From assembly GCF_003581425.1 (NCBI RefSeq), contig NZ_QXTG01000001.1:1488001-1552000 (forward strand): a stretch of DNA of 64,000 nucleotides, given 5' to 3'. Shown here piece by piece: positions 1-64,000 of the stretch. The notes beneath the pieces were generated by a model. The model did no database searches. It saw only the letters and a program-made list of their open reading frames with translations, and was not told the DNA's origin. Origin of the DNA: Amnibacterium setariae (GTDB lineage: Bacteria > Actinomycetota > Actinomycetes > Actinomycetales > Microbacteriaceae). The position numbers and the translations under genes are program-made. Each line of letters begins with the position of its first letter. Position 1 is the first letter of the stretch.

Positions 1-1535
<1,535 letters not shown>

Positions 1536-1650
1536 GGTCGTTCGTCCTTCCAGACCTCGTCGTCCGGGCCGCGCCGCCGACCCGGTTCGCGGGCCGGTCG
1601 GGCGGTCGGGCGCGGTCCCCGCGCCCGGTGCCGACGGTAGGCGCGCGCAC

Positions 1651-1666
1651 GTTGCACCCCGTTGCA
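1651..1666. promoter_or_regulatory. GTTGCA direct repeat, possible operator for the aldehyde dehydrogenase
   Basis: GTTGCA occurs at 1651-1656 and again at 1661-1666, exactly one helical turn apart, in the 143-bp gap between the GAF regulator and the aldehyde dehydrogenase. Same-face spacing is compatible with a dimeric regulator. Assigning it to the adjacent regulator is inference. Confidence 0.3.
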
Positions 1667-1678
1667 GCCCGGCGGCGG

Positions 1679-2881
1679 TCAGCCGAGGGCGTCGAGGCGC
1701 GCGACGACGCCGGCCCGCTTCGGCGAGCGGGCCGGGAGGAGGCGCAGCGCGGTGAACAGGGGCTCCGGGTCGCCCGGCGCGACGCGCTCCGCGTAGTCGA
1801 GCAGCAGGGCGGGGGAGGCGCTCTCCAGCAGCGCCTCGCGGAGCCGGCCCGACGCCTCCGCGCGGATCGCCTCGATCCCCGGCGCGACCGAGCCCGGCAG
1901 GACCTCGCCCCGCCACGCGTCGAGCGCCGCCCGGTGCGCGCCGCGGTCGAGCAGCGCGAGCAGCTGCCGCACGTCGAGGTCGATCGGCACGGGCAGCCGG
2001 TAGGGCCGCGCGACCGGCACGAGCGACGGCGCGACGCCCGCGAGCACGTGCCGGAGGCGGACCATCTCGGGCCGCACCGTCGCGACGGCGTCGGCCCGCC
2101 CGTGCACGAGCTCGGCCAGGTGCTCGGCCGACAGGCCGGTCCGGTGCCAGGCGAGCAGCGTGAGCAGCTCCGCGTGCCGGAGGGACAGCTCGACGGTCCG
2201 TCCGCCGGCCGCCAGCCGCCCGTGGTCCTGCCCGAGCACCGCGAGCCGCGGCGCCCGCGCCGGCTCCGGCCTCGGGGCCCGGCGCCGGCCGCCGCGCGCG
2301 AGACGCTGCAGCAGCAGCTCCCGCTCCACGGCGGCGGCCGTGGCCTCGAGCAGCGGCAGCGACCGGGGCGCGGCGACGTCGGGGCCGCCGGTGATGTCGA
2401 GCACGCCGATCGTCTCGTGCGTGCGGAGGTCGTGGACGGGCACCGCGGTGCAGCTCCACTGCTGCACCTGCAGCGCGAAGTGCTCCTCGCCCGCGATCTG
2501 CACCGGGCGGTCGAGGGCGAGCGCGGTGCCGGGTGCGGAGGTGCCGACGCGGGGCTCCGACCAGTCCGCGCCGGGTACGAACCGCATGGCCTCCGCGCGG
2601 CGGACGAGCGCGGGGTCGCCCTCGACCCACAGCAGCCGCCCGGCGGCGTCGCCGACCGCGACGACGACGCCCGAGTCCTCGTCCGCGTCGCGGACCAGGA
2701 GCGAGCGGATGATCGGCAGCGCCGACGCGAGCGGGTGGCTGCCGCGGACGTCCTCGAGTCGGTCGACCTCGAGCGGCGGCCCCGGCTCGGCCCGGTCGGG
2801 CGCGAGCCGGCCGGCACGGGCGCGCGCCCAGGACTCCGCGACGAGCCGGCGGGGCGTGCGGCCGCCGGGCGTCTCTCCCAC
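1679..2881 (-). CDS. GAF-domain transcriptional regulator
   Basis: About 400 aa. The N-terminal half looks like a GAF sensor ([17 protein letters not shown] at roughly 150-180), as in AcoR-type regulators but without the sigma-54 AAA+ domain. The C-terminal half has a winged-helix-like segment ([16 protein letters not shown], then [12 protein letters not shown]). I chose the GTG at 2881 because AGGAGGT lies 5 nt before it; an upstream ATG at 2923 has no such site. The downstream neighbour on the same strand is the aldehyde dehydrogenase, which it probably controls in response to an aldehyde or alcohol metabolite. Ligand unknown. Confidence 0.8.
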
Positions 2882-2999
2882 CGGGCACCTCCTGCGGTCG
2901 TCGTCGACCCGAGCCGCGCTCACGGTAGCCCCGCGCCGTCGCCGCCGGGAGGGGGCCGCCGGGACTCATGGGTTCTCGTGACCGCCGTAGGCTCGGCGC

Positions 3000-3248
3000 A
3001 TGAGCGATTCCGCCGAGATCACGATGTACGGCGCCGACTGGTGCCGCGACTGCCGCCGGTCGAAGGCGCTGCTCGACGGCGAGGGCGTCGCCTACCGCTA
3101 CGTCGACGTGGAGGTCTCGAAGGAGGCCGCGGACGAGGCGATGGCGGTCAGCGGCCGCCCGAACATCCCGGTCATCGTGTTCCCGGACGGCTCCCACCTG
3201 GTCGAGCCGTCGGACGAGGCGCTGCGCACGAAGCTCGCCGCGGTCTGA
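3000..3248 (+). CDS. Glutaredoxin-like protein / mycoredoxin
   Basis: An 82-aa cytoplasmic thiol oxidoreductase. It has the thioredoxin fold in miniature: the redox motif WCRDC near residues 16-20, the cis-proline loop NIPVIVF, and FPDGSHL near the C-terminus. In actinobacteria such proteins use mycothiol to reduce mixed disulfides. The CxxC is CRDC rather than the more common CGYC or CPYC. It is a single gene; the short region before the ATG has no strong Shine-Dalgarno site. Confidence 0.85.
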
Positions 3249-3280
3249 GCACCGGGAACCTTCCCGCGGACGTGGTTCCG

Positions 3281-3414
3281 GCACGGGCGCGGAGCGCCCG
3301 GCTCGACCACCGTGAGCACGGGCGCGGGGCGTCCGGCTCGACCACCGTGGGCACGGGCGCGGGGCGCGGTCCCGCTGGTCGAGGTGCGAGCGCCGGCGAG
3401 CCTCGAGACCACCC
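3281..3414. repeat. Tandem 35-nt GC-rich repeat plus palindrome (intergenic repeat family, locus 1)
   Basis: Two adjacent 35-nt copies (3281-3315 and 3316-3350) begin GCACGGGCGCGG and end CTCGACCACCGTG; a third copy (3351-3369) is truncated and runs into a palindrome whose arms are GGTCGAGG and CCTCGAGACC (to 3414). The same units occur in reverse orientation at 28735-28855, and the palindrome recurs at 62015-62054. It lies between converging genes. Confidence 0.8.
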
Positions 3415-3424
3415 CTCGGACCCC

Positions 3425-4123
3425 TCAGCCGCGGACGCGGGCGGCGATCGCGGCGCCCGCCGCGAGCACGGAGGTGTCGAGCGCCGCGACGACGTCGGTG
3501 AAGCCGAGCTCGAGGAAGCGGCGCGCCCGCGGCTCCGTCGCCCCGAAGGCGCCCGCCCGGACGCCCGCGGCGCGGCAGGCGTCGAGGATGCGGAGCAGCG
3601 GCGCCTCCGGCCCGTCGTCCGCGAGGAGGTCGTCCACGGTCGTCCCGAGGCTCTGCGACAGGTCGAACGGGCCGACGAACACGAGGTCGAGGTCCGGCGT
3701 CCGGGCGATCGCGTCGACGGCGGCGAGGCCCGCTGCGGTCTCGACCATGACGCCGACGAAGGGCCGCTCCGCCTGGTCCGAACCGGGCAGGGGACCGGAG
3801 CTGCGGATCCCGCGCGGCGGGTAGCGGGAGGCGGCGACCGCGGCCTCCGCCTCCTCGGCGCTCTCGACGAGCGGCACGATCACGCCGTCGGCGCCCGCGT
3901 CGAGCGCGCGCCCGATCAGGTCGGCGCGGTTGGCGGCCGGCCGGACGAGGACGGGCACGCGGTGCTCGCGCCGGAGGGCGAAGGTCGCGCGCACCGCGGC
4001 GTCGTCGAAGTGGCCGTGCTGCTGGTCGAGCAGCAGCCAGTCGAAACCCGCGTGCTCGAGCGCCGCCGTCGTCCTCGGCTCGCCGAGCATCGCCCAGACC
4101 CCGAGCCGCACGTCGTCCGTCAT
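3425..4123 (-). CDS. HpcH/HpaI-family aldolase
   Basis: A 232-aa class II pyruvate aldolase of the HpcH/HpaI/CitE superfamily, which cleaves or forms 2-keto-3-deoxy acids using a divalent metal. Recognisable blocks: LLLDQQHG (conserved loop), VRPAANRAD (Arg that holds pyruvate), VMVETAAGL (metal-binding Glu) and [12 protein letters not shown] (metal-binding Asp region). The length is close to the family norm. No catabolic partner genes are adjacent, so the physiological substrate cannot be deduced. Confidence 0.88.
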
Positions 4124-4153
4124 GCGGGAACGGTAGCGACGTCGGCCCGGACG

Positions 4154-4933
4154 TCAGCGGGGGGCCGCCCCGATCGCGACCGTGCCGTCGATCTCGTCGT
4201 CGGCCACGACGGAGGCGGCGAGCCCGGCGCCCTCGAGCAGCAGCGCCGTCCAGGCCGCCTGGGTCCGGCCGGTCTCGATCAGCACGGCGCCGCCCGGCGC
4301 GAGCCACTCCCGCACGCCGGCCGCGACCCGGCGGTGCACGTCGAGCCCGTCGTCGCCGCCGTCGAGGGCGACGTGCGGCTCGAACTCCCGCGCCTCCCGA
4401 GGCATGTCGGCGATGCGCCCCGTCGGCACGTACGGGGCATTGACCGCGACGACGTCGAACCGGCCGCGGAGGGCGTCGGGCAGCGCGGCGAACAGGTCGC
4501 CCGCGTGCACGGTCCCGCCGACGCCCGCCACCGTCCGCGCCGCGTTGGCGACCGCGGCGGGCTCGACGTCGGCCGCGTGCAGCTCGATGCCCGGGACCCG
4601 CGTCGCGACGGCGAGGCCGACCGCGCCGGTGCCGCAGCACAGGTCGAGCACGACGGCGCCGGGTCGGGCGAGCCGCGCCGCCTCGTGGGCGAGCAGCTCG
4701 GTGCGCCGCCGCGGCACGAAGACGCCGGGGTCGACCGGCACGCGCAGCCCGTCGAACGCGGCCCAGCCGAGCAGCGGCTCGAGGGGCTCGCCCGCCCGTC
4801 GGCGCTCGACGAGCCGGTCCAGCGCGTCGCCCCAGGCGGCCTCGGCCAGCAGCGCGGCCTCCTCCTCGGCGAAGACGATCCCCGCGGAGCGGAGCCGGGC
4901 GGCGAGGCCGTCGAGGTCGTCCGGGTCCGTCAC
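4154..4933 (-). CDS. PrmC/HemK-like N5-glutamine methyltransferase, divergent
   Basis: A 259-aa class I SAM-dependent methyltransferase. The SAM-binding motif [13 protein letters not shown] is near residues 96-108. The catalytic motif reads NAPY (165-168) instead of the NPPY of PrmC proper, which marks the PrmC-related subgroup seen in actinobacteria rather than the release-factor methylase itself. The GTG start at 4933 overlaps the TGA of the upstream reductase (GTGA), so translation is probably coupled to the fatty acyl-CoA reductase. Target unknown. Confidence 0.82.
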
Positions 4934-7221
4934 CGCGCGATCAGGTCGGCGCGCGAGACGCCGCCGCGGCGCCAGTCGAGGATCGGCCAGCGCCGCTTCA
5001 GCGCCGCCCGCGCGAGCCGCGCGTCCGGGTTCACCGCCGTCGCCTCGCCCACGAGCGAGAGCCACGGGAGGTCCGCGACGCTGTCGCCGTACGCGTAGGA
5101 GGCGCCCAGGTCGAACCCGCCGCGCGCCGCGTACTGCGCGAGCCAGGCGCCGCGCGCCTCGTCGACGAGCGGCGGCGCGCCGAGGTAGCCCGTGAGCACG
5201 CCGTCGTCCTCGTGCATCGTCCCCGCGACGACCTCGTCGAACAGGGCCGCGAGCGGCTCGGCGAGCACGCCGATCGACCCGGTCACCAGCACCGTGCGGT
5301 GCCCCGCGGCGCGGTGCTCCCGCACCCGCTGCAGGGCCGCCGCGCTCGTGTGGGCGAGCAGCAGGTCGGTGTAGCCGCCGCGCACGGCGGACTCGAGCCG
5401 CTCGGCCGGCATGCCCGCGTAGCGGCGGAGGAAGGTGCGCAGGAACTCGCCGCGGTCGCGCCGCTCGGCGGCGAGGTACGCGGGCAGGCGCGTGATGATC
5501 GAGCCGGCCTCCGCGGCCGCCGCGGCCTCGCCGCCCTGCGAGCGCCTCACCCACAGCAGCTGCTGGACGATGTTCGAGTCGACGACGGTGCCCTCGAGGT
5601 CGAAGACCGCGAGCACGTCGGTGCGCTGCGGCAGCGGCTTCGGCGCCGCAGGCCCGCTGCTCCGGTCGCCGCCCCGGCCGCGCGAGAACACCCGCATGAG
5701 CTGGGTGATCGCGGGCACGTGGACGCGCTGGAGGTAGTCGCGCCAGTCGATGCGGGTGACGTCGAAGCCCTCGTCGGGCCGGTCCGCCGGGATGCGGGCG
5801 CCGAGCGCGCGGGCGTTCGCGTCGTCGAAGATCAGCTCGGTGCCGACGTAGGCGCGGTAGAGGTCCGACAGCTGCCGGAGGCTGTGCACGTCGCGCTCGC
5901 GCCGCCCCATGGTGCGCTGCCACTCGCGCAGGCGCGGGGTCGACGGCAGCCGGTCCAGGGTCGAGTTCGCCGCGCCGACGAGGACCTCCGCCCGGCGGAT
6001 CGCGCGCTCCACGCGGCGGTCGCCCGGGAACTGCCAGGTCGGCACCCGCTCCGCGCCAGGGGTGTCCGGGATCGGGTTCGCGGTGAAGTACTCGTGCACG
6101 TTGCGGTACATGCCGTGGAACGGCAGCGGGTTGCTCGCCCCCGACGCGACGTGGAGGTACCGGGGCTCCGCGACGGGCGGCGGGGTCGCCGCGGCGGCGA
6201 GGATCGCGTTCACCACGAAGTCGACCGGGATGATGTCGAGCACCGAGTCGGGCACGCCCGGGAAGTCCTCGAGCTGCCCGCGGCCGAAGGCGATGATCAA
6301 CGGGTCGGCGACCTTGAAGCCGTCGATCCAGCCGGGGAACGGGTGCTCGAGCGCGCTCTCGATGACGCTCGGGCGCACGATCGACAGGCGGTGCTCCGCC
6401 CCCCACAGCTCCTCGGCGGCGCGTTCGGCGAGCGCCTTGGTCAGCGTGTAGACGTCGGTCCAGCCGAGGCTCTGGGCGCGGGCGCGGCCGGCGGTCACGA
6501 GGCGGCGCTTGACCCAGTCGACGCGGGCGGCCTCCGCGGCGATCGCGACCGCGCGGGGCCCCTCCTTGCCGTGCTCGGCGCGGGCGCGCAGCATCAGGCC
6601 GCGCAGCACGCCGGGCTCGCGGCTGCGCAGCTCCACGCGCTGGCGGGCCGCCGCGGCGGCGTCGGCCTCGACGCGCCAGTCGGCGTCGTGGTCGAGCCGG
6701 GCCTCGGGCAGCACGCCCTTGCGGAGGCCGCCGACGTAGCAGGTGGACACGTGCACGACGTGCGGGTCGGCGCCGGACTCCCGGATGGCCGTGTAGAGGT
6801 TCCTCGCGCCGCCCGTGTTCGTCGCGAACGCCTCGTCGATTGGCGGGTCGAACGAGACGGTCGAGGCGCTGTGCAGCACGTGCGTGAGGTCGCCGGGCAG
6901 CGGCGGCACGGCGTCGAGCGAGCCCTCGACCGCGGTGACGCGCTCGGCGAAGATCCGCGCGGCCTCGTCGCGGCCGACCGCCTCCCGCCAGGCCTTGAAC
7001 ACCGGCTTCGACAGCAGCTTGCGCACGCGGTCGTCGGCGGACTGGCCGGTCTTGCCGCGCACGAGCAGCGAGACCCGGGTGTCGGGGTGGGAGACGAGGA
7101 GGCGCTCGAGCACGGCCTGGCCGACGAAGCCGGTGCCGCCGGTGAGCAGCACGTGCCCGGAGAGTCGTTCCACGGGGGCGATGGAGGGAGCGCCGCTGTC
7201 GGCACCAGCGGGGGCAGTCAT
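4930..7221 (-). CDS. Fatty acyl-CoA reductase fused to HAD-IB (SerB-like) phosphatase domain
   Basis: A 763-aa two-domain protein. Residues about 20-500 are a fatty acyl-CoA reductase of the extended SDR type: TGGTGFVGQ nucleotide-binding loop (about 26-34), catalytic Y258-xxx-K262, and a following FAR C-terminal domain. It would reduce acyl-CoA to fatty alcohol (or aldehyde) with NADPH. Residues about 530-740 are a HAD-IB domain with motif I FDLEGT (D541), TGS motif II and GDSVAD (D713). Motif I has Glu where most phosphatases have the second Asp, and no clear motif III Lys is seen. The ATG at 7221 is 21 bp from the divergent SDR start; GTG at 7173 is an alternative start. Confidence 0.85.
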
Positions 7222-7242
7222 CGGGTCCGTATCGTATGCGGA
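7222..7242. promoter_or_regulatory. 21-bp divergent promoter with overlapping -10 elements
   Basis: The whole gap between the FAR and SDR starts is 21 bp. It holds TATCGT at 7230-7235 on the plus strand, 7 nt before the SDR ATG, and TACGAT at 7236-7231 on the minus strand, 9 nt before the FAR ATG. Both fit the actinobacterial TANNNT -10. If real, both transcripts are leaderless or nearly so and the two -10 boxes share DNA, so only one polymerase could open at a time. Confidence 0.5.
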
Positions 7243-8022
7243 ATGGCGACCGCGCTCGTGACCGGTGCGACGAGCGGCATCGGCGCGGCTTTCGCGCGGG
7301 CCCTCGCCGCCCGCGGATGGGACCTCGTCCTCGTCGCCCGCGACGAGGACCGGCTCGAGGAGGAGGCGGCGCGGTACCGCGCCGCCGGCCGCGGGGCGGA
7401 GGTGCTCCGGGCCGACCTCACCGATCGCGGGGACGTCGACCGCGTGGCCGCGCGGCTCGAGGACTCCGCCGCGCCCGTCGACCTCCTCGTCAACAACGCC
7501 GGCTTCTCGGTGCGCGCGTCGCTGCTGTCCACGGACCAGGCCGCCCACGACCGCGCGTTCGAGGTCATGGTGCGGGCCGTGCAGGTGCTCTCCGGCGCCG
7601 CGGGGCGGGCGATGACTGCGCGCGGCCGGGGCCGCATCGTGAACGTGGGGTCGACCGCGGGCCGGATCACGATGGGCGCCTACAGCGCGATCAAGGCCTG
7701 GGTGACCGTCTACACGGAGGGGCTCGCGAACGAGCTCGCGGGCACCGGCGTGACCGCCATGGCGCTCGAGCCGGGCTGGGTGCGCACGGAGTTCCATGCC
7801 CGGGCGGGCATCAGCGGCTCGTCGATGCCGGACGCCCTCTGGCTCGACGCCGACGACCTCGTCGCCGCGGCCCTCCGCGACCTCTTGCGGGGCCGCGTGG
7901 TCTCGACGCCGAGCGCGCGGTACAAGGCGCTCATGTTCGTGGCGCGGCATGCGCCGCGATCCGGCATCCGCAGGGTCTCCAAGGCGCTGAGCGACCGCCG
8001 CCGCAGTAGCCTTCCCGAGTGA
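7243..8022 (+). CDS. Short-chain dehydrogenase/reductase (candidate acyl/alkyl-DHAP or ketone reductase)
   Basis: A 259-aa classical SDR. TGATSGIG (NADP-binding loop), NNAG, S137 and Y147-SAI-K151 are all present, so it should be active. The Ser-to-Tyr distance is slightly shorter than usual. It is the first gene of a three-gene operon with the acyltransferase (GTGA overlap) and the alkyl-DHAP-synthase homologue. In the ether-lipid pathway an SDR reduces 1-alkyl- or 1-acyl-DHAP to the glycerol-3-phosphate form; that role is inferred from context, and the family alone does not give the substrate. Confidence 0.85.
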   Translation: MATALVTGATSGIGAAFARALAARGWDLVLVARDEDRLEEEAARYRAAGRGAEVLRADLTDRGDVDRVAARLEDSAAPVDLLVNNAGFSVRASLLSTDQAAHDRAFEVMVRAVQVLSGAAGRAMTARGRGRIVNVGSTAGRITMGAYSAIKAWVTVYTEGLANELAGTGVTAMALEPGWVRTEFHARAGISGSSMPDALWLDADDLVAAALRDLLRGRVVSTPSARYKALMFVARHAPRSGIRRVSKALSDRRRSSLPE

Positions 8023-8771
8023 CGACGCGGGTGACGACCAAGCACGCCCCCGGCTCCGAACCACCCGTCGTGCGATTCGACCGGTACACCTCGAAGCCGA
8101 TGGCGGCCGCGCGCTGGGTGGCGCAGCGGGTGCTGCTCGGGGGCGTCATCCGTTCGGTCGTGTCGGTGCGGATCTTCGGCCGGGAACGGCTGAGCGACCT
8201 CCGCGGCGCCTTCGTCGTCGTCGCGAACCACACGAGCCACCTCGACGCGCCCCTCGTCTTCACGACCCTCCCGCGCCGCCTCGCCCGCTACCTCTCCGCC
8301 GGCGCCGCGGCCGACTACTTCTTCGACGTGAAGTGGCGCAAGGGCCTCACCGCGCTCTTCTTCAACGCGTTCCCCATCCACCGCGCCGGGCTGAACCGTC
8401 CCGCGTCGGAGGCGCGCGCCCTGCTCGAGCGCGGCGTGCCGCTGCTCGTCTTCCCCGAGGGGACGAGGAGCCGGACCGGCCGCATCGGCACCTTCAAGGT
8501 CGGCGCCGCGGCGCTCGCGAACCAGTCGAAGGTGCCCGTCCTGCCGGTCGCCATCATCGGCGCGCACGCCGCGCACCCGCGCGGCTCGAAGTGGCCGAAG
8601 GCCGGTCGCCCCCCGGTCGCCGTCGTGTTCGGCGACCCGGTGTTCGCGCACGCGGGGGAGACGCCGACCGAGTACATGCGCCGCGTCCGCGGCGAGGTGC
8701 AGCGCCTGCACGACGAGCACGCCCACGCGGTCCTCTCCACGGGCCGCATCGCCTCCGGAGGACCCCGATGA
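8019..8771 (+). CDS. PlsC-like 1-acyl-glycerol-phosphate / DHAP acyltransferase
   Basis: A 250-aa membrane-associated acyltransferase. The HX4D motif is NHTSHLD (H71, D76) and the phosphate-binding motif is FPEGTRSRTG (from F145); both are intact. The family transfers acyl chains to lysophosphatidate or related polyol phosphates. The GTG start overlaps the SDR stop and the TGA overlaps the next ATG, so it is translated inside the operon. Next to an alkyl-DHAP-synthase homologue, its likely acceptor is either DHAP (forming acyl-DHAP for exchange) or 1-alkyl-glycerol-3-phosphate. Confidence 0.88.
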   Translation: MTTRVTTKHAPGSEPPVVRFDRYTSKPMAAARWVAQRVLLGGVIRSVVSVRIFGRERLSDLRGAFVVVANHTSHLDAPLVFTTLPRRLARYLSAGAAADYFFDVKWRKGLTALFFNAFPIHRAGLNRPASEARALLERGVPLLVFPEGTRSRTGRIGTFKVGAAALANQSKVPVLPVAIIGAHAAHPRGSKWPKAGRPPVAVVFGDPVFAHAGETPTEYMRRVRGEVQRLHDEHAHAVLSTGRIASGGPR

Positions 8772-10492
8772 CCGATCTCGTCACCCCGACCGTCGCCGAC
8801 CGCGAGGACGCGGCGGCCGTGCGGGAGAACCCCGTGGCGCACATGAAGTGGTGGGGCTGGGGCGTGCCCGGCGTCGCCTTCCACCACGAGGACAAGCCGA
8901 ACTTCGCGCCCTTCGTGCTGAAGGCCGTCGGCCTCGACCTGCACGCGGCCTCGCCGCTCGAGCAGCCCGACTTCGGCGCCCTCGACGTGCCGGCCTCGAT
9001 CGCCGACGGGGCGCTCCGCGCCGCGATGGCCGCCGCGGCGGGCGCCGAGCGCGTCGCCGACGACGACCTCGACCGCGTCGTGCACACCTACGGCAAGAGC
9101 ATCCGCGACCTGATCAAGGTCCGCGCCGGGCGTCTGCCGCGCGTGCCCGACCTCGTCGTCTACCCGGCCGACGAGGCCGCCGTGCAGGCGGTCGTCGACG
9201 CGGTCGTGCAGCACGACGCGGTGCTCATCCCGTTCGGCGGCGGCAGCAACATCGCCGGTTCGCTCGAGCCGATCCCGGGGGAGACCCGGCCCGTGGTCTC
9301 GGTCGACCTCGGCCTGCTCGACCGCGTGCTCGAGATCGACGAGCTCTCCGGGCTCGCCCGCGTGCAGGCGGGCGTGCTCGGCCCGTCGCTCGAGGCGCAG
9401 CTGAACGCCCGCGGCTGGACGATCGGGCACTTCCCCGACTCCTTCACCCACTCGAGCCTCGGCGGCTGGATCGCGACCCGGTCGTCCGGCATGCAGTCGG
9501 ACAAGTACGGCGACATCGCGGACATCACGCGGGGCATGCGCGTCGCCCGCCCCGGCGGCCTGCTCGACCTGCGCCCGACCCCCTCTGCCTCCACGGGGCC
9601 GAGCGTGCGGGAGATGATCCTCGGCAGCGAGGGCCGGCTCGGCGTGATCACCGAGGCGACCGTGCAGGTGCACCGGGTGCCGGCGAAGCGCGTCATCCAC
9701 GCCTACTTCTTCCCGAACTGGCGGGCCGGCTCGAAGGCGATGCGCGAGATCGCCGAGAGCGACGTGCACCCCGCGATCACCCGCGTCTCCGACGGCCGCG
9801 AGACGGGCTTCTCGCTCTCGACGTCGAAGGAGTCGAAGGGCTTCGGCGCGTTCGCGCAGAAGGCGCTGTTCGCGTTCCTCGAGCGCCGCGGCTGGGACCT
9901 GGACGAGATGTGCCTCTCGTTCATCGGCTACGAGGGGGAGCCGGGGCACGTCGCGCGGCAGCGCAAGGCGGTCGAGAAGATCGTCAAGCGCAACCGCGGC
10001 ATCAGCGTGGGCACCGGCCCCGGCGTGCTCTACGACCAGAAGAAGTTCGACACCCCGTACCTGCGCGACTTCCTGCTCGACCGCGGCACCGCGGGCGACG
10101 TGTCGGAGACGAGCGTGCCGTGGGCCGGGCTGGACCGGATGCACGACGGCGTGATCGCCGCGGCGGAGGCGGCCTACGAGTCGCTCGGCCGCACGGGCTG
10201 GATCATGAGCCACCTGTCGCACTCGTACCACTCGGGCGCGTGCCTGTACTTCACGTTCGCCTTCGTCATGGGCGACGACCCGGAGGCCGAGTACGACGTC
10301 GTGAAGCAGGCGATCCAGCAGGCGTTCATCGACCTCGGCGGCGTCCCCAGCCACCACCACGGCATCGGCGTCGAGCACGCCGCGTGGCTGCCCGACGTGC
10401 TGTCCGAGCAGGGCATCGGCGTGCTCGAGGGCCTCTTCACCGCGACGGACCCGGGCCGGAACCTCAACCCGGCGAAGATCACCGCGAACTAG
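8768..10492 (+). CDS. Alkyl-dihydroxyacetonephosphate synthase homologue (FAD-binding)
   Basis: A 574-aa FAD-binding protein of the VAO/AGPS fold. It matches the peroxisomal enzyme at motif level: KWWGWG near the N-terminus, FGGGSN (about 156-161), DSFTHSSLGGW, ATRSSGM, ILGSEGRLGVITEAT, Y487 in YHSGACLYF and the catalytic-type triad H529-H531 in SHHHGIG. That enzyme swaps the acyl chain of acyl-DHAP for a fatty alcohol, forming the ether bond. The ATG overlaps the acyltransferase stop (ATGA). With the fatty-alcohol-forming reductase divergently encoded, an ether-lipid role is the best reading; a broader FAD oxidase role cannot be excluded. Confidence 0.85.
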   Translation: MTDLVTPTVADREDAAAVRENPVAHMKWWGWGVPGVAFHHEDKPNFAPFVLKAVGLDLHAASPLEQPDFGALDVPASIADGALRAAMAAAAGAERVADDDLDRVVHTYGKSIRDLIKVRAGRLPRVPDLVVYPADEAAVQAVVDAVVQHDAVLIPFGGGSNIAGSLEPIPGETRPVVSVDLGLLDRVLEIDELSGLARVQAGVLGPSLEAQLNARGWTIGHFPDSFTHSSLGGWIATRSSGMQSDKYGDIADITRGMRVARPGGLLDLRPTPSASTGPSVREMILGSEGRLGVITEATVQVHRVPAKRVIHAYFFPNWRAGSKAMREIAESDVHPAITRVSDGRETGFSLSTSKESKGFGAFAQKALFAFLERRGWDLDEMCLSFIGYEGEPGHVARQRKAVEKIVKRNRGISVGTGPGVLYDQKKFDTPYLRDFLLDRGTAGDVSETSVPWAGLDRMHDGVIAAAEAAYESLGRTGWIMSHLSHSYHSGACLYFTFAFVMGDDPEAEYDVVKQAIQQAFIDLGGVPSHHHGIGVEHAAWLPDVLSEQGIGVLEGLFTATDPGRNLNPAKITAN

Positions 10493-10499
10493 CGCAAGC

Positions 10500-10553
10500 G
10501 GTGTTCACGGATGAGGGGATCCGGCCTGCCGGATCCCCTCATCCGTGAACACC
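10500..10553. terminator. 25-bp perfect palindrome, bidirectional terminator between converging genes
   Basis: The arms 10500-10524 and 10529-10553 are perfectly complementary with a 4-nt loop. The element starts 8 nt after the stop of the alkyl-DHAP synthase homologue and contains the stop codon of the opposing PrsW gene (10505-10507). There is no U-tract, as is common for actinobacterial terminators. Confidence 0.75.
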
Positions 10554-11506
10554 TGTCGCGCGGCGGCGTGCTGCGCGGACATCGCGCGGTCGCGGGGCCG
10601 GTGGTGGCGGACGATGCCGCGCAGCGTCAGGCCGCCGATGACCGAGATGACGCCGAGGCCGAGCACGTAGACGCCCGTCGTGATCTCGCCGACCTCGCCC
10701 CGCGTGCCCGGCCGGAGGGTGCCGGAGGAGAGCGCCGGCACGACGTTGCCGGTCGAGACGATGGCGATGATCGTGCTGATCCCGCCCATCGAGTCCCAGA
10801 GCCCGTGCAGCACGGCGACGAGCAGGTAGGCCAGCAGGACGCCGGCGGTGAAGCGGTAGCGCCGCCCGTCGCGGGAGGCGGCGAAGAGCGCGGCGCCGAG
10901 CACCGCGGTCCAGAGCACGTGCCCGAGCGGCGTGAGCACCGAGCGGGTGACCTCCGTCTGCAGCAGGCTGAGCAGGTCGATGCCGCCGTTGCCGAGGGCC
11001 GCGTTGAAGGCGTACCCGGCGGACTCGAACGCGGCGAAGCCCGCGCCGACCGTGGCGCCGAGCAGCGCGCCCTGCCGCGCCGTCTTCGGCACCAGGTGGC
11101 GCCCGATGACGACGAGCAGCACGCCCTTCACGAGCTCCTCGATGATCCCGACGAGCAGGAACCCGCCGAGGCCGCCGGAGGACAGCGGCGCCTCGAGCAC
11201 CGACGCCCCGAGCACCCCGAGCACGCCGCCGACGAAGAAGGCGAGCATCAGCGACGCGACGGGGACCGACGAGCTGATGCGCTCGGCGGCGAACAGCACG
11301 ACCGAGAACGGGACGAGGAAGCTGCCGAGCAGGATCAGCGTCGGGACGAGGTTCGCGTTGCTCGTCGCGATCGTGACGACGACCGTCACCAGCCAGAGCA
11401 GGGCGCCGGCGAGCAGCGACTTCCACCACCAGCCGTGCCGGTGCGTCCGGACCGGTTCGTCCGCGTGGAGGGGGGCGGTGGTGACGGCGGCGTCCGCGGT
11501 GCTCAC
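10505..11506 (-). CDS. PrsW-family intramembrane metalloprotease
   Basis: A 333-aa membrane protein with about eight or nine hydrophobic segments from residue 28 to 300. Family motifs are visible: EELVK (about 142-146), FAAFES and HGLWD, which carry the putative metal ligands. PrsW proteins cleave membrane substrates such as anti-sigma factors. The GTG start overlaps the MarR stop (GTGA), so the two are co-translated. The last 14 residues (VFTDEGIRQAGSPHP region) are encoded by the 10500-10553 palindrome and look like an add-on that is not part of the family. Confidence 0.85.
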   Translation of the reverse strand: MSTADAAVTTAPLHADEPVRTHRHGWWWKSLLAGALLWLVTVVVTIATSNANLVPTLILLGSFLVPFSVVLFAAERISSSVPVASLMLAFFVGGVLGVLGASVLEAPLSSGGLGGFLLVGIIEELVKGVLLVVIGRHLVPKTARQGALLGATVGAGFAAFESAGYAFNAALGNGGIDLLSLLQTEVTRSVLTPLGHVLWTAVLGAALFAASRDGRRYRFTAGVLLAYLLVAVLHGLWDSMGGISTIIAIVSTGNVVPALSSGTLRPGTRGEVGEITTGVYVLGLGVISVIGGLTLRGIVRHHRPRDRAMSAQHAAARQVFTDEGIRQAGSPHP

Positions 11507-12012
11507 GACCCGAACGATGCCCCGCCAGCCCGAGAGGTCGCCGTCGGATCGCCCGGATCCTCCTCGACGCGGGCGCGGTGCCGGTCGGTCAGCGCGGTCA
11601 TCCGCTCGAGGAGGCGGCGCAGCTCGGCGATCTCGGCGGCGCCCAGCCCGTCGAACACGTCGACGCCCTCCGCGACGAGCGGGCCGTAGAGCGCGCCGAC
11701 GCGCGCCTCGGCGTCGGGCGTCATCCGCACGAGGATACGACGCCGGTCGGCCTCGTCGGGGCGGCGCTCGACGAGGCCGCGGCGCTCGAGCCGGTCGACG
11801 AGCGCGGTTGTCGCCGCGGCGCGCAGCCCGGCGCCGCGGGCGAGCTCGCCCGCCGTCTTCGGCCCGTCGGCCAGCCAGTCGAGGCAGCGCAGGTCGGCGG
11901 GGCCGAGGCCGAGACGCCGCCCGACGGCGTCGTCGAACGCCTGGACGCTGCGCTGGTAGCGCTGCATCGACGCGCCGATCTCGCGGATCGCCGCTTGCCG
12001 GACGTCCTCCAT
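11503..12012 (-). CDS. MarR-family transcriptional regulator
   Basis: A 169-aa winged-helix regulator. GPADLRCLDWLADGPKTAGEL forms the recognition-helix approach, ALVDRLERRGLVER is helix plus turn, and DEADRRRILVRMT is the wing typical of MarR. It is divergent from an FAD monooxygenase across 50 bp and is translationally coupled to the PrsW gene downstream. The likely role is phenolic- or oxidant-responsive repression of the monooxygenase and of itself. Confidence 0.9.
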   Translation of the reverse strand: MEDVRQAAIREIGASMQRYQRSVQAFDDAVGRRLGLGPADLRCLDWLADGPKTAGELARGAGLRAAATTALVDRLERRGLVERRPDEADRRRILVRMTPDAEARVGALYGPLVAEGVDVFDGLGAAEIAELRRLLERMTALTDRHRARVEEDPGDPTATSRAGGASFGS

Positions 12013-12062
12013 GGTCCTAACCTTTCGATATTCGTATAGTTTGACATTCGAAGGGGTGGGAG
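12013..12062. promoter_or_regulatory. MarR / monooxygenase divergent promoter with imperfect dyad
   Basis: The 50-bp gap is AT-rich against its surroundings. TATAGT at 12035-12040 could be the -10 for the monooxygenase. The stretch about 12023-12052 (TTCGATATTC ... GACATTCGAA) is an imperfect inverted repeat of the size MarR dimers bind. A Shine-Dalgarno-like GGTGGGAG precedes the monooxygenase ATG. Confidence 0.5.
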
Positions 12063-13229
12063 ATGCGTGCTCTCATTGTGGGCGGCGGCGCGGCCGGGCT
12101 CGCGACGGCGCTCGCGCTGCACGACCGGGGCGTCGCGAGCACCGTGCTCGAGCGGCGCTCCCCGGCGGCCGCAGCGGCGGGCAGCCGGCTCACCGTCGCG
12201 CCGAACGGGCTGAGCGCGGCGGCCGCGCTCGGCGTCCTCGCCGACCTCGAGGCGGTCGGCGCCCCGACCGACGAGAACCTGCTCGTCGGCGCCACCGGGC
12301 GGGTGCTCGGCACCGTCTCCATCGGCGTCCCGCTCGCGTCGGGCCTCCGCGGCCTGACCCTGCGCCGGGCCGACCTCGTCGCCGTCCTCGCGGAGCACGC
12401 CGCCGGGCGCGGCGTGGAGGTGCGCGCCGACGCCCGGGTCGTCGAGGTCGACGTCGCCGACGGCGCCGTCCGAACCGAGCGCGGCGAGCGGCTCCGCGGC
12501 GACGTCCTCGTCGGCGCGGACGGCGTGCGCTCCCTCGTCCGCCGCGCGGTCGATCCCGGCGCGCCCGCGCCCCGCTACGTCGGCCTGACGAACTTCGGCG
12601 GCGTGACCGCCGACCCGGGCATCGCGGCCGGGCTGCGCCCCCGCGCCTGGACCATGGTCTTCGGGCGACGCGCGTTCTTCGGCGCGCACCCGCTGCCGTC
12701 CGGGGAGGTCGTGTGGTTCGTCAACGTGCCGGAGCCGCCGATCCCGGCGGAGGTGCGCGCCACCACGACGGACGACCGGTGGCGGGAGCGCCTCGTGGCC
12801 CTCGTGCAGGACGACGCGGGGCCGGCCGCCGCGCTGATCGCCGCCGGCCGGCTCGAGCTGGCGGGCGACAGCACCTACGACCTCCCGCGCGTCCGCCGCT
12901 GGCGCCGCGGCACCGCCGTGCTCGTCGGCGACGCGGCGCACGCGCCCTCCCCGAGCTCCGGGCAGGGGGCGTCGATGGCGCTCGAGGACGGGGTCGTGCT
13001 CGGGCGCGAGCTGACCGCGGCGGGGCGCGGCGTGGAGGAGGGGCTCGCCGCCTTCGAGCGCGCCCGGCGGCGGCGCGTGCAGCGGATCGTCGCCGCCGGG
13101 GCGCGCGCGAGCAGCAGCAAGATCCCCGGCCCGGTCGGGGCGCGGGTCCAGGAGTCGGTCATGCGGCTGCTGTTCCGCACCGTCGTGACCGAGCGCGGCG
13201 GCGCGTGGATGACCGGCGCGCGCTGGTGA
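12063..13229 (+). CDS. FAD-dependent monooxygenase (aromatic hydroxylase family)
   Basis: A 388-aa flavoprotein monooxygenase. It has the GxGxxG dinucleotide motif VGGGAAGLATA at the N-terminus, the middle LVGADGVRSLVRR (DG motif, about 157-170), and the FAD-ribityl motif VLVGDAAHAPSPSSGQG (GD motif, about 284-300). Such enzymes hydroxylate aromatic or polyketide substrates, or inactivate drugs such as rifampicin or tetracycline. It is divergent from a MarR regulator, which suggests induction by its substrate. Substrate unknown. Confidence 0.9.
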   Translation: MRALIVGGGAAGLATALALHDRGVASTVLERRSPAAAAAGSRLTVAPNGLSAAAALGVLADLEAVGAPTDENLLVGATGRVLGTVSIGVPLASGLRGLTLRRADLVAVLAEHAAGRGVEVRADARVVEVDVADGAVRTERGERLRGDVLVGADGVRSLVRRAVDPGAPAPRYVGLTNFGGVTADPGIAAGLRPRAWTMVFGRRAFFGAHPLPSGEVVWFVNVPEPPIPAEVRATTTDDRWRERLVALVQDDAGPAAALIAAGRLELAGDSTYDLPRVRRWRRGTAVLVGDAAHAPSPSSGQGASMALEDGVVLGRELTAAGRGVEEGLAAFERARRRRVQRIVAAGARASSSKIPGPVGARVQESVMRLLFRTVVTERGGAWMTGARW

Positions 13230-13235
13230 GCCGGG

Positions 13236-14111
13236 TCAGGCGGCGCGCAGGTCGAGCGCGAGCCGGGTGAAGGCGGTGACGGCGGGCGCCGGGTCGGCCC
13301 GGGTCGCGAGCGCGACCTCCCACTCGAAGGCGGGCTCGAGCGGCACCGCGACGACGTCGGCGCGCGGGGCGACCAGCTCCACCGGGGCGACGGCGACGCC
13401 GAGGCCCGCCGCGACGTAGTCGCCGAGCGACGGGAGGTCCGCGATCTCGGTGCGGACGACCCGCGCCGTGCCGGCCGCGGCGAACGCCCGGTCCGAGAAC
13501 ACCCGGTGGCCGAAGCCCTCGGGACCGTCGATGAAGGACTCGTCGGCCAGGTCGGCCAGCCGCAGCCGCGCGCGCCCGGCCAGCGGGTGGTCCTCGCGCA
13601 GGAGCACGGCGAACCGGTGGCGCGCGAGCGGGGTGAGCGCGAGCCCGCCGGTGAGGTCGGGCGGCAGGGCGACGAGACCGACGTCCAGCCGCCCGGCGCG
13701 GATGTCGGCGGCGAGCCCGGAGGAGCCGGAGGGCGACGTGCTGAGCCGCACCTCGACGCGGGGGTGGGCGGCCGCGAACGCCGCGAGCAGCCGGGGCAGG
13801 TCGAGCAGCGGCAGGGCCGAGAAGGTGCCGAGCCGCACCGAGCCCGTCAGGCCCGCCTCGCCGCCGGCCGCGAGCCGCATGCGGTCGGCGGCGGCGAGCA
13901 GGCGGCGCGCCTCCGGCAGCACGGCCTCGCCCGCCTCGGTGAGCGAGACGGAGCGGGGTGACCGGTCGAGCAGCCGGGCGCCGAGCTCGCGCTCGAGCCG
14001 GGCGACCGCCGCGGAGACGCTCGACTGCACGAGGTGGAGGCGAGCGGCCGCGGCGCCGAAGTGCCGCTCCTCGGCGACGGCGAGGAAGGCCTCGACGGTG
14101 GGCAGGTCCAT
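13236..14111 (-). CDS. LysR-family transcriptional regulator
   Basis: A 291-aa regulator with an N-terminal HTH (FLAVAEERHFGAAAARLHL, SSVSAAVARLERELG, then LLDRSPRSVSLTEAG) and a periplasmic-binding-type effector domain from about residue 90. It is divergent from an MFS gene that starts 82 bp away, the usual arrangement for a LysR activator and its target. The gap contains TGATCGATCA (14120-14129), a candidate T-N11-A-type half of a LysR box. Confidence 0.92.
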   Translation of the reverse strand: MDLPTVEAFLAVAEERHFGAAAARLHLVQSSVSAAVARLERELGARLLDRSPRSVSLTEAGEAVLPEARRLLAAADRMRLAAGGEAGLTGSVRLGTFSALPLLDLPRLLAAFAAAHPRVEVRLSTSPSGSSGLAADIRAGRLDVGLVALPPDLTGGLALTPLARHRFAVLLREDHPLAGRARLRLADLADESFIDGPEGFGHRVFSDRAFAAAGTARVVRTEIADLPSLGDYVAAGLGVAVAPVELVAPRADVVAVPLEPAFEWEVALATRADPAPAVTAFTRLALDLRAA

Positions 14112-14193
14112 GCCGCCAATGATCGATCACGCCGATCGCTGCGAGCAAGGACGTTCGTTGGACACGATCGCGCCCGGGGCGCATCCTCGACCC

Positions 14194-15405
14194 GTGACCG
14201 CGACGACCCTGCCCGCCCCCTCCCGCCGGCTGCCCCACGGCGCCGCCTTCTGGACGACCGCCGCGGTGTTCCTCGCCGCGATGGCGTTCACGACCATCCC
14301 GACGCCGCTCTACGCGCTCTACCAGCAGCGCGACGGGTTCCCGACGTGGGTCGTCACCGTGGTCTTCGCGGCGTACGCGGCGGGCGTCGCGCTCAGCCTC
14401 TACCTCGTCGGGCACGTCTCCGACTGGGTCGGCCGCAAGCCGCCGGCCCTGTTCGCGCTCGGGCTCGAGGTCGTCGCGAGCGTGCTGTTCCTCCTCCTGC
14501 CGACCGTGCCGGTGCTGCTCGTCGCCCGCTTCCTCACCGGCCTCGGCGTCGGCGCGCTGACGGCCGCCGCGACCGCGCACCTCGGCGAGCTCTGGCGCGG
14601 CGCCGGCGGGCCGCGGCGCCCCGGCGTGCCCGCGGTCGTCGCGACCATCGCCAACATCGGCGGCCTGGGGCTCGGCCCGCTCGTCGGCGGCCTCCTCGCG
14701 GAGTACGCGCCCGCCCCGCTCGTCACGCCCTACGTCGTCGCGCTCGTCGTCCTGGTGCTCGCCGCGGTCGCCGTGCTCGTCGCGCCCGAGACGGTGGAGC
14801 GCTCCTCCCGCGCGTGGCGCCCGCAGCGCCTCACGGTGCCGGCCGAGGGCCGCGGCGTCTTCTCGGCCGCGGGCGCCGGCGTCTTCGCGGCGTTCGCGAT
14901 CTTCGGCCTCTTCACCTCGCTCGCCCCCTCGTTCCTCGCGGGGGAGTTCCAGCAGCCCTCGCGGCTCGTCGCGGGCGTCGTGCCGTTCGCGGTGTTCGCC
15001 GTCGCCGCGCTCGGGCAGGTCTTCTTCACCCCGGTGGCCGTGCGGGTGCAGCTCGTCGTCGCGACCGTCGCGATGGTCGTGGGCCTGGCCGGTCTCGCGG
15101 CCGGCGCGCTCGTGACCGCCGAGTGGCTGTTCGTGGCGGGCGGCCTCGTCGCGGGCCTCGGCGTCGGGCTCCTCTTCCGCGCCTCCCTCGGCATCGCGAC
15201 GGGCCTCGTGCCGGCGCCGCAGCGCGGCGAGGTGCTCGCGGCCATGTTCCTGATCGCCTACGTCGGCCTCACGGTGCCCGTGCTGCTGGTCGGCGCGGCG
15301 CTCGCGTTCCTGCCCGCGGTGCCGGTGCTCGTCGTGTTCAGCGCCGCGATCGCGGTGCTCGCCGCGGTGGCGGGCCCGCGGATGGCGGCGAAGGCGGCCC
15401 GCTGA
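14194..15405 (+). CDS. MFS transporter (drug/metabolite exporter type)
   Basis: A 403-aa protein with 12 predicted transmembrane segments. The loop 2-3 motif GHVSDWVGRKP (about 68-78) is the MFS signature A. It is short and proton-coupled in type. The GTG at 14194 is chosen because the hydrophobic N-terminus follows directly and it sits about 6 nt past a CATCCT -10-like hexamer with TTGGAC at 14158-14163, implying a leaderless transcript. Likely regulated by the divergent LysR protein. Confidence 0.88.
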   Translation: MTATTLPAPSRRLPHGAAFWTTAAVFLAAMAFTTIPTPLYALYQQRDGFPTWVVTVVFAAYAAGVALSLYLVGHVSDWVGRKPPALFALGLEVVASVLFLLLPTVPVLLVARFLTGLGVGALTAAATAHLGELWRGAGGPRRPGVPAVVATIANIGGLGLGPLVGGLLAEYAPAPLVTPYVVALVVLVLAAVAVLVAPETVERSSRAWRPQRLTVPAEGRGVFSAAGAGVFAAFAIFGLFTSLAPSFLAGEFQQPSRLVAGVVPFAVFAVAALGQVFFTPVAVRVQLVVATVAMVVGLAGLAAGALVTAEWLFVAGGLVAGLGVGLLFRASLGIATGLVPAPQRGEVLAAMFLIAYVGLTVPVLLVGAALAFLPAVPVLVVFSAAIAVLAAVAGPRMAAKAAR

Positions 15406-15418
15406 GCCGATTCCTCCG

Positions 15419-15463
15419 CACGTCCGGGGATCCCGCGCGGAACGCGCCGGATCCCCGGACGTG
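15419..15463 (+). terminator. 15-bp stem terminator after the MFS gene
   Basis: Arms 15419-15433 (CACGTCCGGGGATCC) and 15449-15463 are perfectly complementary, separated by 15 nt. It lies 14 nt after the MFS stop and before the pnp leader. Confidence 0.7.
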
Positions 15464-15482
15464 GGGAGAAAACGCCTCCTGG

Positions 15483-15708
15483 TAGCATGGAAGCGCTCCG
15501 CAGCAGTGCGGGGCACCGGAGCAGACCGGCAGGGAGCTGGTCGTTAGTGGTGGACTTCGGGGCCGCAGGCGGTCCCGCGCTCTTCTACTGATGACCAGGA
15601 GCCGCGCCTGACCCGCATCCATCCGGGGCGCGGGACGGGTCGGCTTGCCACGCTCCTCCCCGCTGATCTCCGTCTGCTCGAACACGAACAGAGAGAAGGA
15701 GACGCCTC
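15483..15708 (+). ncRNA. Structured 5' leader of pnp (candidate Actino-pnp RNA)
   Basis: This 226-nt stretch has no gene. TAGCAT at 15483-15488 is a candidate -10. A stem pairs CTGGTCGTTAGT (about 15537) with ACTGATGACCAG (about 15588), 12 bp with two G-U pairs, enclosing a GGGGCC/GGTCCC inner helix; a second helix pairs CCCGC with GCGGG further on. A conserved RNA named Actino-pnp is known in exactly this place in actinobacteria and may be involved in PNPase autoregulation. The match to that model was not computed. Confidence 0.6.
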
Positions 15709-17922
15709 TTGGAGGGTCCCGAGATCAAGTCCGCCGAAGCCATCCTGGACAACGGGAAGTTCGGCAAGCGCACCATCCGTTTCGAGGCCGGTCGCCTCGC
15801 GCAGCAGGCGCAGGGCGCCGTCGCCGCGTACCTCGACGAGGACACGATGCTGCTGTCCGCGACGAGCATCAGCAAGAACCCGAAGGACCAGTTCGACTTC
15901 TTCCCCCTGACGGTGGACGTCGAGGAGCGGTCCTACGCCGCCGGCAAGATCCCCGGCTCGTTCTTCCGCCGCGAGGGCCGTCCCTCGACGGAGGCGATCC
16001 TGGTCTGCCGCCTGATCGACCGGCCGCTGCGCCCGTCGTTCATCAACGGCCTCCGCAACGAGGTCCAGATCGTCATCACGGTCCTCTCGATCGCGCCGGG
16101 CGAGTTCTACGACGCCCTCGCGATCAACGCGGCCTCCGCCTCCAGCCAGCTGTCCGGCGTGCCGTTCAGCGGCCCGATCGGCGGCGTCCGCCTGGCCCTC
16201 ATCGACGGCCAGTGGGTCGCGTTCCCGACCTTCGCGCAGCTCGAGGACGCCGTCTTCGACCTCACCGTCGCGGGCCGGGTCACCGAGTCCGGCGACGTCG
16301 CGATCATGATGGTCGAGGCCGAGGCGACGGAGACCGCGTTCGAGAAGATCCGCGCCGGCGCCGTGAAGCCGAACGAGGAGGTCGTGGCCCAGGGCCTCGA
16401 GGCCGCGAAGCCGTTCCTCAAGTCGCTCATCGAGGCGCAGGCCGAGCTCGCGAAGCAGGCCGCCAAGGAGACCCGCGAGTACCCGGTCTTCCTGCCCTAC
16501 ACGGAGGCGACCTACAAGGTCGTCGAGGACCTCGCGCTGCAGGAGCTCGGGGACGTCTACCGGATCGCCGGCAAGATCGAGCGGCAGGACGCCGACGACA
16601 ACCTGAAGTCGCGCGTCAAGGACGCCGTCCAGGCCATGGTCGACGGCGGCGAGCTGCCCGCCTCCGCGCTCGGCGAGGTGTCCGGCGCGTACAAGTCGGT
16701 CACGAAGAAGGTCGTCCGCGGCCGGATCCTGTCCGAGGGCGTCCGCATGGACGGCCGCGGCCTGAAGGACATCCGCCCGCTCGACGCCGAGGTCGCGGTC
16801 ATCCCGCGCGTCCACGGCTCCGCGATCTTCCAGCGCGGCGAGACGCAGATCCTCGGCGTCACGACGCTGAACATGCTGAAGATGGAGCAGCAGATCGACT
16901 CGCTGTCGCCCGTCACGAAGAAGCGGTACCTGCACCACTACAACTTCCCGCCCTACTCGACCGGTGAGACCGGCCGCGTCGGGTCGCCGAAGCGTCGCGA
17001 GATCGGGCACGGCTTCCTCGCCGAGCGCGCGCTCGTGCCGGTGCTGCCCGCCCGCGAGGAGTTCCCCTACGCGATCCGCCAGGTGTCCGAGGCCCTCGGC
17101 TCCAACGGCTCGACGTCGATGGGCTCCGTGTGCGCCTCCACGCTCTCGCTGCTGAACGCCGGTGTGCCGCTCAAGGCCCCGGTCGCCGGCATCGCGATGG
17201 GCCTCGTGTCCGACACGGTGGACGGGGAGACGCAGTACGCGACGCTCACCGACATCCTCGGCGCGGAGGACGCGCTCGGCGACATGGACTTCAAGGTCGC
17301 CGGCACGAGCGAGTTCGTCACCGCGATCCAGCTCGACACCAAGCTCGACGGCATCCCGTCGTCGGTGCTCGACGGCGCGCTGCAGCAGGCGAAGGAGGCT
17401 CGTCTGACGATCCTCGGCGTCCTGAACCAGGCGATCGACGCCCCCGACGAGATGGCGCCGACCGCGCCGCGCGTCATCAGCGTCCAGATCCCGGTCGACA
17501 AGATCGGCGAGCTGATCGGCCCGAAGGGCAAGACGATCAACGGCATCCAGGACGACACCGGCGCCGACATCTCCATCGAGGAGGACGGCACCGTCTACAT
17601 CGGTGCCGTCGACGGCCCGTCGGCCGAGGCCGCGCGCGCCGCGGTCAACGCGATCGCGAACCCGCACAACCCGGAGATCGGCGAGCGGTTCCTCGGCACC
17701 GTGGTGAAGATCGCCGCGTTCGGCGCGTTCGTGTCGCTGCTGCCCGGCCGCGACGGCCTGCTCCACATCTCCGAGGTGCGCAAGCTCGCCGGCGGCAAGC
17801 GGGTCGACAACGTCGAGGACGTCCTGTCCGTGGGTCAGAAGATCCAGGTCGAGATCACGAAGATGGACGACCGCGGCAAGCTCTCGCTCGCCCCGGTCGT
17901 CGAGGAGCCCGCGACGGTCTGA
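15709..17922 (+). CDS. pnp: Polyribonucleotide nucleotidyltransferase (PNPase)
   Basis: A 737-aa phosphorolytic 3'-5' exoribonuclease of the RNA degradosome. Two RNase PH domains (about 15-230 and 335-570), a KH domain with [10 protein letters not shown] (about 603-613) and a C-terminal S1 domain (about 660-730). The family signature [14 protein letters not shown] begins the second core domain. The start is TTG at 15709, with AGAAGGAG 9-16 nt upstream; the protein then begins MEGPEIK as in other actinobacteria. The long structured leader suggests autocontrol. Confidence 0.97.
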
Positions 17923-17940
17923 CCGTCCGCGGCTCCGCAC

Positions 17941-17976
17941 GAGCGCCCCGTGTCCCGGTAGGGATGCGGGGCGCTC
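17941..17976 (+). terminator. pnp terminator hairpin
   Basis: GAGCGCCCCG (17941-17950) pairs with CGGGGCGCTC (17967-17976), and an inner TCCC/GGGA pair extends the stem. It starts 18 nt after the pnp stop. Confidence 0.8.
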
Positions 17977-17990
17977 CTGTCAAGAGTGTT

Positions 17991-18019
17991 CGCAGCATCT
18001 CGGCACATGAGATACTGCG
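17991..18019. promoter_or_regulatory. 11-nt inverted repeat overlapping a possible promoter
   Basis: CGCAGCATCTC (17991-18001) and GAGATACTGCG (18009-18019) are complementary at 10 of 11 positions around a 7-nt spacer. GATACT (18011-18016) in the right arm is a plausible -10. The site precedes the first aldo/keto-reductase-like gene and could be an operator. Confidence 0.4.
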
Positions 18020-18054
18020 ACTTTCCAGGTTCGTGTGTTCCGGAGGGGGAGCGC

Positions 18055-18999
18055 GTGGCGAGTCCGCTCTCCGGACCGATCTCACGGCGGGTGGGACAGA
18101 CGGGCATGGCCGTCTACCCGATCGCCCTCGACGGCAGCGTCTTCGGCTGGGCGACCGACGCCAAGGAGACGGCGGACGTCCTCGACCTGTTCTACGCCGC
18201 GGGCGGCGACCTGATCAGCACGGCCGCGCACTACGCGGGCGGCCGCAGCGAGATCATGATCGGGTCCTGGCTGGCCCGGCACCCGAACCGCGACCGCCTC
18301 GTCATCGCGACGAAGGTCGGCAAGCACCCGGACGCGCTCGGGCTCTCCGCCAAGTCGATCCGGCGCGGCGTCGACGCCTCCCTCGAGCGGCTCCGGCTCG
18401 ACCGCATCGACCTGCTCGGCCTCGACGGCGAGGACCCGGCGACGCCGATCGAGGAGTCGCTCACCGCGGCGACCGAGCTGATCGCCGCGGGCAAGGTCGG
18501 GCACATCTCGGCGACCGGCTTCGGCCCGGAGGCGCTCCGCGAGGCCGTGAAGACCGCGCGCCGGCTCGAGATCCCGGGCATCGTCGTGATCCTGCCCGAG
18601 TACAACCTGCTGGAGCGGCGCGAGTACGAGCGCGACCTCGCGCCGATCGCCGTCGCCGCGGACCTCGGCGTGCTCGCCCGCACGCCGCTCGCGAACGGCT
18701 ACCTCCGCGGCGACTTCCGCTCCCGCCACGACAAGCCCGCGTCGCCGATCTTCCAGGGCGCGCTCAAGTACGTGAACCGCCGCGGGGCGGCCGTGCTCGG
18801 GGTGCTCGACGAGATCGCGGGCGAGGTCGGCCAGCACGTCGGCCGCGTCGCCCTCGCCTGGCTGCTGACCCGGCCCGGCGTCGCCGCGCCGGTCGTGCGG
18901 GTGCCGAGCGCCCGCGCCCTCGCGGACCTGCTGCCCGGCGCCTCCCTCGAGCTCACGCCCGACCAGATCGACCGCTTGGACCGCGCCACCGACTCCTGA
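18055..18999 (+). CDS. Aldo/keto reductase-fold protein with incomplete catalytic tetrad
   Basis: A 314-aa TIM-barrel AKR protein. The Tyr (AAHYAGGRSE) and Lys (VIATKVGKH) of the catalytic tetrad remain. The Asp that normally sits in the FDTAxxY motif is Ser here (ISTAAHY), and the His in the LxxLH motif is Asp (LLGLDGED). NADPH-binding C-terminal residues look partly kept (VVRVPSARAL). The GTG start at 18055 has GGAGGGGG 5 nt upstream. A more degenerate relative follows at 19067. It may be a changed-specificity enzyme or a pseudoenzyme. Confidence 0.8.
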   Translation: MASPLSGPISRRVGQTGMAVYPIALDGSVFGWATDAKETADVLDLFYAAGGDLISTAAHYAGGRSEIMIGSWLARHPNRDRLVIATKVGKHPDALGLSAKSIRRGVDASLERLRLDRIDLLGLDGEDPATPIEESLTAATELIAAGKVGHISATGFGPEALREAVKTARRLEIPGIVVILPEYNLLERREYERDLAPIAVAADLGVLARTPLANGYLRGDFRSRHDKPASPIFQGALKYVNRRGAAVLGVLDEIAGEVGQHVGRVALAWLLTRPGVAAPVVRVPSARALADLLPGASLELTPDQIDRLDRATDS

Positions 19000-19066
19000 C
19001 CCGCCGAGGTGTCGCCGGGGCGCCGCGCGCCCGGCGCCGTACGCTCGGTCGCCGGGAGGGGGGCCG

Positions 19067-20197
19067 ATGGACGAGACGCGGGGCAGGCACAGCCGGTCCG
19101 ACGACGAGACCCGTCCCGTCGACCTCGGGCCAGGCGGGCTGCCGGCGCGCGAGCCGATCGCGACGGACCCCGACCCGGCCGTCGCCGCGGCCCTCGCGGT
19201 CGTCGAGCGCTCGATCGCGCAGATGGCGAACCGGGTGACCCGGCCGCTGCTCGACGCGCCCTCGCAGCCGTACCGCCTCCGCCCGCTCGCGAAGACGGGC
19301 CTCGCGATGTTCCCGGTCGTGCTCGACGTGTCCCGCCTCGGCGAGGCCGCGGACCGCACCGCCGCCCACCGCGCCCTCGACGCCTACGCCGCGGCGGGCG
19401 GCAACGCGCTCGTCGTCGACGACGCCGCGGACGGGGCGTCGGCGCAGCTCGTCGGCACCTGGCTCGCGAGCCGCCGCCGCCGCGAGCAGACCGTGCTCGC
19501 CGCCCGTGTGGGCACCGCCGGCGACCTCACCGCGGCGAGCCTCCAGGCCGCCGTCGAGCGCCTGCTGCACCGCCTCGGCACCGACCAGCTCGACCTCCTC
19601 GTGCTCGCCGGCCACGACCGCACGACGTCGATGGAGGAGACCCTCACCGCCGTCGCGGGGCTCTTCGACGCGCAGCGCATCGGCCACCTCGCCGCCGGCG
19701 ACCACACGCCCGAGCGCCTCATCCAGGCCCGCGTGCTCGCGGGCCAGCGCGGGCTGCCGCGGTTCGTCGCCGTCGCGCCCGTGCACAGCCTGGTCGCCCG
19801 CGCGCCCTTCGAGACCGGCGTCGCCCCGGTCGCCCACGCGCAGGAGCTCGCCGTGCTGCCGCGCTCGCCGCTCGCGGGCGGCTTCCTCGCGGCCACGGTG
19901 CCGACCCGCGGCGCGCTCCGCCGGCTCCGAGAGCTCGACCCCGCGCGCGCCGAGCGGCTGCAGCCGAACCTCACCCGCCGCGGCATGCGGATCGTCGACG
20001 CCGTGGTGCGGTTCGCGGGGGAGCGGGACGTGCCGCCCGCCGCGGTCGCCCTCGGCTGGCTGCTCACGCGGCCGCACATCGCGGCGCCGATCGTGTCGGC
20101 GACGACCGTCGAGGAGGTGTGGGCGGCGACCGCGGCGGCCGGCGTGCACCTGTCGCGCGCCGAGGTCGCGGCGCTCGACCGCGCCTCCGCGGAGTGA
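19067..20197 (+). CDS. Degenerate aldo/keto reductase-like protein (probable pseudoenzyme)
   Basis: A 376-aa protein with an extra, polar, about 75-residue N-terminus before the AKR barrel. It aligns along its length with the preceding gene (for example GGNALVVDDAAD against GGDLISTAAHY, GTWLASRRR against GSWLARHPN). All four tetrad positions look replaced: no Asp, no Tyr, Arg for Lys (AARVG), and Ala for His (LLVLAGHD). A GGAGGGGGG site precedes the ATG, and TACGCT at 19040-19045 may be its own -10. The reading frame is intact and codon bias is normal, so it seems to be maintained. Confidence 0.75.
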   Translation: MDETRGRHSRSDDETRPVDLGPGGLPAREPIATDPDPAVAAALAVVERSIAQMANRVTRPLLDAPSQPYRLRPLAKTGLAMFPVVLDVSRLGEAADRTAAHRALDAYAAAGGNALVVDDAADGASAQLVGTWLASRRRREQTVLAARVGTAGDLTAASLQAAVERLLHRLGTDQLDLLVLAGHDRTTSMEETLTAVAGLFDAQRIGHLAAGDHTPERLIQARVLAGQRGLPRFVAVAPVHSLVARAPFETGVAPVAHAQELAVLPRSPLAGGFLAATVPTRGALRRLRELDPARAERLQPNLTRRGMRIVDAVVRFAGERDVPPAAVALGWLLTRPHIAAPIVSATTVEEVWAATAAAGVHLSRAEVAALDRASAE

Positions 20198-20207
20198 CCT
20201 CGCCCGG

Positions 20208-20801
20208 TCAGCCGGCCGGGACGGGCTCCGCGACGAGCCGCCTCGCGGCCCGGTCGAACGCGCTCGTCGCGGCGACGGCGTCGCCCGCGTAGGAGCCGCA
20301 CACGGCCCCGTCGCGCAGCAGCGAGAACTCGTCGGCCGCGGCGCCCGGCCGCGGGTGCCCGAGGTCGCGGAAGCGGTCCTCGAGGAAGCCGGTGAACCAG
20401 TCGCGGTGCTCGACGATCGCGACCCGGACCGGGTGCGCGGGCGAGGCGAACTCGGCGGCCGCGTTGAGGAACGGGTCGCCGCGGAAGTCCGGCCGGGCCG
20501 TGTCCGCGACCACCGCGTCGATGACGGCGCCGAGCACCGAGCCCGGGTCCGGCCGCGTCGCGAGCAGCGCGGTGAGCGCCTGCCGGACCTGCCGGTCGCG
20601 GCCCGCGATGTACTCGAGGATCAGGGCGTCCTTCGAGCCGTACTGCTTGTAGAAGGTCGCCTTCGTGACCTGCGCCTCCGCGATGAGGCGGTCGATGCCG
20701 GTGGCCGTGATGCCGTCCGCGTAGAAGAGCTCGTCGGCGACGGCGGCGAGCCGCGCCCGGGCGGGCGACGAACGGTTCGGAGCCGGTGCGGCGTCGGTCA
20801 C
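20208..20801 (-). CDS. TetR/AcrR-family transcriptional regulator
   Basis: A 197-aa regulator with a clear N-terminal HTH: AVADELFYADGITATGIDRLI then TKATFYKQYGSKDALI. The C-terminal ligand domain is ordinary. The GTG at 20801 is preferred because GGGAGG lies about 7 nt upstream; an in-frame start at 20870 would add 23 residues with no conserved content. It converges on the AKR-like gene and is divergent from the histidine phosphatase gene. Target unknown. Confidence 0.85.
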   Translation of the reverse strand: MTDAAPAPNRSSPARARLAAVADELFYADGITATGIDRLIAEAQVTKATFYKQYGSKDALILEYIAGRDRQVRQALTALLATRPDPGSVLGAVIDAVVADTARPDFRGDPFLNAAAEFASPAHPVRVAIVEHRDWFTGFLEDRFRDLGHPRPGAAADEFSLLRDGAVCGSYAGDAVAATSAFDRAARRLVAEPVPAG

Positions 20802-20911
20802 GGCGGGTCCTCCCATCGGGTCGCGGACAGCCGCACCGTACCCCGCCGGGACGGACCGGTCTGTCCCCACGCGCCGGGGCCGCAGGGGCGGCGGCTACGA
20901 TCGACGGCGCG

Positions 20912-21514
20912 ATGACGCAGTACCTCTACCTCGTGCGACACGGCGAGCAGCGCGACGCCGAGCACGGCGTCGTCGACGGACCGCTCTCCCCGCGGGGACG
21001 GCGGCAGGCCGCGCTCCTCGCCGAACGCCTGGGCGGCGTCCCGCTGACGAGCGCCTGGTACGCGCCGAGCACGGTCGCGACGGAGACCGCGCAGATCATC
21101 CGCGACCGGCTGCCCGCGGTCGAGCCGAAGCCGTCCGCGCTGCTGTTCGACTGCGTGCCGTCGGGCCCCACGCCGGAGGTGCCGCGGGCGTTCTCCGGCT
21201 GGTTCGCCTCCGCCACCGAGGCCGAGATCGAGGCCGGCCGGGCGCAGATGGCCGACGCCTTCGCGGAGTTCGTCACGCCGGGCGGGCAGGAGCGCCACGA
21301 CCTCCTCATCACGCACAACCTCGTCATCGCGGAGTTCGTGCGGCACGCGTTCGACGCGCCCGAGTGGCGGTGGCTGGGGCTGACCCAGGCCCACGGCGGC
21401 CTGACGATCCTCAAGGCCCGGTCGGGTCGCCCCATCACGCTGCTGGCGCACAACGACCTCGCGCACCTGCCCTTCGAGCTGCGGACCGGGCTCGTCGAGC
21501 CGCTGCCGGTCTGA
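20912..21514 (+). CDS. Histidine phosphatase family (phosphoglycerate-mutase-like) protein
   Basis: A 200-aa phosphatase with the phosphohistidine motif LVRHGEQ (about 7-13) and the later catalytic His in LLITHNLVI. The size and the internal STVATETAQII segment fit the small-molecule phosphatase branch rather than true glycolytic mutases. TACGAT at 20896-20901 stands 10 nt before the ATG, so the transcript leader would be very short. Substrate unknown. Confidence 0.88.
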   Translation: MTQYLYLVRHGEQRDAEHGVVDGPLSPRGRRQAALLAERLGGVPLTSAWYAPSTVATETAQIIRDRLPAVEPKPSALLFDCVPSGPTPEVPRAFSGWFASATEAEIEAGRAQMADAFAEFVTPGGQERHDLLITHNLVIAEFVRHAFDAPEWRWLGLTQAHGGLTILKARSGRPITLLAHNDLAHLPFELRTGLVEPLPV

Positions 21515-21532
21515 GCCGTCGGGCGCCGGGTG

Positions 21533-22003
21533 TCAGGCGCCGGCGATCCGCTTCGCGTACCAGTCGGTCGCGTTCGGGTTGTCGTTGAAGGGCGGCACCG
21601 ACGCGAAGCCGCTCGTGCGGTAGAGGCCCGCCGCGGCCTCGAGCGACCGGTTCGTGTCGAGCACGAGCCAGGCCGCGCCCTCGCGTCGCGCGTGCGCCTC
21701 CAGCAGGGTCAGCAGCCGGCGGCCGAGGCCGGAGCCCCGCGCGGCGGGCGCGACGTAGAGGTGCTTGACCTCCATGCGGCGGCCGTCCTCCGCGGGCGCG
21801 ATCTCGCGCAGCCCGCCGCAGGCGAGGGGCGCGCCCTCGTCCTCGTCGATGCGGAGGAAGACGCCGGGCGGCTGGAACTGCGCCGGGTCGGGCGACGCGA
21901 CCCGGTACCGGCCGGCCGTGAACCCGTCGACCCGCTCCGCGAAGTAGGCGGCCAGCAGGCCCGCCGTGACGGGGTCGTCGGGGCTCGTCTCGATCACGCG
22001 CAT
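21533..22003 (-). CDS. GNAT-family N-acetyltransferase
   Basis: A 156-aa acetyltransferase. The acetyl-CoA-binding motif is VKHLYVAPAARGSGLGRRLL (about 78-97), followed by WLVLDTNRSLEAAAGLYRTSGF, the typical strand-helix end of the fold. It is divergent from dapB across 27 bp. The acceptor cannot be told from sequence. Confidence 0.9.
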   Translation of the reverse strand: MRVIETSPDDPVTAGLLAAYFAERVDGFTAGRYRVASPDPAQFQPPGVFLRIDEDEGAPLACGGLREIAPAEDGRRMEVKHLYVAPAARGSGLGRRLLTLLEAHARREGAAWLVLDTNRSLEAAAGLYRTSGFASVPPFNDNPNATDWYAKRIAGA

Positions 22004-22030
22004 GGTGCGCCAAGGCTAGGCTCGACGCCC

Positions 22031-22753
22031 GTGATCCGCCTCGCCGTCGTCGGAGCCCAGGGTCGGATGGGACGCCTCGTCGCCGAGGTCGTCGACGGCA
22101 TGGCCGACGCGGAGGTCGTGCAGCGCGTCGGCTCCGCGGACGCCCTGCGGTTCGACGAGGCCGTGGACGCGGTCGTCGACGTGACGCTGCCGCAGGTGTC
22201 GCCCGACGTCGTGGCGGCCGCGACGGCGGCGGGCCTGCCCGTCCTCGTCGGCACGAGCGGCTGGTCGGGGGAGCGCATCGGCTCGCTCCGCGCCGGCCGG
22301 CCGGAGGACGCGCCCGCCGTGCTGATCGTCCCGAACTTCTCCGTCGGCGCCGTGCTCGCGGCCCGCTTCGCCGAGCAGGCGGCGACGTGGTTCGAGTCGA
22401 TCGAGATCGTGGAGGCGCACCACGCCGGGAAGGCGGACTCGCCGTCCGGCACCGCCGTCGCGACCGCCGAGCGCATCGCGGCCGCCCGGTCCGAGCTCGG
22501 CCCGGTCTCCGCGCCGCACACGGACCAGCGCGCGCGCGGCCAGCAGGTCGCGAGCGTGCCGATCCACTCGCTCCGGCTCGACGGGGTGCAGGCCAAGCAG
22601 GACGTCCTGCTGGGCGGTCCCGGCGAGCTGCTCACGATCCGGCACGAGACCACCTCGCCCGTCGCCTACGCGGCCGGCATCCGCCTCGCGATCGCGGCGC
22701 TGCCGGCGCTCACCGGGGTGACGGTCGGCCTCGAGCCGCTGCTGCTCGGGTGA
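22031..22753 (+). CDS. dapB: 4-hydroxy-tetrahydrodipicolinate reductase
   Basis: A 240-aa DapB, second committed step of the diaminopimelate/lysine pathway (NAD(P)H reduction of the dapA product). It has the nucleotide-binding GAQGRMG, PNFSVGAV, and the catalytic EAHHAGKADSPSGTA block with its His-His and Lys. The start is GTG; TAGGCT at 22017-22022 ends 8 nt before it, so the mRNA is probably leaderless. The TGA overlaps the next GTG start. Confidence 0.96.
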   Translation: MIRLAVVGAQGRMGRLVAEVVDGMADAEVVQRVGSADALRFDEAVDAVVDVTLPQVSPDVVAAATAAGLPVLVGTSGWSGERIGSLRAGRPEDAPAVLIVPNFSVGAVLAARFAEQAATWFESIEIVEAHHAGKADSPSGTAVATAERIAAARSELGPVSAPHTDQRARGQQVASVPIHSLRLDGVQAKQDVLLGGPGELLTIRHETTSPVAYAAGIRLAIAALPALTGVTVGLEPLLLG

Positions 22754-23184
22754 GGGCCTTCGGCGGCGCCCTGCTGATGGCGCTCCTCCTCGTGCTCTAC
22801 CTGGTCGTCGTCGTGACGCGGGCGATCGCGTTCCTGCAGTCCGGGCAGCCGGTCGGCGTCGCGATCGGGGTGGCGCTGCTGGTGCTCCCGGCGATCGGCG
22901 CCTACCTGCTCGCCCGGGAGCTGCTGTTCGGCCTCCGCGCGACCCGCCTCACCCGGCGGCTCCGCGGGGAGGGCCCGCTGCCCGGCGACGACCTGCCCCG
23001 GCGGGCGAGCGGCCGCGTCGAGCGCGCCGCCGCCGACGCCGCGTTCGAGCCCTACGCGGAGGACGCGGAGGCGCACCCGGACGACTGGCGCGCATGGCTG
23101 CGGCTCGGCCTCGCCTACGACATGGCGGGCGACCGCCGCCGCGCCCGCGCGGCCGTGCGCCGCGCGATCGCCCTCTCCCGCTGA
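22750..23184 (+). CDS. Small membrane protein with C-terminal TPR-like segment
   Basis: A 144-aa protein. Two hydrophobic helices (about 5-25 and 36-55) are followed by a charged linker and one TPR-like unit (DWRAWLRLGLAYDMAGDRRRARAAVRRAI, quoted by its ends DWRAW and RRAI). It overlaps dapB by GTGA and the Nudix start by one base. The order dapB - this gene suggests a conserved actinobacterial neighbour, perhaps a scaffold at the membrane. No function is assigned. Confidence 0.7.
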   Translation: MRAFGGALLMALLLVLYLVVVVTRAIAFLQSGQPVGVAIGVALLVLPAIGAYLLARELLFGLRATRLTRRLRGEGPLPGDDLPRRASGRVERAAADAAFEPYAEDAEAHPDDWRAWLRLGLAYDMAGDRRRARAAVRRAIALSR

Positions 23185-23741
23185 TGCGCACGGACCTCGT
23201 CCGGCTCGTCGCGGCGCTGCCGAGCACCGATGCGCTCGGCGAGCAGCACCGGGCGCGGGCGCTCGAGTGGCTGCGCGGCACCGACGACGTGTACCGCCGC
23301 GAGCGCCCGAGGACCCCCGACCCGCACCTCGTCGCGTACGTGCTGGTCGTCGACCGCCCTCGGCGGAGCGTCCTCCTGGCCGACCACCGCCTCGCCGGGC
23401 TCTGGCTGCCGACCGGCGGCCACGTCGAGCCGGACGAGGACCCCGCGAGCACGGCCGTCCGGGAGCTGCGCGAGGAGCTCGGGGTCGACCTGCCTCCCGA
23501 CCCCGCGACCGGGGGCGCGCCGTGGTTCCTCACCGTCACGACGACGACCGGTGACGCCGCCTCCCGGCACGACGACATCAGCCTCTGGTACGCCTTCGCG
23601 GCCGATCGCGGGACGCCCTTCCTGCCCGACGAGCGCGAGTTCCGCGCGGTCCGCTGGTGGACGCTCGCGGAGCTGGGGGAGGCCGACCCGGCGGCCTTCG
23701 AGCCGCACCTGGCCCGGGCCGTCGCGGCGCTGGGCCTCTGA
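23184..23741 (+). CDS. Nudix hydrolase
   Basis: A 185-aa hydrolase of nucleoside-diphosphate-linked compounds. The Nudix box is complete: GGHVEPDEDP then TAVRELREELGV (about 78-101), with the metal-binding REXXEE. The 185-aa size with an N-terminal helical extension is common among actinobacterial Nudix proteins. The ATG overlaps the previous stop (TGATG). Substrate unknown. Confidence 0.92.
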   Translation: MRTDLVRLVAALPSTDALGEQHRARALEWLRGTDDVYRRERPRTPDPHLVAYVLVVDRPRRSVLLADHRLAGLWLPTGGHVEPDEDPASTAVRELREELGVDLPPDPATGGAPWFLTVTTTTGDAASRHDDISLWYAFAADRGTPFLPDEREFRAVRWWTLAELGEADPAAFEPHLARAVAALGL

Positions 23742-23768
23742 GGGCGACGGTCGGGAGCGAGGCGGGCG

Positions 23769-24779
23769 TCAGGCGGCGAGGACCGCGTCGATCGCCTCGT
23801 CGCTCGTACGGTGGCGGAAGACGAAGCCATCCGCCTCGAGCTTCGCCGGCACGACCTTCTGGCTCGGCAGCAGCAGCTCCCGGCCCATCTCGCCCATGCC
23901 GAGACCGACGACCGCCTCCGGCAGCTTCAGCACGTGCGGGCGGTGGAGGTCGCCGGCGATGCGCCGCGTGATCTCCTCGCTCGTCGCCGGGGTCGGCCCG
24001 ACGAGGTTCACGGGGCCCTCGATCGTGCTCGTGAGCAGGTGCACGATCGCGGCCGCCTCGTCGTGGAGGGAGATCCACGGCCAGTGCTGCGTGCCGTGCC
24101 CGACCGTCGAGCCGAGCCCGAACCGGGTCGCGAGCGTGAGCGGCTGCAGCGCGCCGCCGCCCTGCGCCAGCACGACGCCCGTGCGGAGCAGCGCGGTGCG
24201 CGTGCGGGAGGGGGCGAGCAGCGCGGCGCCCTCCCACTCGGCGACGACGTCGGCCAGGAAGCCCGTGCCGCGCGGCGACTCCTCGGTGAGGGTCTCGCCG
24301 GGGCGGTCGCCGTAGAAGCCGACGGCGGAGCCGGACAGGAACACCGGGGGCGGCGACGAGGCCATGCCCATCGCCTCGACGAGCGCCTGCGTCGCCTTCA
24401 CGCGGGAGCGGAGGATCTGCTCCTTGTACCCGCTCGTCCACGGGATGCGGTTCAGGGAGGCGCCGGAGAGGTTGATCACCGCGTCGACGCTCTCGAGCAG
24501 GCGGAAGTCGACGATCTTCGCGTCCGGGGCCCAGCTGAACTCGTCGGCGCTCCGCGGCGGGCGGCGCACGAGGCGCTGCACCGTGTGCCCGGCCTCCCGC
24601 AGCTGCCGCACGAGCTCGGTGCCGATCAGGCCGGAGGCGCCGCCGACGAGCACCGTGAGCCGGCTGTCCTTCGCGATCGGGCGCCGCACGATCGGCTTCG
24701 GGATCTCGACGGGCGGGGGAGGGGGCTGCCGCCGGGGAGCGGGCCTCGCGGACGGCACGGGGACCCGCTTCTGCGCCAT
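23769..24779 (-). CDS. TIGR01777-type NAD(P)-dependent epimerase (SDR family)
   Basis: A 336-aa extended SDR. After a basic, proline-rich N-terminus of about 38 residues comes the Rossmann motif VLVGGASGLIGTELV, then NLSGAS, SGSAVGFYGDRPGE, LLRTGVVLAQGGGAL and WISLHDEAAAI, a run of motifs that identifies the YfcH/SulA-like TIGR01777 family. The C-terminal DUF1731-like region (GMGEMGRELLLPSQKVVPAKL) is present. The biochemical role of the family is not established. Confidence 0.9.
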   Translation of the reverse strand: MAQKRVPVPSARPAPRRQPPPPPVEIPKPIVRRPIAKDSRLTVLVGGASGLIGTELVRQLREAGHTVQRLVRRPPRSADEFSWAPDAKIVDFRLLESVDAVINLSGASLNRIPWTSGYKEQILRSRVKATQALVEAMGMASSPPPVFLSGSAVGFYGDRPGETLTEESPRGTGFLADVVAEWEGAALLAPSRTRTALLRTGVVLAQGGGALQPLTLATRFGLGSTVGHGTQHWPWISLHDEAAAIVHLLTSTIEGPVNLVGPTPATSEEITRRIAGDLHRPHVLKLPEAVVGLGMGEMGRELLLPSQKVVPAKLEADGFVFRHRTSDEAIDAVLAA

Positions 24780-24805
24780 GGGCCGAGCGTACCCACCCCC
24801 GCCCG

Positions 24806-25228
24806 TCAGCCGGCGGGTCGCAGCGCGGTGTCGAGCGCGGTGCGCAGCACGTCGGCGCTCGCGGCGCCCAGGACCCGCGCGCGCAGGCGGCCGCCGCCGT
24901 CGAGCGCGAAGACGCTCGGGGTGCGGGTGACCGCCCAGCGCCCCGCGAGGTCGCCGCGGCGGGTCAGGTCGACCTCCGCGACGGCGACGCCGGGGTGCTC
25001 GATCGCCAGGGCGAGCAGCCGCCGGCGCACCGCGTCCGTCCGCTCGTCCTGCTGCGAGCCGAACAGCAGCAGCGTGGCCGCGGACCCGAACGCGTCGTCC
25101 GACAGCGCCGCCTCGTGCGGGCGCAGCACCTCGCCGGAGCCCCGTCGGACCGTGCCGTCGCCGCGCCACCAGAGCCAGCCGACGAGCCCGACGACGACCG
25201 CCGCCACCACGGCCACGAGCGCGATCAC
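24806..25228 (-). CDS. Membrane-anchored thioredoxin-fold protein lacking CXXC
   Basis: A 140-aa protein: one N-terminal membrane helix (about 2-20, ending in LVGWLWW), then a thioredoxin-like domain. The cis-proline loop (VTRTPSVFALD) is kept, but the place of the CXXC motif reads FGSQQDERT, without Cys. It therefore cannot do dithiol chemistry and may be a structural or binding variant. The GTG start at 25228 is followed directly by the hydrophobic helix. Divergent from thyX. Confidence 0.75.
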   Translation of the reverse strand: MIALVAVVAAVVVGLVGWLWWRGDGTVRRGSGEVLRPHEAALSDDAFGSAATLLLFGSQQDERTDAVRRRLLALAIEHPGVAVAEVDLTRRGDLAGRWAVTRTPSVFALDGGGRLRARVLGAASADVLRTALDTALRPAG

Positions 25229-25283
25229 GGTGCGAGCGTAGGGGCCGCGACGGACGTCCCAGGGCGTCGCTACGGTTGCGGCC

Positions 25284-26012
25284 GTGACCGACGAAGCCGA
25301 GTTCCGATCCGACATGACCGTCGAGCTGGTGCGGTCCGCCGCCCGCGACGCCGACGTGCTCTTCGCCGCCCGCGTCTCCACCGTGGGGGAGCAGTCGCTC
25401 GAGTCCGCGTCGGACGAGGCGGAGCTCGAGAAGCGCGACCGCGGCCTCATCAACTACCTGATGCGCGACCGGCACGGCTCGCCCTTCGAGCACAACTCGA
25501 TGACCTTCTACGTGCAGGCGCCGATATTCGTGTTCCGGGAGTTCATGCGGCACCGCATCGCCTCGTACAACGAGGAGTCGGGCCGCTACCGCGAGCTGCA
25601 GCCGGTCTTCTACGTGCCGGACGCGAGCCGCAACCTGGTGCAGGTCGGCAAGCCCGGCGCCTACGACTTCCTGCCCGGCACGCCGGAGCAGCACGAGGCC
25701 GTGCAGGACGCGGTCCGCACGCAGTCGACGGCGGCCTACGCCGCCTACCGGCGGCTGCTGGACGAGGGCGTGGCCCGCGAGGTCGCCCGCATCGTCCTGC
25801 CGCTGAACCTCTACTCGTCGATGTACGTGACGATGAACGCCCGCAGCCTCATGAACTTCGTCTCGCTGCGCACGAAGCACCCCGAGGCGACCGTGCCGTC
25901 GTTCCCGCAGCGCGAGATCGAGCTGGTGGCGGAGGCGATGGAGGCGCAGTGGGCGACCCTCATGCCCGCGACCCACGCCGCCTTCACGAAGAACGGCCGC
26001 GTCGCCCCGTAG
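25284..26012 (+). CDS. thyX: FAD-dependent thymidylate synthase
   Basis: A 242-aa ThyX, which makes dTMP from dUMP using methylene-tetrahydrofolate, NADPH and FAD. The signature RHRIASYNEESGRY (from R89) is complete, and NARSLMNFVSLR follows. It replaces ThyA, as usual in many actinobacteria. TACGGT (25271-25276) ends 7 nt before the GTG start, indicating a leaderless mRNA. dapA and rnj follow, as in mycobacteria. Confidence 0.97.
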   Translation: MTDEAEFRSDMTVELVRSAARDADVLFAARVSTVGEQSLESASDEAELEKRDRGLINYLMRDRHGSPFEHNSMTFYVQAPIFVFREFMRHRIASYNEESGRYRELQPVFYVPDASRNLVQVGKPGAYDFLPGTPEQHEAVQDAVRTQSTAAYAAYRRLLDEGVAREVARIVLPLNLYSSMYVTMNARSLMNFVSLRTKHPEATVPSFPQREIELVAEAMEAQWATLMPATHAAFTKNGRVAP

Positions 26013-26022
26013 CGCCGCCGCC

Positions 26023-26054
26023 GCGTCCGGCCGCCGACCGCGGCGGCCGGACGC
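26023..26054 (+). terminator. thyX terminator hairpin
   Basis: A 13-bp perfect stem: GCGTCCGGCCGCC (26023-26035) with GGCGGCCGGACGC (26042-26054), loop 6 nt, 11 nt after the thyX stop. Confidence 0.8.
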
Positions 26055-26082
26055 GCGCATCTCCCCGGTAGGCTTCCGGTCC

Positions 26083-27051
26083 GTGCCCGAGAACCCGTTC
26101 GGCCAGGTGCTCGTCGCCCTGGTCACACCGTTCACCGCCGACGGCGAGGTGGACTGGCCCGGGGTCGAGAAGCACGTCGACTCGGTGATCACGGCCGGTG
26201 CGGACGGCATCGTCGTCTCCGGCACCACCGGCGAGACGAGCACGCTGACCGATCCCGAGAAGCTGCGCCTCGTCGAGGTCGCCCGCGACGTGGCGGCCGG
26301 CCGGGCGAAGATCGTCCAGGGCGGCGGCTCCAACGAGACCGCCCACGCGATCGAGCTCTACAAGAAGTCCGCGCACGCCGCCGACGGCGTGATGATCGTG
26401 ACGCCGTACTACAACAAGCCGACGCAGGCCGGCCTGCTCACGCACTTCCGGATGGTCGCCGACGCGACGGACCTGCCGGTGATCCTCTACGACATCCCCG
26501 GCCGAACGGGCGTGCCGATCCGGTACGAGACGATCCTGCGCGCCGCGAAGCACCCGAACATCGTCGCCGTGAAGGACGCGAAGGGCGACTTCAGCGAGGT
26601 CAGCCGGGTGCTGAACCAGACGGACCTGCTCTACTTCTCCGGCGACGACGCGAACGTGCTCCCGCACCTCGCGATCGGCGCCTCCGGGCTCATCGGCGTG
26701 ACGGCGAACGTCGCCGCCGCGCCGTACCGGACCATCGTCGACGCGGTCAACCGCGGCGATCTCGCCTCCGCGACGGCGCAGCACCGGCTGCTCGAGCCGC
26801 TCGTGCGGGCGATCATGACCCACGTCCCCGGCACGGTCGCCGCGAAGTACGTGCTGCACGGCCTCGGCCGCATCGGCAGCCCGCGCGTGCGACTGCCGCT
26901 GGTGGGACCCGAGGAGGCGGAGGCCGCCGTGATCGAGGACGAGCTGGCACTGGTGCACGACGTGGCCGGGGCCGACTTCAAGAACTTCCGACCGGACCGC
27001 AACGCGGCCGCCGGCGGCGCCCTGCCCAAGGTCGCCGGGACGACCCGCTGA
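26083..27051 (+). CDS. dapA: 4-hydroxy-tetrahydrodipicolinate synthase
   Basis: A 322-aa class I aldolase that condenses pyruvate and aspartate semialdehyde, entering the DAP/lysine pathway. Motifs: SGTTGETSTL (substrate loop), TPYYNKPTQ (Tyr of the proton relay), YDIPGRTG, and the Schiff-base Lys in VAVKDAKG. TAGGCT at 26069-26074 is 8 nt before the GTG start (leaderless). The stop overlaps the rnj ATG by one base, so dapA-rnj form an operon. Confidence 0.97.
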   Translation: MPENPFGQVLVALVTPFTADGEVDWPGVEKHVDSVITAGADGIVVSGTTGETSTLTDPEKLRLVEVARDVAAGRAKIVQGGGSNETAHAIELYKKSAHAADGVMIVTPYYNKPTQAGLLTHFRMVADATDLPVILYDIPGRTGVPIRYETILRAAKHPNIVAVKDAKGDFSEVSRVLNQTDLLYFSGDDANVLPHLAIGASGLIGVTANVAAAPYRTIVDAVNRGDLASATAQHRLLEPLVRAIMTHVPGTVAAKYVLHGLGRIGSPRVRLPLVGPEEAEAAVIEDELALVHDVAGADFKNFRPDRNAAAGGALPKVAGTTR

Positions 27052-28727
27052 TGGCGGAGAAGCTGCCGGAGCCCCGTCCGGTCGAGCGCGGCACGCTCCG
27101 CATCGTCCCGCTCGGCGGGCTCGGCGAGGTCGGCCGCAACATGACGGTCTTCGAGATCGACGGCAAGCTGCTGATCGTCGACTGCGGCGTGCTCTTCCCG
27201 GAGACGGACCAGCCGGGCGTCGACCTGATCCTCCCCGACTTCGCGCCGATCCGGGAGCGCCTCGACGACGTCGTCGCCGTGGTGCTGACGCACGGCCACG
27301 AGGACCACATCGGCGCCGTGCCGTACCTGCTCCGCCTGAAGCGCGACATCCCGCTGCTCGGGTCGGCGCTGACGCTCGCCTTCGTCGAGGCGAAGCTGCA
27401 GGAGCACCGCATCAAGCCCTACACGCACGTCGTGAAGGAGGGCGGCACCGAGCAGCTCGGCCCGTTCTCGCTCGAGTTCGTCGCGGTGAACCACTCCATC
27501 CCGGATGCGCTCGCGGTCGCGATCACGACCTCCGCCGGCACCGTGCTCGACACCGGCGACTTCAAGATGGACCAGCTGCCGCTCGACGACCGGCTGACCG
27601 ATCTCCGCGCGTTCGCGCGCCTCGGCGAGCGCGGCGTCGACCTGTTCCTCGCCGACTCCACGAACGCGGACGTGCCCGGCTTCACGCCGCTCGAGCGCTC
27701 GATCGGCCCGGTGCTCGACGACGTCATCCGCCGCGCGCCGCGCCGCGTGGTCATCGCCTCCTTCTCGTCCCACGTCCACCGCGTGCAGCAGGTGCTCGAC
27801 GCCGCCCACAAGAACGGCCGCAAGGTCGCGCTGCTCGGTCGCAGCATGGTCCGCAACATGGGCATCGCCGCGGACCTCGGCTACCTGAAGGTGCCGCAGG
27901 ACGTGCTCGTCGACCTGAAGCAGGCCGCGAAGCTGCCGGACGACCGCATCGTCTACATGTCGACCGGCAGCCAGGGCGAGCCGATGGCGGTCCTGTCGCG
28001 GATGGCGAACCGGGAGCACGCGATCGAGATCGGCGAGGGCGACACCGTCATCCTCGCGTCGAGCCTGATCCCCGGGAACGAGAACTCCGTCTACCGGGTC
28101 ATCAACGGGCTGACGAAGCTCGGCGCGACCGTCGTGCACAAGGGCAACGCGAAGGTCCACGTCTCCGGCCACGCGGCCGCTGGCGAGCTGATGTACGCCT
28201 ACAACATCCTGAAGCCGCGCGGCGCGATGCCGATCCACGGCGAGATCCGCCACCAGGTCGCGAACGCGCGGATCGCGATGGACACGGGCGTGCCGGAGGA
28301 CCGCGTGATCATCGCGGAGAACGGCACCGCGGTCGACCTGAAGGCCGGCGTGCCGACGGTGACCGGGCAGTACGACCTCGGCTTCGTCTACGTCGACGGC
28401 TCGAGCGTCGGCGAGATCACGGACGCGGACCTGAAGGACCGCCGCATCCTCGCGGAGGAGGGGTTCATCTCGATCTTCGTCGCGCTCGACCCCGCCACCG
28501 GGCGCTGCGTCGTGGGCCCGGAGATCCACGCCCGCGGCTTCGCCGAGGACGACGAGGTGTTCGAGAAGGTGCGCCCGCAGATCGTCGACGCGCTGCGCGA
28601 GGCGGCGTCGAACGGCACGAACGACCTGCACGCGTACCGCCAGGTGGTGCGCCGCACGGTCGGTCGCTGGGTGAGCACCAAGCACCGCCGCCGTCCGATG
28701 ATCGTCCCGGTGGTCGTCTCCGCGTAG
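27051..28727 (+). CDS. rnj: Ribonuclease J
   Basis: A 558-aa metallo-beta-lactamase/beta-CASP ribonuclease with endonuclease and 5'-3' exonuclease activity in mRNA decay and rRNA maturation. The zinc motif HGHEDHIG (about 83-90), DTGDFKMD, and STGSQGEP and HVSGHA of the beta-CASP part are intact, with a C-terminal dimerisation domain. Its position after dapA is conserved in actinobacteria. Confidence 0.97.
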   Translation: MAEKLPEPRPVERGTLRIVPLGGLGEVGRNMTVFEIDGKLLIVDCGVLFPETDQPGVDLILPDFAPIRERLDDVVAVVLTHGHEDHIGAVPYLLRLKRDIPLLGSALTLAFVEAKLQEHRIKPYTHVVKEGGTEQLGPFSLEFVAVNHSIPDALAVAITTSAGTVLDTGDFKMDQLPLDDRLTDLRAFARLGERGVDLFLADSTNADVPGFTPLERSIGPVLDDVIRRAPRRVVIASFSSHVHRVQQVLDAAHKNGRKVALLGRSMVRNMGIAADLGYLKVPQDVLVDLKQAAKLPDDRIVYMSTGSQGEPMAVLSRMANREHAIEIGEGDTVILASSLIPGNENSVYRVINGLTKLGATVVHKGNAKVHVSGHAAAGELMYAYNILKPRGAMPIHGEIRHQVANARIAMDTGVPEDRVIIAENGTAVDLKAGVPTVTGQYDLGFVYVDGSSVGEITDADLKDRRILAEEGFISIFVALDPATGRCVVGPEIHARGFAEDDEVFEKVRPQIVDALREAASNGTNDLHAYRQVVRRTVGRWVSTKHRRRPMIVPVVVSA

Positions 28728-28734
28728 CGGTCGT

Positions 28735-28855
28735 CGCTGGTCGACCCGGGCGCTTGGCGCCCGGGTCGAGGCCACCGCTGGTCGAGCCGGGCGCCCCGCG
28801 CCCGTGCGATCACCGCTGGTTGAGCCGGGCGCCCCGCGCCCGTGCCGAAACCACC
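28735..28855. repeat. Three tandem copies of the intergenic repeat family (locus 2)
   Basis: Units at about 28735-28775, 28776-28813 and 28814-28855 each open with CGCTGGTCGA or CGCTGGTTGA, hold a GC-rich palindrome (GGGCGC ... GCGCCCG) and end in CAC. They are the reverse-strand form of the units at 3281-3369. The first copy is the most symmetrical. They separate rnj from the ArsR gene and may serve as its terminator. Confidence 0.8.
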
Positions 28856-28887
28856 CCGAGCGGTAGTCCGAATCGGTCGTCGGGCTC

Positions 28888-28932
28888 TTGCCTCTCACCC
28901 CGAGACGGGTGTAACCTGCAACCAAATGGTTG
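28888..28932 (+). promoter_or_regulatory. arsR-type promoter with operator over the start codon
   Basis: TTGCCT (28888-28893) and TAACCT (28912-28917) are spaced 18 bp. CAACCA-AA-TGGTTG (28919-28932) is a perfect 6-2-6 dyad that covers the expected start site and the ATG itself, a layout typical of ArsR autorepression. Confidence 0.65.
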
Positions 28933-29282
28933 TAGATGTGGTGCCGAGCCAGGACGAGATCGACCGGATCTTCCACGCGCTCGCGGACGTGACCCGGCGG
29001 GACATCCTCGCCCGGGTGGTCGACCGCGAGCAGTCGGTGTCCGCGCTGGCGCGCCCGTACGCGATGAGCCTGCCGGCCGTGCAGAAGCACGTGGCGGTGC
29101 TCGAGCGGGCCGGGCTCGTCGGCAGGACCCGGGTGGGGCGGGAGCAGCAGGTGCACGCGGTGCCGGAGCGCATCCGGGTCGCGCGCGAGCAGCTCGACCG
29201 GTACGAGGCGCTCTGGCGGCACCGCGTCGCGGCCATGGACCGCCTCCTCGCGGAGGATCCCAGCGAGCAGAAGGAGCAGTGA
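28926..29282 (+). CDS. ArsR-family repressor (SdpR-like, non-metal type)
   Basis: A 118-aa winged-helix repressor: IFHALADVTRRDILARVV, then SVSALARPYAMSLPAVQKHVAVLERAGLV is the HTH region, followed by GREQQVHAV, the wing. No metal-binding Cys or His cluster is visible, as in the SdpR-like branch usually paired with an AHSA1/SRPBCC gene. That partner follows 1 nt downstream but is frameshifted. The operator overlaps the start codon. Confidence 0.88.
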   Translation: MVVDVVPSQDEIDRIFHALADVTRRDILARVVDREQSVSALARPYAMSLPAVQKHVAVLERAGLVGRTRVGREQQVHAVPERIRVAREQLDRYEALWRHRVAAMDRLLAEDPSEQKEQ

Positions 29283-29283
29283 G

Positions 29284-29792
29284 ATGCCCGTCCTCGACGT
29301 CGAGAAGGACCTCGACCGCCTGACCCTGACCGTCGTCGCGGAGTTCGCGGCGCCCGTCGAGCGCGTCTGGAGCCTCTACGCCGACCCGCGCCGGCTCGAG
29401 CGGCACTGGGGTCCTCCCGGCTACCCGGCTACCCGGCGACCTTCGTGCGGCACGAGCTGGTGCCGGGGAGCCGCTCCCGCTACTACATGACCGGCCCGGA
29501 CGGCGAGCGGCCGCACGGGGTCTGGGACGTCGTCGCGGTCGACGAGCCGCGCTCGTTCCAGGTGGCGGACGCCTTCGCCGACGAGCAGTGGCAGCCGGAC
29601 GAGGAGATCGGCTGGGGCCGCATGGACTTCCTCCTCGAGCCCGTCGACGGCGGCACCCGGCTGCGCGTGGTCTCGACCTACCGGTCCGTCGAGCAGCTGC
29701 AGCAGCTGCTCGACATGGGCATGGAGGAGGGCCTGAAGCAGGCGATGGGCCAGATCGACGGCATCCTCGCCGAGGACGCGGCGGCGGTGTGA
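29284..29792 (+). pseudogene. AHSA1/SRPBCC-domain protein, frameshifted by an 8-bp duplication
   Basis: The gene would encode about 166 aa of an AHSA1-like START/SRPBCC fold (begins MPVLDVEKDLDR; ends with GMEEGLKQAMGQIDGIL). The reading frame breaks at about 29415-29438, where the unit CCCGGCTA occurs twice and then once more as CCCGGCGA. Removing one 8-bp unit restores GPPGYPAT joined to FVRHELVPG, the family sequence. As read, translation ends at 29490 after 68 aa. It could be a true inactivation, a phase-variable slip or an assembly error. Paired with the ArsR gene upstream. Confidence 0.85.
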
Positions 29793-29800
29793 GCGGCCGG

Positions 29801-29836
29801 GAGGCCCCTGGCCCCCGAACGAGGGCCGGGGGCCTC
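29801..29836 (+). terminator. Hairpin after the AHSA1 gene
   Basis: GAGGCCCCTGGCCC (29801-29814) pairs with GGGCCGGGGGCCTC (29823-29836), 13 of 14 positions, 8 nt after the stop. Confidence 0.75.
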
Positions 29837-29873
29837 ACCGGCGGCGACGGACCCCGCGCCTAGCCTGGGCCGC

Positions 29874-32750
29874 ATGGGTGCAGCCAGGGGGAAGGATGCC
29901 GCCCGCGCGACGGTCGCCCGCAGCGCGGGCACCACGACGCGCTCGCGCGCCGGCGCGGCGCGGGGCGGTTCGACGCGCGGCGGCACGTCGAGCCGCACGA
30001 AGGCGTTCACGCCGGAGAACCAGGACACCGTCGCGACCCGGGCGTACCTCGGGCTCGCCCACGTCGCCGGCGGCGCTGCGAGGACCTTCGGGCCCGAGAC
30101 GCTCCAGAAGGAGCAGCGCCGCGACGGCGTGCCCTTCCTGCTGATCCTGCTCGCCGTCATCGGCGGCGCCGTCGAGTGGTTCCTCCGCGGCAACCCGATC
30201 GCGCAGGCCGTGCACCTCTCCACGTTCGGCGGCCTGTTCGGCGTCGTCGCCGTCGGCCTGCCGGTGTTCATGGCGCTGCTCGCGCTGTGGCTCTTCCGCC
30301 ACCCGCCGACCGTGCACGACAACGGCCGGATCGGCGTCGGCTCGGCGATGCTCGTCGTGTCCGCGTCGACCATCGCGCAGGTGGTCGCCGGCAACCCGCA
30401 GCCCGAGCAGTTCCCGAAGCTCGCGGCGGGCGGCGGCGTCGCCGGCTGGCTCGTCGTCACGCCGCTGCAGGCGCTCGCCGGCACGCCCGCGCTGCCCGGC
30501 GCGATCGGCGGGATCGTGCTCGTGCTCAGCCTCTTCGTCCTCACGAAGACGCCGCCCAACCGCCTGCCGCACCGCCTCCGCGACCTCTACCGGTACCTGT
30601 TCGACGCCGGGCCGGGCGCAGCGCCCGAGTCCGCGTCCGAGACGGCGCCGAAGCCGAAGCGCGGCAGCAGGGCCGCCCCGGTGCCGGACGCGGTCGGCGA
30701 CGACCTGCACGGAGCGGACCTCGCGGGCCTCGGGCTCGAGGAGACCGAGGCGCCCGCGCGCGGCGAGCGCCGCCGCTGGTGGCCCGGGAGCCGCAAGCAG
30801 GCGGAGCCGGTCGAGGACGCGGCACCCGCCGAGGAGCGCGACCCCGCCTTCGACAGCCCGATCATCGACGTGGCGACCGGGCAGGTCGTCGGCGCGACCT
30901 CGGTGGTCCCGGTCGCCGACGAGCCGTTCGTCACGGGGGCCGCGGCGACGCCGGTCCCCGACGTCGACGCGGCGCCGGAGGAGGAGGTCGACTTCGGCTT
31001 CCTCACCCTGGACGAGCTCGCGGCGGGCCGCACCGAGGCGCCCCGCACCGCGCCCGTGCAGCACGTGGAGCCGGCCGCGCCTCTCGCGGTCCCCGCGGCC
31101 GCGGAGCAGCACCCGACCCCCGAGGCCGAGGCCGAGGCGGAGCCCGAGTCGGAGTACCAGGCCCAGGCGCCGGCCGGCGCGTACCGCCTGCCGCCCGAGC
31201 ACCTGCTCGCCGCCGGCACGCCGCCGAAGGCGAAGAGCGAGGCGAACGAGCGGATCAAGGCCTCGATCCAGAGCGTGCTCGACGAGTTCAAGGTCGACGC
31301 CCGGGCGACGGACTACCTCCGCGGCCCGACCGTGACGCGGTACGAGGTCGAGCTGAACCCCGGGGTCAAGGTCGAGAAGGTCACCGCCCTCGCGAAGAAC
31401 CTCTCCTACGCCGTGGCCTCGAACGAGGTCCGCATCCTCTCGCCCATCCCGGGCAAGAGCGCGATCGGCATCGAGATCCCGAACGAGGACAAGGAGATCG
31501 TCAGCCTCGGCGACATCCTCCGCTCGCCCGCGGCCCGCAAGTCGCCGCACCCGATGACGATCGGCGTCGGCAAGGACGTCGAGGGCGGCCACGTCGTCGC
31601 GAACCTCGCGAAGATGCCCCACCTCCTCGTCGCCGGCGCGACCGGCGCGGGCAAGTCGTCCTTCGTCAACTCGATGATCACGAGCCTGCTCATGCGCGCG
31701 ACCCCGCAGGAGGTGCGCATGGTCATGGTCGACCCGAAGCGCGTCGAGCTGACCGCCTACGAAGGCGTGCCGCACCTCATCACGCCCATCATCACGAACC
31801 CGAAGAAGGCGGCGGAGGCGCTGCAGTGGGTCGTGAAGGAGATGGACATGCGGTACGACGACCTGTCGTCGTTCGGCTTCCGGCACATCGACGACTTCAA
31901 CCGCGCCGTGACGAACGGGGAGATCCGCCTCCCGCCGGACTCGAAGCGGAAGCTGTCGAAGTACCCGTACCTGCTGGTCGTGGTGGACGAGCTCGCCGAC
32001 CTGATGATGGTCGCGCCGCGCGACGTCGAGGACTCGATCGTCCGCATCACCCAGCTCGCGCGCGCCGCCGGCATCCACCTCGTGCTCGCGACGCAGCGCC
32101 CGAGCGTCGACGTGGTCACGGGTCTGATCAAGGCGAACGTCCCCAGCCGGCTCGCCTTCGCGGTGAGCTCGGCGACCGACAGCCGGGTCATCCTCGACAA
32201 GGTCGGCGCCGACAAGCTGCTGGGCCAGGGCGACGGCCTGTTCCTGCCGATGGGCGCGGCGAACCCGATGCGCATCCAGGGCGCGTGGGTCAACGAGTCC
32301 GAGATCGCCAAGGTCGTCCAGCACGTCAAGAACCAGGCGCGGCCGGACTACCGCGAGGACGTGGCCGAGGTCGCGCCGGCGAAGGAGATCGACGGCGAGA
32401 TCGGCGACGACATGGAGCTGCTGCTCGCGGCGATCGAGCAGGTCGTCACGACCCAGTTCGGCTCGACCTCGATGCTGCAGCGCAAGCTCCGCGTCGGCTT
32501 CGCGAAGGCCGGCCGGCTGATGGACCTGATGGAGTCCCGCAAGATCGTGGGGCCCTCGGAGGGGTCGAAGGCGCGCGACGTGCTCGTGCCCGCGGACCAG
32601 CTGCAGGACACGCTCGCCGCGGTGCGGGGCATGCCGGGCAACGGCGCCTCCGCGGGCGGCGGCGGCAAGGTCGCGCTCGACTACTTCGACGACGACTCCG
32701 GCGGCGGCGAGGACTCCGAGGACGCCTGGAGCCTCACCGGCCGGGAGTGA
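29874..32750 (+). CDS. ftsK: DNA translocase FtsK/SpoIIIE
   Basis: A 958-aa septal DNA pump that clears the chromosome during division. A basic Ser/Arg/Gly-rich N-terminus is followed by four membrane helices (about 85-225), a long acidic Pro/Glu-rich linker (about 250-440), the motor domain with Walker [10 protein letters not shown] (about 587-595) and Walker [13 protein letters not shown], and the C-terminal winged gamma domain ([21 protein letters not shown]) that reads polar KOPS-type sites. TAGCCT at 29861-29866 is 7 nt before the ATG (leaderless). Confidence 0.97.
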
Positions 32751-32753
32751 TCC

Positions 32754-32784
32754 GAGGCCCGGTCCCGACACGGGACCGGGCCTC
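32754..32784 (+). terminator. ftsK terminator hairpin
   Basis: GAGGCCCGGTCCC (32754-32766) and GGGACCGGGCCTC (32772-32784) form a perfect 13-bp stem with a 5-nt loop, 4 nt after the ftsK stop. Confidence 0.85.
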
Positions 32785-32870
32785 CTCCACGTCCGCGCCG
32801 CGCCCGTGCGGCGCCCGCCCTCCGCGGCACCTCCCACCCGCGGACCGGGCCGCGGCCCTACCCTGCAGGG

Positions 32871-33476
32871 ATGAGCAGCACGGGAGCGACGCGGCCGCGG
32901 ATGCTGCGGGCCGGCGACGGCCCCGTCAGCACCTGGAGCGTCCCGAACCTCATCTCGTTCGTGCGGATCGCGCTGGTGCCGGTCTTCGTGGTGGTGCTGC
33001 TGCGCGGCGCGGACGGCGGAGCGCTGCGCTGGCTCGCGACCGCGATCTTCGTCGTCGCGATCTCGACGGACAGCCTCGACGGCCACCTCGCGCGCAGCCG
33101 CAACCTCGTCACGGACCTCGGCAAGATCCTCGACCCCATCGCGGACAAGGCGCTGACCGGCGCCGCGCTCGTCGTGCTCTCCGCCCTCGGCGAGGTGCCG
33201 TGGTGGGTGACCGCGCTCATCCTCGTGCGCGAGATCGGCATCACGGTCTGGCGGTTCGCGGTGCTGTCGAAGCGCGTGATCCCCGCGTCGAAGGGCGGCA
33301 AGACGAAGACCGTGCTGCAGTCCGTCGCGATCACGCTCGCGCTCGCCCCGCTGCCCGCGCTCCTCGGCGGGTGGATGGCCTGGGTGAACGGCGTGCTGAT
33401 CGCCGCGGCGCTCGTGGTGACGGTCGCGACCGGGATCCAGTACCTGGTCGACGACCGCCGCCTCAACCGCGGATGA
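32871..33476 (+). CDS. pgsA: CDP-diacylglycerol--glycerol-3-phosphate 3-phosphatidyltransferase
   Basis: A 201-aa integral membrane enzyme making phosphatidylglycerol phosphate. The CDP-alcohol phosphotransferase signature DSLDGHLARSR ... GKILDPIADK is complete. A short hydrophilic N-terminus precedes NLISFVRIALVP. TACCCT (32859-32864) lies 6 nt before the ATG, so a leaderless mRNA is likely. The stop overlaps the cinA ATG (ATGA). Confidence 0.95.
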   Translation: MSSTGATRPRMLRAGDGPVSTWSVPNLISFVRIALVPVFVVVLLRGADGGALRWLATAIFVVAISTDSLDGHLARSRNLVTDLGKILDPIADKALTGAALVVLSALGEVPWWVTALILVREIGITVWRFAVLSKRVIPASKGGKTKTVLQSVAITLALAPLPALLGGWMAWVNGVLIAAALVVTVATGIQYLVDDRRLNRG

Positions 33477-33958
33477 CGGCGGAGGAGGTCCTCCGCCGGC
33501 TCGCCGCGGACGGCCGAACGCTCGCCGTGGCGGAGTCGCTGACCGGCGGCCTGCTCGCGGACGCGTTCGTGCGCGTGCCGGGCGCCTCCGCGGTGCTGAA
33601 CGGGGCCGTGGTCGCCTACGCGACCCCGTTGAAGCACAGCCTGCTGGGCGTCGACGCCGCCCTGCTCGACCGCGAGGGGCCCGTGCACGCCGAGGTCGCG
33701 CGGCAGATGGCCTCCGGCGTCCGCCGCGCCTGCGCCGTTGACGGGCGCCCCGCCGACGCCGGCGTGGCGACCACCGGCGTCGCCGGTCCGGGCCCGCAGG
33801 ACGGGCGGCCGGCCGGCACCGTGTGGGTCGGCGCAGCCGTCGGCGACCGCGTCGTGGCGCGGACCGCGGTGCTCCCCGGCGACCGGGCGGCGGTGCGCGC
33901 GGCCGCCGTCGAGCTCGCCCTCGAGGTGCTGCTCGAGACCCTCCGCGCACCGGAATAG
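33473..33958 (+). CDS. cinA: CinA-family nicotinamide-nucleotide amidohydrolase (C-terminal domain form)
   Basis: A 161-aa PncC/CinA-C protein that deamidates NMN in pyridine nucleotide recycling. Motifs: LAVAESLTGGLL, VLNGAVVAYAT, VATTGVAGPGPQDGRPAGTVWV. Only the C-terminal domain is present; the MoaB-like N-terminal domain of long CinA is absent, as in many actinobacteria. The overlap with pgsA and the nearness of clgR match the conserved pgsA-cinA-clgR order. Confidence 0.93.
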   Translation: MTAEEVLRRLAADGRTLAVAESLTGGLLADAFVRVPGASAVLNGAVVAYATPLKHSLLGVDAALLDREGPVHAEVARQMASGVRRACAVDGRPADAGVATTGVAGPGPQDGRPAGTVWVGAAVGDRVVARTAVLPGDRAAVRAAAVELALEVLLETLRAPE

Positions 33959-34127
33959 CCGAGGTTTCGATCCCGTTACGTCTCGTGCGGCGGCACCTGC
34001 GGTGTCGGCGCGCGGCTCTACCGTTGCATCAGATCGGTCGGGGTACAGTGGCCGTCCGCTTCGGCGGCCGCCCGGCTCGACGGTCCCGCAGCAGGATCCG
34101 CACCACACGACACGAGAAGGAGGGGAC

Positions 34128-34469
34128 ATGGTTCTCGTTCGTCAGGAGCTCGGCGACGTCCTGCGTGACTTCCGTCTGCAGAAGGGCCGCACCCTCCGGC
34201 AGGTGGCGAGCAGGGCCTCGGTCGCGCTCGGCTACCTCTCCGAGGTGGAGCGGGGTCAGAAGGAGGCGTCGAGCGAGATCCTCGCGTCGGTCGCCGACGC
34301 GCTGGAGACGCCCGTCTCGGTCATCATGCGCGAGGTGGGCGACCGCCTCGCCGTCCTCGAGGGCCTCGAGGTGCCCGACGCGCTGCCCGCCGACTTCGGC
34401 GAGCGCTACACGCGCGGCGACGGCACCGACACCGACCGCCTGCGCCGCCCCGACCTGGTGGCGCACTGA
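34128..34469 (+). CDS. clgR: XRE-family regulator ClgR
   Basis: A 113-aa helix-turn-helix activator known in actinobacteria to control clp protease and other proteostasis genes. The HTH is LRDFRLQKGRTLRQVASRASVALGYLSEVERG (ends quoted only: LRDFRL ... SEVERG), followed by KEASSEILASVADAL. The identity is supported by sequence and by its place after pgsA-cinA and before DUF3046-recA. GAAGGAGGGG ends 3 nt before the ATG. The stretch 33959-34127 holds TACAGT (34044-34049) as a possible -10 and otherwise nothing recognised. Confidence 0.92.
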   Translation: MVLVRQELGDVLRDFRLQKGRTLRQVASRASVALGYLSEVERGQKEASSEILASVADALETPVSVIMREVGDRLAVLEGLEVPDALPADFGERYTRGDGTDTDRLRRPDLVAH

Positions 34470-34482
34470 CCACGGTCCGGCC

Positions 34483-34704
34483 ATGAAGGTCAGCGAGTTC
34501 CGGCTCGCCGTCGACGACGAGTTCGGCGAGCAGCAGGGCCGCGTGCTCGTCTCCGAGCTCGTGATCGACGAGCTCGGCGGCCGCACCGCGCAGCAGGCGC
34601 TGGCCGCCGGCGTGCCGACCGGCGACGTCTGGGTCGCGCTCTGCCGCGCGAACGACGTGCCCCGCGACCGCTGGCACGGCCGCGGCAGGCCCGTGCACTC
34701 GTAG
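34483..34704 (+). CDS. DUF3046 family protein
   Basis: A 73-aa conserved actinobacterial protein found immediately before recA. It begins [15 protein letters not shown] and ends with a Trp-Arg pair segment (DRWHGRG). No catalytic motif is visible and the function of the family is unknown. It is 13 bp after clgR, so it is probably co-transcribed with it, and a strong terminator separates it from recA. Confidence 0.88.
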
Positions 34705-34734
34705 CGGGCGCGTCCGCCCGGAGCGACCCCGATC

Positions 34735-34773
34735 GAAGGGCGCCCCCGACCTCCCGGTCGGCGGGCGCCCTTC
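34735..34773 (+). terminator. Terminator between DUF3046 and recA
   Basis: GAAGGGCGCCC (34735-34745) pairs perfectly with GGGCGCCCTTC (34763-34773); the loop contains a second CCGACC/GGTCGG pairing, giving a long near-continuous stem. Confidence 0.85.
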
Positions 34774-34788
34774 GTCGTTCGAACGCGA

Positions 34789-34804
34789 ATCACACCGATG
34801 TGAT
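34789..34804. promoter_or_regulatory. Unassigned dyad upstream of recA
   Basis: ATCACA-CCGA-TGTGAT is a perfect 6-4-6 inverted repeat, 18 bp before the SOS box. It does not match the SOS consensus. No regulator is assigned. Confidence 0.4.
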
Positions 34805-34822
34805 CCTCCTGCGGCGTGTCGC

Positions 34823-34851
34823 TCGAATCCGTGTTCGATCACGCCTACGCT
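34823..34851 (+). promoter_or_regulatory. recA SOS box and promoter
   Basis: TCGAATCCGTGTTCGA (34823-34838) matches the actinobacterial LexA site TCGAAC-N4-GTTCGA at all but one position. TACGCT (34846-34851) is the candidate -10, so LexA would cover the -35/spacer. The start of transcription would be near 34858, leaving an unusually long leader of about 188 nt (34858-35045) in which I see no gene; TACAGT at about 34925 may be a second promoter. Confidence 0.8.
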
Positions 34852-35045
34852 CCCTCCCCAGGTGCTCCGCACGCCCGTCCCGACGGGCCGGAGCCCGTCC
34901 GCCACCCGGTGTCGGAGGGGCTCCGTACAGTCGGGAGCAGACAGGCGGAGTGCCGCCAGCCCTGTCGATTCCGCATCGGGACGACAGCCGATGGGCAGCC
35001 GAGCACCTCGGGACACCGGGGTCGCGAACACGAGGAGACCTTGCA

Positions 35046-36140
<1,095 letters not shown>

Positions 36141-36143
36141 CCC

Positions 36144-36881
36144 ATGGGTGAGCTGCTGCAGTTCCCGGGGAACCGGGCCGGCAGCGGGCAGCAGGAGGGG
36201 GTCGAGCAGCGCTCGGCCCCCTCCCGCCGTTCCCGTCTCCCGCGCCCCGTCCGCGAGCAGACGCTCGACGACATCGAGCGGCTCGCGGGCCCCGAGGCGC
36301 GTCGCCGGGCCGAGGAGGGCTCCCCGCCGGCCGCCGGCGAGGACGACGCGCCCGGCTGGGCCGTGCCCGGCGTCGACGCGGACGAGCCCGCGCCGCTGCC
36401 GACCCGGACGTCGAAGCGGGCGGAGAACGTCGCCATCGCGGCGCTGACGCGGCATGACGCCTCCGAGGGCGAGATCCGCGCGAAGCTCGTCGCGAAGGGC
36501 CTGCCGCCCGAGGACGTCGAGGCCGAGGTCGACCGGCTCCGTCGGACCGGCCTGCTCGACGACGCGGCCTTCGCCGCGCGCCTGGTCGACCGCCTCCGCG
36601 ACCGGAAGGGGCTCGGCGACCAGGCCATCCGCTCCACGCTGCGCGGCCGGCTCGTGCCGCAGGACGTCATCGACGCCGTGCTGCTCGAGCAGGCCGAGGA
36701 CGAGGAGACCGCGGAGGCGCGGCTGCAGGAGGTCGCCGACGAGCGCGCACGGCGCCTCGGCTCGCTGGCGTTCGACGTCGCCGAGCGCCGGCTCACGGCC
36801 TACCTGATGCGCAAGGGGTACAGCGGCTCCGCCGTCCGCACCGCGGTGCGGAGCGCGCTCGAGGGCGCGGGCATCCGCTAG
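36144..36881 (+). CDS. recX: RecA regulatory protein RecX
   Basis: A 245-aa inhibitor/modulator of RecA filaments. The RecX helical repeats occupy about 95-240 (LTRHDASEGEIRAKLVAKG, GLLDDAAFAARLVD, YLMRKGYSGSAVRTAV). The first about 90 residues are low-complexity and unconserved. It is 3 nt after recA, so translational coupling keeps it sub-stoichiometric. Confidence 0.92.
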   Translation: MGELLQFPGNRAGSGQQEGVEQRSAPSRRSRLPRPVREQTLDDIERLAGPEARRRAEEGSPPAAGEDDAPGWAVPGVDADEPAPLPTRTSKRAENVAIAALTRHDASEGEIRAKLVAKGLPPEDVEAEVDRLRRTGLLDDAAFAARLVDRLRDRKGLGDQAIRSTLRGRLVPQDVIDAVLLEQAEDEETAEARLQEVADERARRLGSLAFDVAERRLTAYLMRKGYSGSAVRTAVRSALEGAGIR

Positions 36882-36941
36882 CGGGGCGCCCCGCTGCTGA
36901 TCGGGGCGAGCGCTCGGCCGCGCGAGCAGCGGAGCGCCCCG
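36882..36941 (+). terminator. recX terminator hairpin
   Basis: CGGGGCGCCCCGCTGCT (36882-36898) and AGCAGCGGAGCGCCCCG (36925-36941) pair at 16 of 17 positions. It begins directly after the recX stop. Confidence 0.8.
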
Positions 36942-36989
36942 CCAGGGGCGCGGCGGGGCGGACGCCCGCCGCGTTCCTACACTGCAGTG

Positions 36990-38492
36990 GTGACCGACCT
37001 GCTCGAGGCGCCGGCGCGCACCTACGAGGTGCGCACGTACGGCTGCCAGATGAACGTGCACGACTCCGAGCGCCTCGCCGGCTCCCTCGAGGCGGCGGGC
37101 TACGTCGCCGCGGAGCCGGGCGCGCAGGCGGACGTCGTCGTGCTGAACACCTGCGCGGTGCGCGAGAACGCCGACAACCGCCTCTACGGCAACCTCGGGC
37201 ACCTCGCCAAGGTGAAGCGCGAGCACGAGGGCTTCCAGATCGCCGTCGGCGGCTGCCTCGCGCAGAAGGACCGCACGACGATCATCGAGAAGGCGCCGTG
37301 GGTCGACGTCGTCTTCGGCACGCACAACGTCGGCGCCCTGCCGCGCCTGCTCGACCGCGCCCGGCACAACCACGCGGCGCAGGTCGAGATCCTCGAGTCG
37401 CTCGAGGTGTTCCCCTCGACGCTGCCGACCAAGCGCGAGTCCACCTACAGCGGGTGGGTGTCGATCTCGGTCGGCTGCAACAACACGTGCACGTTCTGCA
37501 TCGTGCCGTCGCTGCGCGGCAAGGAGCAGGACCGCCGGCCCGGCGACGTGCTCGGCGAGATCCGCGCGCTCGTCGACGACGGCGCGATCGAGGTGACCCT
37601 GCTCGGCCAGAACGTCAACTCGTACGGCGTGCAGTTCGGGGACCGCGGGGCGTTCGCGGGGCTCTTGCGCGCCACCGGGGGGATCGAGGGCCTCCGGCGG
37701 GTGCGGTTCACGAGCCCGCACCCCGCCGCGTTCACCGACGACGTGATCGACGCGATGGCGGAGACGCCGGCCGTGATGCCGCAGCTGCACATGCCGCTGC
37801 AGTCCGGCAGCGACCGCGTGCTGCGCGCGATGCGGCGCTCCTACCGCTCCGACCGGTTCCTGCGGATCCTCGACGCGGTGCGCGACCGCATCCCCGACGC
37901 GGCGATCACCACGGACGTCATCGTCGGCTTCCCGGGCGAGACCGACGAGGACTTCGAGGACACCATGCGGGTCGTCGAGCAGTCGCGATTCGCCTCCGCC
38001 TTCACCTTCCAGTACTCGATCCGTCCCGGCACCCCGGCGGCCACCATGCCCGACCAGGTGCCGAAGGAGGTCGTCCAGGAGCGCTACCAGCGGCTGACCG
38101 CGCTGCAGGAGGAGCTCTCGTGGGCCGGCAACCGGGCGCTGGTCGGCCGCGAGGTCGAGGTGCTCGTCGGTGCGGGGGAGGGCCGGAAGGACGGCGCGAC
38201 GCGTCGCCTGTCCGGCCGCGCGCGGGACAACCGGCTCGTGCACGTCGGGCTGCCCGAGGGGTCGCCCGCCCCGCGCCCCGGGGACCTCGTCACCGTGCGG
38301 GTCACGGACGCCGCGCCCGCGTTCCTCATCGGCGACGTGCCGGTCGGCACCGAGGCGCGCCTCGAGCGGACGCGCGCGGGCGACGCGTGGGACGCCCGCG
38401 AGGCCGCGTCCTGCGCGGTGCCGGAGCCCGCCGGTGCCGGTCGGGCGGTGTCGCTCGGCCTGCCCGGGCTGCGTCCTGACCTGCTGGGCTGA
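36990..38492 (+). CDS. miaB: tRNA-2-methylthio-N6-dimethylallyladenosine synthase
   Basis: A 500-aa radical-SAM methylthiotransferase that modifies A37 of tRNAs after MiaA. The N-terminal domain has the first cluster Cys residues (YGCQMN, NTCAVRE, GGCLAQ), the radical-SAM motif is CNNTCTFC (from C163), and a TRAM domain follows. Two GTG codons are adjacent; 36990 is preferred because TACACT (36978-36983) ends 6 nt before it, fitting a leaderless mRNA. 8 bp separate it from miaA. Confidence 0.95.
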
Positions 38493-38500
38493 TCCCGCCC

Positions 38501-39418
38501 GTGCTGCTCGTCCTGGCCGGGGCCACGGGGACCGGGAAGACCGGACTCTCGCTGGACGTCGCGGAGGCGATCGCGCGCGAGGGCGGCGCCGCCGAGATCG
38601 TCAACGCCGACGCGATGCAGCTGTACCGCGGGATGGACGTGGGCACGGCGAAGCTGCCGGTCGCCGAGCGCCGCGGGGTGCCGCACCACTGCTTCGACCT
38701 GTGGGACGTCACCGAGACCGCGAGCGTCGCGGTGTACCGGGACGCCGCCCGCGCGGCGATCGTGGACGTCGAGGCGCGCGGTGCGGTGCCGATCCTCGTC
38801 GGCGGCTCCGGCCTCTACGTCGAGTCGGTGATCCGCGAGCTCGAGTTCCCCGCGACCGACCCCGTGCTGCGGGCCGAGCTGGAGGAGCAGGGCGAGGTCC
38901 TCGGGTCGGAGGCGCTCTGGCGGCGCCTCGCCGAGCAGGACCCGGTCGCGGCGAGCCGCATCCACTCCGCGAACCTGCGCAAGGTCGTCCGCGCGCTCGA
39001 GGTCGTGACGCTCACCGGCCGGCCGTTCGCCGCCTCGCTGCCCGACGCGGCGCCGCTGTGGCGGCCCGCGCTGCGGTTCGTCGCGGAGGTGCCGGGGGAG
39101 CCGCTCGCCGACCGTCTGCGGGTGCGCGCGGAGCGGATGTGGTCGGGCGGACTGCTCGACGAGGTCCGCGGCCTGCTGCCGCTCGGCCTCGCGGACGGGC
39201 AGACCGCGTCCCGCGCGATCGGGTACGCGCAGGCGATCGCGGTGCTGCGCGGCGACCTGGGAGCGGAGGAGGGGCTGGCGGAGACGATCCGGCTCACGTG
39301 GCGGCTCGTGCGCCGGCAGCGCGCCTGGTTCGCCCGCGACGAGGGCGCCGTCACCCTCGACGGGACGGACGCGTCCGCCGCCGACCGGGTGCTCGCGGCG
39401 GTCCGCGCCGCCCGGTGA
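38501..39418 (+). CDS. miaA: tRNA dimethylallyltransferase
   Basis: A 305-aa enzyme that adds the dimethylallyl group to A37. P-loop GATGTGKT (7-14), NADAMQLYRGMDVGTAK and HHCFDLWD, SRIHSANLRKVVRALEV and RQRAWFARD are as in the family. The GTG start is 8 nt after the miaB stop, so the two tRNA-modification steps are co-expressed. Confidence 0.96.
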   Translation: MLLVLAGATGTGKTGLSLDVAEAIAREGGAAEIVNADAMQLYRGMDVGTAKLPVAERRGVPHHCFDLWDVTETASVAVYRDAARAAIVDVEARGAVPILVGGSGLYVESVIRELEFPATDPVLRAELEEQGEVLGSEALWRRLAEQDPVAASRIHSANLRKVVRALEVVTLTGRPFAASLPDAAPLWRPALRFVAEVPGEPLADRLRVRAERMWSGGLLDEVRGLLPLGLADGQTASRAIGYAQAIAVLRGDLGAEEGLAETIRLTWRLVRRQRAWFARDEGAVTLDGTDASAADRVLAAVRAAR

Positions 39419-39430
39419 CGTCCCCGGCGC

Positions 39431-39509
39431 TATCCTCGACCTCGAGCCGCCGCGCGGCTCCCTGAGGAAGCAGCCTCTTCCGGGTGGGCGGGTCGATCGA
39501 AGGACCCTC
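39431..39509 (+). promoter_or_regulatory. Promoter and structured leader of an MFS gene
   Basis: TATCCT (39431-39436) is a -10; transcription would start near 39443. The about 67-nt leader forms GAGCCGC/GCGGCTC (39444-39460), then GGAAG/CTTCC (39466-39481), then GGGTC/GACCC (39490-39507), the last of which covers the AAGGA Shine-Dalgarno site before the GTG. It looks like a translation-control leader; no known riboswitch class was recognised. Confidence 0.5.
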
Positions 39510-40649
39510 GTGCGCACCTACGGCCGGCTGCTCCGCCGCCCCTCCACCGCGCTCGCCCTGCTCGCGGCGTTCATCGGCGCGGTGCCGATCGGGATGTGGC
39601 CCCTGACCGTCGTGCTGACGGCGCTCGCCCGCGGCGGCTCCGCCGTCGACGCGGGCCTCGTCGCCGCGGTCTTCGGCGTCGGCAACGCCCTCGGCGTCGT
39701 GACCCAGGGCGCCCTGCTCGCGCGTGTGCGGACGGCGCCGCTGCTCATCGGCGCCGCCGCGGTCGGCGTCCCCGCGGTGCTCCTGCTCCAGGGGCCCTGG
39801 AGCCTCGCCGGCGCGGCGCTCGCCGGTCTCGCGATCCCGGCGATCACGCCCGCGGTGCGCGGCCGGTTCGCCGGCACCCTGCCGGGCGCGGATCGCCCCG
39901 GGGCGTACGCGCTCGTCAACGTGCTGTTCCAGGCCGGCATCGCCCTCGGGCCGCTCCTCGCGGCCGGCCTGGCCGCGTCGGGCCGCGTCGCGCTGGCACC
40001 GCCCCTCGCGGCCGCGGGCGGCATCGGCGCCGCCGTCCTCCTCGTCGCGGCGCACCGCGGCGCCGTCCCCGCGACGGCGCGCGCCGCCGCACCGCGCACC
40101 GCGGCGACCGGCTCGCGCTCGGGCGTGCTCGCCCTCCTGCTCGTCGCCGGGTCCGCGGGCTTCGGGATCGGCACGCTGCAGGTGCTGCTGCCGGTGCGCT
40201 CCGGCGCGACCACCGCCGGCGCCGCGTTCGCGGTCCTGGCGCTCGCCGAGGTCGCGGGGGCCGTGCTCGTCGGCGGCCGGGTCGGGCCCCACCGTGCCGT
40301 CCGGCTGCTGCTCGGCGGGACGGCGGCCATGGCGGCGGTCTACGGGCTGCTCGCCACGGGGCTCGCCGCGGTCCCGCTCGCCGTCGCCCTCGGCCTCGCG
40401 ACCGCGGTGCAGTCCCTCGGCACCGCCCTGGTCCTCGACCGCTTCGTCGCGCCGCAGCGGGTGCCCGCCGTCTTCGCGGTGCAGGTCGCGGTGCTGATCC
40501 TCGCCGCGGCGGCGGGGTCCCTGCTCGCGGGCGCCGTGCCCGGCGCCGCCTTCGGCGTCGCGGGCGGCCTGCTGGCCGTCGCCGCGGCGGTCGCGGTCGC
40601 CGTCCTCGGGCGCCCGGCGGCGGCGGAGCGGGTCCTGCCCGCTCGCTAG
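39510..40649 (+). CDS. MFS-family transporter
   Basis: A 379-aa very hydrophobic protein with 12 predicted helices and almost no extramembrane domain. It lacks a clear signature A motif, and the nearest is the loop GALLARVRTAPL. It sits between miaA and dapF, where other actinobacteria have no transporter, so it may be a later insertion; base composition does not stand out. The stop codon is part of the dapF -10. Substrate unknown; the leader suggests regulated translation. Confidence 0.8.
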   Translation: MRTYGRLLRRPSTALALLAAFIGAVPIGMWPLTVVLTALARGGSAVDAGLVAAVFGVGNALGVVTQGALLARVRTAPLLIGAAAVGVPAVLLLQGPWSLAGAALAGLAIPAITPAVRGRFAGTLPGADRPGAYALVNVLFQAGIALGPLLAAGLAASGRVALAPPLAAAGGIGAAVLLVAAHRGAVPATARAAAPRTAATGSRSGVLALLLVAGSAGFGIGTLQVLLPVRSGATTAGAAFAVLALAEVAGAVLVGGRVGPHRAVRLLLGGTAAMAAVYGLLATGLAAVPLAVALGLATAVQSLGTALVLDRFVAPQRVPAVFAVQVAVLILAAAAGSLLAGAVPGAAFGVAGGLLAVAAAVAVAVLGRPAAAERVLPAR

Positions 40650-40658
40650 GCTCGGCCC

Positions 40659-41519
40659 ATGACCGAGCTCCGCTTCACGAAGGGGCACGGCACCGGCAAC
40701 GACTTCGTGCTCGTCGCCGATCCGGACGGCGACGTCGTCCTCGCCCCGAGCGACGTCGCGCGCCTCTGCGACCGCCGCTTCGGCATCGGCGCCGACGGGC
40801 TCCTCCGGGCAGTCCGCGTCGCCGCGGAGCCGCTCGCCGGCGACGCGGACGCCGAGTGGTTCATGGACTACCGCAACGCCGACGGCTCCGTCGCCGAGAT
40901 GTGCGGCAACGGCATCCGGGTCTTCACCGCCTTCCTGCTCGCCGAGGGCCTCGCCGAGATCCCCGCGGGCGGCTCGCTGCCGATCGCGACGCGCGGCGGG
41001 ATCGTCACCGTGCAGCGCACCGCGACCGGTTTCGCCGCCGACCTCGGCGGCTGGACCTTCGGCGCCGACGACGTCGCCGTGCGCATCGCCGGCGTCGACG
41101 TCGTCCGTCCCGGCCTCGCCGTCGACGTGCCGAACCCGCACGTGGTCGTGGCGCTCGGCGACGACGCCGAGCTGGCCGCCGCCGACCTGTCGACCGGTCC
41201 CGTGCTCGACCCGCCGCCCGTCGCCGGCGCGAACGTCGAGCTCGTCCGGCCGGAGGACCCGCTGGTGGAGGACGGCATCGGGCGGATCCGCATGCGCGTG
41301 CACGAGCGGGGGAGCGGCGAGACCCTCTCCTGCGGCACCGGCGCGGTCGCCGCGGCGCTCGCGACCCGCTACTGGGCAGGCCCCAGCGCGCCGGACGACT
41401 GGCGCGTCACCGTGCCGGGCGGCGTCCTCGGCGTCCGGGTGTTCCGGGCGGAGGACGGCGAGCACGTCTCGCTGTCCGGCCCGGCCGAGCTCGTCTACAC
41501 GGGCGTCACCGAGCTCTGA
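40659..41519 (+). CDS. dapF: Diaminopimelate epimerase
   Basis: A 286-aa cofactor-independent racemase that converts LL- to meso-DAP. Both catalytic Cys are present (AEMCGNGIR and LSCGTGAVA), with the N-terminal [15 protein letters not shown] (40647-40652) is 6 nt before the ATG and begins with the TAG stop of the preceding gene, so dapF has its own leaderless promoter. Confidence 0.97.
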
Positions 41520-41550
41520 CCCTGTTCGCGGATCCGCACGTCCTCCGCGA

Positions 41551-42153
41551 TCAGGGGCGGGAGACGCGCAGCACCCGGAAGCCCTTGTCGGTCGTCGCGC
41601 GCGACACGGCGAGGTCCGGGAAGGTCTCGGCGACCCACCGCTGCAGCGAGTCGGCGCCGAGCTGCTTCGCGACGACGAGCCACGCCGTGCCGCCGGGCGC
41701 CAGCCGGGGCAGCCACATGGCCAGCAGCTCGTGCAGCGCCGCCTTGCCGATGCGGATCGGCGGATTCGACCAGATCGTGGCGAACCGGACGTCCTCGGGA
41801 ATACCCTGGGGCCATGTCGCTTTGACTTCTACGCCGGCGATCAGGGCATTCGCGGCGGCGAGCGTGAGGGCGCGCTCGTTCACATCCACAGCCCACACCG
41901 AAGCACCGGGAGACCGTCTGGCCAACGCGATCGCGATCGGACCCCAGCCGCAGCCGAGGTCCAGCAGATCCCCCTCCGTCGCAGGAGGCGGGACGGTCGC
42001 GAGCAGCACTGCGGTCCCGGTGTCGAGATGCTCCGAGCTGAAGACGCCGTCAGCCGTCTTGAGGTCGAAGGTCTCACCCTGGAGCACCACGCGGATCGTC
42101 CGCTCGTGCAGCTCGCTGGCGGGCCGCGCGGTGAAGTAGTGCTCCCCGTCCAC
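41551..42153 (-). CDS. Class I SAM-dependent methyltransferase, RsmC-like
   Basis: A 200-aa methyltransferase with SAM motif LLDLGCGWGPIA and the amino-methylating motif WSNPPI, typical of RsmC/RsmD-like rRNA guanine-N2 methylases, here as a single domain. The GTG at 42153 gives MDGEHYF, like relatives; GTG 42171 and TTG 42198 are alternatives. The first half uses less GC-biased codons than neighbours. It is convergent with dapF and divergent from hflX, whose promoter must lie inside or beside its 5' end. Confidence 0.82.
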   Translation of the reverse strand: MDGEHYFTARPASELHERTIRVVLQGETFDLKTADGVFSSEHLDTGTAVLLATVPPPATEGDLLDLGCGWGPIAIALARRSPGASVWAVDVNERALTLAAANALIAGVEVKATWPQGIPEDVRFATIWSNPPIRIGKAALHELLAMWLPRLAPGGTAWLVVAKQLGADSLQRWVAETFPDLAVSRATTDKGFRVLRVSRP

Positions 42154-42206
42154 GACGAAGCATCGAACCACAGCGGACCCGACCGGGCCGCATCGCAAGG
42201 AGTCTC

Positions 42207-43637
42207 TTGACCGACACCATCCGCACCACGGACCTCGAGCGCGCGATCGACGCGACCCACGACGACTTCGACGGGGAGCAGTTCGACCTGGAGGAGCGCC
42301 AGTCGCTCCGCCGCGTCCAGGGGCTCTCGACCGAGCTCCAGGACGTCACCGAGGTCGAGTACCGGCAGCTGCGCCTCGAGCGCGTCGTGCTCATCGGCGT
42401 CTACTCGCGAGGGCAGGTCGAGGCGGAGACGAGCCTCCGCGAGCTCGCTGCCCTCGCGGAGACCGCGGGCGCCCAGGTCATGGACGGCCTGCTGCAGCGC
42501 CGTTCGCACCCGGACCCGTCCACCTACTTCGGCTCGGGCAAGGCGGAGGAGCTGCGCGACGTCGTCCGCATGGTCGGCGCCGACACCGTGATCGCCGACA
42601 CCGAGCTGGCCCCGAGCCAGCGGCGCGCGCTCGAGGACGTCGTGAAGGTGAAGGTGATCGACCGCACGGCGGTGATCCTCGACATCTTCAGCCAGCACGC
42701 GAAGAGCCGTGAGGGCAAGGCGCAGGTCGAGCTCGCGCAGCTGCAGTACCTCCTGCCGCGCCTCCGCGGCTGGGGCGACTCGATGTCCCGCCAGGCCGGT
42801 GGCCAGGTCGGCGGGGCGGGCGCCGGCATGGGCTCGCGCGGTCCCGGTGAGACGAAGATCGAGCTCGACCGACGCCGCATCCACTCCCGCATGGCGAAGC
42901 TGCGCCGGGAGATCGCGGACATGGCGCCCGCGCGCGCGGTCAAGCGGCAGAACCGCGTCCGCAACGCGATCCCGTCCGTCGCGATCGCCGGCTACACGAA
43001 CGCCGGGAAGTCGAGCCTGCTCAACCGGATCACCCGGGCGGGCGCCCTGGTCGAGAACGCGCTGTTCGCGACCCTCGACACGACCGTGCGCCGCACGGAG
43101 ACCGAGGACGGCCGGCCCTACACGCTGGTCGACACCGTCGGCTTCGTGCGGAACCTGCCCCACCAGCTGGTCGAGGCGTTCCGGTCGACGCTGGAGGAGG
43201 TCGAGCAGGCGGACCTCGTGCTCCACGTCGTCGACGCGTCGCACCCGGACCCCGCCTCCCAGCTGGCGACCGTGCGGCAGGTCATCGCCGAGGTCGGCGC
43301 GCGGGACGTGCCCGAGCAGGTCGTCTTCAACAAGGCCGACCTCGCCGACGAGGCGACGCGCCTCGTGCTCCGCGGGATGGAGCCGACTGCGCTGTTCGTC
43401 TCCGCCCGTACCGGCGAGGGCGTCGACCGGCTGCTCGGGACCATCGCGGCCCTGCTGCCCGTGCCGCGGCACGAGGTGACGGTGCTCGTCCCGTTCGACG
43501 AGGGCGGCGTCGTGTCGATGATCCACGAGAAGGGCCGCGTGCTCGCCACCGTGTACGAGGAGGGCGGCGCGCGGATCCAGGCCCTGGTCGGCGACGAGGA
43601 GCGGGCCGCGCTCGAGCCCTACCTCGTGCGCGGCTGA
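42207..43637 (+). CDS. hflX: GTPase HflX (ribosome-splitting factor)
   Basis: A 476-aa GTPase that splits stalled or hibernating ribosomes. The N-terminal HflX domain (VDGLLQRRSHPDPSTYFGSGK type; quoted ends MDGLLQ and FGSGK) and the Gly-rich linker (GGQVGGAGAGMGSRGPGE) precede the G domain with G1 GYTNAGKSSL (262-271), DTVGFV and NKAD. The start is TTG at 42207, with AAGGAG 5 nt upstream. Next to dapF as in mycobacteria. Confidence 0.96.
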   Translation: MTDTIRTTDLERAIDATHDDFDGEQFDLEERQSLRRVQGLSTELQDVTEVEYRQLRLERVVLIGVYSRGQVEAETSLRELAALAETAGAQVMDGLLQRRSHPDPSTYFGSGKAEELRDVVRMVGADTVIADTELAPSQRRALEDVVKVKVIDRTAVILDIFSQHAKSREGKAQVELAQLQYLLPRLRGWGDSMSRQAGGQVGGAGAGMGSRGPGETKIELDRRRIHSRMAKLRREIADMAPARAVKRQNRVRNAIPSVAIAGYTNAGKSSLLNRITRAGALVENALFATLDTTVRRTETEDGRPYTLVDTVGFVRNLPHQLVEAFRSTLEEVEQADLVLHVVDASHPDPASQLATVRQVIAEVGARDVPEQVVFNKADLADEATRLVLRGMEPTALFVSARTGEGVDRLLGTIAALLPVPRHEVTVLVPFDEGGVVSMIHEKGRVLATVYEEGGARIQALVGDEERAALEPYLVRG

Positions 43638-43641
43638 GCGG

Positions 43642-43776
43642 TCACAGGTACCGCTGCGGAGCGGCGGTCCGGTCGTCGTGATCGGGCCGCCGCCCGTAGC
43701 CGTCGGTGCGGACCGCTCCGACCGTGCCGAGCACGAGGCCGGCGGCGAGGACTGCGAGGACGAGGAGGAGCGTCAT
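43642..43776 (-). CDS. Small single-helix membrane protein
   Basis: A 44-aa reading frame: a hydrophobic helix (about 2-22) followed by a basic/acidic tail with YGRRPDHDD. Convergent with hflX, whose stop lies 5 bp away. No strong Shine-Dalgarno site precedes the ATG. The amino-acid pattern is that of a real membrane micropeptide, but function is unknown. Confidence 0.5.
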   Translation of the reverse strand: MTLLLVLAVLAAGLVLGTVGAVRTDGYGRRPDHDDRTAAPQRYL

Positions 43777-43803
43777 GGCAGGAAGGCTACGACCGGGTCG
43801 TTC

Positions 43804-43849
43804 CTGCCACGAGTGGCAGTTCTGACACCGACCGTCGAATCTCTGCCAG
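43804..43849. promoter_or_regulatory. Candidate operator of the GlxA-type regulator
   Basis: CTGCCAC-GA-GTGGCAG (43804-43819) is a perfect 7-2-7 palindrome. A half copy, CTGCCAG, recurs at 43843-43849, 9 bp before the start codon. The position fits autoregulation by the AraC-family protein. Confidence 0.5.
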
Positions 43850-43858
43850 ACTGGTCCG

Positions 43859-44809
43859 GTGCTGAAGAAGGTCGCCGTCCTCGCGCTCGACGAGATGGCC
43901 GTGGTCGAGTTCGGGATCCTCTGCGAGGTGTTCGGCATCGACCGGTCGGACGACGGCCTCCCGCCGTTCGACTTCCACGTCGTCGCGGCGGAGCCCGGTC
44001 CCGTGCGCCTGCCGCACGGGCTGACGCTGACGGTCGAGGAGGGGCTCGACGCGGCCGCGGACGCCGATCTCATCGCGGTGCCCGCGCCGGACGTCGGCAC
44101 CGAGGTCGACCCGCGGGTCCTCGAGGCCCTGCGTGCGGCGCATGCCCGCGGGGCATGGGTGATGAGCGCCTGCACCGGCGCCTTCGTCCTCGCGGCCGCC
44201 GGTCTGCTCGACGGCCGGCCGAGCACCACGCACTGGAAGCACACGGCCGAGCTGGCCGACGCGTGCCCCCTCACCACGGTCGACCCGGACGTGCTCTACG
44301 TCGAGCGGGATCGGATCATCACGAGCGCCGGCACCGCGGCGAGCATCGACGCGTCGCTCCACCTGGTGCGGACCGAGCTCGGCCCGCGTGCCGCGAACGT
44401 CATCGCCCGCCGCATGGTCGTGCCGCCGCAGCGCGACGGCGGGCAGGCGCAGTACATCGCCGTGCCCGTCCCCGAGTGCGCCGACGACGGCTACGCCGCG
44501 GTCATCGACTGGATCGAGGAGCACCTCGCCGAGGACCTGACCGTCGACGTGCTCGCCGCGCGGGCGCTGCAGTCGCCCCGCACCTTCGCGCGCCGCTTCC
44601 GCGAGTCGACCGGCACGACGCCCGCCGCATGGGTCGCGCGCCAGCGGCTCGCCCGTGCGCAGCAGCTGCTCGAGTCCACGGACCTGCCGGTCGAGGACGT
44701 CGCACGCCGGGTCGGGTTCGGCCAGGCGGCCGTGCTGCGCCACCACTTCTCGACGGTGCTGCACACGTCGCCGCAGGCCTACCGGCGCCGCTTCACGCTC
44801 ACCGCGTGA
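43859..44809 (+). CDS. GlxA/FtrA-type AraC-family regulator (DJ-1/PfpI domain + AraC HTH)
   Basis: A 316-aa regulator. Residues about 1-185 form a DJ-1/PfpI-like sensor with the nucleophile-elbow Cys in MSACTGAFVLA and the following TTHWKH; residues about 210-316 are a double-HTH AraC domain ending HHFSTVLHTSPQAYRRRF. The GTG start at 43859 is close to the hydrophobic first strand. The stop overlaps alkA (GTGA), so it may control alkylation repair in place of an Ada-type protein. Confidence 0.9.
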   Translation: MLKKVAVLALDEMAVVEFGILCEVFGIDRSDDGLPPFDFHVVAAEPGPVRLPHGLTLTVEEGLDAAADADLIAVPAPDVGTEVDPRVLEALRAAHARGAWVMSACTGAFVLAAAGLLDGRPSTTHWKHTAELADACPLTTVDPDVLYVERDRIITSAGTAASIDASLHLVRTELGPRAANVIARRMVVPPQRDGGQAQYIAVPVPECADDGYAAVIDWIEEHLAEDLTVDVLAARALQSPRTFARRFRESTGTTPAAWVARQRLARAQQLLESTDLPVEDVARRVGFGQAAVLRHHFSTVLHTSPQAYRRRFTLTA

Positions 44810-45699
44810 TCGAGCTCGTCCGGCGCCTCCCGTTCCGCCCGCCGCTCGACCCCTCGAACCTCTACGGGCACCTCGCCGCGACCGCGGTGCCGGGTGTCGA
44901 GGAGTGGGCGGACGGGGCCTACCGCGCCGTCGTGCCGCTGCCGGGCGGCCCGAGCGTCGTGACGGTCGGGCTGCCGGAGGCCGACGCCGTGCCGGTGCGC
45001 CTCGTGCTCGGCGAGGCCGCGGACGAGGAGGAGGCGCTGCGTCGGGTCCGGCGGACCTTCGACCTCGACGCCGACCCGCTCGAGGTCGACGCGGCCCTCG
45101 CCGCCGATCCCGGTCTCGCGCCGCTCGTGGCGGCCGCGCCGGGGCGGCGGGTGCCGGGCACGGTCGACCCCGAGGCGATGGTGCTGCGGGCCGTGCTCGG
45201 GCAGCAGGTCTCGACCGCCGCCGCGCGCACGCATGCCGCCCGGCTCGTCGCCGCCCTCGGCGCGCCGCTCGAGGCGCCCGACGGCGGGCTGACCCGCGTC
45301 TTCCCGCGCGCCGCGGACCTCGTCGCCGCGCCCGAGCGGGTCGCGGAGGTCGTCCGCATGCCCGCGTCGCGGCTGCGGACGCTGCTCGGGGTCGCGGCGG
45401 CGCTCGCCGACGGCGTCGTCGACCTGGCGGCCGACCCGCGGGTCGTGCGCGCGGCCCTCCTCGCGCTGCCCGGCATCGGTCCGTGGACGGCGGACACGGT
45501 GCTCATGCGCGCGCTGGGCGACGCGGACGCCTTCCTCCCCGGCGACCTCGGCGTCGTCGCGGCCGCCCGTCGGCTCGGCCTCCCCGACGCGCCGCGCGCG
45601 CTCGAGGTCCGGTCGCGCGCCTGGTCGCCCTACCGGGCGTACGCGGTGCAGCACCTCTGGGCGACCGGGGAGCACGCCGTCAACGCGGTGCCGGCCTGA
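44806..45699 (+). CDS. alkA: DNA-3-methyladenine glycosylase II (AlkA-like)
   Basis: A 297-aa base-excision glycosylase for alkylated purines. An N-terminal TBP-like AlkA domain (RLPFRPPLD, then VVTVGLPEADAVPVRL) is followed by the helix-hairpin-helix LPGIGPWTADTVLMRALGD and the catalytic Asp in LPGDLGV. GTG start overlaps the regulator stop. Expression is probably tied to the GlxA-type regulator. Confidence 0.93.
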   Translation: MIELVRRLPFRPPLDPSNLYGHLAATAVPGVEEWADGAYRAVVPLPGGPSVVTVGLPEADAVPVRLVLGEAADEEEALRRVRRTFDLDADPLEVDAALAADPGLAPLVAAAPGRRVPGTVDPEAMVLRAVLGQQVSTAAARTHAARLVAALGAPLEAPDGGLTRVFPRAADLVAAPERVAEVVRMPASRLRTLLGVAAALADGVVDLAADPRVVRAALLALPGIGPWTADTVLMRALGDADAFLPGDLGVVAAARRLGLPDAPRALEVRSRAWSPYRAYAVQHLWATGEHAVNAVPA

Positions 45700-45702
45700 G
45701 GA

Positions 45703-46431
45703 TCAGGCGACGGGCAGCGCTCCTCGCCAGGTCCGGAGGGCGCTCGCCTGCTCGACCGGCAGATCCGCGAGCAGCGCGTCGACGTCGAGGCCGGCCAGGA
45801 AGGCGCGGAACGCCTCCTCCGAGTCCGTGCCGCGCGACGCGAGCAGTGCCGCGACCGCCGGCTCCTCGTCCGGCCGGCCGCGGGCGGCCGCCAGTGCCGA
45901 CGCGTTCGCGATCGATGCCAGGTAGTCGTCGGTGATCGCGTCGTCGGTCGCGCCCGCGATGCGGAGGAGGACCGCGGAGATGATCCCGGTCCGGTCCCGG
46001 CCGCCCGCGCAGTGCAGGAGGAGGCCGCCCTCGGGCGCGACCGCGATCGCCGAGAGGACGGCGACGGTGCGCTCGGGCAGCTGCTGCAGGTGCGGGAGGT
46101 AGTAGACGGGCGTGCCGGCGAGGCCGGAGTCCCAGTAGTCGGCCCAGAAGGCCTCGTGCTCGAGGCCGTCGTGCGGGACGTGGAGGTCCGCGACCTCCGC
46201 GGGAGGGCTGGAGCGGCGCGCGGACCGCTCGGCGGGCTCGCGGAGGTCGAGCACGCTCCGGACCCCGCGCTCGATCAGGACCCGCCATCCGGCCGGGTCG
46301 ACGAGGTCGGGGACCTCGGAGCGCAGGAAGACCCCGGAGGGCGTCCTCGTCCCGTCGTGCCGCGGCAGCCCGCCGAGGTCCCGGCCGTTCCGCAGGCCCG
46401 GGACGGGCAGCGTCCGCGCGTCGTCAGACAT
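45703..46431 (-). CDS. Tyrosine-protein phosphatase (Y_phosphatase3 family)
   Basis: A 242-aa protein with the P-loop HCAGGRDRTG (C141, R147), the CX5R of dual-specificity and lipid-type phosphatases, and an N-terminal NGRDLGGLP motif typical of the family. It overlaps the ABC permease stop by 8 bp, so it belongs to that operon. Substrate could be phosphotyrosine or a phosphoinositide-like lipid. Confidence 0.9.
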   Translation of the reverse strand: MSDDARTLPVPGLRNGRDLGGLPRHDGTRTPSGVFLRSEVPDLVDPAGWRVLIERGVRSVLDLREPAERSARRSSPPAEVADLHVPHDGLEHEAFWADYWDSGLAGTPVYYLPHLQQLPERTVAVLSAIAVAPEGGLLLHCAGGRDRTGIISAVLLRIAGATDDAITDDYLASIANASALAAARGRPDEEPAVAALLASRGTDSEEAFRAFLAGLDVDALLADLPVEQASALRTWRGALPVA

Positions 46432-47236
46432 CCCGCCCGCGGGTCAGCAGGAGCGCCGGCACCCAGACCGCGGCCAGCCAGCAGGCGAGCGCGAGCAGCG
46501 CCGCCCACAGGGCTACGGAGGCCTCGCCGGGCCGGGTGAAGAGCACGCCGCCCGCGTTCGACAGCAGGTACTCGTTCGCGCGGCCGACCCACTCGGCCCG
46601 CAGGGCGACCGCCAGCAGCTGGAGGACGACCGGCGCGACGAAGAGCACCGCGGAGAGGATCGTGATCCCCGCCGCCGAGGACCGCACGAGCGCGCCGAGC
46701 CCGACCGAGAAGGCGCCGATCACCGCAAGGTAGACGGCGCCGCCGACCAGCACGCCGACCGCCTCACCGTCGAGCGGGACGCCGACCCCCTTGCCGGCGA
46801 AGAGCCCCGCGATGACGCCGAAGCCGCCGAAGGTCACGACGAGGCCGACCACGAAGGACCACGCGGCCACCACCGCCCCCTTGGCCACGAGCGCCGGCCA
46901 GCGCCGGGGCACCGCGGTGTAGGAGGAGCGGATCTGCAGCGTCGCGTACTCGCCGCCGATCGCGAGCACGCCGAGGACGCCGACGACGAGCGCGACGAAG
47001 CCGAGCCCGACCGTCGAACCGAGCAGCGCGGAGGCCGTCGCGGATCCCGGGTCCGGGTCGACCGCCGCGCCGAACAGCAGGGCGATCGCCGCGGCGATCA
47101 GCAGAGCCACCGCCGTGGTCCAGAAGGTGCTGCGGACAGTCACGAGCTTCAGCCACTCGGACCGCAGGACGTGGAGCGCGGTCACGCCGGCGGTCCCGGC
47201 CGAGCCGGCGGGTCGGGTCGCGGGAACGGCGGTCAT
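46424..47236 (-). CDS. ABC transporter permease (ABC-2 type)
   Basis: A 270-aa membrane protein with six predicted helices and a short cytoplasmic N-terminus (LRSEWLKLVTVRS), the usual start of ABC-2 permeases associated with antibiotic or lantibiotic efflux. Its ATG overlaps the ATPase stop (ATGA), so the two form a half-transporter pair. Cargo unknown. Confidence 0.9.
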   Translation of the reverse strand: MTAVPATRPAGSAGTAGVTALHVLRSEWLKLVTVRSTFWTTAVALLIAAAIALLFGAAVDPDPGSATASALLGSTVGLGFVALVVGVLGVLAIGGEYATLQIRSSYTAVPRRWPALVAKGAVVAAWSFVVGLVVTFGGFGVIAGLFAGKGVGVPLDGEAVGVLVGGAVYLAVIGAFSVGLGALVRSSAAGITILSAVLFVAPVVLQLLAVALRAEWVGRANEYLLSNAGGVLFTRPGEASVALWAALLALACWLAAVWVPALLLTRGRDV

Positions 47237-48165
47237 GCCGGGGTCCTCTCGGTGTCGACGCCGGTCGGCGCGCTGCGGTACTCGACGTCGTCCGCGGTCA
47301 TGGCCATGTAGACCTCCTCGAGCGAGGAGCCGACGGTGGTGAGCTCGTGGAGGGCGATGCCCGAAGCCGCGGCGAGGTCGCCGACGGCGGCCGCGTCGAG
47401 CCCGGAGACGTCGAACCGGCCGTCGCCGGTCGGCGCGGTCGTCGCACCGCGGGCCGCGAGCAGCGCGGCGAGCTCGGTCGCGCGCGGCGACGCGACGGTC
47501 ACCTTCGACCCGCCGCCGGCGATCAGGTCGCCGATCGGCATGTCGGCGAGCACCCGGCCGCGCCCGAGCACGATCACGTGGTCGGCGGTCTGCGCCATCT
47601 CGCTCATCAGGTGCGAGGAGAGCAGGACCGTGCGGCCCTCGGCGGCGAGCTCGCGGACGAAGGTGCGCACCCAGCGGACGCCGTCCGGGTCGAGCCCGTT
47701 CACCGGCTCGTCGAGGATCAGCGTGGCGGGGTCCCCGAGCAGGGCGGCCGCGATGCCGAGGCGCTGGCCCATGCCGAGCGAGAAGCCGCCGACGCGCTTG
47801 CCCGCGACCTCGTGGAGGCCGGCGAGGTCGATGACCTCCTGCACCCGGCGGTCCGGGATGCCGTGCGTCGCCGCGAGGACCCGGAGGTGGTTGCGGGCGC
47901 TGCGGCCGCGGTGCGCCGCCTTCGCCTCGAGCAGGGCGCCGACCTCGTGCAGCGGCGCCCGGTGCTCGCGGTAGCGCCGGCCGTTCACGGTCACGGAGCC
48001 CGCCGTGGGCGCGTCGAGACCGACGATCATGCGCATCGTCGTGGACTTGCCGGCGCCGTTCGGACCGAGGAACCCGGTGACCAGGCCGGGCCTCACCTCG
48101 AAGTCGATCCCCGCCACCGCGGTCTTCGCGCCGTAGCGCTTCACCAGCCCCGTCGCCTCGATCAC
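47233..48165 (-). CDS. ABC transporter ATP-binding protein
   Basis: A 310-aa ATPase. Walker A GPNGAGKST (34-42), signature VGGFSLGMGQRLGIA, Walker B LILDEPVNGLD and the H-loop SSHLMSE are all present. The C-terminal about 80 residues form the DUF4162-like extension of the drug-efflux subgroup. First gene of the three-gene operon with the permease and phosphatase. Confidence 0.94.
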   Translation of the reverse strand: MIEATGLVKRYGAKTAVAGIDFEVRPGLVTGFLGPNGAGKSTTMRMIVGLDAPTAGSVTVNGRRYREHRAPLHEVGALLEAKAAHRGRSARNHLRVLAATHGIPDRRVQEVIDLAGLHEVAGKRVGGFSLGMGQRLGIAAALLGDPATLILDEPVNGLDPDGVRWVRTFVRELAAEGRTVLLSSHLMSEMAQTADHVIVLGRGRVLADMPIGDLIAGGGSKVTVASPRATELAALLAARGATTAPTGDGRFDVSGLDAAAVGDLAAASGIALHELTTVGSSLEEVYMAMTADDVEYRSAPTGVDTERTPA

Positions 48166-48248
48166 GGCCGCTCCTCCCGCGCCGCGACGAGCGGCGCGGG
48201 TCCACCGTACGGAGGCGGCGCGGTCGCCCGCAGGCTCCTGCCCCCGAT

Positions 48249-48292
48249 CTCCTCCGTGCGGAGGAGGCCCGGCGGCGCGGTCTAGACCGCGC
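48249..48292 (-). terminator. lexA terminator region with two palindromes
   Basis: GCGCGGTCT-AGACCGCGC (48275-48292) is a perfect palindrome over the lexA stop codon (48282-48284), and CTCCTCCG-TG-CGGAGGAG (48249-48266) follows on the minus strand. Either could end lexA transcription. Confidence 0.6.
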
Positions 48293-48962
48293 GGAGGATC
48301 GCGACGACCTTGCCGAGCACGACGGCCTCGTCGCCGAGGATCGGCTCGAAGGCCGTGTTGCGCGGCAGCAGCCAGGTGTGTCCGTCGCGCTGCCGGAACA
48401 CCTTCACCGTCGCCTCGCCGTCGAGCATGGCCGCGACGATGTCGCCGTTCTCAGCGGTCTGCTGCGACCGCACGACGACCCAGTCGCCGTCGCAGATGGC
48501 GGCGTCGATCATCGACTCGCCGACGACCTTGAGCATGAACAGGTCGCCCTTGCCGACGAGCTGGCGCGGGAGCGGGAAGACCTCGTCGACCTGCTGCTCC
48601 GCGGTGATCGGGATGCCCGCGGCGATGCGCCCGACGAGCGGCACCATCGCGGCGTCGCCGACCGGGATCGAGGGCGCGTCGTGCTCCACGGTCGACGAGG
48701 TCGGGACCGGGATCACGACCTCGAGCGCGCGGGGGCGCTTCGGGTCGCGCCGCAGGTAGCCGGAGAGCTCGAGCTGCTTGAGCTGGTGCGTCACGCTCGA
48801 GAGCGAGGCGAGGCCGACGGCGTCGCCGATCTCGCGCATGCTCGGCGGGTAGCCGCGGGAGGCCACCGAGTTCTGAATGACCTCGAGGATCGCGTGCTGC
48901 TTGGGCGACAGCGAGGTGCGGCGCCGGGTGCGCGGCTTCGCCTCGGTCTGCTCGTCGGTCAT
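48282..48962 (-). CDS. lexA: SOS repressor LexA
   Basis: A 226-aa repressor. The winged-HTH N-terminus ([37 protein letters not shown]) and peptidase domain with scissile A115-G116, S150 (VGESM) and the Lys in TVKVFR are present, so self-cleavage should work. GGAGG lies 4 nt before the ATG. Divergent from the LysM gene across a region rich in GTTCGAA motifs. Confidence 0.97.
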
Positions 48963-49040
48963 CGGTCCTCCAGATCGGCCGGGGTCCCGCGGTCCTCGCC
49001 GGGAAGTCACACCCATGTTATTCGCGAGCGGCCGCGTGAT

Positions 49041-49056
49041 GCAAACACCTGTTCGA
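49041..49056. promoter_or_regulatory. SOS-like box near lexA
   Basis: GCAAACACCTGTTCGA matches TCGAACACNTGTTCGA-type sites at about 14 of 16 positions and lies 79 bp before the lexA ATG. Probable autoregulatory LexA site. Confidence 0.65.
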
Positions 49057-49083
49057 GCACTCGTGGACCGCTGTCGGTGCCCC

Positions 49084-49130
49084 GTTCGAAGATCTGCTTG
49101 CCGGTTCGAACAGTCGAAGGTACGTTCGAA
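49084..49130. promoter_or_regulatory. Triple GTTCGAA array with SOS box, LysM promoter
   Basis: GTTCGAA occurs at 49084, 49104 and 49124, exactly 20 bp apart. The last is part of TCGAAGGTACGTTCGA (49114-49129), a one-mismatch SOS box 30 bp before the LysM gene start. The even spacing puts all copies on one DNA face. Confidence 0.65.
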
Positions 49131-49158
49131 CGGACGGCGGATGCGGGAGGGGAACGCG

Positions 49159-49692
49159 ATGTTCACGGTGCAGGACGACTGGATCGAGTACGAGACCACG
49201 CCGGTGCCGGCGCGCCGCGTCGCCGTCCGGGGCGGGGCGGCCTGCGCGCAGCGGGTGCCGGTGGTGCGCGAGCAGCGCACCGCTCCGGCGCCGCTGCGCG
49301 CCGGTCTCCGTCCCGCCGACGTCCGACCCGCGGTGGCCGGCACCCGGTCCGCCGCCGCTGCGGCGCGTCCGGCCGCGACGGCCTCCCGTCCGACGCGGCT
49401 GCGGCTCACGCGACGCGGTCGGGTCGTGCTGGTGGTGCTCCCCGCGCTCCTCGCCCTGTCGGGCGCCCTGCTCGCGGCGGCGCCGGGCACCGCGGAGGCC
49501 GCGCCCCGCACCGAGCCGCGCACCGCCGTGCGCACGGTCGTCGTGGGCACCGGGGACACCCTCTGGACCATCGCCGAGCGCGTCGCGCCGCACGCCGACC
49601 CCCGCGGCACCGTCGCCGCGCTCGAGCGCGCGAACGGGCTCGACGGGGCCGTGATCCAGGCCGGCGAGGTGCTCGTCCTCCCCGCAGGCTGA
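49159..49692 (+). CDS. LysM-domain membrane protein, candidate SOS-induced division inhibitor
   Basis: A 177-aa protein: a basic/Ala-rich cytoplasmic region (1-87), one membrane helix (88-108) and an outside LysM domain (127-176, [13 protein letters not shown] ... AGEVLVLP). The ATG at 49159 has GGGAGGGG 6 nt upstream. Location (divergent from lexA, SOS box) and architecture match the YneA/Rv2719c class, which delays septation after DNA damage. That role is inferred; the sequence shows only domain, topology and SOS-like control. Confidence 0.82.
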
Positions 49693-49732
49693 CCCCGGGA
49701 GCCCGCCGGGCGTCGTCTGCGAGAATCGGGGG

Positions 49733-50821
49733 GTGACCTCGTTCGCGGACCTCCCGCTGCGCGCCGACCTCGTGGGTCGGAGCCCGTACGGAGCCCCCCA
49801 GCTGCACGTGCCCGTGACGCTGAACGTGAACGAGAACACGCATCCGGTGCCGGACGAGGTCCGCGCCGACATCCTGCGCCGGGTCGGCGCCGCGCTCGAC
49901 GAGGTCAACCGGTACCCGGACCGCGAGTTCACCGCGCTCCGAGAGGCGCTCGCGCGGTACCTGGGCCACGACCTGAGCCCGGCGCAGCTGTGGGCCGCGA
50001 ACGGCTCCAACGAGGTGCTCCAGCAGGTGTTCCAGGCCTTCGGCGGCCCCGGCCGGACCCTCCTCACGTTCCCGCCGACGTACTCGATGTACCCGAACTA
50101 CGCGCTCACGACGGGCACGGCGGTCGTGGAGGGGCGACGCGACGACGACTTCCGCCTGTCGCCCGAGACCGTCGTGGCGGAGATCGAGCGCACCCGGCCC
50201 GACCTCGTCGTGCTGGCCGCGCCGAACAACCCGACCGGCACGCCGGTCGGGCTCGACGCCGTCCGCGCCGCCTACGACGCGTTCGAGGGCGTGCTCGTGG
50301 TCGACGAGGCCTACGGGGAGTTCATGCCCGCCGACGCGCCGAGCGCCCTGACGCTGCTGCCCGGGCGGCCGCGCCTCGCGGTCTCCCGCACCATGAGCAA
50401 GGCCTTCGCCTTCGCCGGCGCCCGCCTCGGCTACCTGGCGGCGGACCCCGCGTTCATCGACGCGCTCCGGCTCGTCCGGCTGCCGTACCACCTGTCCTCG
50501 CTCACGCAGGCGGCTGCGCTCGGCGCGCTCGACCACGCCCCGCTCATGCTGCGGATGGTCGACGAGATCCGCACGCAGCGCGACCGCACCGCTGCCGGCC
50601 TCGAGGCGCTCGGCTACCGCGTCTGGCCGAGCTGGACGAACTTCCTGCTCTTCGGCGGCGTCGAGGATCCGCGCGCCCTCTGGCAGGGGCTGCTCGACCG
50701 CGGCGTCCTGATCCGCGACCTGGCCATCCCCGGCGCGCTCCGCGTGAGCGCCGGCACCGCGGAGGAGACCGACCTGTTCCTCGACGCCATGACCAGCCTG
50801 ACCCCGGTGGGCGCGCGATGA
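49733..50821 (+). CDS. hisC: Histidinol-phosphate aminotransferase
   Basis: A 362-aa PLP-dependent class I/II aminotransferase of histidine synthesis. [10 protein letters not shown] near the N-terminus, [17 protein letters not shown], and the Schiff-base Lys in [17 protein letters not shown] are intact. GAGAAT (49721-49726) ends 6 nt before the GTG start. First gene of a five-gene overlapping operon. Confidence 0.96.
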
Positions 50822-51417
50822 GCCGCACCGCGTCCCGCTCCCGGGCCACCTCCGAGTCCTCGATCGAGCTCTCGCTCGACCTCGACGGCACCGGCGCCTC
50901 GACGATCCGCACCTCGGTGCCGTTCCTCGACCACCTGCTCACCGCCTTCGCGAAGCACTCGCTCACCGACCTCGTCGTGACGGCGAGCGGCGACACCGAC
51001 ATCGACGTGCACCACACGGCCGAGGACGTCGGCATCGTGCTCGGCGACGCGATCCGGGAGGCGCTCGGCGACAAGCGCGGCATCGCCCGCTTCGGCGACG
51101 CGACCGTGCCGCTCGACGAGGCGCTCACCCGCGCCGTGGTCGACCTGTCCGGGCGCCCCTACCTCGTGCACGGCGGCGAGCCCGCCGGCTTCGAGCTCCA
51201 CCTGATCGGCGGCCACTTCACCGGCTCGATGGTCCGGCACGTGTTCGAGGCGATCGTGCTGAACGCGCGGATGACCGCCCACGTCGACGTGCTCGCCGGC
51301 CGCGATCCGCACCACATCGCGGAGAGCGAGTTCAAGGCGTTCGCGCGCGCCTTCCGCGCTGCGAAGGCGCCGGACCCGCAGGTCGCGGGCGTCCCGTCGA
51401 CGAAGGGCGCGCTGTGA
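50818..51417 (+). CDS. hisB: Imidazoleglycerol-phosphate dehydratase
   Basis: A 199-aa Mn-dependent dehydratase. Metal-binding HHTAED and [14 protein letters not shown], plus FLDHLL near the start, are present. Single-domain form as in actinobacteria (no phosphatase domain). ATGA overlap with hisC and GTGA overlap with hisH. Confidence 0.96.
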
Positions 51418-52049
51418 CCGCGCGACCGCGCGTCACGGTGTTCGACTACGGCAGCGGCAACGTCCACTCCGCGGTCAAGGCGCTCGAGGCCGCCGGAGCG
51501 GACGTCCGCCTGACCGCCGATCGCGCGGCCGTGATGGAGGCCGACGGCCTGTACGTGCCGGGCGTCGGCGCCTTCGCCTCCGTCATGAGCGGGCTCGAGG
51601 CGGAGCGGGGGCCCGAGCTGATCGGCCGCCGCCTCGCGGGCGGGCGGCCGGTCCTCGGCGTCTGCGTCGGGCTCCAGGTGCTGTTCGACCGCGGCGTCGA
51701 GGGCGGCGTCACGACGGAGGGCATGGGGGAGTGGCCCGGCACCGTCGAGCGCCTCGACGCCCCCGTCCTCCCGCACATGGGCTGGGACCTCGTCCGCGCA
51801 CCGGAGGCGTCGCGGCTCTTCGCGGGGATCCGCGACGAGCGGTTCTACTTCGTGCACTCCTACGGGGTGCGCGAGTGGACCATGGAGCCCCACGCCCGAC
51901 TCGCCGCGCCGATGGTGACGTGGGGCGAGCACGGCGGGCCGTTCGTCGCGGCCGTCGAGAACGGCCCGCTCGCCGCGACCCAGTTCCACCCCGAGAAGTC
52001 CGGCGCCGCCGGGCTGCGACTCCTCACCAACTGGCTGGAGACCCTGTGA
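51414..52049 (+). CDS. hisH: Imidazole glycerol phosphate synthase glutaminase subunit
   Basis: A 211-aa class I glutamine amidotransferase. Catalytic Cys in [11 protein letters not shown] and His-Glu in [10 protein letters not shown] complete the triad; PGVGAF is the oxyanion-loop region. It pairs with HisF, which is not in this window. Overlaps both neighbours by 4 bp. Confidence 0.96.
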
Positions 52050-52798
52050 GCCTGCCCGACCCGACGCTCGCGCGTCCGCTCGTCCTGCTGCCCGCCGTCG
52101 ACGTCGCGGGCGGCCAGGCCGTCCGCCTCGTGCAGGGGGAGGCCGGCAGCGAGACCGGGTACGGCGACCCGATCGCCGCCGCGCGGGACTGGGCGGACCA
52201 GGGCGCGTCGTGGATCCACCTCGTGGACCTCGACGCCGCGTTCGGCCGCGGCAGCAACCTCGAGGTGATCCAGGCCGCGATCGACCGGGTGCCGGACGTG
52301 CGCGTCGAGCTGTCGGGCGGCATCCGCGACGACGCGAGCCTCGAGGCCGCGCTCGGCACCGGCGCGCAGCGGGTGAACATCGGCACCGCGGCGCTCGAGG
52401 ACCCGGCGTGGACCGAGCGGATCATCGGCCTGTACGGCGACCGCATCGCGGTCGGCCTCGACGTGCGCGGCACGACCCTCGCCGCCCGCGGCTGGACCCG
52501 GGAGGGCGGCGACCTGTGGGAGGTGCTGGACCGGCTCGAGCACGCCGGCTGCGCCCGGTACGTCGTCACCGACGTCACGAAGGACGGCACCCTCGCCGGC
52601 CCGAACCTCGAGCTGCTCGGCGAGGTGCTCGAGCGCACCGGGAAGCCGGTCGTCGCCTCCGGCGGCATCTCCTCCCTCGAGGACCTGCAGCGGCTCCGAT
52701 CCCTCACCGACCGCGGCCTGGAGGGCGCGATCGTCGGCAAGGCGCTCTACGCGGGCGCGTTCACGCTGACCGAGGCGCTCGCCGTCGCGACGCTGTGA
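52046..52798 (+). CDS. priA: PriA/HisA phosphoribosyl isomerase
   Basis: A 250-aa TIM-barrel isomerase. In actinobacteria this HisA homologue also acts as Trp[20 protein letters not shown] (catalytic Asp in the first strand), [24 protein letters not shown] (second catalytic Asp) and SGGISS are the family blocks. The Arg in GGIRDD fits bifunctional PriA. No trpF is in view, so bifunctionality is inferred. Confidence 0.94.
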
Positions 52799-53556
52799 AC
52801 CCGTCGGACTCGGCCGGTCGCCCCTGGGCCGGGCGGTCCTTCGAGGCGGCCCCGTCCCCGTGGTCGGGCGACGACGGCACCGCGCCCGCCGCCTACGCGG
52901 CGGCGCTCGCGGCCTTTCGGCGCGGCGAGACCGGACCGGAGGCGGTCGTCGACGCCCTGCGCGACGTCCGGCTGCTCGTGCCGCTGCTCGCGGAGGTCGG
53001 GGAGACCGGGACGAGCGACTCGGGGCTCGTCCACGACAAGCGGGCGGAGCTCGCGCTCGTGACGGTCGCCGGACCGGACGGCCGCCGGGTGCTGCCCGCG
53101 TTCTCCTCCGCCGCCGCGATGAGCGCCTGGAACCCGGCCGCGCGGCCCGTGCCCGCGCCCGCCCGGCAGGTGGCGCTCGGTGCCGCGGGCGACGGCACCG
53201 AGCTGGTCGTGATCGACCCCTCGACCGACCGGTTCGGGCTGCGCCGCGGCACGCTCGAGGCGCTGGCGCGGGACCTGCCGTGGACCGCGCCCTGGAACGA
53301 CCCCGAGGTGGCTCGCGCGATCCGGCGCGCGGTCGCCGACGAGCCCGCGGTCACGACCGCGCGGGTCGGCACGGACGACCCGGGCTCGTCGCTCGACGGC
53401 GCCGAGGTCCTCGTCGTGATCGTCCTCCACGAGACGCTGGACCGGCAGCAGGTCGCCGAGCTGATGGCGCGCGTGCAGCGCCGGTGGACGGAGGACCCGG
53501 TGGTCCGGTCCCGGGTCGACTCGATGACCGTCCGGCTCGAGGCCGCCTTCTGCTGA
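52795..53556 (+). CDS. SseB N-terminal-domain protein
   Basis: A 253-aa soluble protein with an SseB-like domain ([59 protein letters not shown]). It is the last gene of the his operon by GTGA overlap, as often seen in this family in Microbacteriaceae-type genomes. The function of SseB-like proteins here is unknown. Confidence 0.88.
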
Positions 53557-53565
53557 CCCGCCGAT

Positions 53566-53618
53566 TCCGTTTTGAAGGAGTTCTCGCGCTCGCGCTCGAA
53601 GAACTCCTTCAAAACGGA
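53566..53618. repeat. 19-bp palindrome, copy 1 (terminator-like)
   Basis: Arms 53566-53584 (TCCGTTTTGAAGGAGTTCT) and 53600-53618 are perfectly complementary with a 15-nt loop. It sits between the converging SseB and DUF559 genes. A near-identical copy is at 54616-54668. Confidence 0.85.
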
Positions 53619-53620
53619 GA

Positions 53621-54520
53621 TCAGGCGCTGAGCTCGGCCTCGATCTCGTCCAGCACGGCCTCCAGCTCGTGGAGGATCCGTCGGGACGAGAACCGGATGA
53701 CGCGGTAGCCGAGGCGGCGCAGGAAGGCGTCCCGGATCCGATCCGCCTCCGGGTCGTGCCAGGCCTCGCCGTCCGCCTCCACGATCAGCTTCCCGGGCAG
53801 CAGGAAGTCGACCCGGTGCACCGGGTCCGGCGCGAACTGCAGGTCGACGATCGGGATGCCCCGACGCCGCATGCCGAGCCGGAGGAGCGTCTCGAGCACG
53901 CTCTCCGAGCTCGGGTCGACGAGCTCCAGCGCCGCGTGCAGCCGTTTCGGCACGAGCTCGCGGAAGCGCGTCCAGTCATCGTCCGAGAGGAGCGGCTCGC
54001 CGTCGCGCGGACGGTGCCGAGCCGCGTCGAGCGCGGCGATCCACCAGTCCTCCGGGACGCAGCCCGCGAGCTCGAGCAGGGCTTCGACGAGGCCCACCCG
54101 CCACCCCGGCCGCGCGCCCGGTCCGTCCGCCCAGTGCAGCACGACCTCGCGGTCCTCGCCGGGGACGACGTAGTGCCGCTTGTTCCGGTGGTGGCGACGC
54201 CGAGCGCTGTTGCCGGGCACCCGGACGTGGATGCGGCGCACGGGCGGGTTCGGGACCGGGAGGCCGAACGAGTCGACGGCCGAGACGCAGGTGAGGATGC
54301 CGCCGACCCGGACGGCGCACTTCGCCTCCCAGCCGAGGGCCGGGTCGACGTACCAGGCGTTCCGGGGACGTTCGAGGACGCCGCGTCCGGTCAGCGCACC
54401 GATCTGCTTGCCGGTCACGCCCGCGGCGAGCAGGGCGCTCGTCCGCACCACGCCGTCGTGCTGCTGCAGCACCGTCCGCACCAGCCCGTCGAGGGCCGCC
54501 CACTCCTGCTCCGTCGTCAC
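53621..54520 (-). CDS. AbiEi-antitoxin-like N-domain plus DUF559 (Vsr-type) nuclease-fold protein
   Basis: A 299-aa protein. The N-terminal about 90 residues resemble the AbiEi antitoxin HTH (GVVRTSALLAAGVTGKQIGALTGRG, quoted in part). The C-terminal DUF559 domain has the PD-(D/E)XK-like line HRVDFLLPGKLIVEADGEAWH, then RIRDAFLRRLGYRVIRFSS. Such proteins are common actinobacterial accessory genes; function unknown. It is flanked by two matching palindromes. No partner toxin gene is adjacent. Confidence 0.8.
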   Translation of the reverse strand: MTTEQEWAALDGLVRTVLQQHDGVVRTSALLAAGVTGKQIGALTGRGVLERPRNAWYVDPALGWEAKCAVRVGGILTCVSAVDSFGLPVPNPPVRRIHVRVPGNSARRRHHRNKRHYVVPGEDREVVLHWADGPGARPGWRVGLVEALLELAGCVPEDWWIAALDAARHRPRDGEPLLSDDDWTRFRELVPKRLHAALELVDPSSESVLETLLRLGMRRRGIPIVDLQFAPDPVHRVDFLLPGKLIVEADGEAWHDPEADRIRDAFLRRLGYRVIRFSSRRILHELEAVLDEIEAELSA

Positions 54521-54615
54521 GCGGGCATGGTGCCGCGGCGCGGAGGGCGCGCTCGAGTCGGGAACCCCCGATCGGGCGGATGCGCCCTGGGGAGGGGACG
54601 ATCCGCTCCCGCCAT

Positions 54616-54668
54616 TCCGTTCTGAAGGAGTTCTCGACCGCGAGGGCCGAGAACTCCTTCAAAACGGA
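54616..54668. repeat. 21-bp palindrome, copy 2 (terminator-like)
   Basis: Arms 54616-54636 and 54648-54668 pair at 20 of 21 positions. The outer sequence is the same as copy 1 except TTCTGAAGG for TTTTGAAGG, and the loop differs. It directly follows the MarR-MFS operon on the minus strand. Confidence 0.85.
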
Positions 54669-54675
54669 AGTCGGG

Positions 54676-55134
54676 TCAGGAGGCTCGGGTCGGGGCGGGC
54701 GTCGAGACGAGCAGGGCGTGCTCGAGCAGCGCGACCGCCCGCTCGACGGCGGCGAGGTCCTCGGGCGGGACCTCGTGGAGGATCGCCGCGACGCCCGCCG
54801 CCCGGGCGGCGCGCGCCTCGGCGAGGGCCGCCGTGCCCGGCTCCGTGAGCCGGATGAGCTGCGAGCGGCCGTCGTCCGGGTCCGCGGCCCGGCTGACGAG
54901 GCCGCGACCCTCGAGGTCCGCGATCAGGCGGGTCATCCCGGGCGCCGCGATGCCCTCGATCCGCGCAAGCTCGCCGGGCCGGACCTCGCCGACGCGGTCG
55001 ATGGACGCGAGCGCCGACAGCGCGACGTGGGTCAGCGCGTCGGCGGGCGGCCGGAGGCGGCGGTTGATGCTGCCGGCCACGAAGGCCAGCCGCTCCGCCA
55101 GCTCGCTCCGGCCGGCCGCGTCCGCCGTGCTCAC
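54676..55134 (-). CDS. MarR-family transcriptional regulator
   Basis: A 152-aa MarR protein: [37 protein letters not shown] and the wing [13 protein letters not shown]. The GTG start at 55134 overlaps the MFS stop (GTGA), so regulator and exporter are one operon and the MarR protein likely represses it. A candidate operator lies at 57033-57046. Confidence 0.9.
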
Positions 55135-56978
55135 CGGACCGCCCCGGCCTCGCCGCCGGCCGCCGCCTCGGCGCGGTCCGCGTGCTCCGCGTGCGCGACC
55201 GCCACGTGGTGGGCGAACGCGTCGTCCGCCTCCGCGAGCACGGCCTCGCCCCGCGCCTCGGCGGCGGAGGCCGCCGGGCGGTCGATCGTCGTGCGAGAGC
55301 CGCCCGCGAAGGTGGCGATCGCGCCGACGACGCTCATCGCCGCGGCGGCGATGAAGACGATGACGAGGCCGTCGTGGAACGGCCCGGCGATCAGGTTCGG
55401 GAAGAACTCCTTGCCGGTCAGGGCGGCGGAGTCGGCGGCGGGGAGCGCCTTCAGGATCCCCGTCGGGCCGAGCAGCGTCTCGATCGGGTTGTAGCCGAGG
55501 AACGCGGCGAACAGGCTGCCGACCGGCGGGATGTTCGCGATCTGGTCCGCGGCCTGCGCCGGCACCGAGTGCGAGGTGAGGCCCGACCGCAGCGCCTGCG
55601 GCAGGGAGCCCGCGAGTCCCGCGACCATCAGCGAGAAGAAGATGCCGATCGACAGCGACGAGCCCGCGTTCAGGACCGTGCCGGCCATGCCGGAGGCGGA
55701 ACCGCGCTGGTCCGCGGGCACGCTGCCCATGATCGTCGCGCGGTTCGGGGCGCCGAACATGCCGGACCCGACGCCGTTCAGGAAGGTGATGACCGCGAAC
55801 ACCCAGTAGGCGAAGTCGACGGGGATGAGCAGCAGCGCGACGAACGTGGCGGCGCTGAGCAGCAGGCCGGTCGTCGCGAGGCCGCGGGCGCCCCAGCGGT
55901 CGGAGAGGATGCCGGACACCGGGCCCGAGATGAGGAAGCCGACGGTGAGCGGCAGCAGGTAGATGCCGGCCCAGAGCGGGGTGTCCTCGTAGGCGAACCC
56001 GTGCAGCGGCAGCCAGATGCCCTGCAGCCAGATGATCAGCATGAACTGGAGCCCGCCGCGGCCCACCGCCGCGAGGATGCCGGCGAGGTTCGCCATCGCG
56101 AAGGGGCGGGAGCGGAACAGCCGCAGCTGGAACATCGGCGCGCGGCTGCGCAGCTCGACGCCGACGAAGACCGCGAGCAGCACGACGCCGCCGATGATGC
56201 TGCCGAGCACCCACGGGTTCAGCCAGCCGGTCGCGTCGTCGCCGTAGGGCTGGATGCCGTAGGTGATGCCGGTGAGCAGGGACGTCAGGCCGAGGAGGAA
56301 GAGCACGTTGCCCGGGATGTCGAGCGACCCCGGGTTGCGCTGGCCGACCTCGTGGAGCGACTTGAACGACCAGATCGTGCCGATGATGCCGAGCGGCACG
56401 GACACGATGAAGACCGCGCGCCAGTCGATCACGGCGAGGAGGCCGCCGAGGATCAGGCCGATGAAGGAGCCGGCGATCGCGGCGATCTGGTTGATGCCGA
56501 GCGCCATGCCGCGCCGCTCCGCCGGGAACGCGTCCGTCAGGATCGCGGTCGAGTTGGCGAACAGCATCGCGGCGCCGATGCCCTGGAACACGCGCCAGAG
56601 GATCAGCCAGAGCGCGCCGGCCCCCTCCATGAACGGGTCGAGGGAGAGCGCGATCGCGCCGATCGTGAAGAGCACGAAGCCGGCGTTGTAGATCTTCACG
56701 CGGCCGTACATGTCGCCGAGGCGGCCGAAGCCGACCACGAGCACCGCGGTGACGAGCATGAAGCCCATCAGCATCCACAGCAGGTAGCTCGTGTTGCCCG
56801 GGTCGAGCGCGTTCAGCTTGATCCCGTTGAAGATCGCGGGCAGCGAGATGAGGACGATCGACGAGTTGATCGTCGCCATCAGCATGCCGAGCGTCGTGTT
56901 GCTGAGGGCCACCCACTTGTAGTGCGGGTGGTCCTTGTCGAAGAGGGCCCTGCGGGGGGCCGGTGCGGTCGTGCTCAT
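55131..56978 (-). CDS. MFS transporter, DHA2-like 14-helix multidrug type
   Basis: A 615-aa exporter with 14 predicted helices. Motif [12 protein letters not shown] after helix 2, the helix-1 [12 protein letters not shown] segment and motif C-like [14 protein letters not shown] are visible. A polar C-terminal tail (from about 555) contains His- and Ala-rich stretches. Co-transcribed with the downstream MarR gene. Drug or metabolite unknown. Confidence 0.92.
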
Positions 56979-57032
56979 GGGGCTCCGGCGGTCGGTGACG
57001 AGGACCGGACGCCGTCGGCCGGACAGATTTGC

Positions 57033-57046
57033 TTACCGGATGATAA
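57033..57046. promoter_or_regulatory. Candidate MarR operator
   Basis: TTACCGGATGATAA is a near-palindrome (TTACC-N4-GATAA) in the AT-richer 57030-57050 stretch, 55 bp before the MFS start. Confidence 0.4.
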
Positions 57047-57083
57047 CCACATGGTCGCCCCCGTGTTCCGGGGCGGCCCCGGG

Positions 57084-58724
57084 TCAGGCCGCCGCCTCCG
57101 TCTCGTGCCGCCGCGTCGCCTCCGCGTCGCGCCAGGTGCGGTACCCGCCGTCGAGGTTCGCGGCCGCGTGGCCGAGCTGGTTCAGCAGCCGCGCGGCCGT
57201 CGCCCCGCGCTGGCCGACCTGGCAGTGCACGACCAGCCGCTCGGCGGGCAGCTCGCCGTGGCGCTCGCGGAGGTCGTCGAGCGGCACGTTGACCGCGCCC
57301 GGGATGGCGCCCGCGGCGAACTCCTGCGGGGTGCGGACGTCGACGAGCGTCCAGCCGCTCCGCTGCAGGCCGGGCAGCTCGTGCCACTGCACGGTCGCCG
57401 CGGCTCCGGAGGCGAGGTTCCCGGCGACGTACCCGAGCAGGTTCACCGGGTCCTTCGCCGAGCCGAACTGGGGCGCGTAGGCGAGCTCGAGCCGGGAGAG
57501 GGCGGATGCGGGGATGCCGCCCGCGATCGCGGTCGCCAGCACGTCGATCCGCTTGTCGACCCCGTCCCGACCCGTGATCTGCGCCCCGAGCACCTGGTCC
57601 GTCTCCGCGTCGACGAGCAGCTTGATCGACAGCGGGGTCGCGCCCGGGTAGTAGCCGGCGTGCTGCGCCGGGTGGGTGTGGAGGACGCGGTGCGCCCGGC
57701 CCGCGGCGAGCAGGCGCCGCTCGGTCCAGCCGAGCGTCGCGACCGCGAGGCCGAACACCTGCACGATCGCCGTGCCGATCGCCGGGGCCGCGTCCTCCGG
57801 CTCGCCCGCGATCACGTCCGCGATCGACCGCCCGTGGCGGTTCGCCAGGCCGGCGAGCGCGACGAGGACGGGGCCGCCGTCCACCGCGTCCCGCTTCTCG
57901 ACCGCGTCGCCGGCGGCGAGGATCGCGGGGTCGGACGTGCGATGCCGCGCGTCGACGGCGATGCCGCCGGTCGGACCGAGCTCCAGCCCCGCGGCGTGCG
58001 CGGGCTCCGACCGCGGCGCCACCCCGGTCGCGTCGACCACGAGGTCGGCCGGGAGGCGCTCGCCGCCCTCGAGCACGACTGCGCCGTCGACCACCCCGGT
58101 CGCGGCCGCGCCGAAGCGGAGGTCGACGCCGGCGTCCTGCAGCACCCGGTGGACGGGGGCGGCCATCTCCGGGTCGAGGGTGTGCAGCACCTGGTCGCCC
58201 CGCGCGACGAGCGCGACCGCGAGGCCGCGCCGCACGAGGTTCTCCGCCGTCTCCAGCCCGATGTAGCCGCCGCCGACGACGACCGCGGACCGCGCTCCGG
58301 ACTCGACGACGCGGACGATGCCGTCCATGTCGTCGACGCTGCGGAGGGCGTGCACCGGCACGGAGCCGTCCGCGGGAAGGGCGTCCGGCTCCGCGCCCTG
58401 CGCCAGCACGAGGACGTCGTAGCGCTCCTCGGACGCCGTGCCGTCCGCCTCGACCCGCAGGCGCTTCGCCTCCCGGTCGATCGCCGTCACGCGGTGGCGC
58501 GTGCGGATGTCGAGCCGGAACCGGCGCGCGAGCCCGTCCGCGTCCCGCAGCAGCGCAGCGCGCTCCGGGATCACGCCGCCCACGTGGTACGGCAGGCCGC
58601 AGTTCGCGAACGAGACGTGCTCGCCGGCCTCGAGCACCAGGATCTCGGCGGTCTCGTCCAGCCGGCGCAGCCTCGTCGCCGCGGACATGCCCGCCGCGAC
58701 CCCGCCCACGATCACCACGCGCAT
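57084..58724 (-). CDS. CoA-disulfide-reductase-like FAD oxidoreductase with rhodanese domain
   Basis: A 546-aa flavoenzyme. FAD motif VVIVGGVAAGMSAA, redox Cys C42 in SFANCGLPYH, NAD motif VVVGGGYIGLE, DATGVAPRSE and the dimerisation domain are as in CoADR/Npr. A C-terminal rhodanese domain (about 450-535) has its own catalytic Cys C501 in VVHCQVGQRG. This CoADR-rhodanese form reduces CoA persulfide or polysulfide. It is alone, between MFS and SDR genes. Confidence 0.93.
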   Translation of the reverse strand: MRVVIVGGVAAGMSAATRLRRLDETAEILVLEAGEHVSFANCGLPYHVGGVIPERAALLRDADGLARRFRLDIRTRHRVTAIDREAKRLRVEADGTASEERYDVLVLAQGAEPDALPADGSVPVHALRSVDDMDGIVRVVESGARSAVVVGGGYIGLETAENLVRRGLAVALVARGDQVLHTLDPEMAAPVHRVLQDAGVDLRFGAAATGVVDGAVVLEGGERLPADLVVDATGVAPRSEPAHAAGLELGPTGGIAVDARHRTSDPAILAAGDAVEKRDAVDGGPVLVALAGLANRHGRSIADVIAGEPEDAAPAIGTAIVQVFGLAVATLGWTERRLLAAGRAHRVLHTHPAQHAGYYPGATPLSIKLLVDAETDQVLGAQITGRDGVDKRIDVLATAIAGGIPASALSRLELAYAPQFGSAKDPVNLLGYVAGNLASGAAATVQWHELPGLQRSGWTLVDVRTPQEFAAGAIPGAVNVPLDDLRERHGELPAERLVVHCQVGQRGATAARLLNQLGHAAANLDGGYRTWRDAEATRRHETEAAA

Positions 58725-58814
58725 CGGCGCTCCCCTCGTCGACCTCGAGCCTGCCCGATCGAGCGGACGCCCGGGTGCCTCCCCGAGGATCGGGGGAGGC
58801 GGAGAGGGGTCGGC

Positions 58815-59585
58815 ATGACGGTGAACCGGTACGCGGTCGAGGGCAGGGCGGTGCTCGTCACGGGCGGCGGCAGCGGGATCGGCGCGGCGATCGCCCGCGC
58901 GTTCCTCGACAACGGGGCGCGCGTCGCCGTCACGGGGCGCCGGGAGGACGCGCTGCAGCGCGTCGTGGACGGCGCCGAGGAGGGGCGGGCGCTCGCCGTG
59001 CAGGGCGACGTGGGCGACCCGGCCGACGTCGCGCGCGTCGTCGCCGCGGTGGTCGAGGCGTTCGGCGGGCTCGACGTCGTGGTGAGCAACGCGGCCGGGT
59101 ACGCGGCCGGCGAGCTCGTCGACCTGTCCGCGTCGGACTGGGAGGCGCTGCGCCGGACGAACGTCGACGGCCTGTTCCACCTCGCGCAGGCGGTCCTCCC
59201 GCACCTGGAGGCGTCGAAGGGGTCGCTCGTCGCGGTCGCGAGCGTGTCCGGCCTCTCCGGCGACTGGGGGCAGGCGGCCTACAACGCGACGAAGCACGCG
59301 GTCGTCGGCTTCGTGCAGTCGCTCGCGCTCGACTACGGGGGCCGCGGCGTGCGGGTGAACGCGGTCGCGCCCGCGTTCACGCAGACGGAGATGACGGCCG
59401 GCGTCGGGTCCGACGACGAGTCCCTCGCGCCCTTCGTCGACCGCATCGCGCTCGGCCGCCCCGGGCTGCCCGAGGACGTCGCGCCCGCCGTGCTGTTCCT
59501 CGCCACGGAGGACGCGGGCTACATCATGGGCGCCGTGCTGACCGTTGACGGCGGCACCTCGGCCTCGACGGGCCAGCCCCGCTGA
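58815..59585 (+). CDS. Short-chain dehydrogenase/reductase
   Basis: A 256-aa classical SDR: TGGGSGIGAAI, NAAGY, SVSGLSGDWGQAAYNATKHA (catalytic Tyr and Lys in YNATK) and VAPAFTQTEM, with the C-terminal GYIMGAVLTVDGGTS. Residues resemble glucose-1-dehydrogenase/FabG-type SDRs. GGAGAGG lies before the ATG. Divergent from the CoADR gene. Substrate unknown. Confidence 0.92.
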   Translation: MTVNRYAVEGRAVLVTGGGSGIGAAIARAFLDNGARVAVTGRREDALQRVVDGAEEGRALAVQGDVGDPADVARVVAAVVEAFGGLDVVVSNAAGYAAGELVDLSASDWEALRRTNVDGLFHLAQAVLPHLEASKGSLVAVASVSGLSGDWGQAAYNATKHAVVGFVQSLALDYGGRGVRVNAVAPAFTQTEMTAGVGSDDESLAPFVDRIALGRPGLPEDVAPAVLFLATEDAGYIMGAVLTVDGGTSASTGQPR

Positions 59586-59621
59586 CCCGCGGCGCCATCC
59601 GGATCGCCCACCACCGGGTGA

Positions 59622-59638
59622 GGGGCTCGAGACCACCC
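59622..59638. repeat. Remnant of the intergenic repeat family
   Basis: GGGGCTCGAGACCACCC matches the right arm of the palindromes at 3405-3414 and 62041-62054, without a left arm. Confidence 0.5.
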
Positions 59639-59642
59639 GCAC

Positions 59643-60299
59643 CTAGGCGATCGTGACCCCGAGCGCCTCCGCGAAGAGGGGCGCGAACCGCGGCAGCTGG
59701 TCCGTGGACAGGATCGCGCCGGCCAGGCCGCGCGGGTCGTCGACGCCCTCGAGGTCCGCGCCGCGGAGGTCGAGGTGCTCGAGGCGGGCGCCGCGCACCG
59801 ACAGCTCCCGGACCCGGGAGCCGACGACGGCGACCCGCCGCGCCGTCGTCCCCCGCAGGTCGAGGTCCCCGACGGTGCAGTCGACGAGGCGGACGTCCTC
59901 CAGGCGGCCGTCCGCGAGCCCGAGGTAGTCGATCCGGCAGCCGACGAGCTCGACGCGGCTGAGGTCCGCCTCGAACCACTCGGCGGCGCCGAACCGGCAG
60001 CCCTCGAGCCGGACGTCGCGGAGCGTGAGCCGCGCGCCGCGCAGGGCCGTCGCGGTGACGGCCTCGAGCACGCTGTCGACGACGCGCGCGCCGTCGAGCA
60101 CGGCGCCGTCCAGCACGACGGACTCGAGCAGGCTCTCGTCCACCACGAGGTCCTGCAGCCCGCGTCCCGAGGCGTCGACGCCGTGGACCCGGAGGCCGTC
60201 GACGCGGGCGCCGGCCGCGAGGTCGTCGGCCGACCCCGCCCTCAGGTCGGGCAGGGCCACCGGGACGATCCGCGGGGCTCCCGCATCGCGCTTCGCCAT
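59643..60299 (-). CDS. Pentapeptide-repeat-like protein
   Basis: A 218-aa protein with recurring A(D/N)LXX-type fives (for example VLDGAVLDGARV, LRGARLTLRDVRLEGC, DLRGTTARRV, LRGADLEG). These fold as a right-handed beta-helix. The repeats are loose, and no gyrase-mimic feature (such as a DNA-like charge pattern) can be asserted. Function unknown. Converges on the SDR gene. Confidence 0.85.
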   Translation of the reverse strand: MAKRDAGAPRIVPVALPDLRAGSADDLAAGARVDGLRVHGVDASGRGLQDLVVDESLLESVVLDGAVLDGARVVDSVLEAVTATALRGARLTLRDVRLEGCRFGAAEWFEADLSRVELVGCRIDYLGLADGRLEDVRLVDCTVGDLDLRGTTARRVAVVGSRVRELSVRGARLEHLDLRGADLEGVDDPRGLAGAILSTDQLPRFAPLFAEALGVTIA

Positions 60300-60308
60300 G
60301 CGACGACG

Positions 60309-60866
60309 CTAGGGGCGGCCGGCGACGGCGTACCGCAGGTGCACCCAGCCGGCCGGGAACGTCCGCTGCTCCAGCAGCTCCAGCCCGAGCCGCGCGCCGT
60401 CCGGCAGCACGCGCGGTCCCTCGCCGACGACGACGGGGACGAGGAGCAGCTGCAGCTCGTCCACCAGCCCGGTCGCGAAGACGTGCGCCGCGATCCCGGC
60501 GCCGCCGATCGTCAAGGGAGCGGTGGCGGCGGCCTTCAGGCGCCGCACGGCGTCGGCGTCGAAGCGCCGTTCGAGCCGGGTGCGGGGCACGTCCACGGCG
60601 TCGAGCGTCGTCGAGAAGACCACGTGGTCGGCGCGGCGCCAGAGCCGCCCGTACTCGCCCTCGACCGAGCCGTCGTCAGGGGCGGTCGCCCAGTACCGCA
60701 TCGTCTCCCACATCCGGCGGCCGTAGAGGTGGGTGCCGACCGTGCGCTCGAGGTCGTTCGCGAACGCGTGCACGTCCTCGGGCGGCTCGGCCCAGTCGAA
60801 CCGCCCGTCCCCGTCGGTGAGCCGGAGGTCGAGGGAGCAGGTGAAGAAGGCCGTCAGCGGCGCCAT
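60309..60866 (-). CDS. RibD C-terminal/DHFR-fold reductase family protein
   Basis: A 185-aa dihydrofolate-reductase-fold protein. LTAFFTCSLDLRL near the start, TVGTHLYGRRMWETMRYW, DHVVFSTTLD, IGGAGIAAHVFATGLVDEL and VPVVVGEGPRVLPD are hallmarks. Such proteins reduce small substrates with NADPH; identity unknown. The ATG at 60866 is preferred; an ORF extension to 60902 lacks family sequence. Divergent from the LLM gene across 53 bp. Confidence 0.87.
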   Translation of the reverse strand: MAPLTAFFTCSLDLRLTDGDGRFDWAEPPEDVHAFANDLERTVGTHLYGRRMWETMRYWATAPDDGSVEGEYGRLWRRADHVVFSTTLDAVDVPRTRLERRFDADAVRRLKAAATAPLTIGGAGIAAHVFATGLVDELQLLLVPVVVGEGPRVLPDGARLGLELLEQRTFPAGWVHLRYAVAGRP

Positions 60867-60919
60867 CCGGCGACCCTGCCCCCTCCCGCTGGGCGGCGGC
60901 AAGGGGTACAGTGGTTGAC

Positions 60920-61969
60920 ATGTCTACGAAGCGCATCGGCTTCCTCTCCTTCGGCCACTGGGGCCCGGCCCGCGGGTCGAGCACCCCGACGGCGAAGGAC
61001 ACCCTGCTGCAGACGATCGAGCTCGCGGTCGCGGCGGAGGAGATCGGCATCGACAACGCGTCGGTCCGGGTCCACCACTTCGCACCGCAGCTCTCGGCGC
61101 CCTTCCCGCTGCTCGCGGCGATGGCCGCGCGCACGAGCCGCATCGAGCTCGGCACCGGCGTGATCGACATGCGCTACGAGAACCCGCTCTACATGGCGGA
61201 GGAGGCGGGCGTCGCCGACCAGATCTCCGGCGGCCGGCTGCAGCTCGGCGTGAGCCGCGGCTCACCCGAGCCGGCGCTGAACGGCGCCCACGCGTTCGGG
61301 TTCGTGCCGCCCGAGGGGATGAGCGACGCCGACCTCGCGCGCCACAAGCTCGAGGTGTTCATGGCGGCGATCGACGGGGCCGGCGTGGTCGCGTCCGACC
61401 CGCGGATGACCGGCGTCTCGCAGGCGCTCGCCGTGCAGCCGCAGTCGCCGGGCCTCGCGCGGCGGATCTGGTGGGGCAGCGGCACCCGGGCGACCGCGAC
61501 CTGGGTCGCGGAGCAGGGGCTGAACATGCAGTCGTCGACGCTGCTCACCGAGGACACGGGCGTGCCCTTCGACGAGCTGCAGGCGGAGCAGATCCAGGTC
61601 TACCGGGACGCCTGGAAGGCGGCCGGCCACGACTGGGAGCCGCGGGTGTCCGTGAGCCGCAGCGTCATGCCGATCACGACCGACGTCGACCGCCTCTACT
61701 TCGGCGGCGAGCAGGGCTCCGACGACCAGGTCGGCTACCTCGACGGCGGCTACGCCCGCTTCGGCAAGACCTACGCAGGGGAGCCGGACCGGCTGGCGGA
61801 GGAGCTGGCGCAGGACGCGGCCGTCCAAGCCGCCGACACCCTGCTGCTCACGATCCCGAACCAGCTCGGCGTCGAGTACAACGCCCGCCTGCTCGAGACG
61901 ATCGCGAAGCACGTCGCGCCCGCCATCGGCTGGGTTCCGCCCGCCGAGCGCGCCCTCGCCGCAGTCTGA
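60920..61969 (+). CDS. LLM-class (luciferase-like) flavin oxidoreductase
   Basis: A 349-aa TIM-barrel flavin monooxygenase-like protein. SVRVHHFAPQ, ELGTGVIDMRYENPLYMAEEAG, GRLQLGVSRGSPEPA and WWGSGTRATATWVAEQGLN are family blocks. Probably FMN-linked with a partner reductase. TACAGT (60907-60912) ends 7 nt before the ATG at 60920, fitting a leaderless mRNA; an upstream GTG at 60911 overlaps that hexamer and is less likely. Confidence 0.9.
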   Translation: MSTKRIGFLSFGHWGPARGSSTPTAKDTLLQTIELAVAAEEIGIDNASVRVHHFAPQLSAPFPLLAAMAARTSRIELGTGVIDMRYENPLYMAEEAGVADQISGGRLQLGVSRGSPEPALNGAHAFGFVPPEGMSDADLARHKLEVFMAAIDGAGVVASDPRMTGVSQALAVQPQSPGLARRIWWGSGTRATATWVAEQGLNMQSSTLLTEDTGVPFDELQAEQIQVYRDAWKAAGHDWEPRVSVSRSVMPITTDVDRLYFGGEQGSDDQVGYLDGGYARFGKTYAGEPDRLAEELAQDAAVQAADTLLLTIPNQLGVEYNARLLETIAKHVAPAIGWVPPAERALAAV

Positions 61970-62014
61970 CCCGCCGCCTGCTCGGTCCCGCTGCGCTCGC
62001 ATCCCGCCCGGCCC

Positions 62015-62054
62015 CGCTGGTCGAGGTGCGAGCGCAGCGAGCCTCGAGACCACC
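62015..62054. repeat. Intergenic palindrome of the repeat family (locus 4)
   Basis: TGGTCGAGG (62018-62026) and CCTCGAGACCACC (62042-62054) are the arms, with a GC-rich 15-nt loop (TGCGAGCGCAGCGAG). The same arms are at 3375-3414. It lies between converging genes and may act as a terminator. Confidence 0.75.
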
Positions 62055-62068
62055 GCGTCACGCGGGCA

Positions 62069-62461
62069 TCAGGTGACGGGGCCGGTCCACTTCTCGCCCG
62101 GGCCCTTGCCGACCGGGTCCGGCACGGTCGAGGCCTCGCGGAAGGCGAGCTGCAGCGTGCGCAGCCCGTCGCGCAGGGGGCGTGCGTGCGAGTCGCTGAT
62201 CTCGGGCGCCGCCGCGGTGATGAGGCCGGCGAGCGCGGTGATGAGCTTCCGCGCCTCGTCGAGGTCGGTCTGCGCGGCCGGGTCGTCGGCGAGGCCGCAC
62301 TTCACGGCCGCGGCGCTCATGAGGTGCACGGCCGCCGCGCCGATCACCTCGACCGCGGGCACGTCCGCGATGTCCCGCGTCGCGTCGGCCAGCTCGTCGG
62401 GGGAGTCGGCCGCCTCGGCCTCGCCGGGGGCGTCGTCGGGGGAGTAGCGGTAGTCGGTCAC
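62069..62461 (-). CDS. DUF1844 domain-containing protein
   Basis: A 130-aa acidic protein with the DUF1844 core ([37 protein letters not shown]). It is found beside infC in many actinobacteria, divergently oriented. The GTG start at 62461 has GGGAGAA about 9 nt upstream. Function unknown; the conserved pairing suggests a link to translation. Confidence 0.88.
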
Positions 62462-62503
62462 CGCAGCATTCTCCCGGGCCGGGCGCCCGGTCCGCGTTCC
62501 TGG

Positions 62504-62749
62504 TACGATGCTGCGGTTCCGGGCTTCGACCCGGCGTACAAGTGGAGCGATCCCACCTCCCGCCCGCCTTCTCGAAGGGCGACGAGGTCGAAGCACCTCC
62601 CTCCGGTGATCCGGGGAGCAGGGGTGCGAGAGCGGTGTCCGGACCGGTGTCCCGGGGCGGAGCCGCGGAATCGTTCTGTGCGTCCGCCGGTTGAACCCTG
62701 GGGAAGCGCGTCCCGCGCCGACCCCTCAACCGACTGTTTGGAGCAACGC
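62504..62749 (+). promoter_or_regulatory. infC promoter and structured 5' leader
   Basis: TACGAT (62504-62509) is a -10; the mRNA would start near 62516, giving a leader of about 234 nt with no gene. Just before the start, CGGTTGA (62688-62694) and GGGG (62700-62703) pair with CCCCTCAACCG (62722-62732), with an inner GCGCG/CGCGC (62706-62718). The stem ends 7 nt before the GGAG Shine-Dalgarno site (62740-62743), suggesting translational control. Confidence 0.65.
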
Positions 62750-63364
62750 ATCAGCGATCCCCGTACCAATGACAAGATCCGCGTCCCGGAGGTCCGACTC
62801 GTCGGCCCCGCCGGCGAGCAGGTCGGCGTCGTCCCCATCGAGACCGCCCTCCGGCTGGCCCGTGAGGCGGACCTCGACCTCGTCGAGGTCGCGCCGAACT
62901 CCCGTCCCCCGGTGGTCAAGATCATGGACTACGGGAAGTTCAAGTACGAGACGGCGCAGAAGGCCAAGGAGGCCCGGCGCAACCAGGCCAACACGGTCCT
63001 CAAGGAGGTCCGTTTCCGCCTGAAGATCGACTCGCACGACTACGAGACCAAGCGCAAGCGCGCCGAGGGCTTCCTCAAGGACGGCGACAAGGTCAAGGCG
63101 ATGATCCTGTTCCGCGGCCGCGAGCAGTCCCGCCCCGACCAGGGCGTGCGCCTGCTCGCCCGGTTCGCGGAGGACGTGCGCGAGTTCGGCAACGTGGAGT
63201 CCAACCCCACGATCGACGGTCGCAACATGGTCATGGTCATCGGCCCGATCAAGAGCAAGGTCGACGCGAAGGCGGAGCAGAACGCGAAGCGCGCCGCCGC
63301 CCGGAACCAGAACAACCCGGCATCCACCGATGCCGAGGACGCCCCGACATCCCAGGAGCAGTGA
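62750..63364 (+). CDS. infC: Translation initiation factor IF-3, AUC start
   Basis: A 204-aa IF-3. N-domain ([38 protein letters not shown]) and C-domain ([26 protein letters not shown]) are complete. The conserved start region reads [14 protein letters not shown]; the codon for I is ATC at 62750, and GGAG is 6 nt upstream. No ATG, GTG or TTG fits that spacing: TTG at 62738 overlaps the Shine-Dalgarno site. Rare start codons on infC are the basis of IF-3 autoregulation, known for AUU in E. coli. The C-terminal tail is Ala/Gln/Asn-rich. Confidence 0.93.
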
Positions 63365-63558
63365 TGCCGAAGCAGAAGACGCACTCCGGTGCCAAGAAGC
63401 GGTTCAAGATCACCGGCAGCGGCAAGGTCATGAAGGCCCAGGCCGGCAAGCGCCACAACCTCGAGAACAAGTCGAGCCGGTTCACCCGCCGCATCACGGG
63501 AGACGCCGAGGTCGCTGCGCCCCAGGCGAAGCAGATCAAGAAGATGCTCGGCAAGTAA
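63364..63558 (+). CDS. rpmI: 50S ribosomal protein L35
   Basis: A 64-aa basic ribosomal protein: [20 protein letters not shown] start and [14 protein letters not shown], as in all L35. The ATG overlaps the infC stop by one base (TGATG), and a GGAG lies just before, so it is coupled to infC. Confidence 0.97.
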
Positions 63559-63586
63559 GCCCGACGAGAGCCTGAAGGAGTAAGCA

Positions 63587-63973
63587 ATGGCCAGGGTCAA
63601 GCGCGCCGTCAATGCGCAGAAGAAGCGTCGGGTCGTCCTCGAGCGCGCCGAGGGGTACCGCGGTCAGCGGTCCCGCCTCTACCGCAAGGCGAAGGAGCAG
63701 GTCACCCACTCCCTCGTCTACGCGTACCGCGACCGCCGCCAGAAGAAGGGCGACTTCCGCCGTCTCTGGATCCAGCGGATCAACGCGGCCTCGCGTGCGA
63801 ACGGCCTCACCTACAACCGGTTCATCCAGGGCCTGAACCTGGCCGGTGTCGAGGTCGACCGCCGCATCCTCGCGGAGCTCGCGGTCAACGAGCCGGCGAC
63901 GTTCGCCGGCCTGGTCGCCACCGCGAAGGCCGCGCTGCCGGCCGACACGTCGGCGCCCGCCGTCACCGCCTGA
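63587..63973 (+). CDS. rplT: 50S ribosomal protein L20
   Basis: A 128-aa L20: [15 protein letters not shown] start, [43 protein letters not shown] lies 7 nt before the ATG. Last gene of infC-rpmI-rplT in the window; no clear terminator is seen before the window ends 27 bp later. Confidence 0.98.
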
Positions 63974-64000
63974 GCGCAGCACCACCACGAACGAGCCCGG

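Follow-up and report, generated by a model that had tools for sequence, protein, structure and literature searches.

Putative ether-lipid genes of Amnibacterium setariae and a linked ferritin-fold protein pair as a possible route to plasmalogens in aerobic Microbacteriaceae

The peroxisomal ether-lipid pathway makes use of GNPAT, AGPS, FAR1 and DHRS7B/PexRAP, followed by PEDS1. In the available part of a review, bacterial plasmalogens are those of anaerobes and some facultative anaerobes via PlsA/PlsR, genes that are known from several actinobacterial orders, including Actinomycetales (PMC9702350). The studied aerobic case is that of myxobacteria with CarF; according to the available sections of the study concerned, MXAN_1676-1674 of Myxococcus xanthus code for an AGPS, a FAR-like protein fused to a GNPAT-like acyltransferase, and an NAD-dependent epimerase/dehydratase (PMC9131029). 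The same sections indicate that M. xanthus mainly uses ElbD and that CarF makes the vinyl ether, the loss of the AGPS homologue having a minor effect only, which counts against the reading proposed here (PMC9131029).

A comparable gene set was found in the window, i.e. the whole stretch of 64,000 nucleotides of Amnibacterium setariae DNA that was analysed. Our main reading, to which we assign a probability of roughly 60%, is that ether lipids are made via a DHAP route in an aerobic lineage and are probably finished to plasmalogens by two ferritin-fold proteins, FLP-A and FLP-B. The linkage of this pair to the cluster, outside the window, is the main novelty. No prior description of an actinobacterial AGPS cluster or of an FLP-type vinyl-ether desaturase was found in the open-licence literature.

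The four-gene cluster and its products

FAR-HAD, a fatty acyl-CoA reductase (FAR) fused to a HAD-IB domain, was encoded on the minus strand (4930..7221; 763 amino acids; ATG at 7221, stop at 4930). A gap of 21 bp (7222..7242) separated its start codon from that of a divergent short-chain dehydrogenase/reductase gene (SDR; 7243..8022, plus strand; 259 amino acids), followed on the same strand by the genes for a PlsC-type acyltransferase (8019..8771; 250 amino acids) and a homologue of alkyl-DHAP synthase (AGPS; 8768..10492; 574 amino acids; labelled P0003). The overlaps of 4 bp, namely GTGA at 8019-8022 between SDR and PlsC and ATGA at 8768-8771 between PlsC and AGPS, were read directly in the sequence, confirming the genes, coordinates and overlaps of the preliminary description. 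A hairpin between convergent genes (10500..10553; 25-bp arms, 4-base loop) is likely their shared transcription terminator, the region 10488-10560 having a folding energy of -58.7 kcal/mol (z -11.5). A promoter and terminator scan returned no sigma-70-like site in 4800-10700. The start of a further minus-strand gene (4154..4933), presumably coding for a PrmC/HemK-like methyltransferase, overlapped the FAR-HAD stop. Since such a gene was present at this position only in L080-L083 among 80 loci, it is probably not a member of the pathway.

Among solved structures, the AGPS homologue matched the ADPS of Dictyostelium (2uuu) with 374 bits and that of guinea pig (4bby) with 262 bits, as compared with 65 bits for the best non-ADPS VAO match, a lactate dehydrogenase. 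Hence, a lactate/glycolate oxidase was rejected and the product is, as judged from its sequence, AGPS-like, an outcome in favour of the preliminary description, which had proposed this comparison with AGPS and other VAO-family enzymes. The SHHHG, YHSGACLYF and ATRSSGM motifs that it had listed were all present in the product. In addition, residues R419, R515, Y578 and the HHH triplet of guinea-pig ADPS, which we take to be catalytic, corresponded to R339, R433, Y494 and H529-531 of P0003 (R419 and Y578 being located via the mutant rows of 4bc7 and 4bca). None of these residues varied in an alignment of P0003 with 13 orthologues (14 sequences).

FAR-HAD displayed Pfam matches to NAD_binding_4 (148 bits) and HAD (109 bits), and to the Sterile domain with 22 bits, under its cut-off of 35.4. 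Its best solved relative was 7eoz, annotated as 'fatty acyl-CoA reductase' (177 bits, residues 14-524); HAD/phosphoserine-phosphatase chains matched next, over the C-terminal part. The HAD domain (4972..5613, minus strand; about residues 537-750) is of uncertain role. Its motif I reads DLEGT instead of the DLDGT found in L057, making phosphatase activity doubtful. For family f12, the idea that FAR-HAD is interrupted by an internal TGA was rejected, as in the one locus read (L057) this stop is the gene's own end. The SDR carried TGATSGIG, NNAG and S...YxxxK, presumably the motifs of its family; its top NCBIfam model was mycolate reductase, with 152 bits far below the cut-off of 380. Similarly, PlsC contained NHTSHLD and FPEGTRS, which we take to be acyltransferase motifs, and matched PF01553 with 71.8 bits. 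FAR, acyltransferase and SDR proteins, as found in a peroxisome-type pathway, all adjoin the AGPS homologue.

From these family assignments, alkyl-ether synthesis by the four genes appears quite probable. FAR would reduce acyl-CoA to the fatty alcohol that enters the ether linkage, and PlsC would acylate DHAP, or may act as an alkyl-G3P acyltransferase. The AGPS homologue, given its family and active-site residues, would exchange the acyl group for the alcohol, yielding alkyl-DHAP, whose ketone may be reduced by the SDR, as a candidate acyl/alkyl-DHAP reductase, to 1-alkyl-glycerol-3-phosphate. Completion to a phospholipid or glycolipid could be left to ordinary enzymes. As the weakest guess of the scheme, a phosphate might be taken off by the HAD domain before alkyl-acyl-glycerol is reached. 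Finally, in the window's genome and most Microbacteriaceae carriers, FLP-B and FLP-A may act as a two-protein unit that introduces the 1' double bond with O2, resulting in plasmalogens.

The survey of relatives comprised the 80 best-matching loci (labelled L, e.g. L083; genomes are labelled G, G000 being that of the window). In 72 of them, a segment of about 8 kb held FAR, SDR, PlsC and AGPS together, and the genes do remain neighbours in many relatives, a point that the preliminary description had wished to see surveyed. Its view that the clustering is unusual for bacteria is not supported, because of this frequency in the lineage and the precedent of the comparable Myxococcus operon. Within the order (149 genomes), a 51-70% identical AGPS was retrieved from 34 other genomes, which, together with near full-length homology, indicates that the gene set is more than chance. 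All 35 genomes of the order that carried an AGPS orthologue also had FAR-HAD, including those in which it is encoded elsewhere in the genome, as did seven of the 114 lacking such an orthologue, two of which carried a divergent AGPS.

The FLP-A/FLP-B pair

The undescribed genes for FLP-A and FLP-B were both present at 66 of the 80 loci, all of which also carried the four genes; one or both were absent at the other 14, including two on incomplete contigs. In 65 of the 66 loci, FLP-B shared the strand of FAR, and its median distance from the FAR-HAD stop was 16 bp (56 loci); a spacing of 6.7 kb separates the pair from FAR-HAD in the window's genome. Among the 299 Microbacteriaceae genomes searched, 82 of the 84 with AGPS also possessed FLP-B, on the same contig in 80 of these 82. 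Counting against this link, nine of the 91 FLP-B genomes of the family contained no AGPS orthologue. The pairs of G054, G021 and G189 had no FAR, SDR or AGPS within the 16 kb fetched, G054 having a divergent AGPS elsewhere in its genome. The link is looser outside Microbacteriaceae: of the 35 genomes of the order with the AGPS orthologue, 17 had no FLP-B, and in nine of the remaining 18 (seven of f12, G064 and G091) its gene was remote from AGPS or on a different contig.

Residues E45, E77xxH80, E141 and E171xxH174 of FLP-B were at least 97% conserved (74 sequences and the own copy), and the ligand set was identical in 47 of 47 members of a cleaner sequence set. These four carboxylates and two histidines presumably represent the di-iron ligand pattern of acyl-ACP desaturases. 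PF03405 (FA_desaturase_2) matched FLP-B in 46 of 46 cases, with E values up to 0.1; against the Pfam cut-off of 22.7 bits, the own copy scored 23.5, L083 17.4 and L037 16.3. Using a structural model of the L083 protein (pLDDT 88.4), the top Foldseek matches were acyl-ACP desaturases, DesA2 of M. tuberculosis and R2lox, at a probability of 1.00, none of the matches reaching an E value of 0.001 or better and the desaturase superpositions having an rmsd of about 7-9 A; the aldehyde-deformylating protein 6d9f was returned too. FLP-B is thus predicted to resemble acyl-ACP desaturases and to have the complete set of di-iron ligands. By its alignment, FLP-A is a homologue of FLP-B devoid of several of these ligands: K or R occurred at E77 in 50 and at E171 in 48 of 51 sequences, and the residue at H80 was hydrophobic in all 51, with E45 kept in 50, E141 in 43 and H174 in 40. 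The own-genome copy retained none of the six, and searches of Pfam, NCBIfam and the PDB with FLP-A sequences gave no informative match. We give the pair even odds of being a vinyl-ether desaturase.

Dimethyl acetals and alternative readings

Dimethyl acetals (DMA) are the usual mark of plasmalogens and, to our knowledge, are not formed from saturated alkyl ethers. The cluster and both FLP genes were found in the genomes of Subtercola vilae, S. boreus, S. lobariae and Frigoribacterium faeni. The available parts of two reports mention iso-16:0 DMA (7-17%) and anteiso-15:0 DMA (3-11%) for aerobic Subtercola (PMC5945732) and anteiso-15:0 aldehyde/DMA for F. faeni and F. adelgis (PMC12823222). The cluster is a candidate genetic basis for these reports, and some cluster-bearing relatives fit the aerobic setting supposed by the preliminary description, being aerobes with published products expected of vinyl-ether lipids. 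For the aerobe Kineococcus rubinsiae, the accessible text calls DMAs 'surprising' at first sight and cites Subtercola as a parallel. Free aldehydes could be an alternative source of DMAs. The CarF/PEDS1 domain PF10520 was absent from the window's genome (0/1) and from 16 carrier genomes (0/16), a search in which no control matched, and G000 was not among the 18 of 396 genomes of the phylum that a PF10520 search did match. PF09989, which we take to represent PlsA, was absent from 17 genomes including G000, the same search being positive in four of 14 controls. Neither CarF/PEDS1 nor PlsA-type proteins therefore explain the DMAs of the carriers searched.

Some phenotypes count against the reading. 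F. endophyticum L153 contains the cluster, its strain differing from the one measured; the accessible text gives DMA as unreported in the species (PMC12823222). Likewise, a Lacisediminihabitans MAG (L097) carries the cluster and the FLP genes, and the available description of L. profunda lists mere traces of '14:0 2-OH'. As far as the accessible texts go, S. endophyticus has no DMA. Frondihabitans is ambiguous under the misnaming idea outlined below, being described as without DMAs, yet with 14:0 2-OH as a major peak (PMC5945732). For six Curtobacterium strains, known here by phenotype alone, the part available lists no 2-OH or DMA peaks (PMC12889094). The main text of the S. vilae genome paper, in its available part, makes no mention of dimethyl acetals, plasmalogens or desaturases (PMC6518244), and no Amnibacterium lipid data were found in the open-licence literature.

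Alternatively, the cluster may make saturated ether lipids only (alkyl-acyl phospholipids or glycolipids), with FLP-A/FLP-B serving another function, such as acyl-chain desaturation. The resemblance of FLP-B to desaturases acting on acyl chains, its absence from about half of the AGPS-bearing order genomes and the occurrence of FLP pairs without the cluster would fit, but its near-constant presence with AGPS in Microbacteriaceae, usually adjoining FAR-HAD, and the DMAs published for carriers make this rather unlikely. Much less probable is the formation of fatty-alcohol, wax-like or hydrocarbon products, with the VAO enzyme joining the alcohol to another acceptor and FLP-B resembling an aldehyde-deformylating oxygenase. 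This would accommodate the 6d9f match and the seven FAR-HAD genomes without an AGPS orthologue, but not readily the retained AGPS active site and the 72 loci in which PlsC, SDR and FAR accompany AGPS. It is very improbable that the synthase homologue is an ordinary FAD-linked D-2-hydroxy-acid oxidase belonging to a set of catabolic genes: NCBIfam ranks GlcD first for it, but with 113 bits against a cut-off of 568, and the matching Pfam domains PF02913 and PF01565 are common to the wider VAO superfamily, whereas the ADPS scores, the ADPS catalytic residues and a separate second VAO protein encoded in the genome argue otherwise. Ether-lipid synthesis finished to plasmalogens thus remains the preferred reading. 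It predicts that '14:0 2-OH' in routine Microbacteriaceae fatty-acid tables is often a misnamed plasmalogen product, and culturable type strains make the claims testable.

Comparison with known systems

The window's cluster resembles the peroxisomal pathway in its AGPS homologue with the catalytic residues, FAR, SDR and acyltransferase; it differs in being a bacterial gene cluster with FAR fused to HAD and in that no PEDS1 was found, the candidate desaturase being a soluble-type di-iron protein with a ligand-poor partner. According to the parts available, MXAN_1676-1674 likewise groups an AGPS with FAR, acyltransferase and reductase parts, and its host is also aerobic, but FAR is fused to the acyltransferase there and to HAD here (PMC9131029). 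The ElbD/ElbB operon of Myxococcus also unites FAR-like, acyltransferase and HAD-like parts in one pathway; as described in those parts, ElbD includes domains of acyl-CoA synthetase and carrier-protein type that were not seen here, and no AGPS domain is mentioned for it (PMC9131029). The PlsA/PlsR route shares vinyl-ether lipids as end product but, in the review excerpt, proceeds by direct reduction of a diacyl lipid in anaerobes and some facultative anaerobes (PMC9702350). Tentatively, a third plasmalogen route may exist, independent of CarF/PEDS1 and PlsA/PlsR, in which AGPS-made alkyl lipids would be acted upon by a soluble di-iron desaturase with FLP-B as catalytic and FLP-A as ligand-poor subunit. 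The cluster points to an undescribed type of desaturase: FLP-B shares the E/ExxH/E/ExxH pattern and a similar fold with acyl-ACP desaturases (PF03405; plant enzymes and DesA2) and R2lox, but differs from them in its low sequence similarity, its linkage to ether-lipid genes and its pairing with a ligand-poor homologue (66 loci and the own genome).

The four-gene set and its AGPS homologue

Reading of the sequence bore out the coordinates, and domain matches the identities, given in the preliminary description for four genes of the window, namely those for a fatty acyl-CoA reductase fused to a HAD domain (FAR-HAD; 4930-7221, minus strand), an SDR (7243-8022, plus strand), a PlsC acyltransferase (8019-8771, plus strand), and an alkyl-DHAP synthase homologue (AGPS; 8768-10492, plus strand). 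The divergent start codons of FAR-HAD and SDR are separated by 21 bp, and the plus-strand genes overlap by 4 bp at each junction. A hairpin with 25-bp perfect arms and no T run (10500-10553), not picked up by a simple terminator scan, lies 3' of the plus-strand unit, between convergent genes. Motif I of the HAD domain (4972-5613) reads DLEGT in the window, in the Subtercola vilae locus (L107), and in L148, with glutamate replacing the usual second aspartate; it reads DLERT in L087 and DLDGT in L057, a locus from another family.

The preliminary description had called for a comparison of the 8768-10492 product with AGPS and other VAO-family enzymes. Among solved structures, this comparison favoured AGPS, with 374 bits for Dictyostelium ADPS and 262 bits for guinea-pig ADPS versus only 65 bits for the next-best enzyme, D-lactate dehydrogenase. 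Catalytic sites were located from mutant structures (R419 being His in 4bc7 and Y578 being Phe in 4bca); guinea-pig R419 and Y578 correspond to R339 and Y494 of the window protein, which also retains R515 and the HHH triplet. All these residues were invariant in an alignment with 13 orthologues (51-68% identity). Judged by its sequence, the product is thus an AGPS-family protein, 93% identical to AGPS of Amnibacterium kyonggiense DSM 24782. One further VAO protein is encoded by a separate gene of the same genome.

In the order Actinomycetales, 47 of 149 genomes contained an AGPS match (E up to 1e-60), with an orthologue (51-70% identity) in 35 genomes, A. setariae included, and only a 34-38% identical group in 12 others. 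FAR, SDR, and PlsC were all present beside AGPS in 20 of the 34 other orthologue loci; three of the 14 loci without the full set are on contigs shorter than 8 kb. FAR-HAD was retrieved from all 35 orthologue genomes, including those in which it is located elsewhere, and from 7 of the 114 other genomes of the order. The second, 34-38% identical AGPS-like group of the same order is represented by L067-L079, and 0 of these 13 loci had FAR, SDR, or PlsC near AGPS. A survey of gene conservation, as proposed beforehand, revealed all four genes in 72 of the best 80 loci from a genome-collection scan (368 relatives). Two MAG records titled Acidobacteria (L081 and L152) encode AGPS proteins 88% and 66% identical to that of the window; both records are probably misbinned or mislabelled.

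The ferritin-fold pair FLP-A and FLP-B

In most loci, FAR-HAD and SDR stand about 1 kb apart, with a gene for a ferritin-fold protein, FLP-A (read in L107, L148, and L087), between them, and its homologue, FLP-B, is located after FAR-HAD. Both were present at 66 of the best 80 loci, FLP-A alone at two (both truncated contigs), and neither at 12, including L080-L082 near Amnibacterium. FLP-B shares the FAR strand in 65 of the 66 loci, its start lying a median of 16 bp from the FAR-HAD stop (measured at 56 loci); it is found 2.3-2.4 kb further along on the same strand in L140 and eight loci of Subtercola. In S. vilae, this stretch of about 2.4 kb (L107:560-3030) contains a 512-aa protein, which we take to resemble LarA-type lactate racemase, and a second PlsC-like stretch. 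In the window, a PrmC/HemK-like gene (4154-4933) overlaps the FAR-HAD stop, and such a gene occupies the slot usual for FLP-B in other genera in L080-L083 as well. The A. setariae FLP-A and FLP-B genes form a tandem, 9 bp apart, at contig positions 1484544-1486205 (L162:6544-8205, on the contig left of the window); the tandem lies 6.7 kb to the left of FAR-HAD, before the window start at 1488001.

Among 299 Microbacteriaceae genomes, 84 contained AGPS (E up to 1e-150), 91 FLP-B (E up to 1e-70), and 82 both (Fisher p = 2.5e-60, kinship ignored), on one contig in 80 of the 82 (median gap 4.9 kb); the two genomes with AGPS alone have completeness values of 85% and 77%. Six of the 7 listed Amnibacterium genomes, including that of A. 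setariae, had both and one had neither. Beyond the Microbacteriaceae, this association weakens: 18 of the 35 orthologue genomes of the order have FLP-B (E up to 1e-30), and in 9 of these 18 it lies away from AGPS. Three loci (L163, L164, and L165, from genomes G054, G021, and G189) carry FLP-A/FLP-B pairs without FAR, SDR, or AGPS within the 16 kb fetched.

FLP-B displays E45, E77xxH80, E141, and E171xxH174, the acyl-ACP-desaturase ligand pattern, conserved at >=97% in 74 fetched sequences plus the A. setariae copy and intact in 47/47 of a cleaner set. PF03405 matched 46/46 aligned FLP-B sequences (E up to 0.1), 44 of which matched rubrerythrin too; the A. setariae copy is narrowly above the PF03405 cut-off and those of L083 and L037 are under it. 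The predicted structure of L083 FLP-B (pLDDT 88.4) retrieved plant acyl-ACP desaturases, Mycobacterium tuberculosis DesA2, and R2lox (probability 1.00, TM-scores about 0.5-0.6), with high rmsd and no E-value down to 0.001. The FLP-A copies tested had no notable Pfam, NCBIfam, or PDB sequence match; a Foldseek search with the S. vilae model (pLDDT 88.7) also led to R2-type proteins, at a best E of 0.058 and a probability of 0.99. Lys or Arg replaces two of the ligand glutamates in 50 and 48 of the 51 FLP-A sequences compared, and a hydrophobic residue replaces one ligand histidine in all 51; the A. setariae copy lacks all six ligands and is the sole one without E45. FLP-A and FLP-B form separate clades (midpoint-rooted), and, as they occur in pairs, they may make up an enzyme of two subunits, one binding metal and the other structural.

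Plasmalogen markers in cluster-carrying genera

Dimethyl acetals (DMAs) form from vinyl ethers in acid methanolysis. They are described as indicative of plasmalogens (PMC7472656). In reported profiles (PMC5945732), iso-16:0 DMA amounts to 17.0, 13.3, 11.9, and 6.9% and anteiso-15:0 DMA to 3.2, 10.3, 11.0, and 9.7% in S. vilae, S. frigoramans, S. boreus, and S. lobariae, respectively, with iso-15:0 DMA up to 4% in Agreia and no DMA in Frondihabitans. Subtercola is aerobic according to published descriptions (PMC7472656 among them). Frigoribacterium adelgis D8, grown in air, reportedly contains 14:0 2OH (17.0%) and anteiso-15:0 aldehyde/DMA, the latter recorded earlier in F. faeni and not in two other Frigoribacterium species (PMC12823222). 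In Kineococcus rubinsiae, a peak named 14:0 2-OH by MIDI was identified as anteiso-15:0 DMA by GC-MS (2.9%; PMC7472656), a renaming that fits the '2-OH 14:0' values of S. boreus (10.4%), S. vilae (15.6%), S. frigoramans (9.9%), and F. faeni (17.0%; PMC9287328, PMC7033078).

Strains of S. boreus, S. lobariae, F. faeni, and Agreia pratensis carry the cluster and both FLPs, as does S. vilae DB165, the very strain measured for DMA. As counter-cases, F. endophyticum carries the cluster, but DMA is not reported for the species in the source consulted (PMC12823222); Lacisediminihabitans profunda is described with traces of 14:0 2-OH only, yet the cluster is present in a MAG of this genus; and S. endophyticus is described as having none. 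All genera compared for both genome and phenotype are cluster carriers.

A search for CarF/PEDS1 (PF10520) gave no match in 16 carrier genomes, including five from Subtercola; across the phylum, the same search finds matches in 18 of 396 genomes, 17 of which belong to a single family. Similarly, PF09989, a domain linked to PlsA, was found in 0 of 17 genomes. Hence, vinyl ethers, if made, would not be explained by either known enzyme type in the genomes searched. Genes of the pls type have been reported from several actinobacterial orders (PMC9702350).

Proposed pathway and comparison with known systems

In the proposed pathway, FAR would reduce an acyl-CoA to the alcohol, PlsC would convert DHAP into acyl-DHAP, AGPS would turn the latter into alkyl-DHAP, and the SDR would yield alkyl-G3P. 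Ordinary enzymes would provide sn-2 acylation and the head group, and FLP-A/FLP-B, with O2, would perform 1'-desaturation as the last step. This is the most likely course, with every substrate and the sequence of steps inferred; what the analysis established is which genes are present and linked, their homology, the retained active-site residues, and that the known desaturase and reductase domains were not found in the genomes searched.

Clustering of such genes had been considered unusual for bacteria in the preliminary description, but it has a precedent in Myxococcus xanthus, in which MXAN_1676-1674 reportedly groups genes for AGPS, a FAR, an acyltransferase, and a reductase, as here, and in which loss of the AGPS homologue reportedly lowered ether lipids only slightly (PMC9131029). 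In addition, bacterial AGPS homologues are described as widespread, Actinobacteria included (PMC11868695), and a connection of FAR-type proteins with ether lipids has been reported (PMC11948995). As far as a search of the open-licence literature can tell, the conserved actinobacterial six-gene set and the FLP pair are new.
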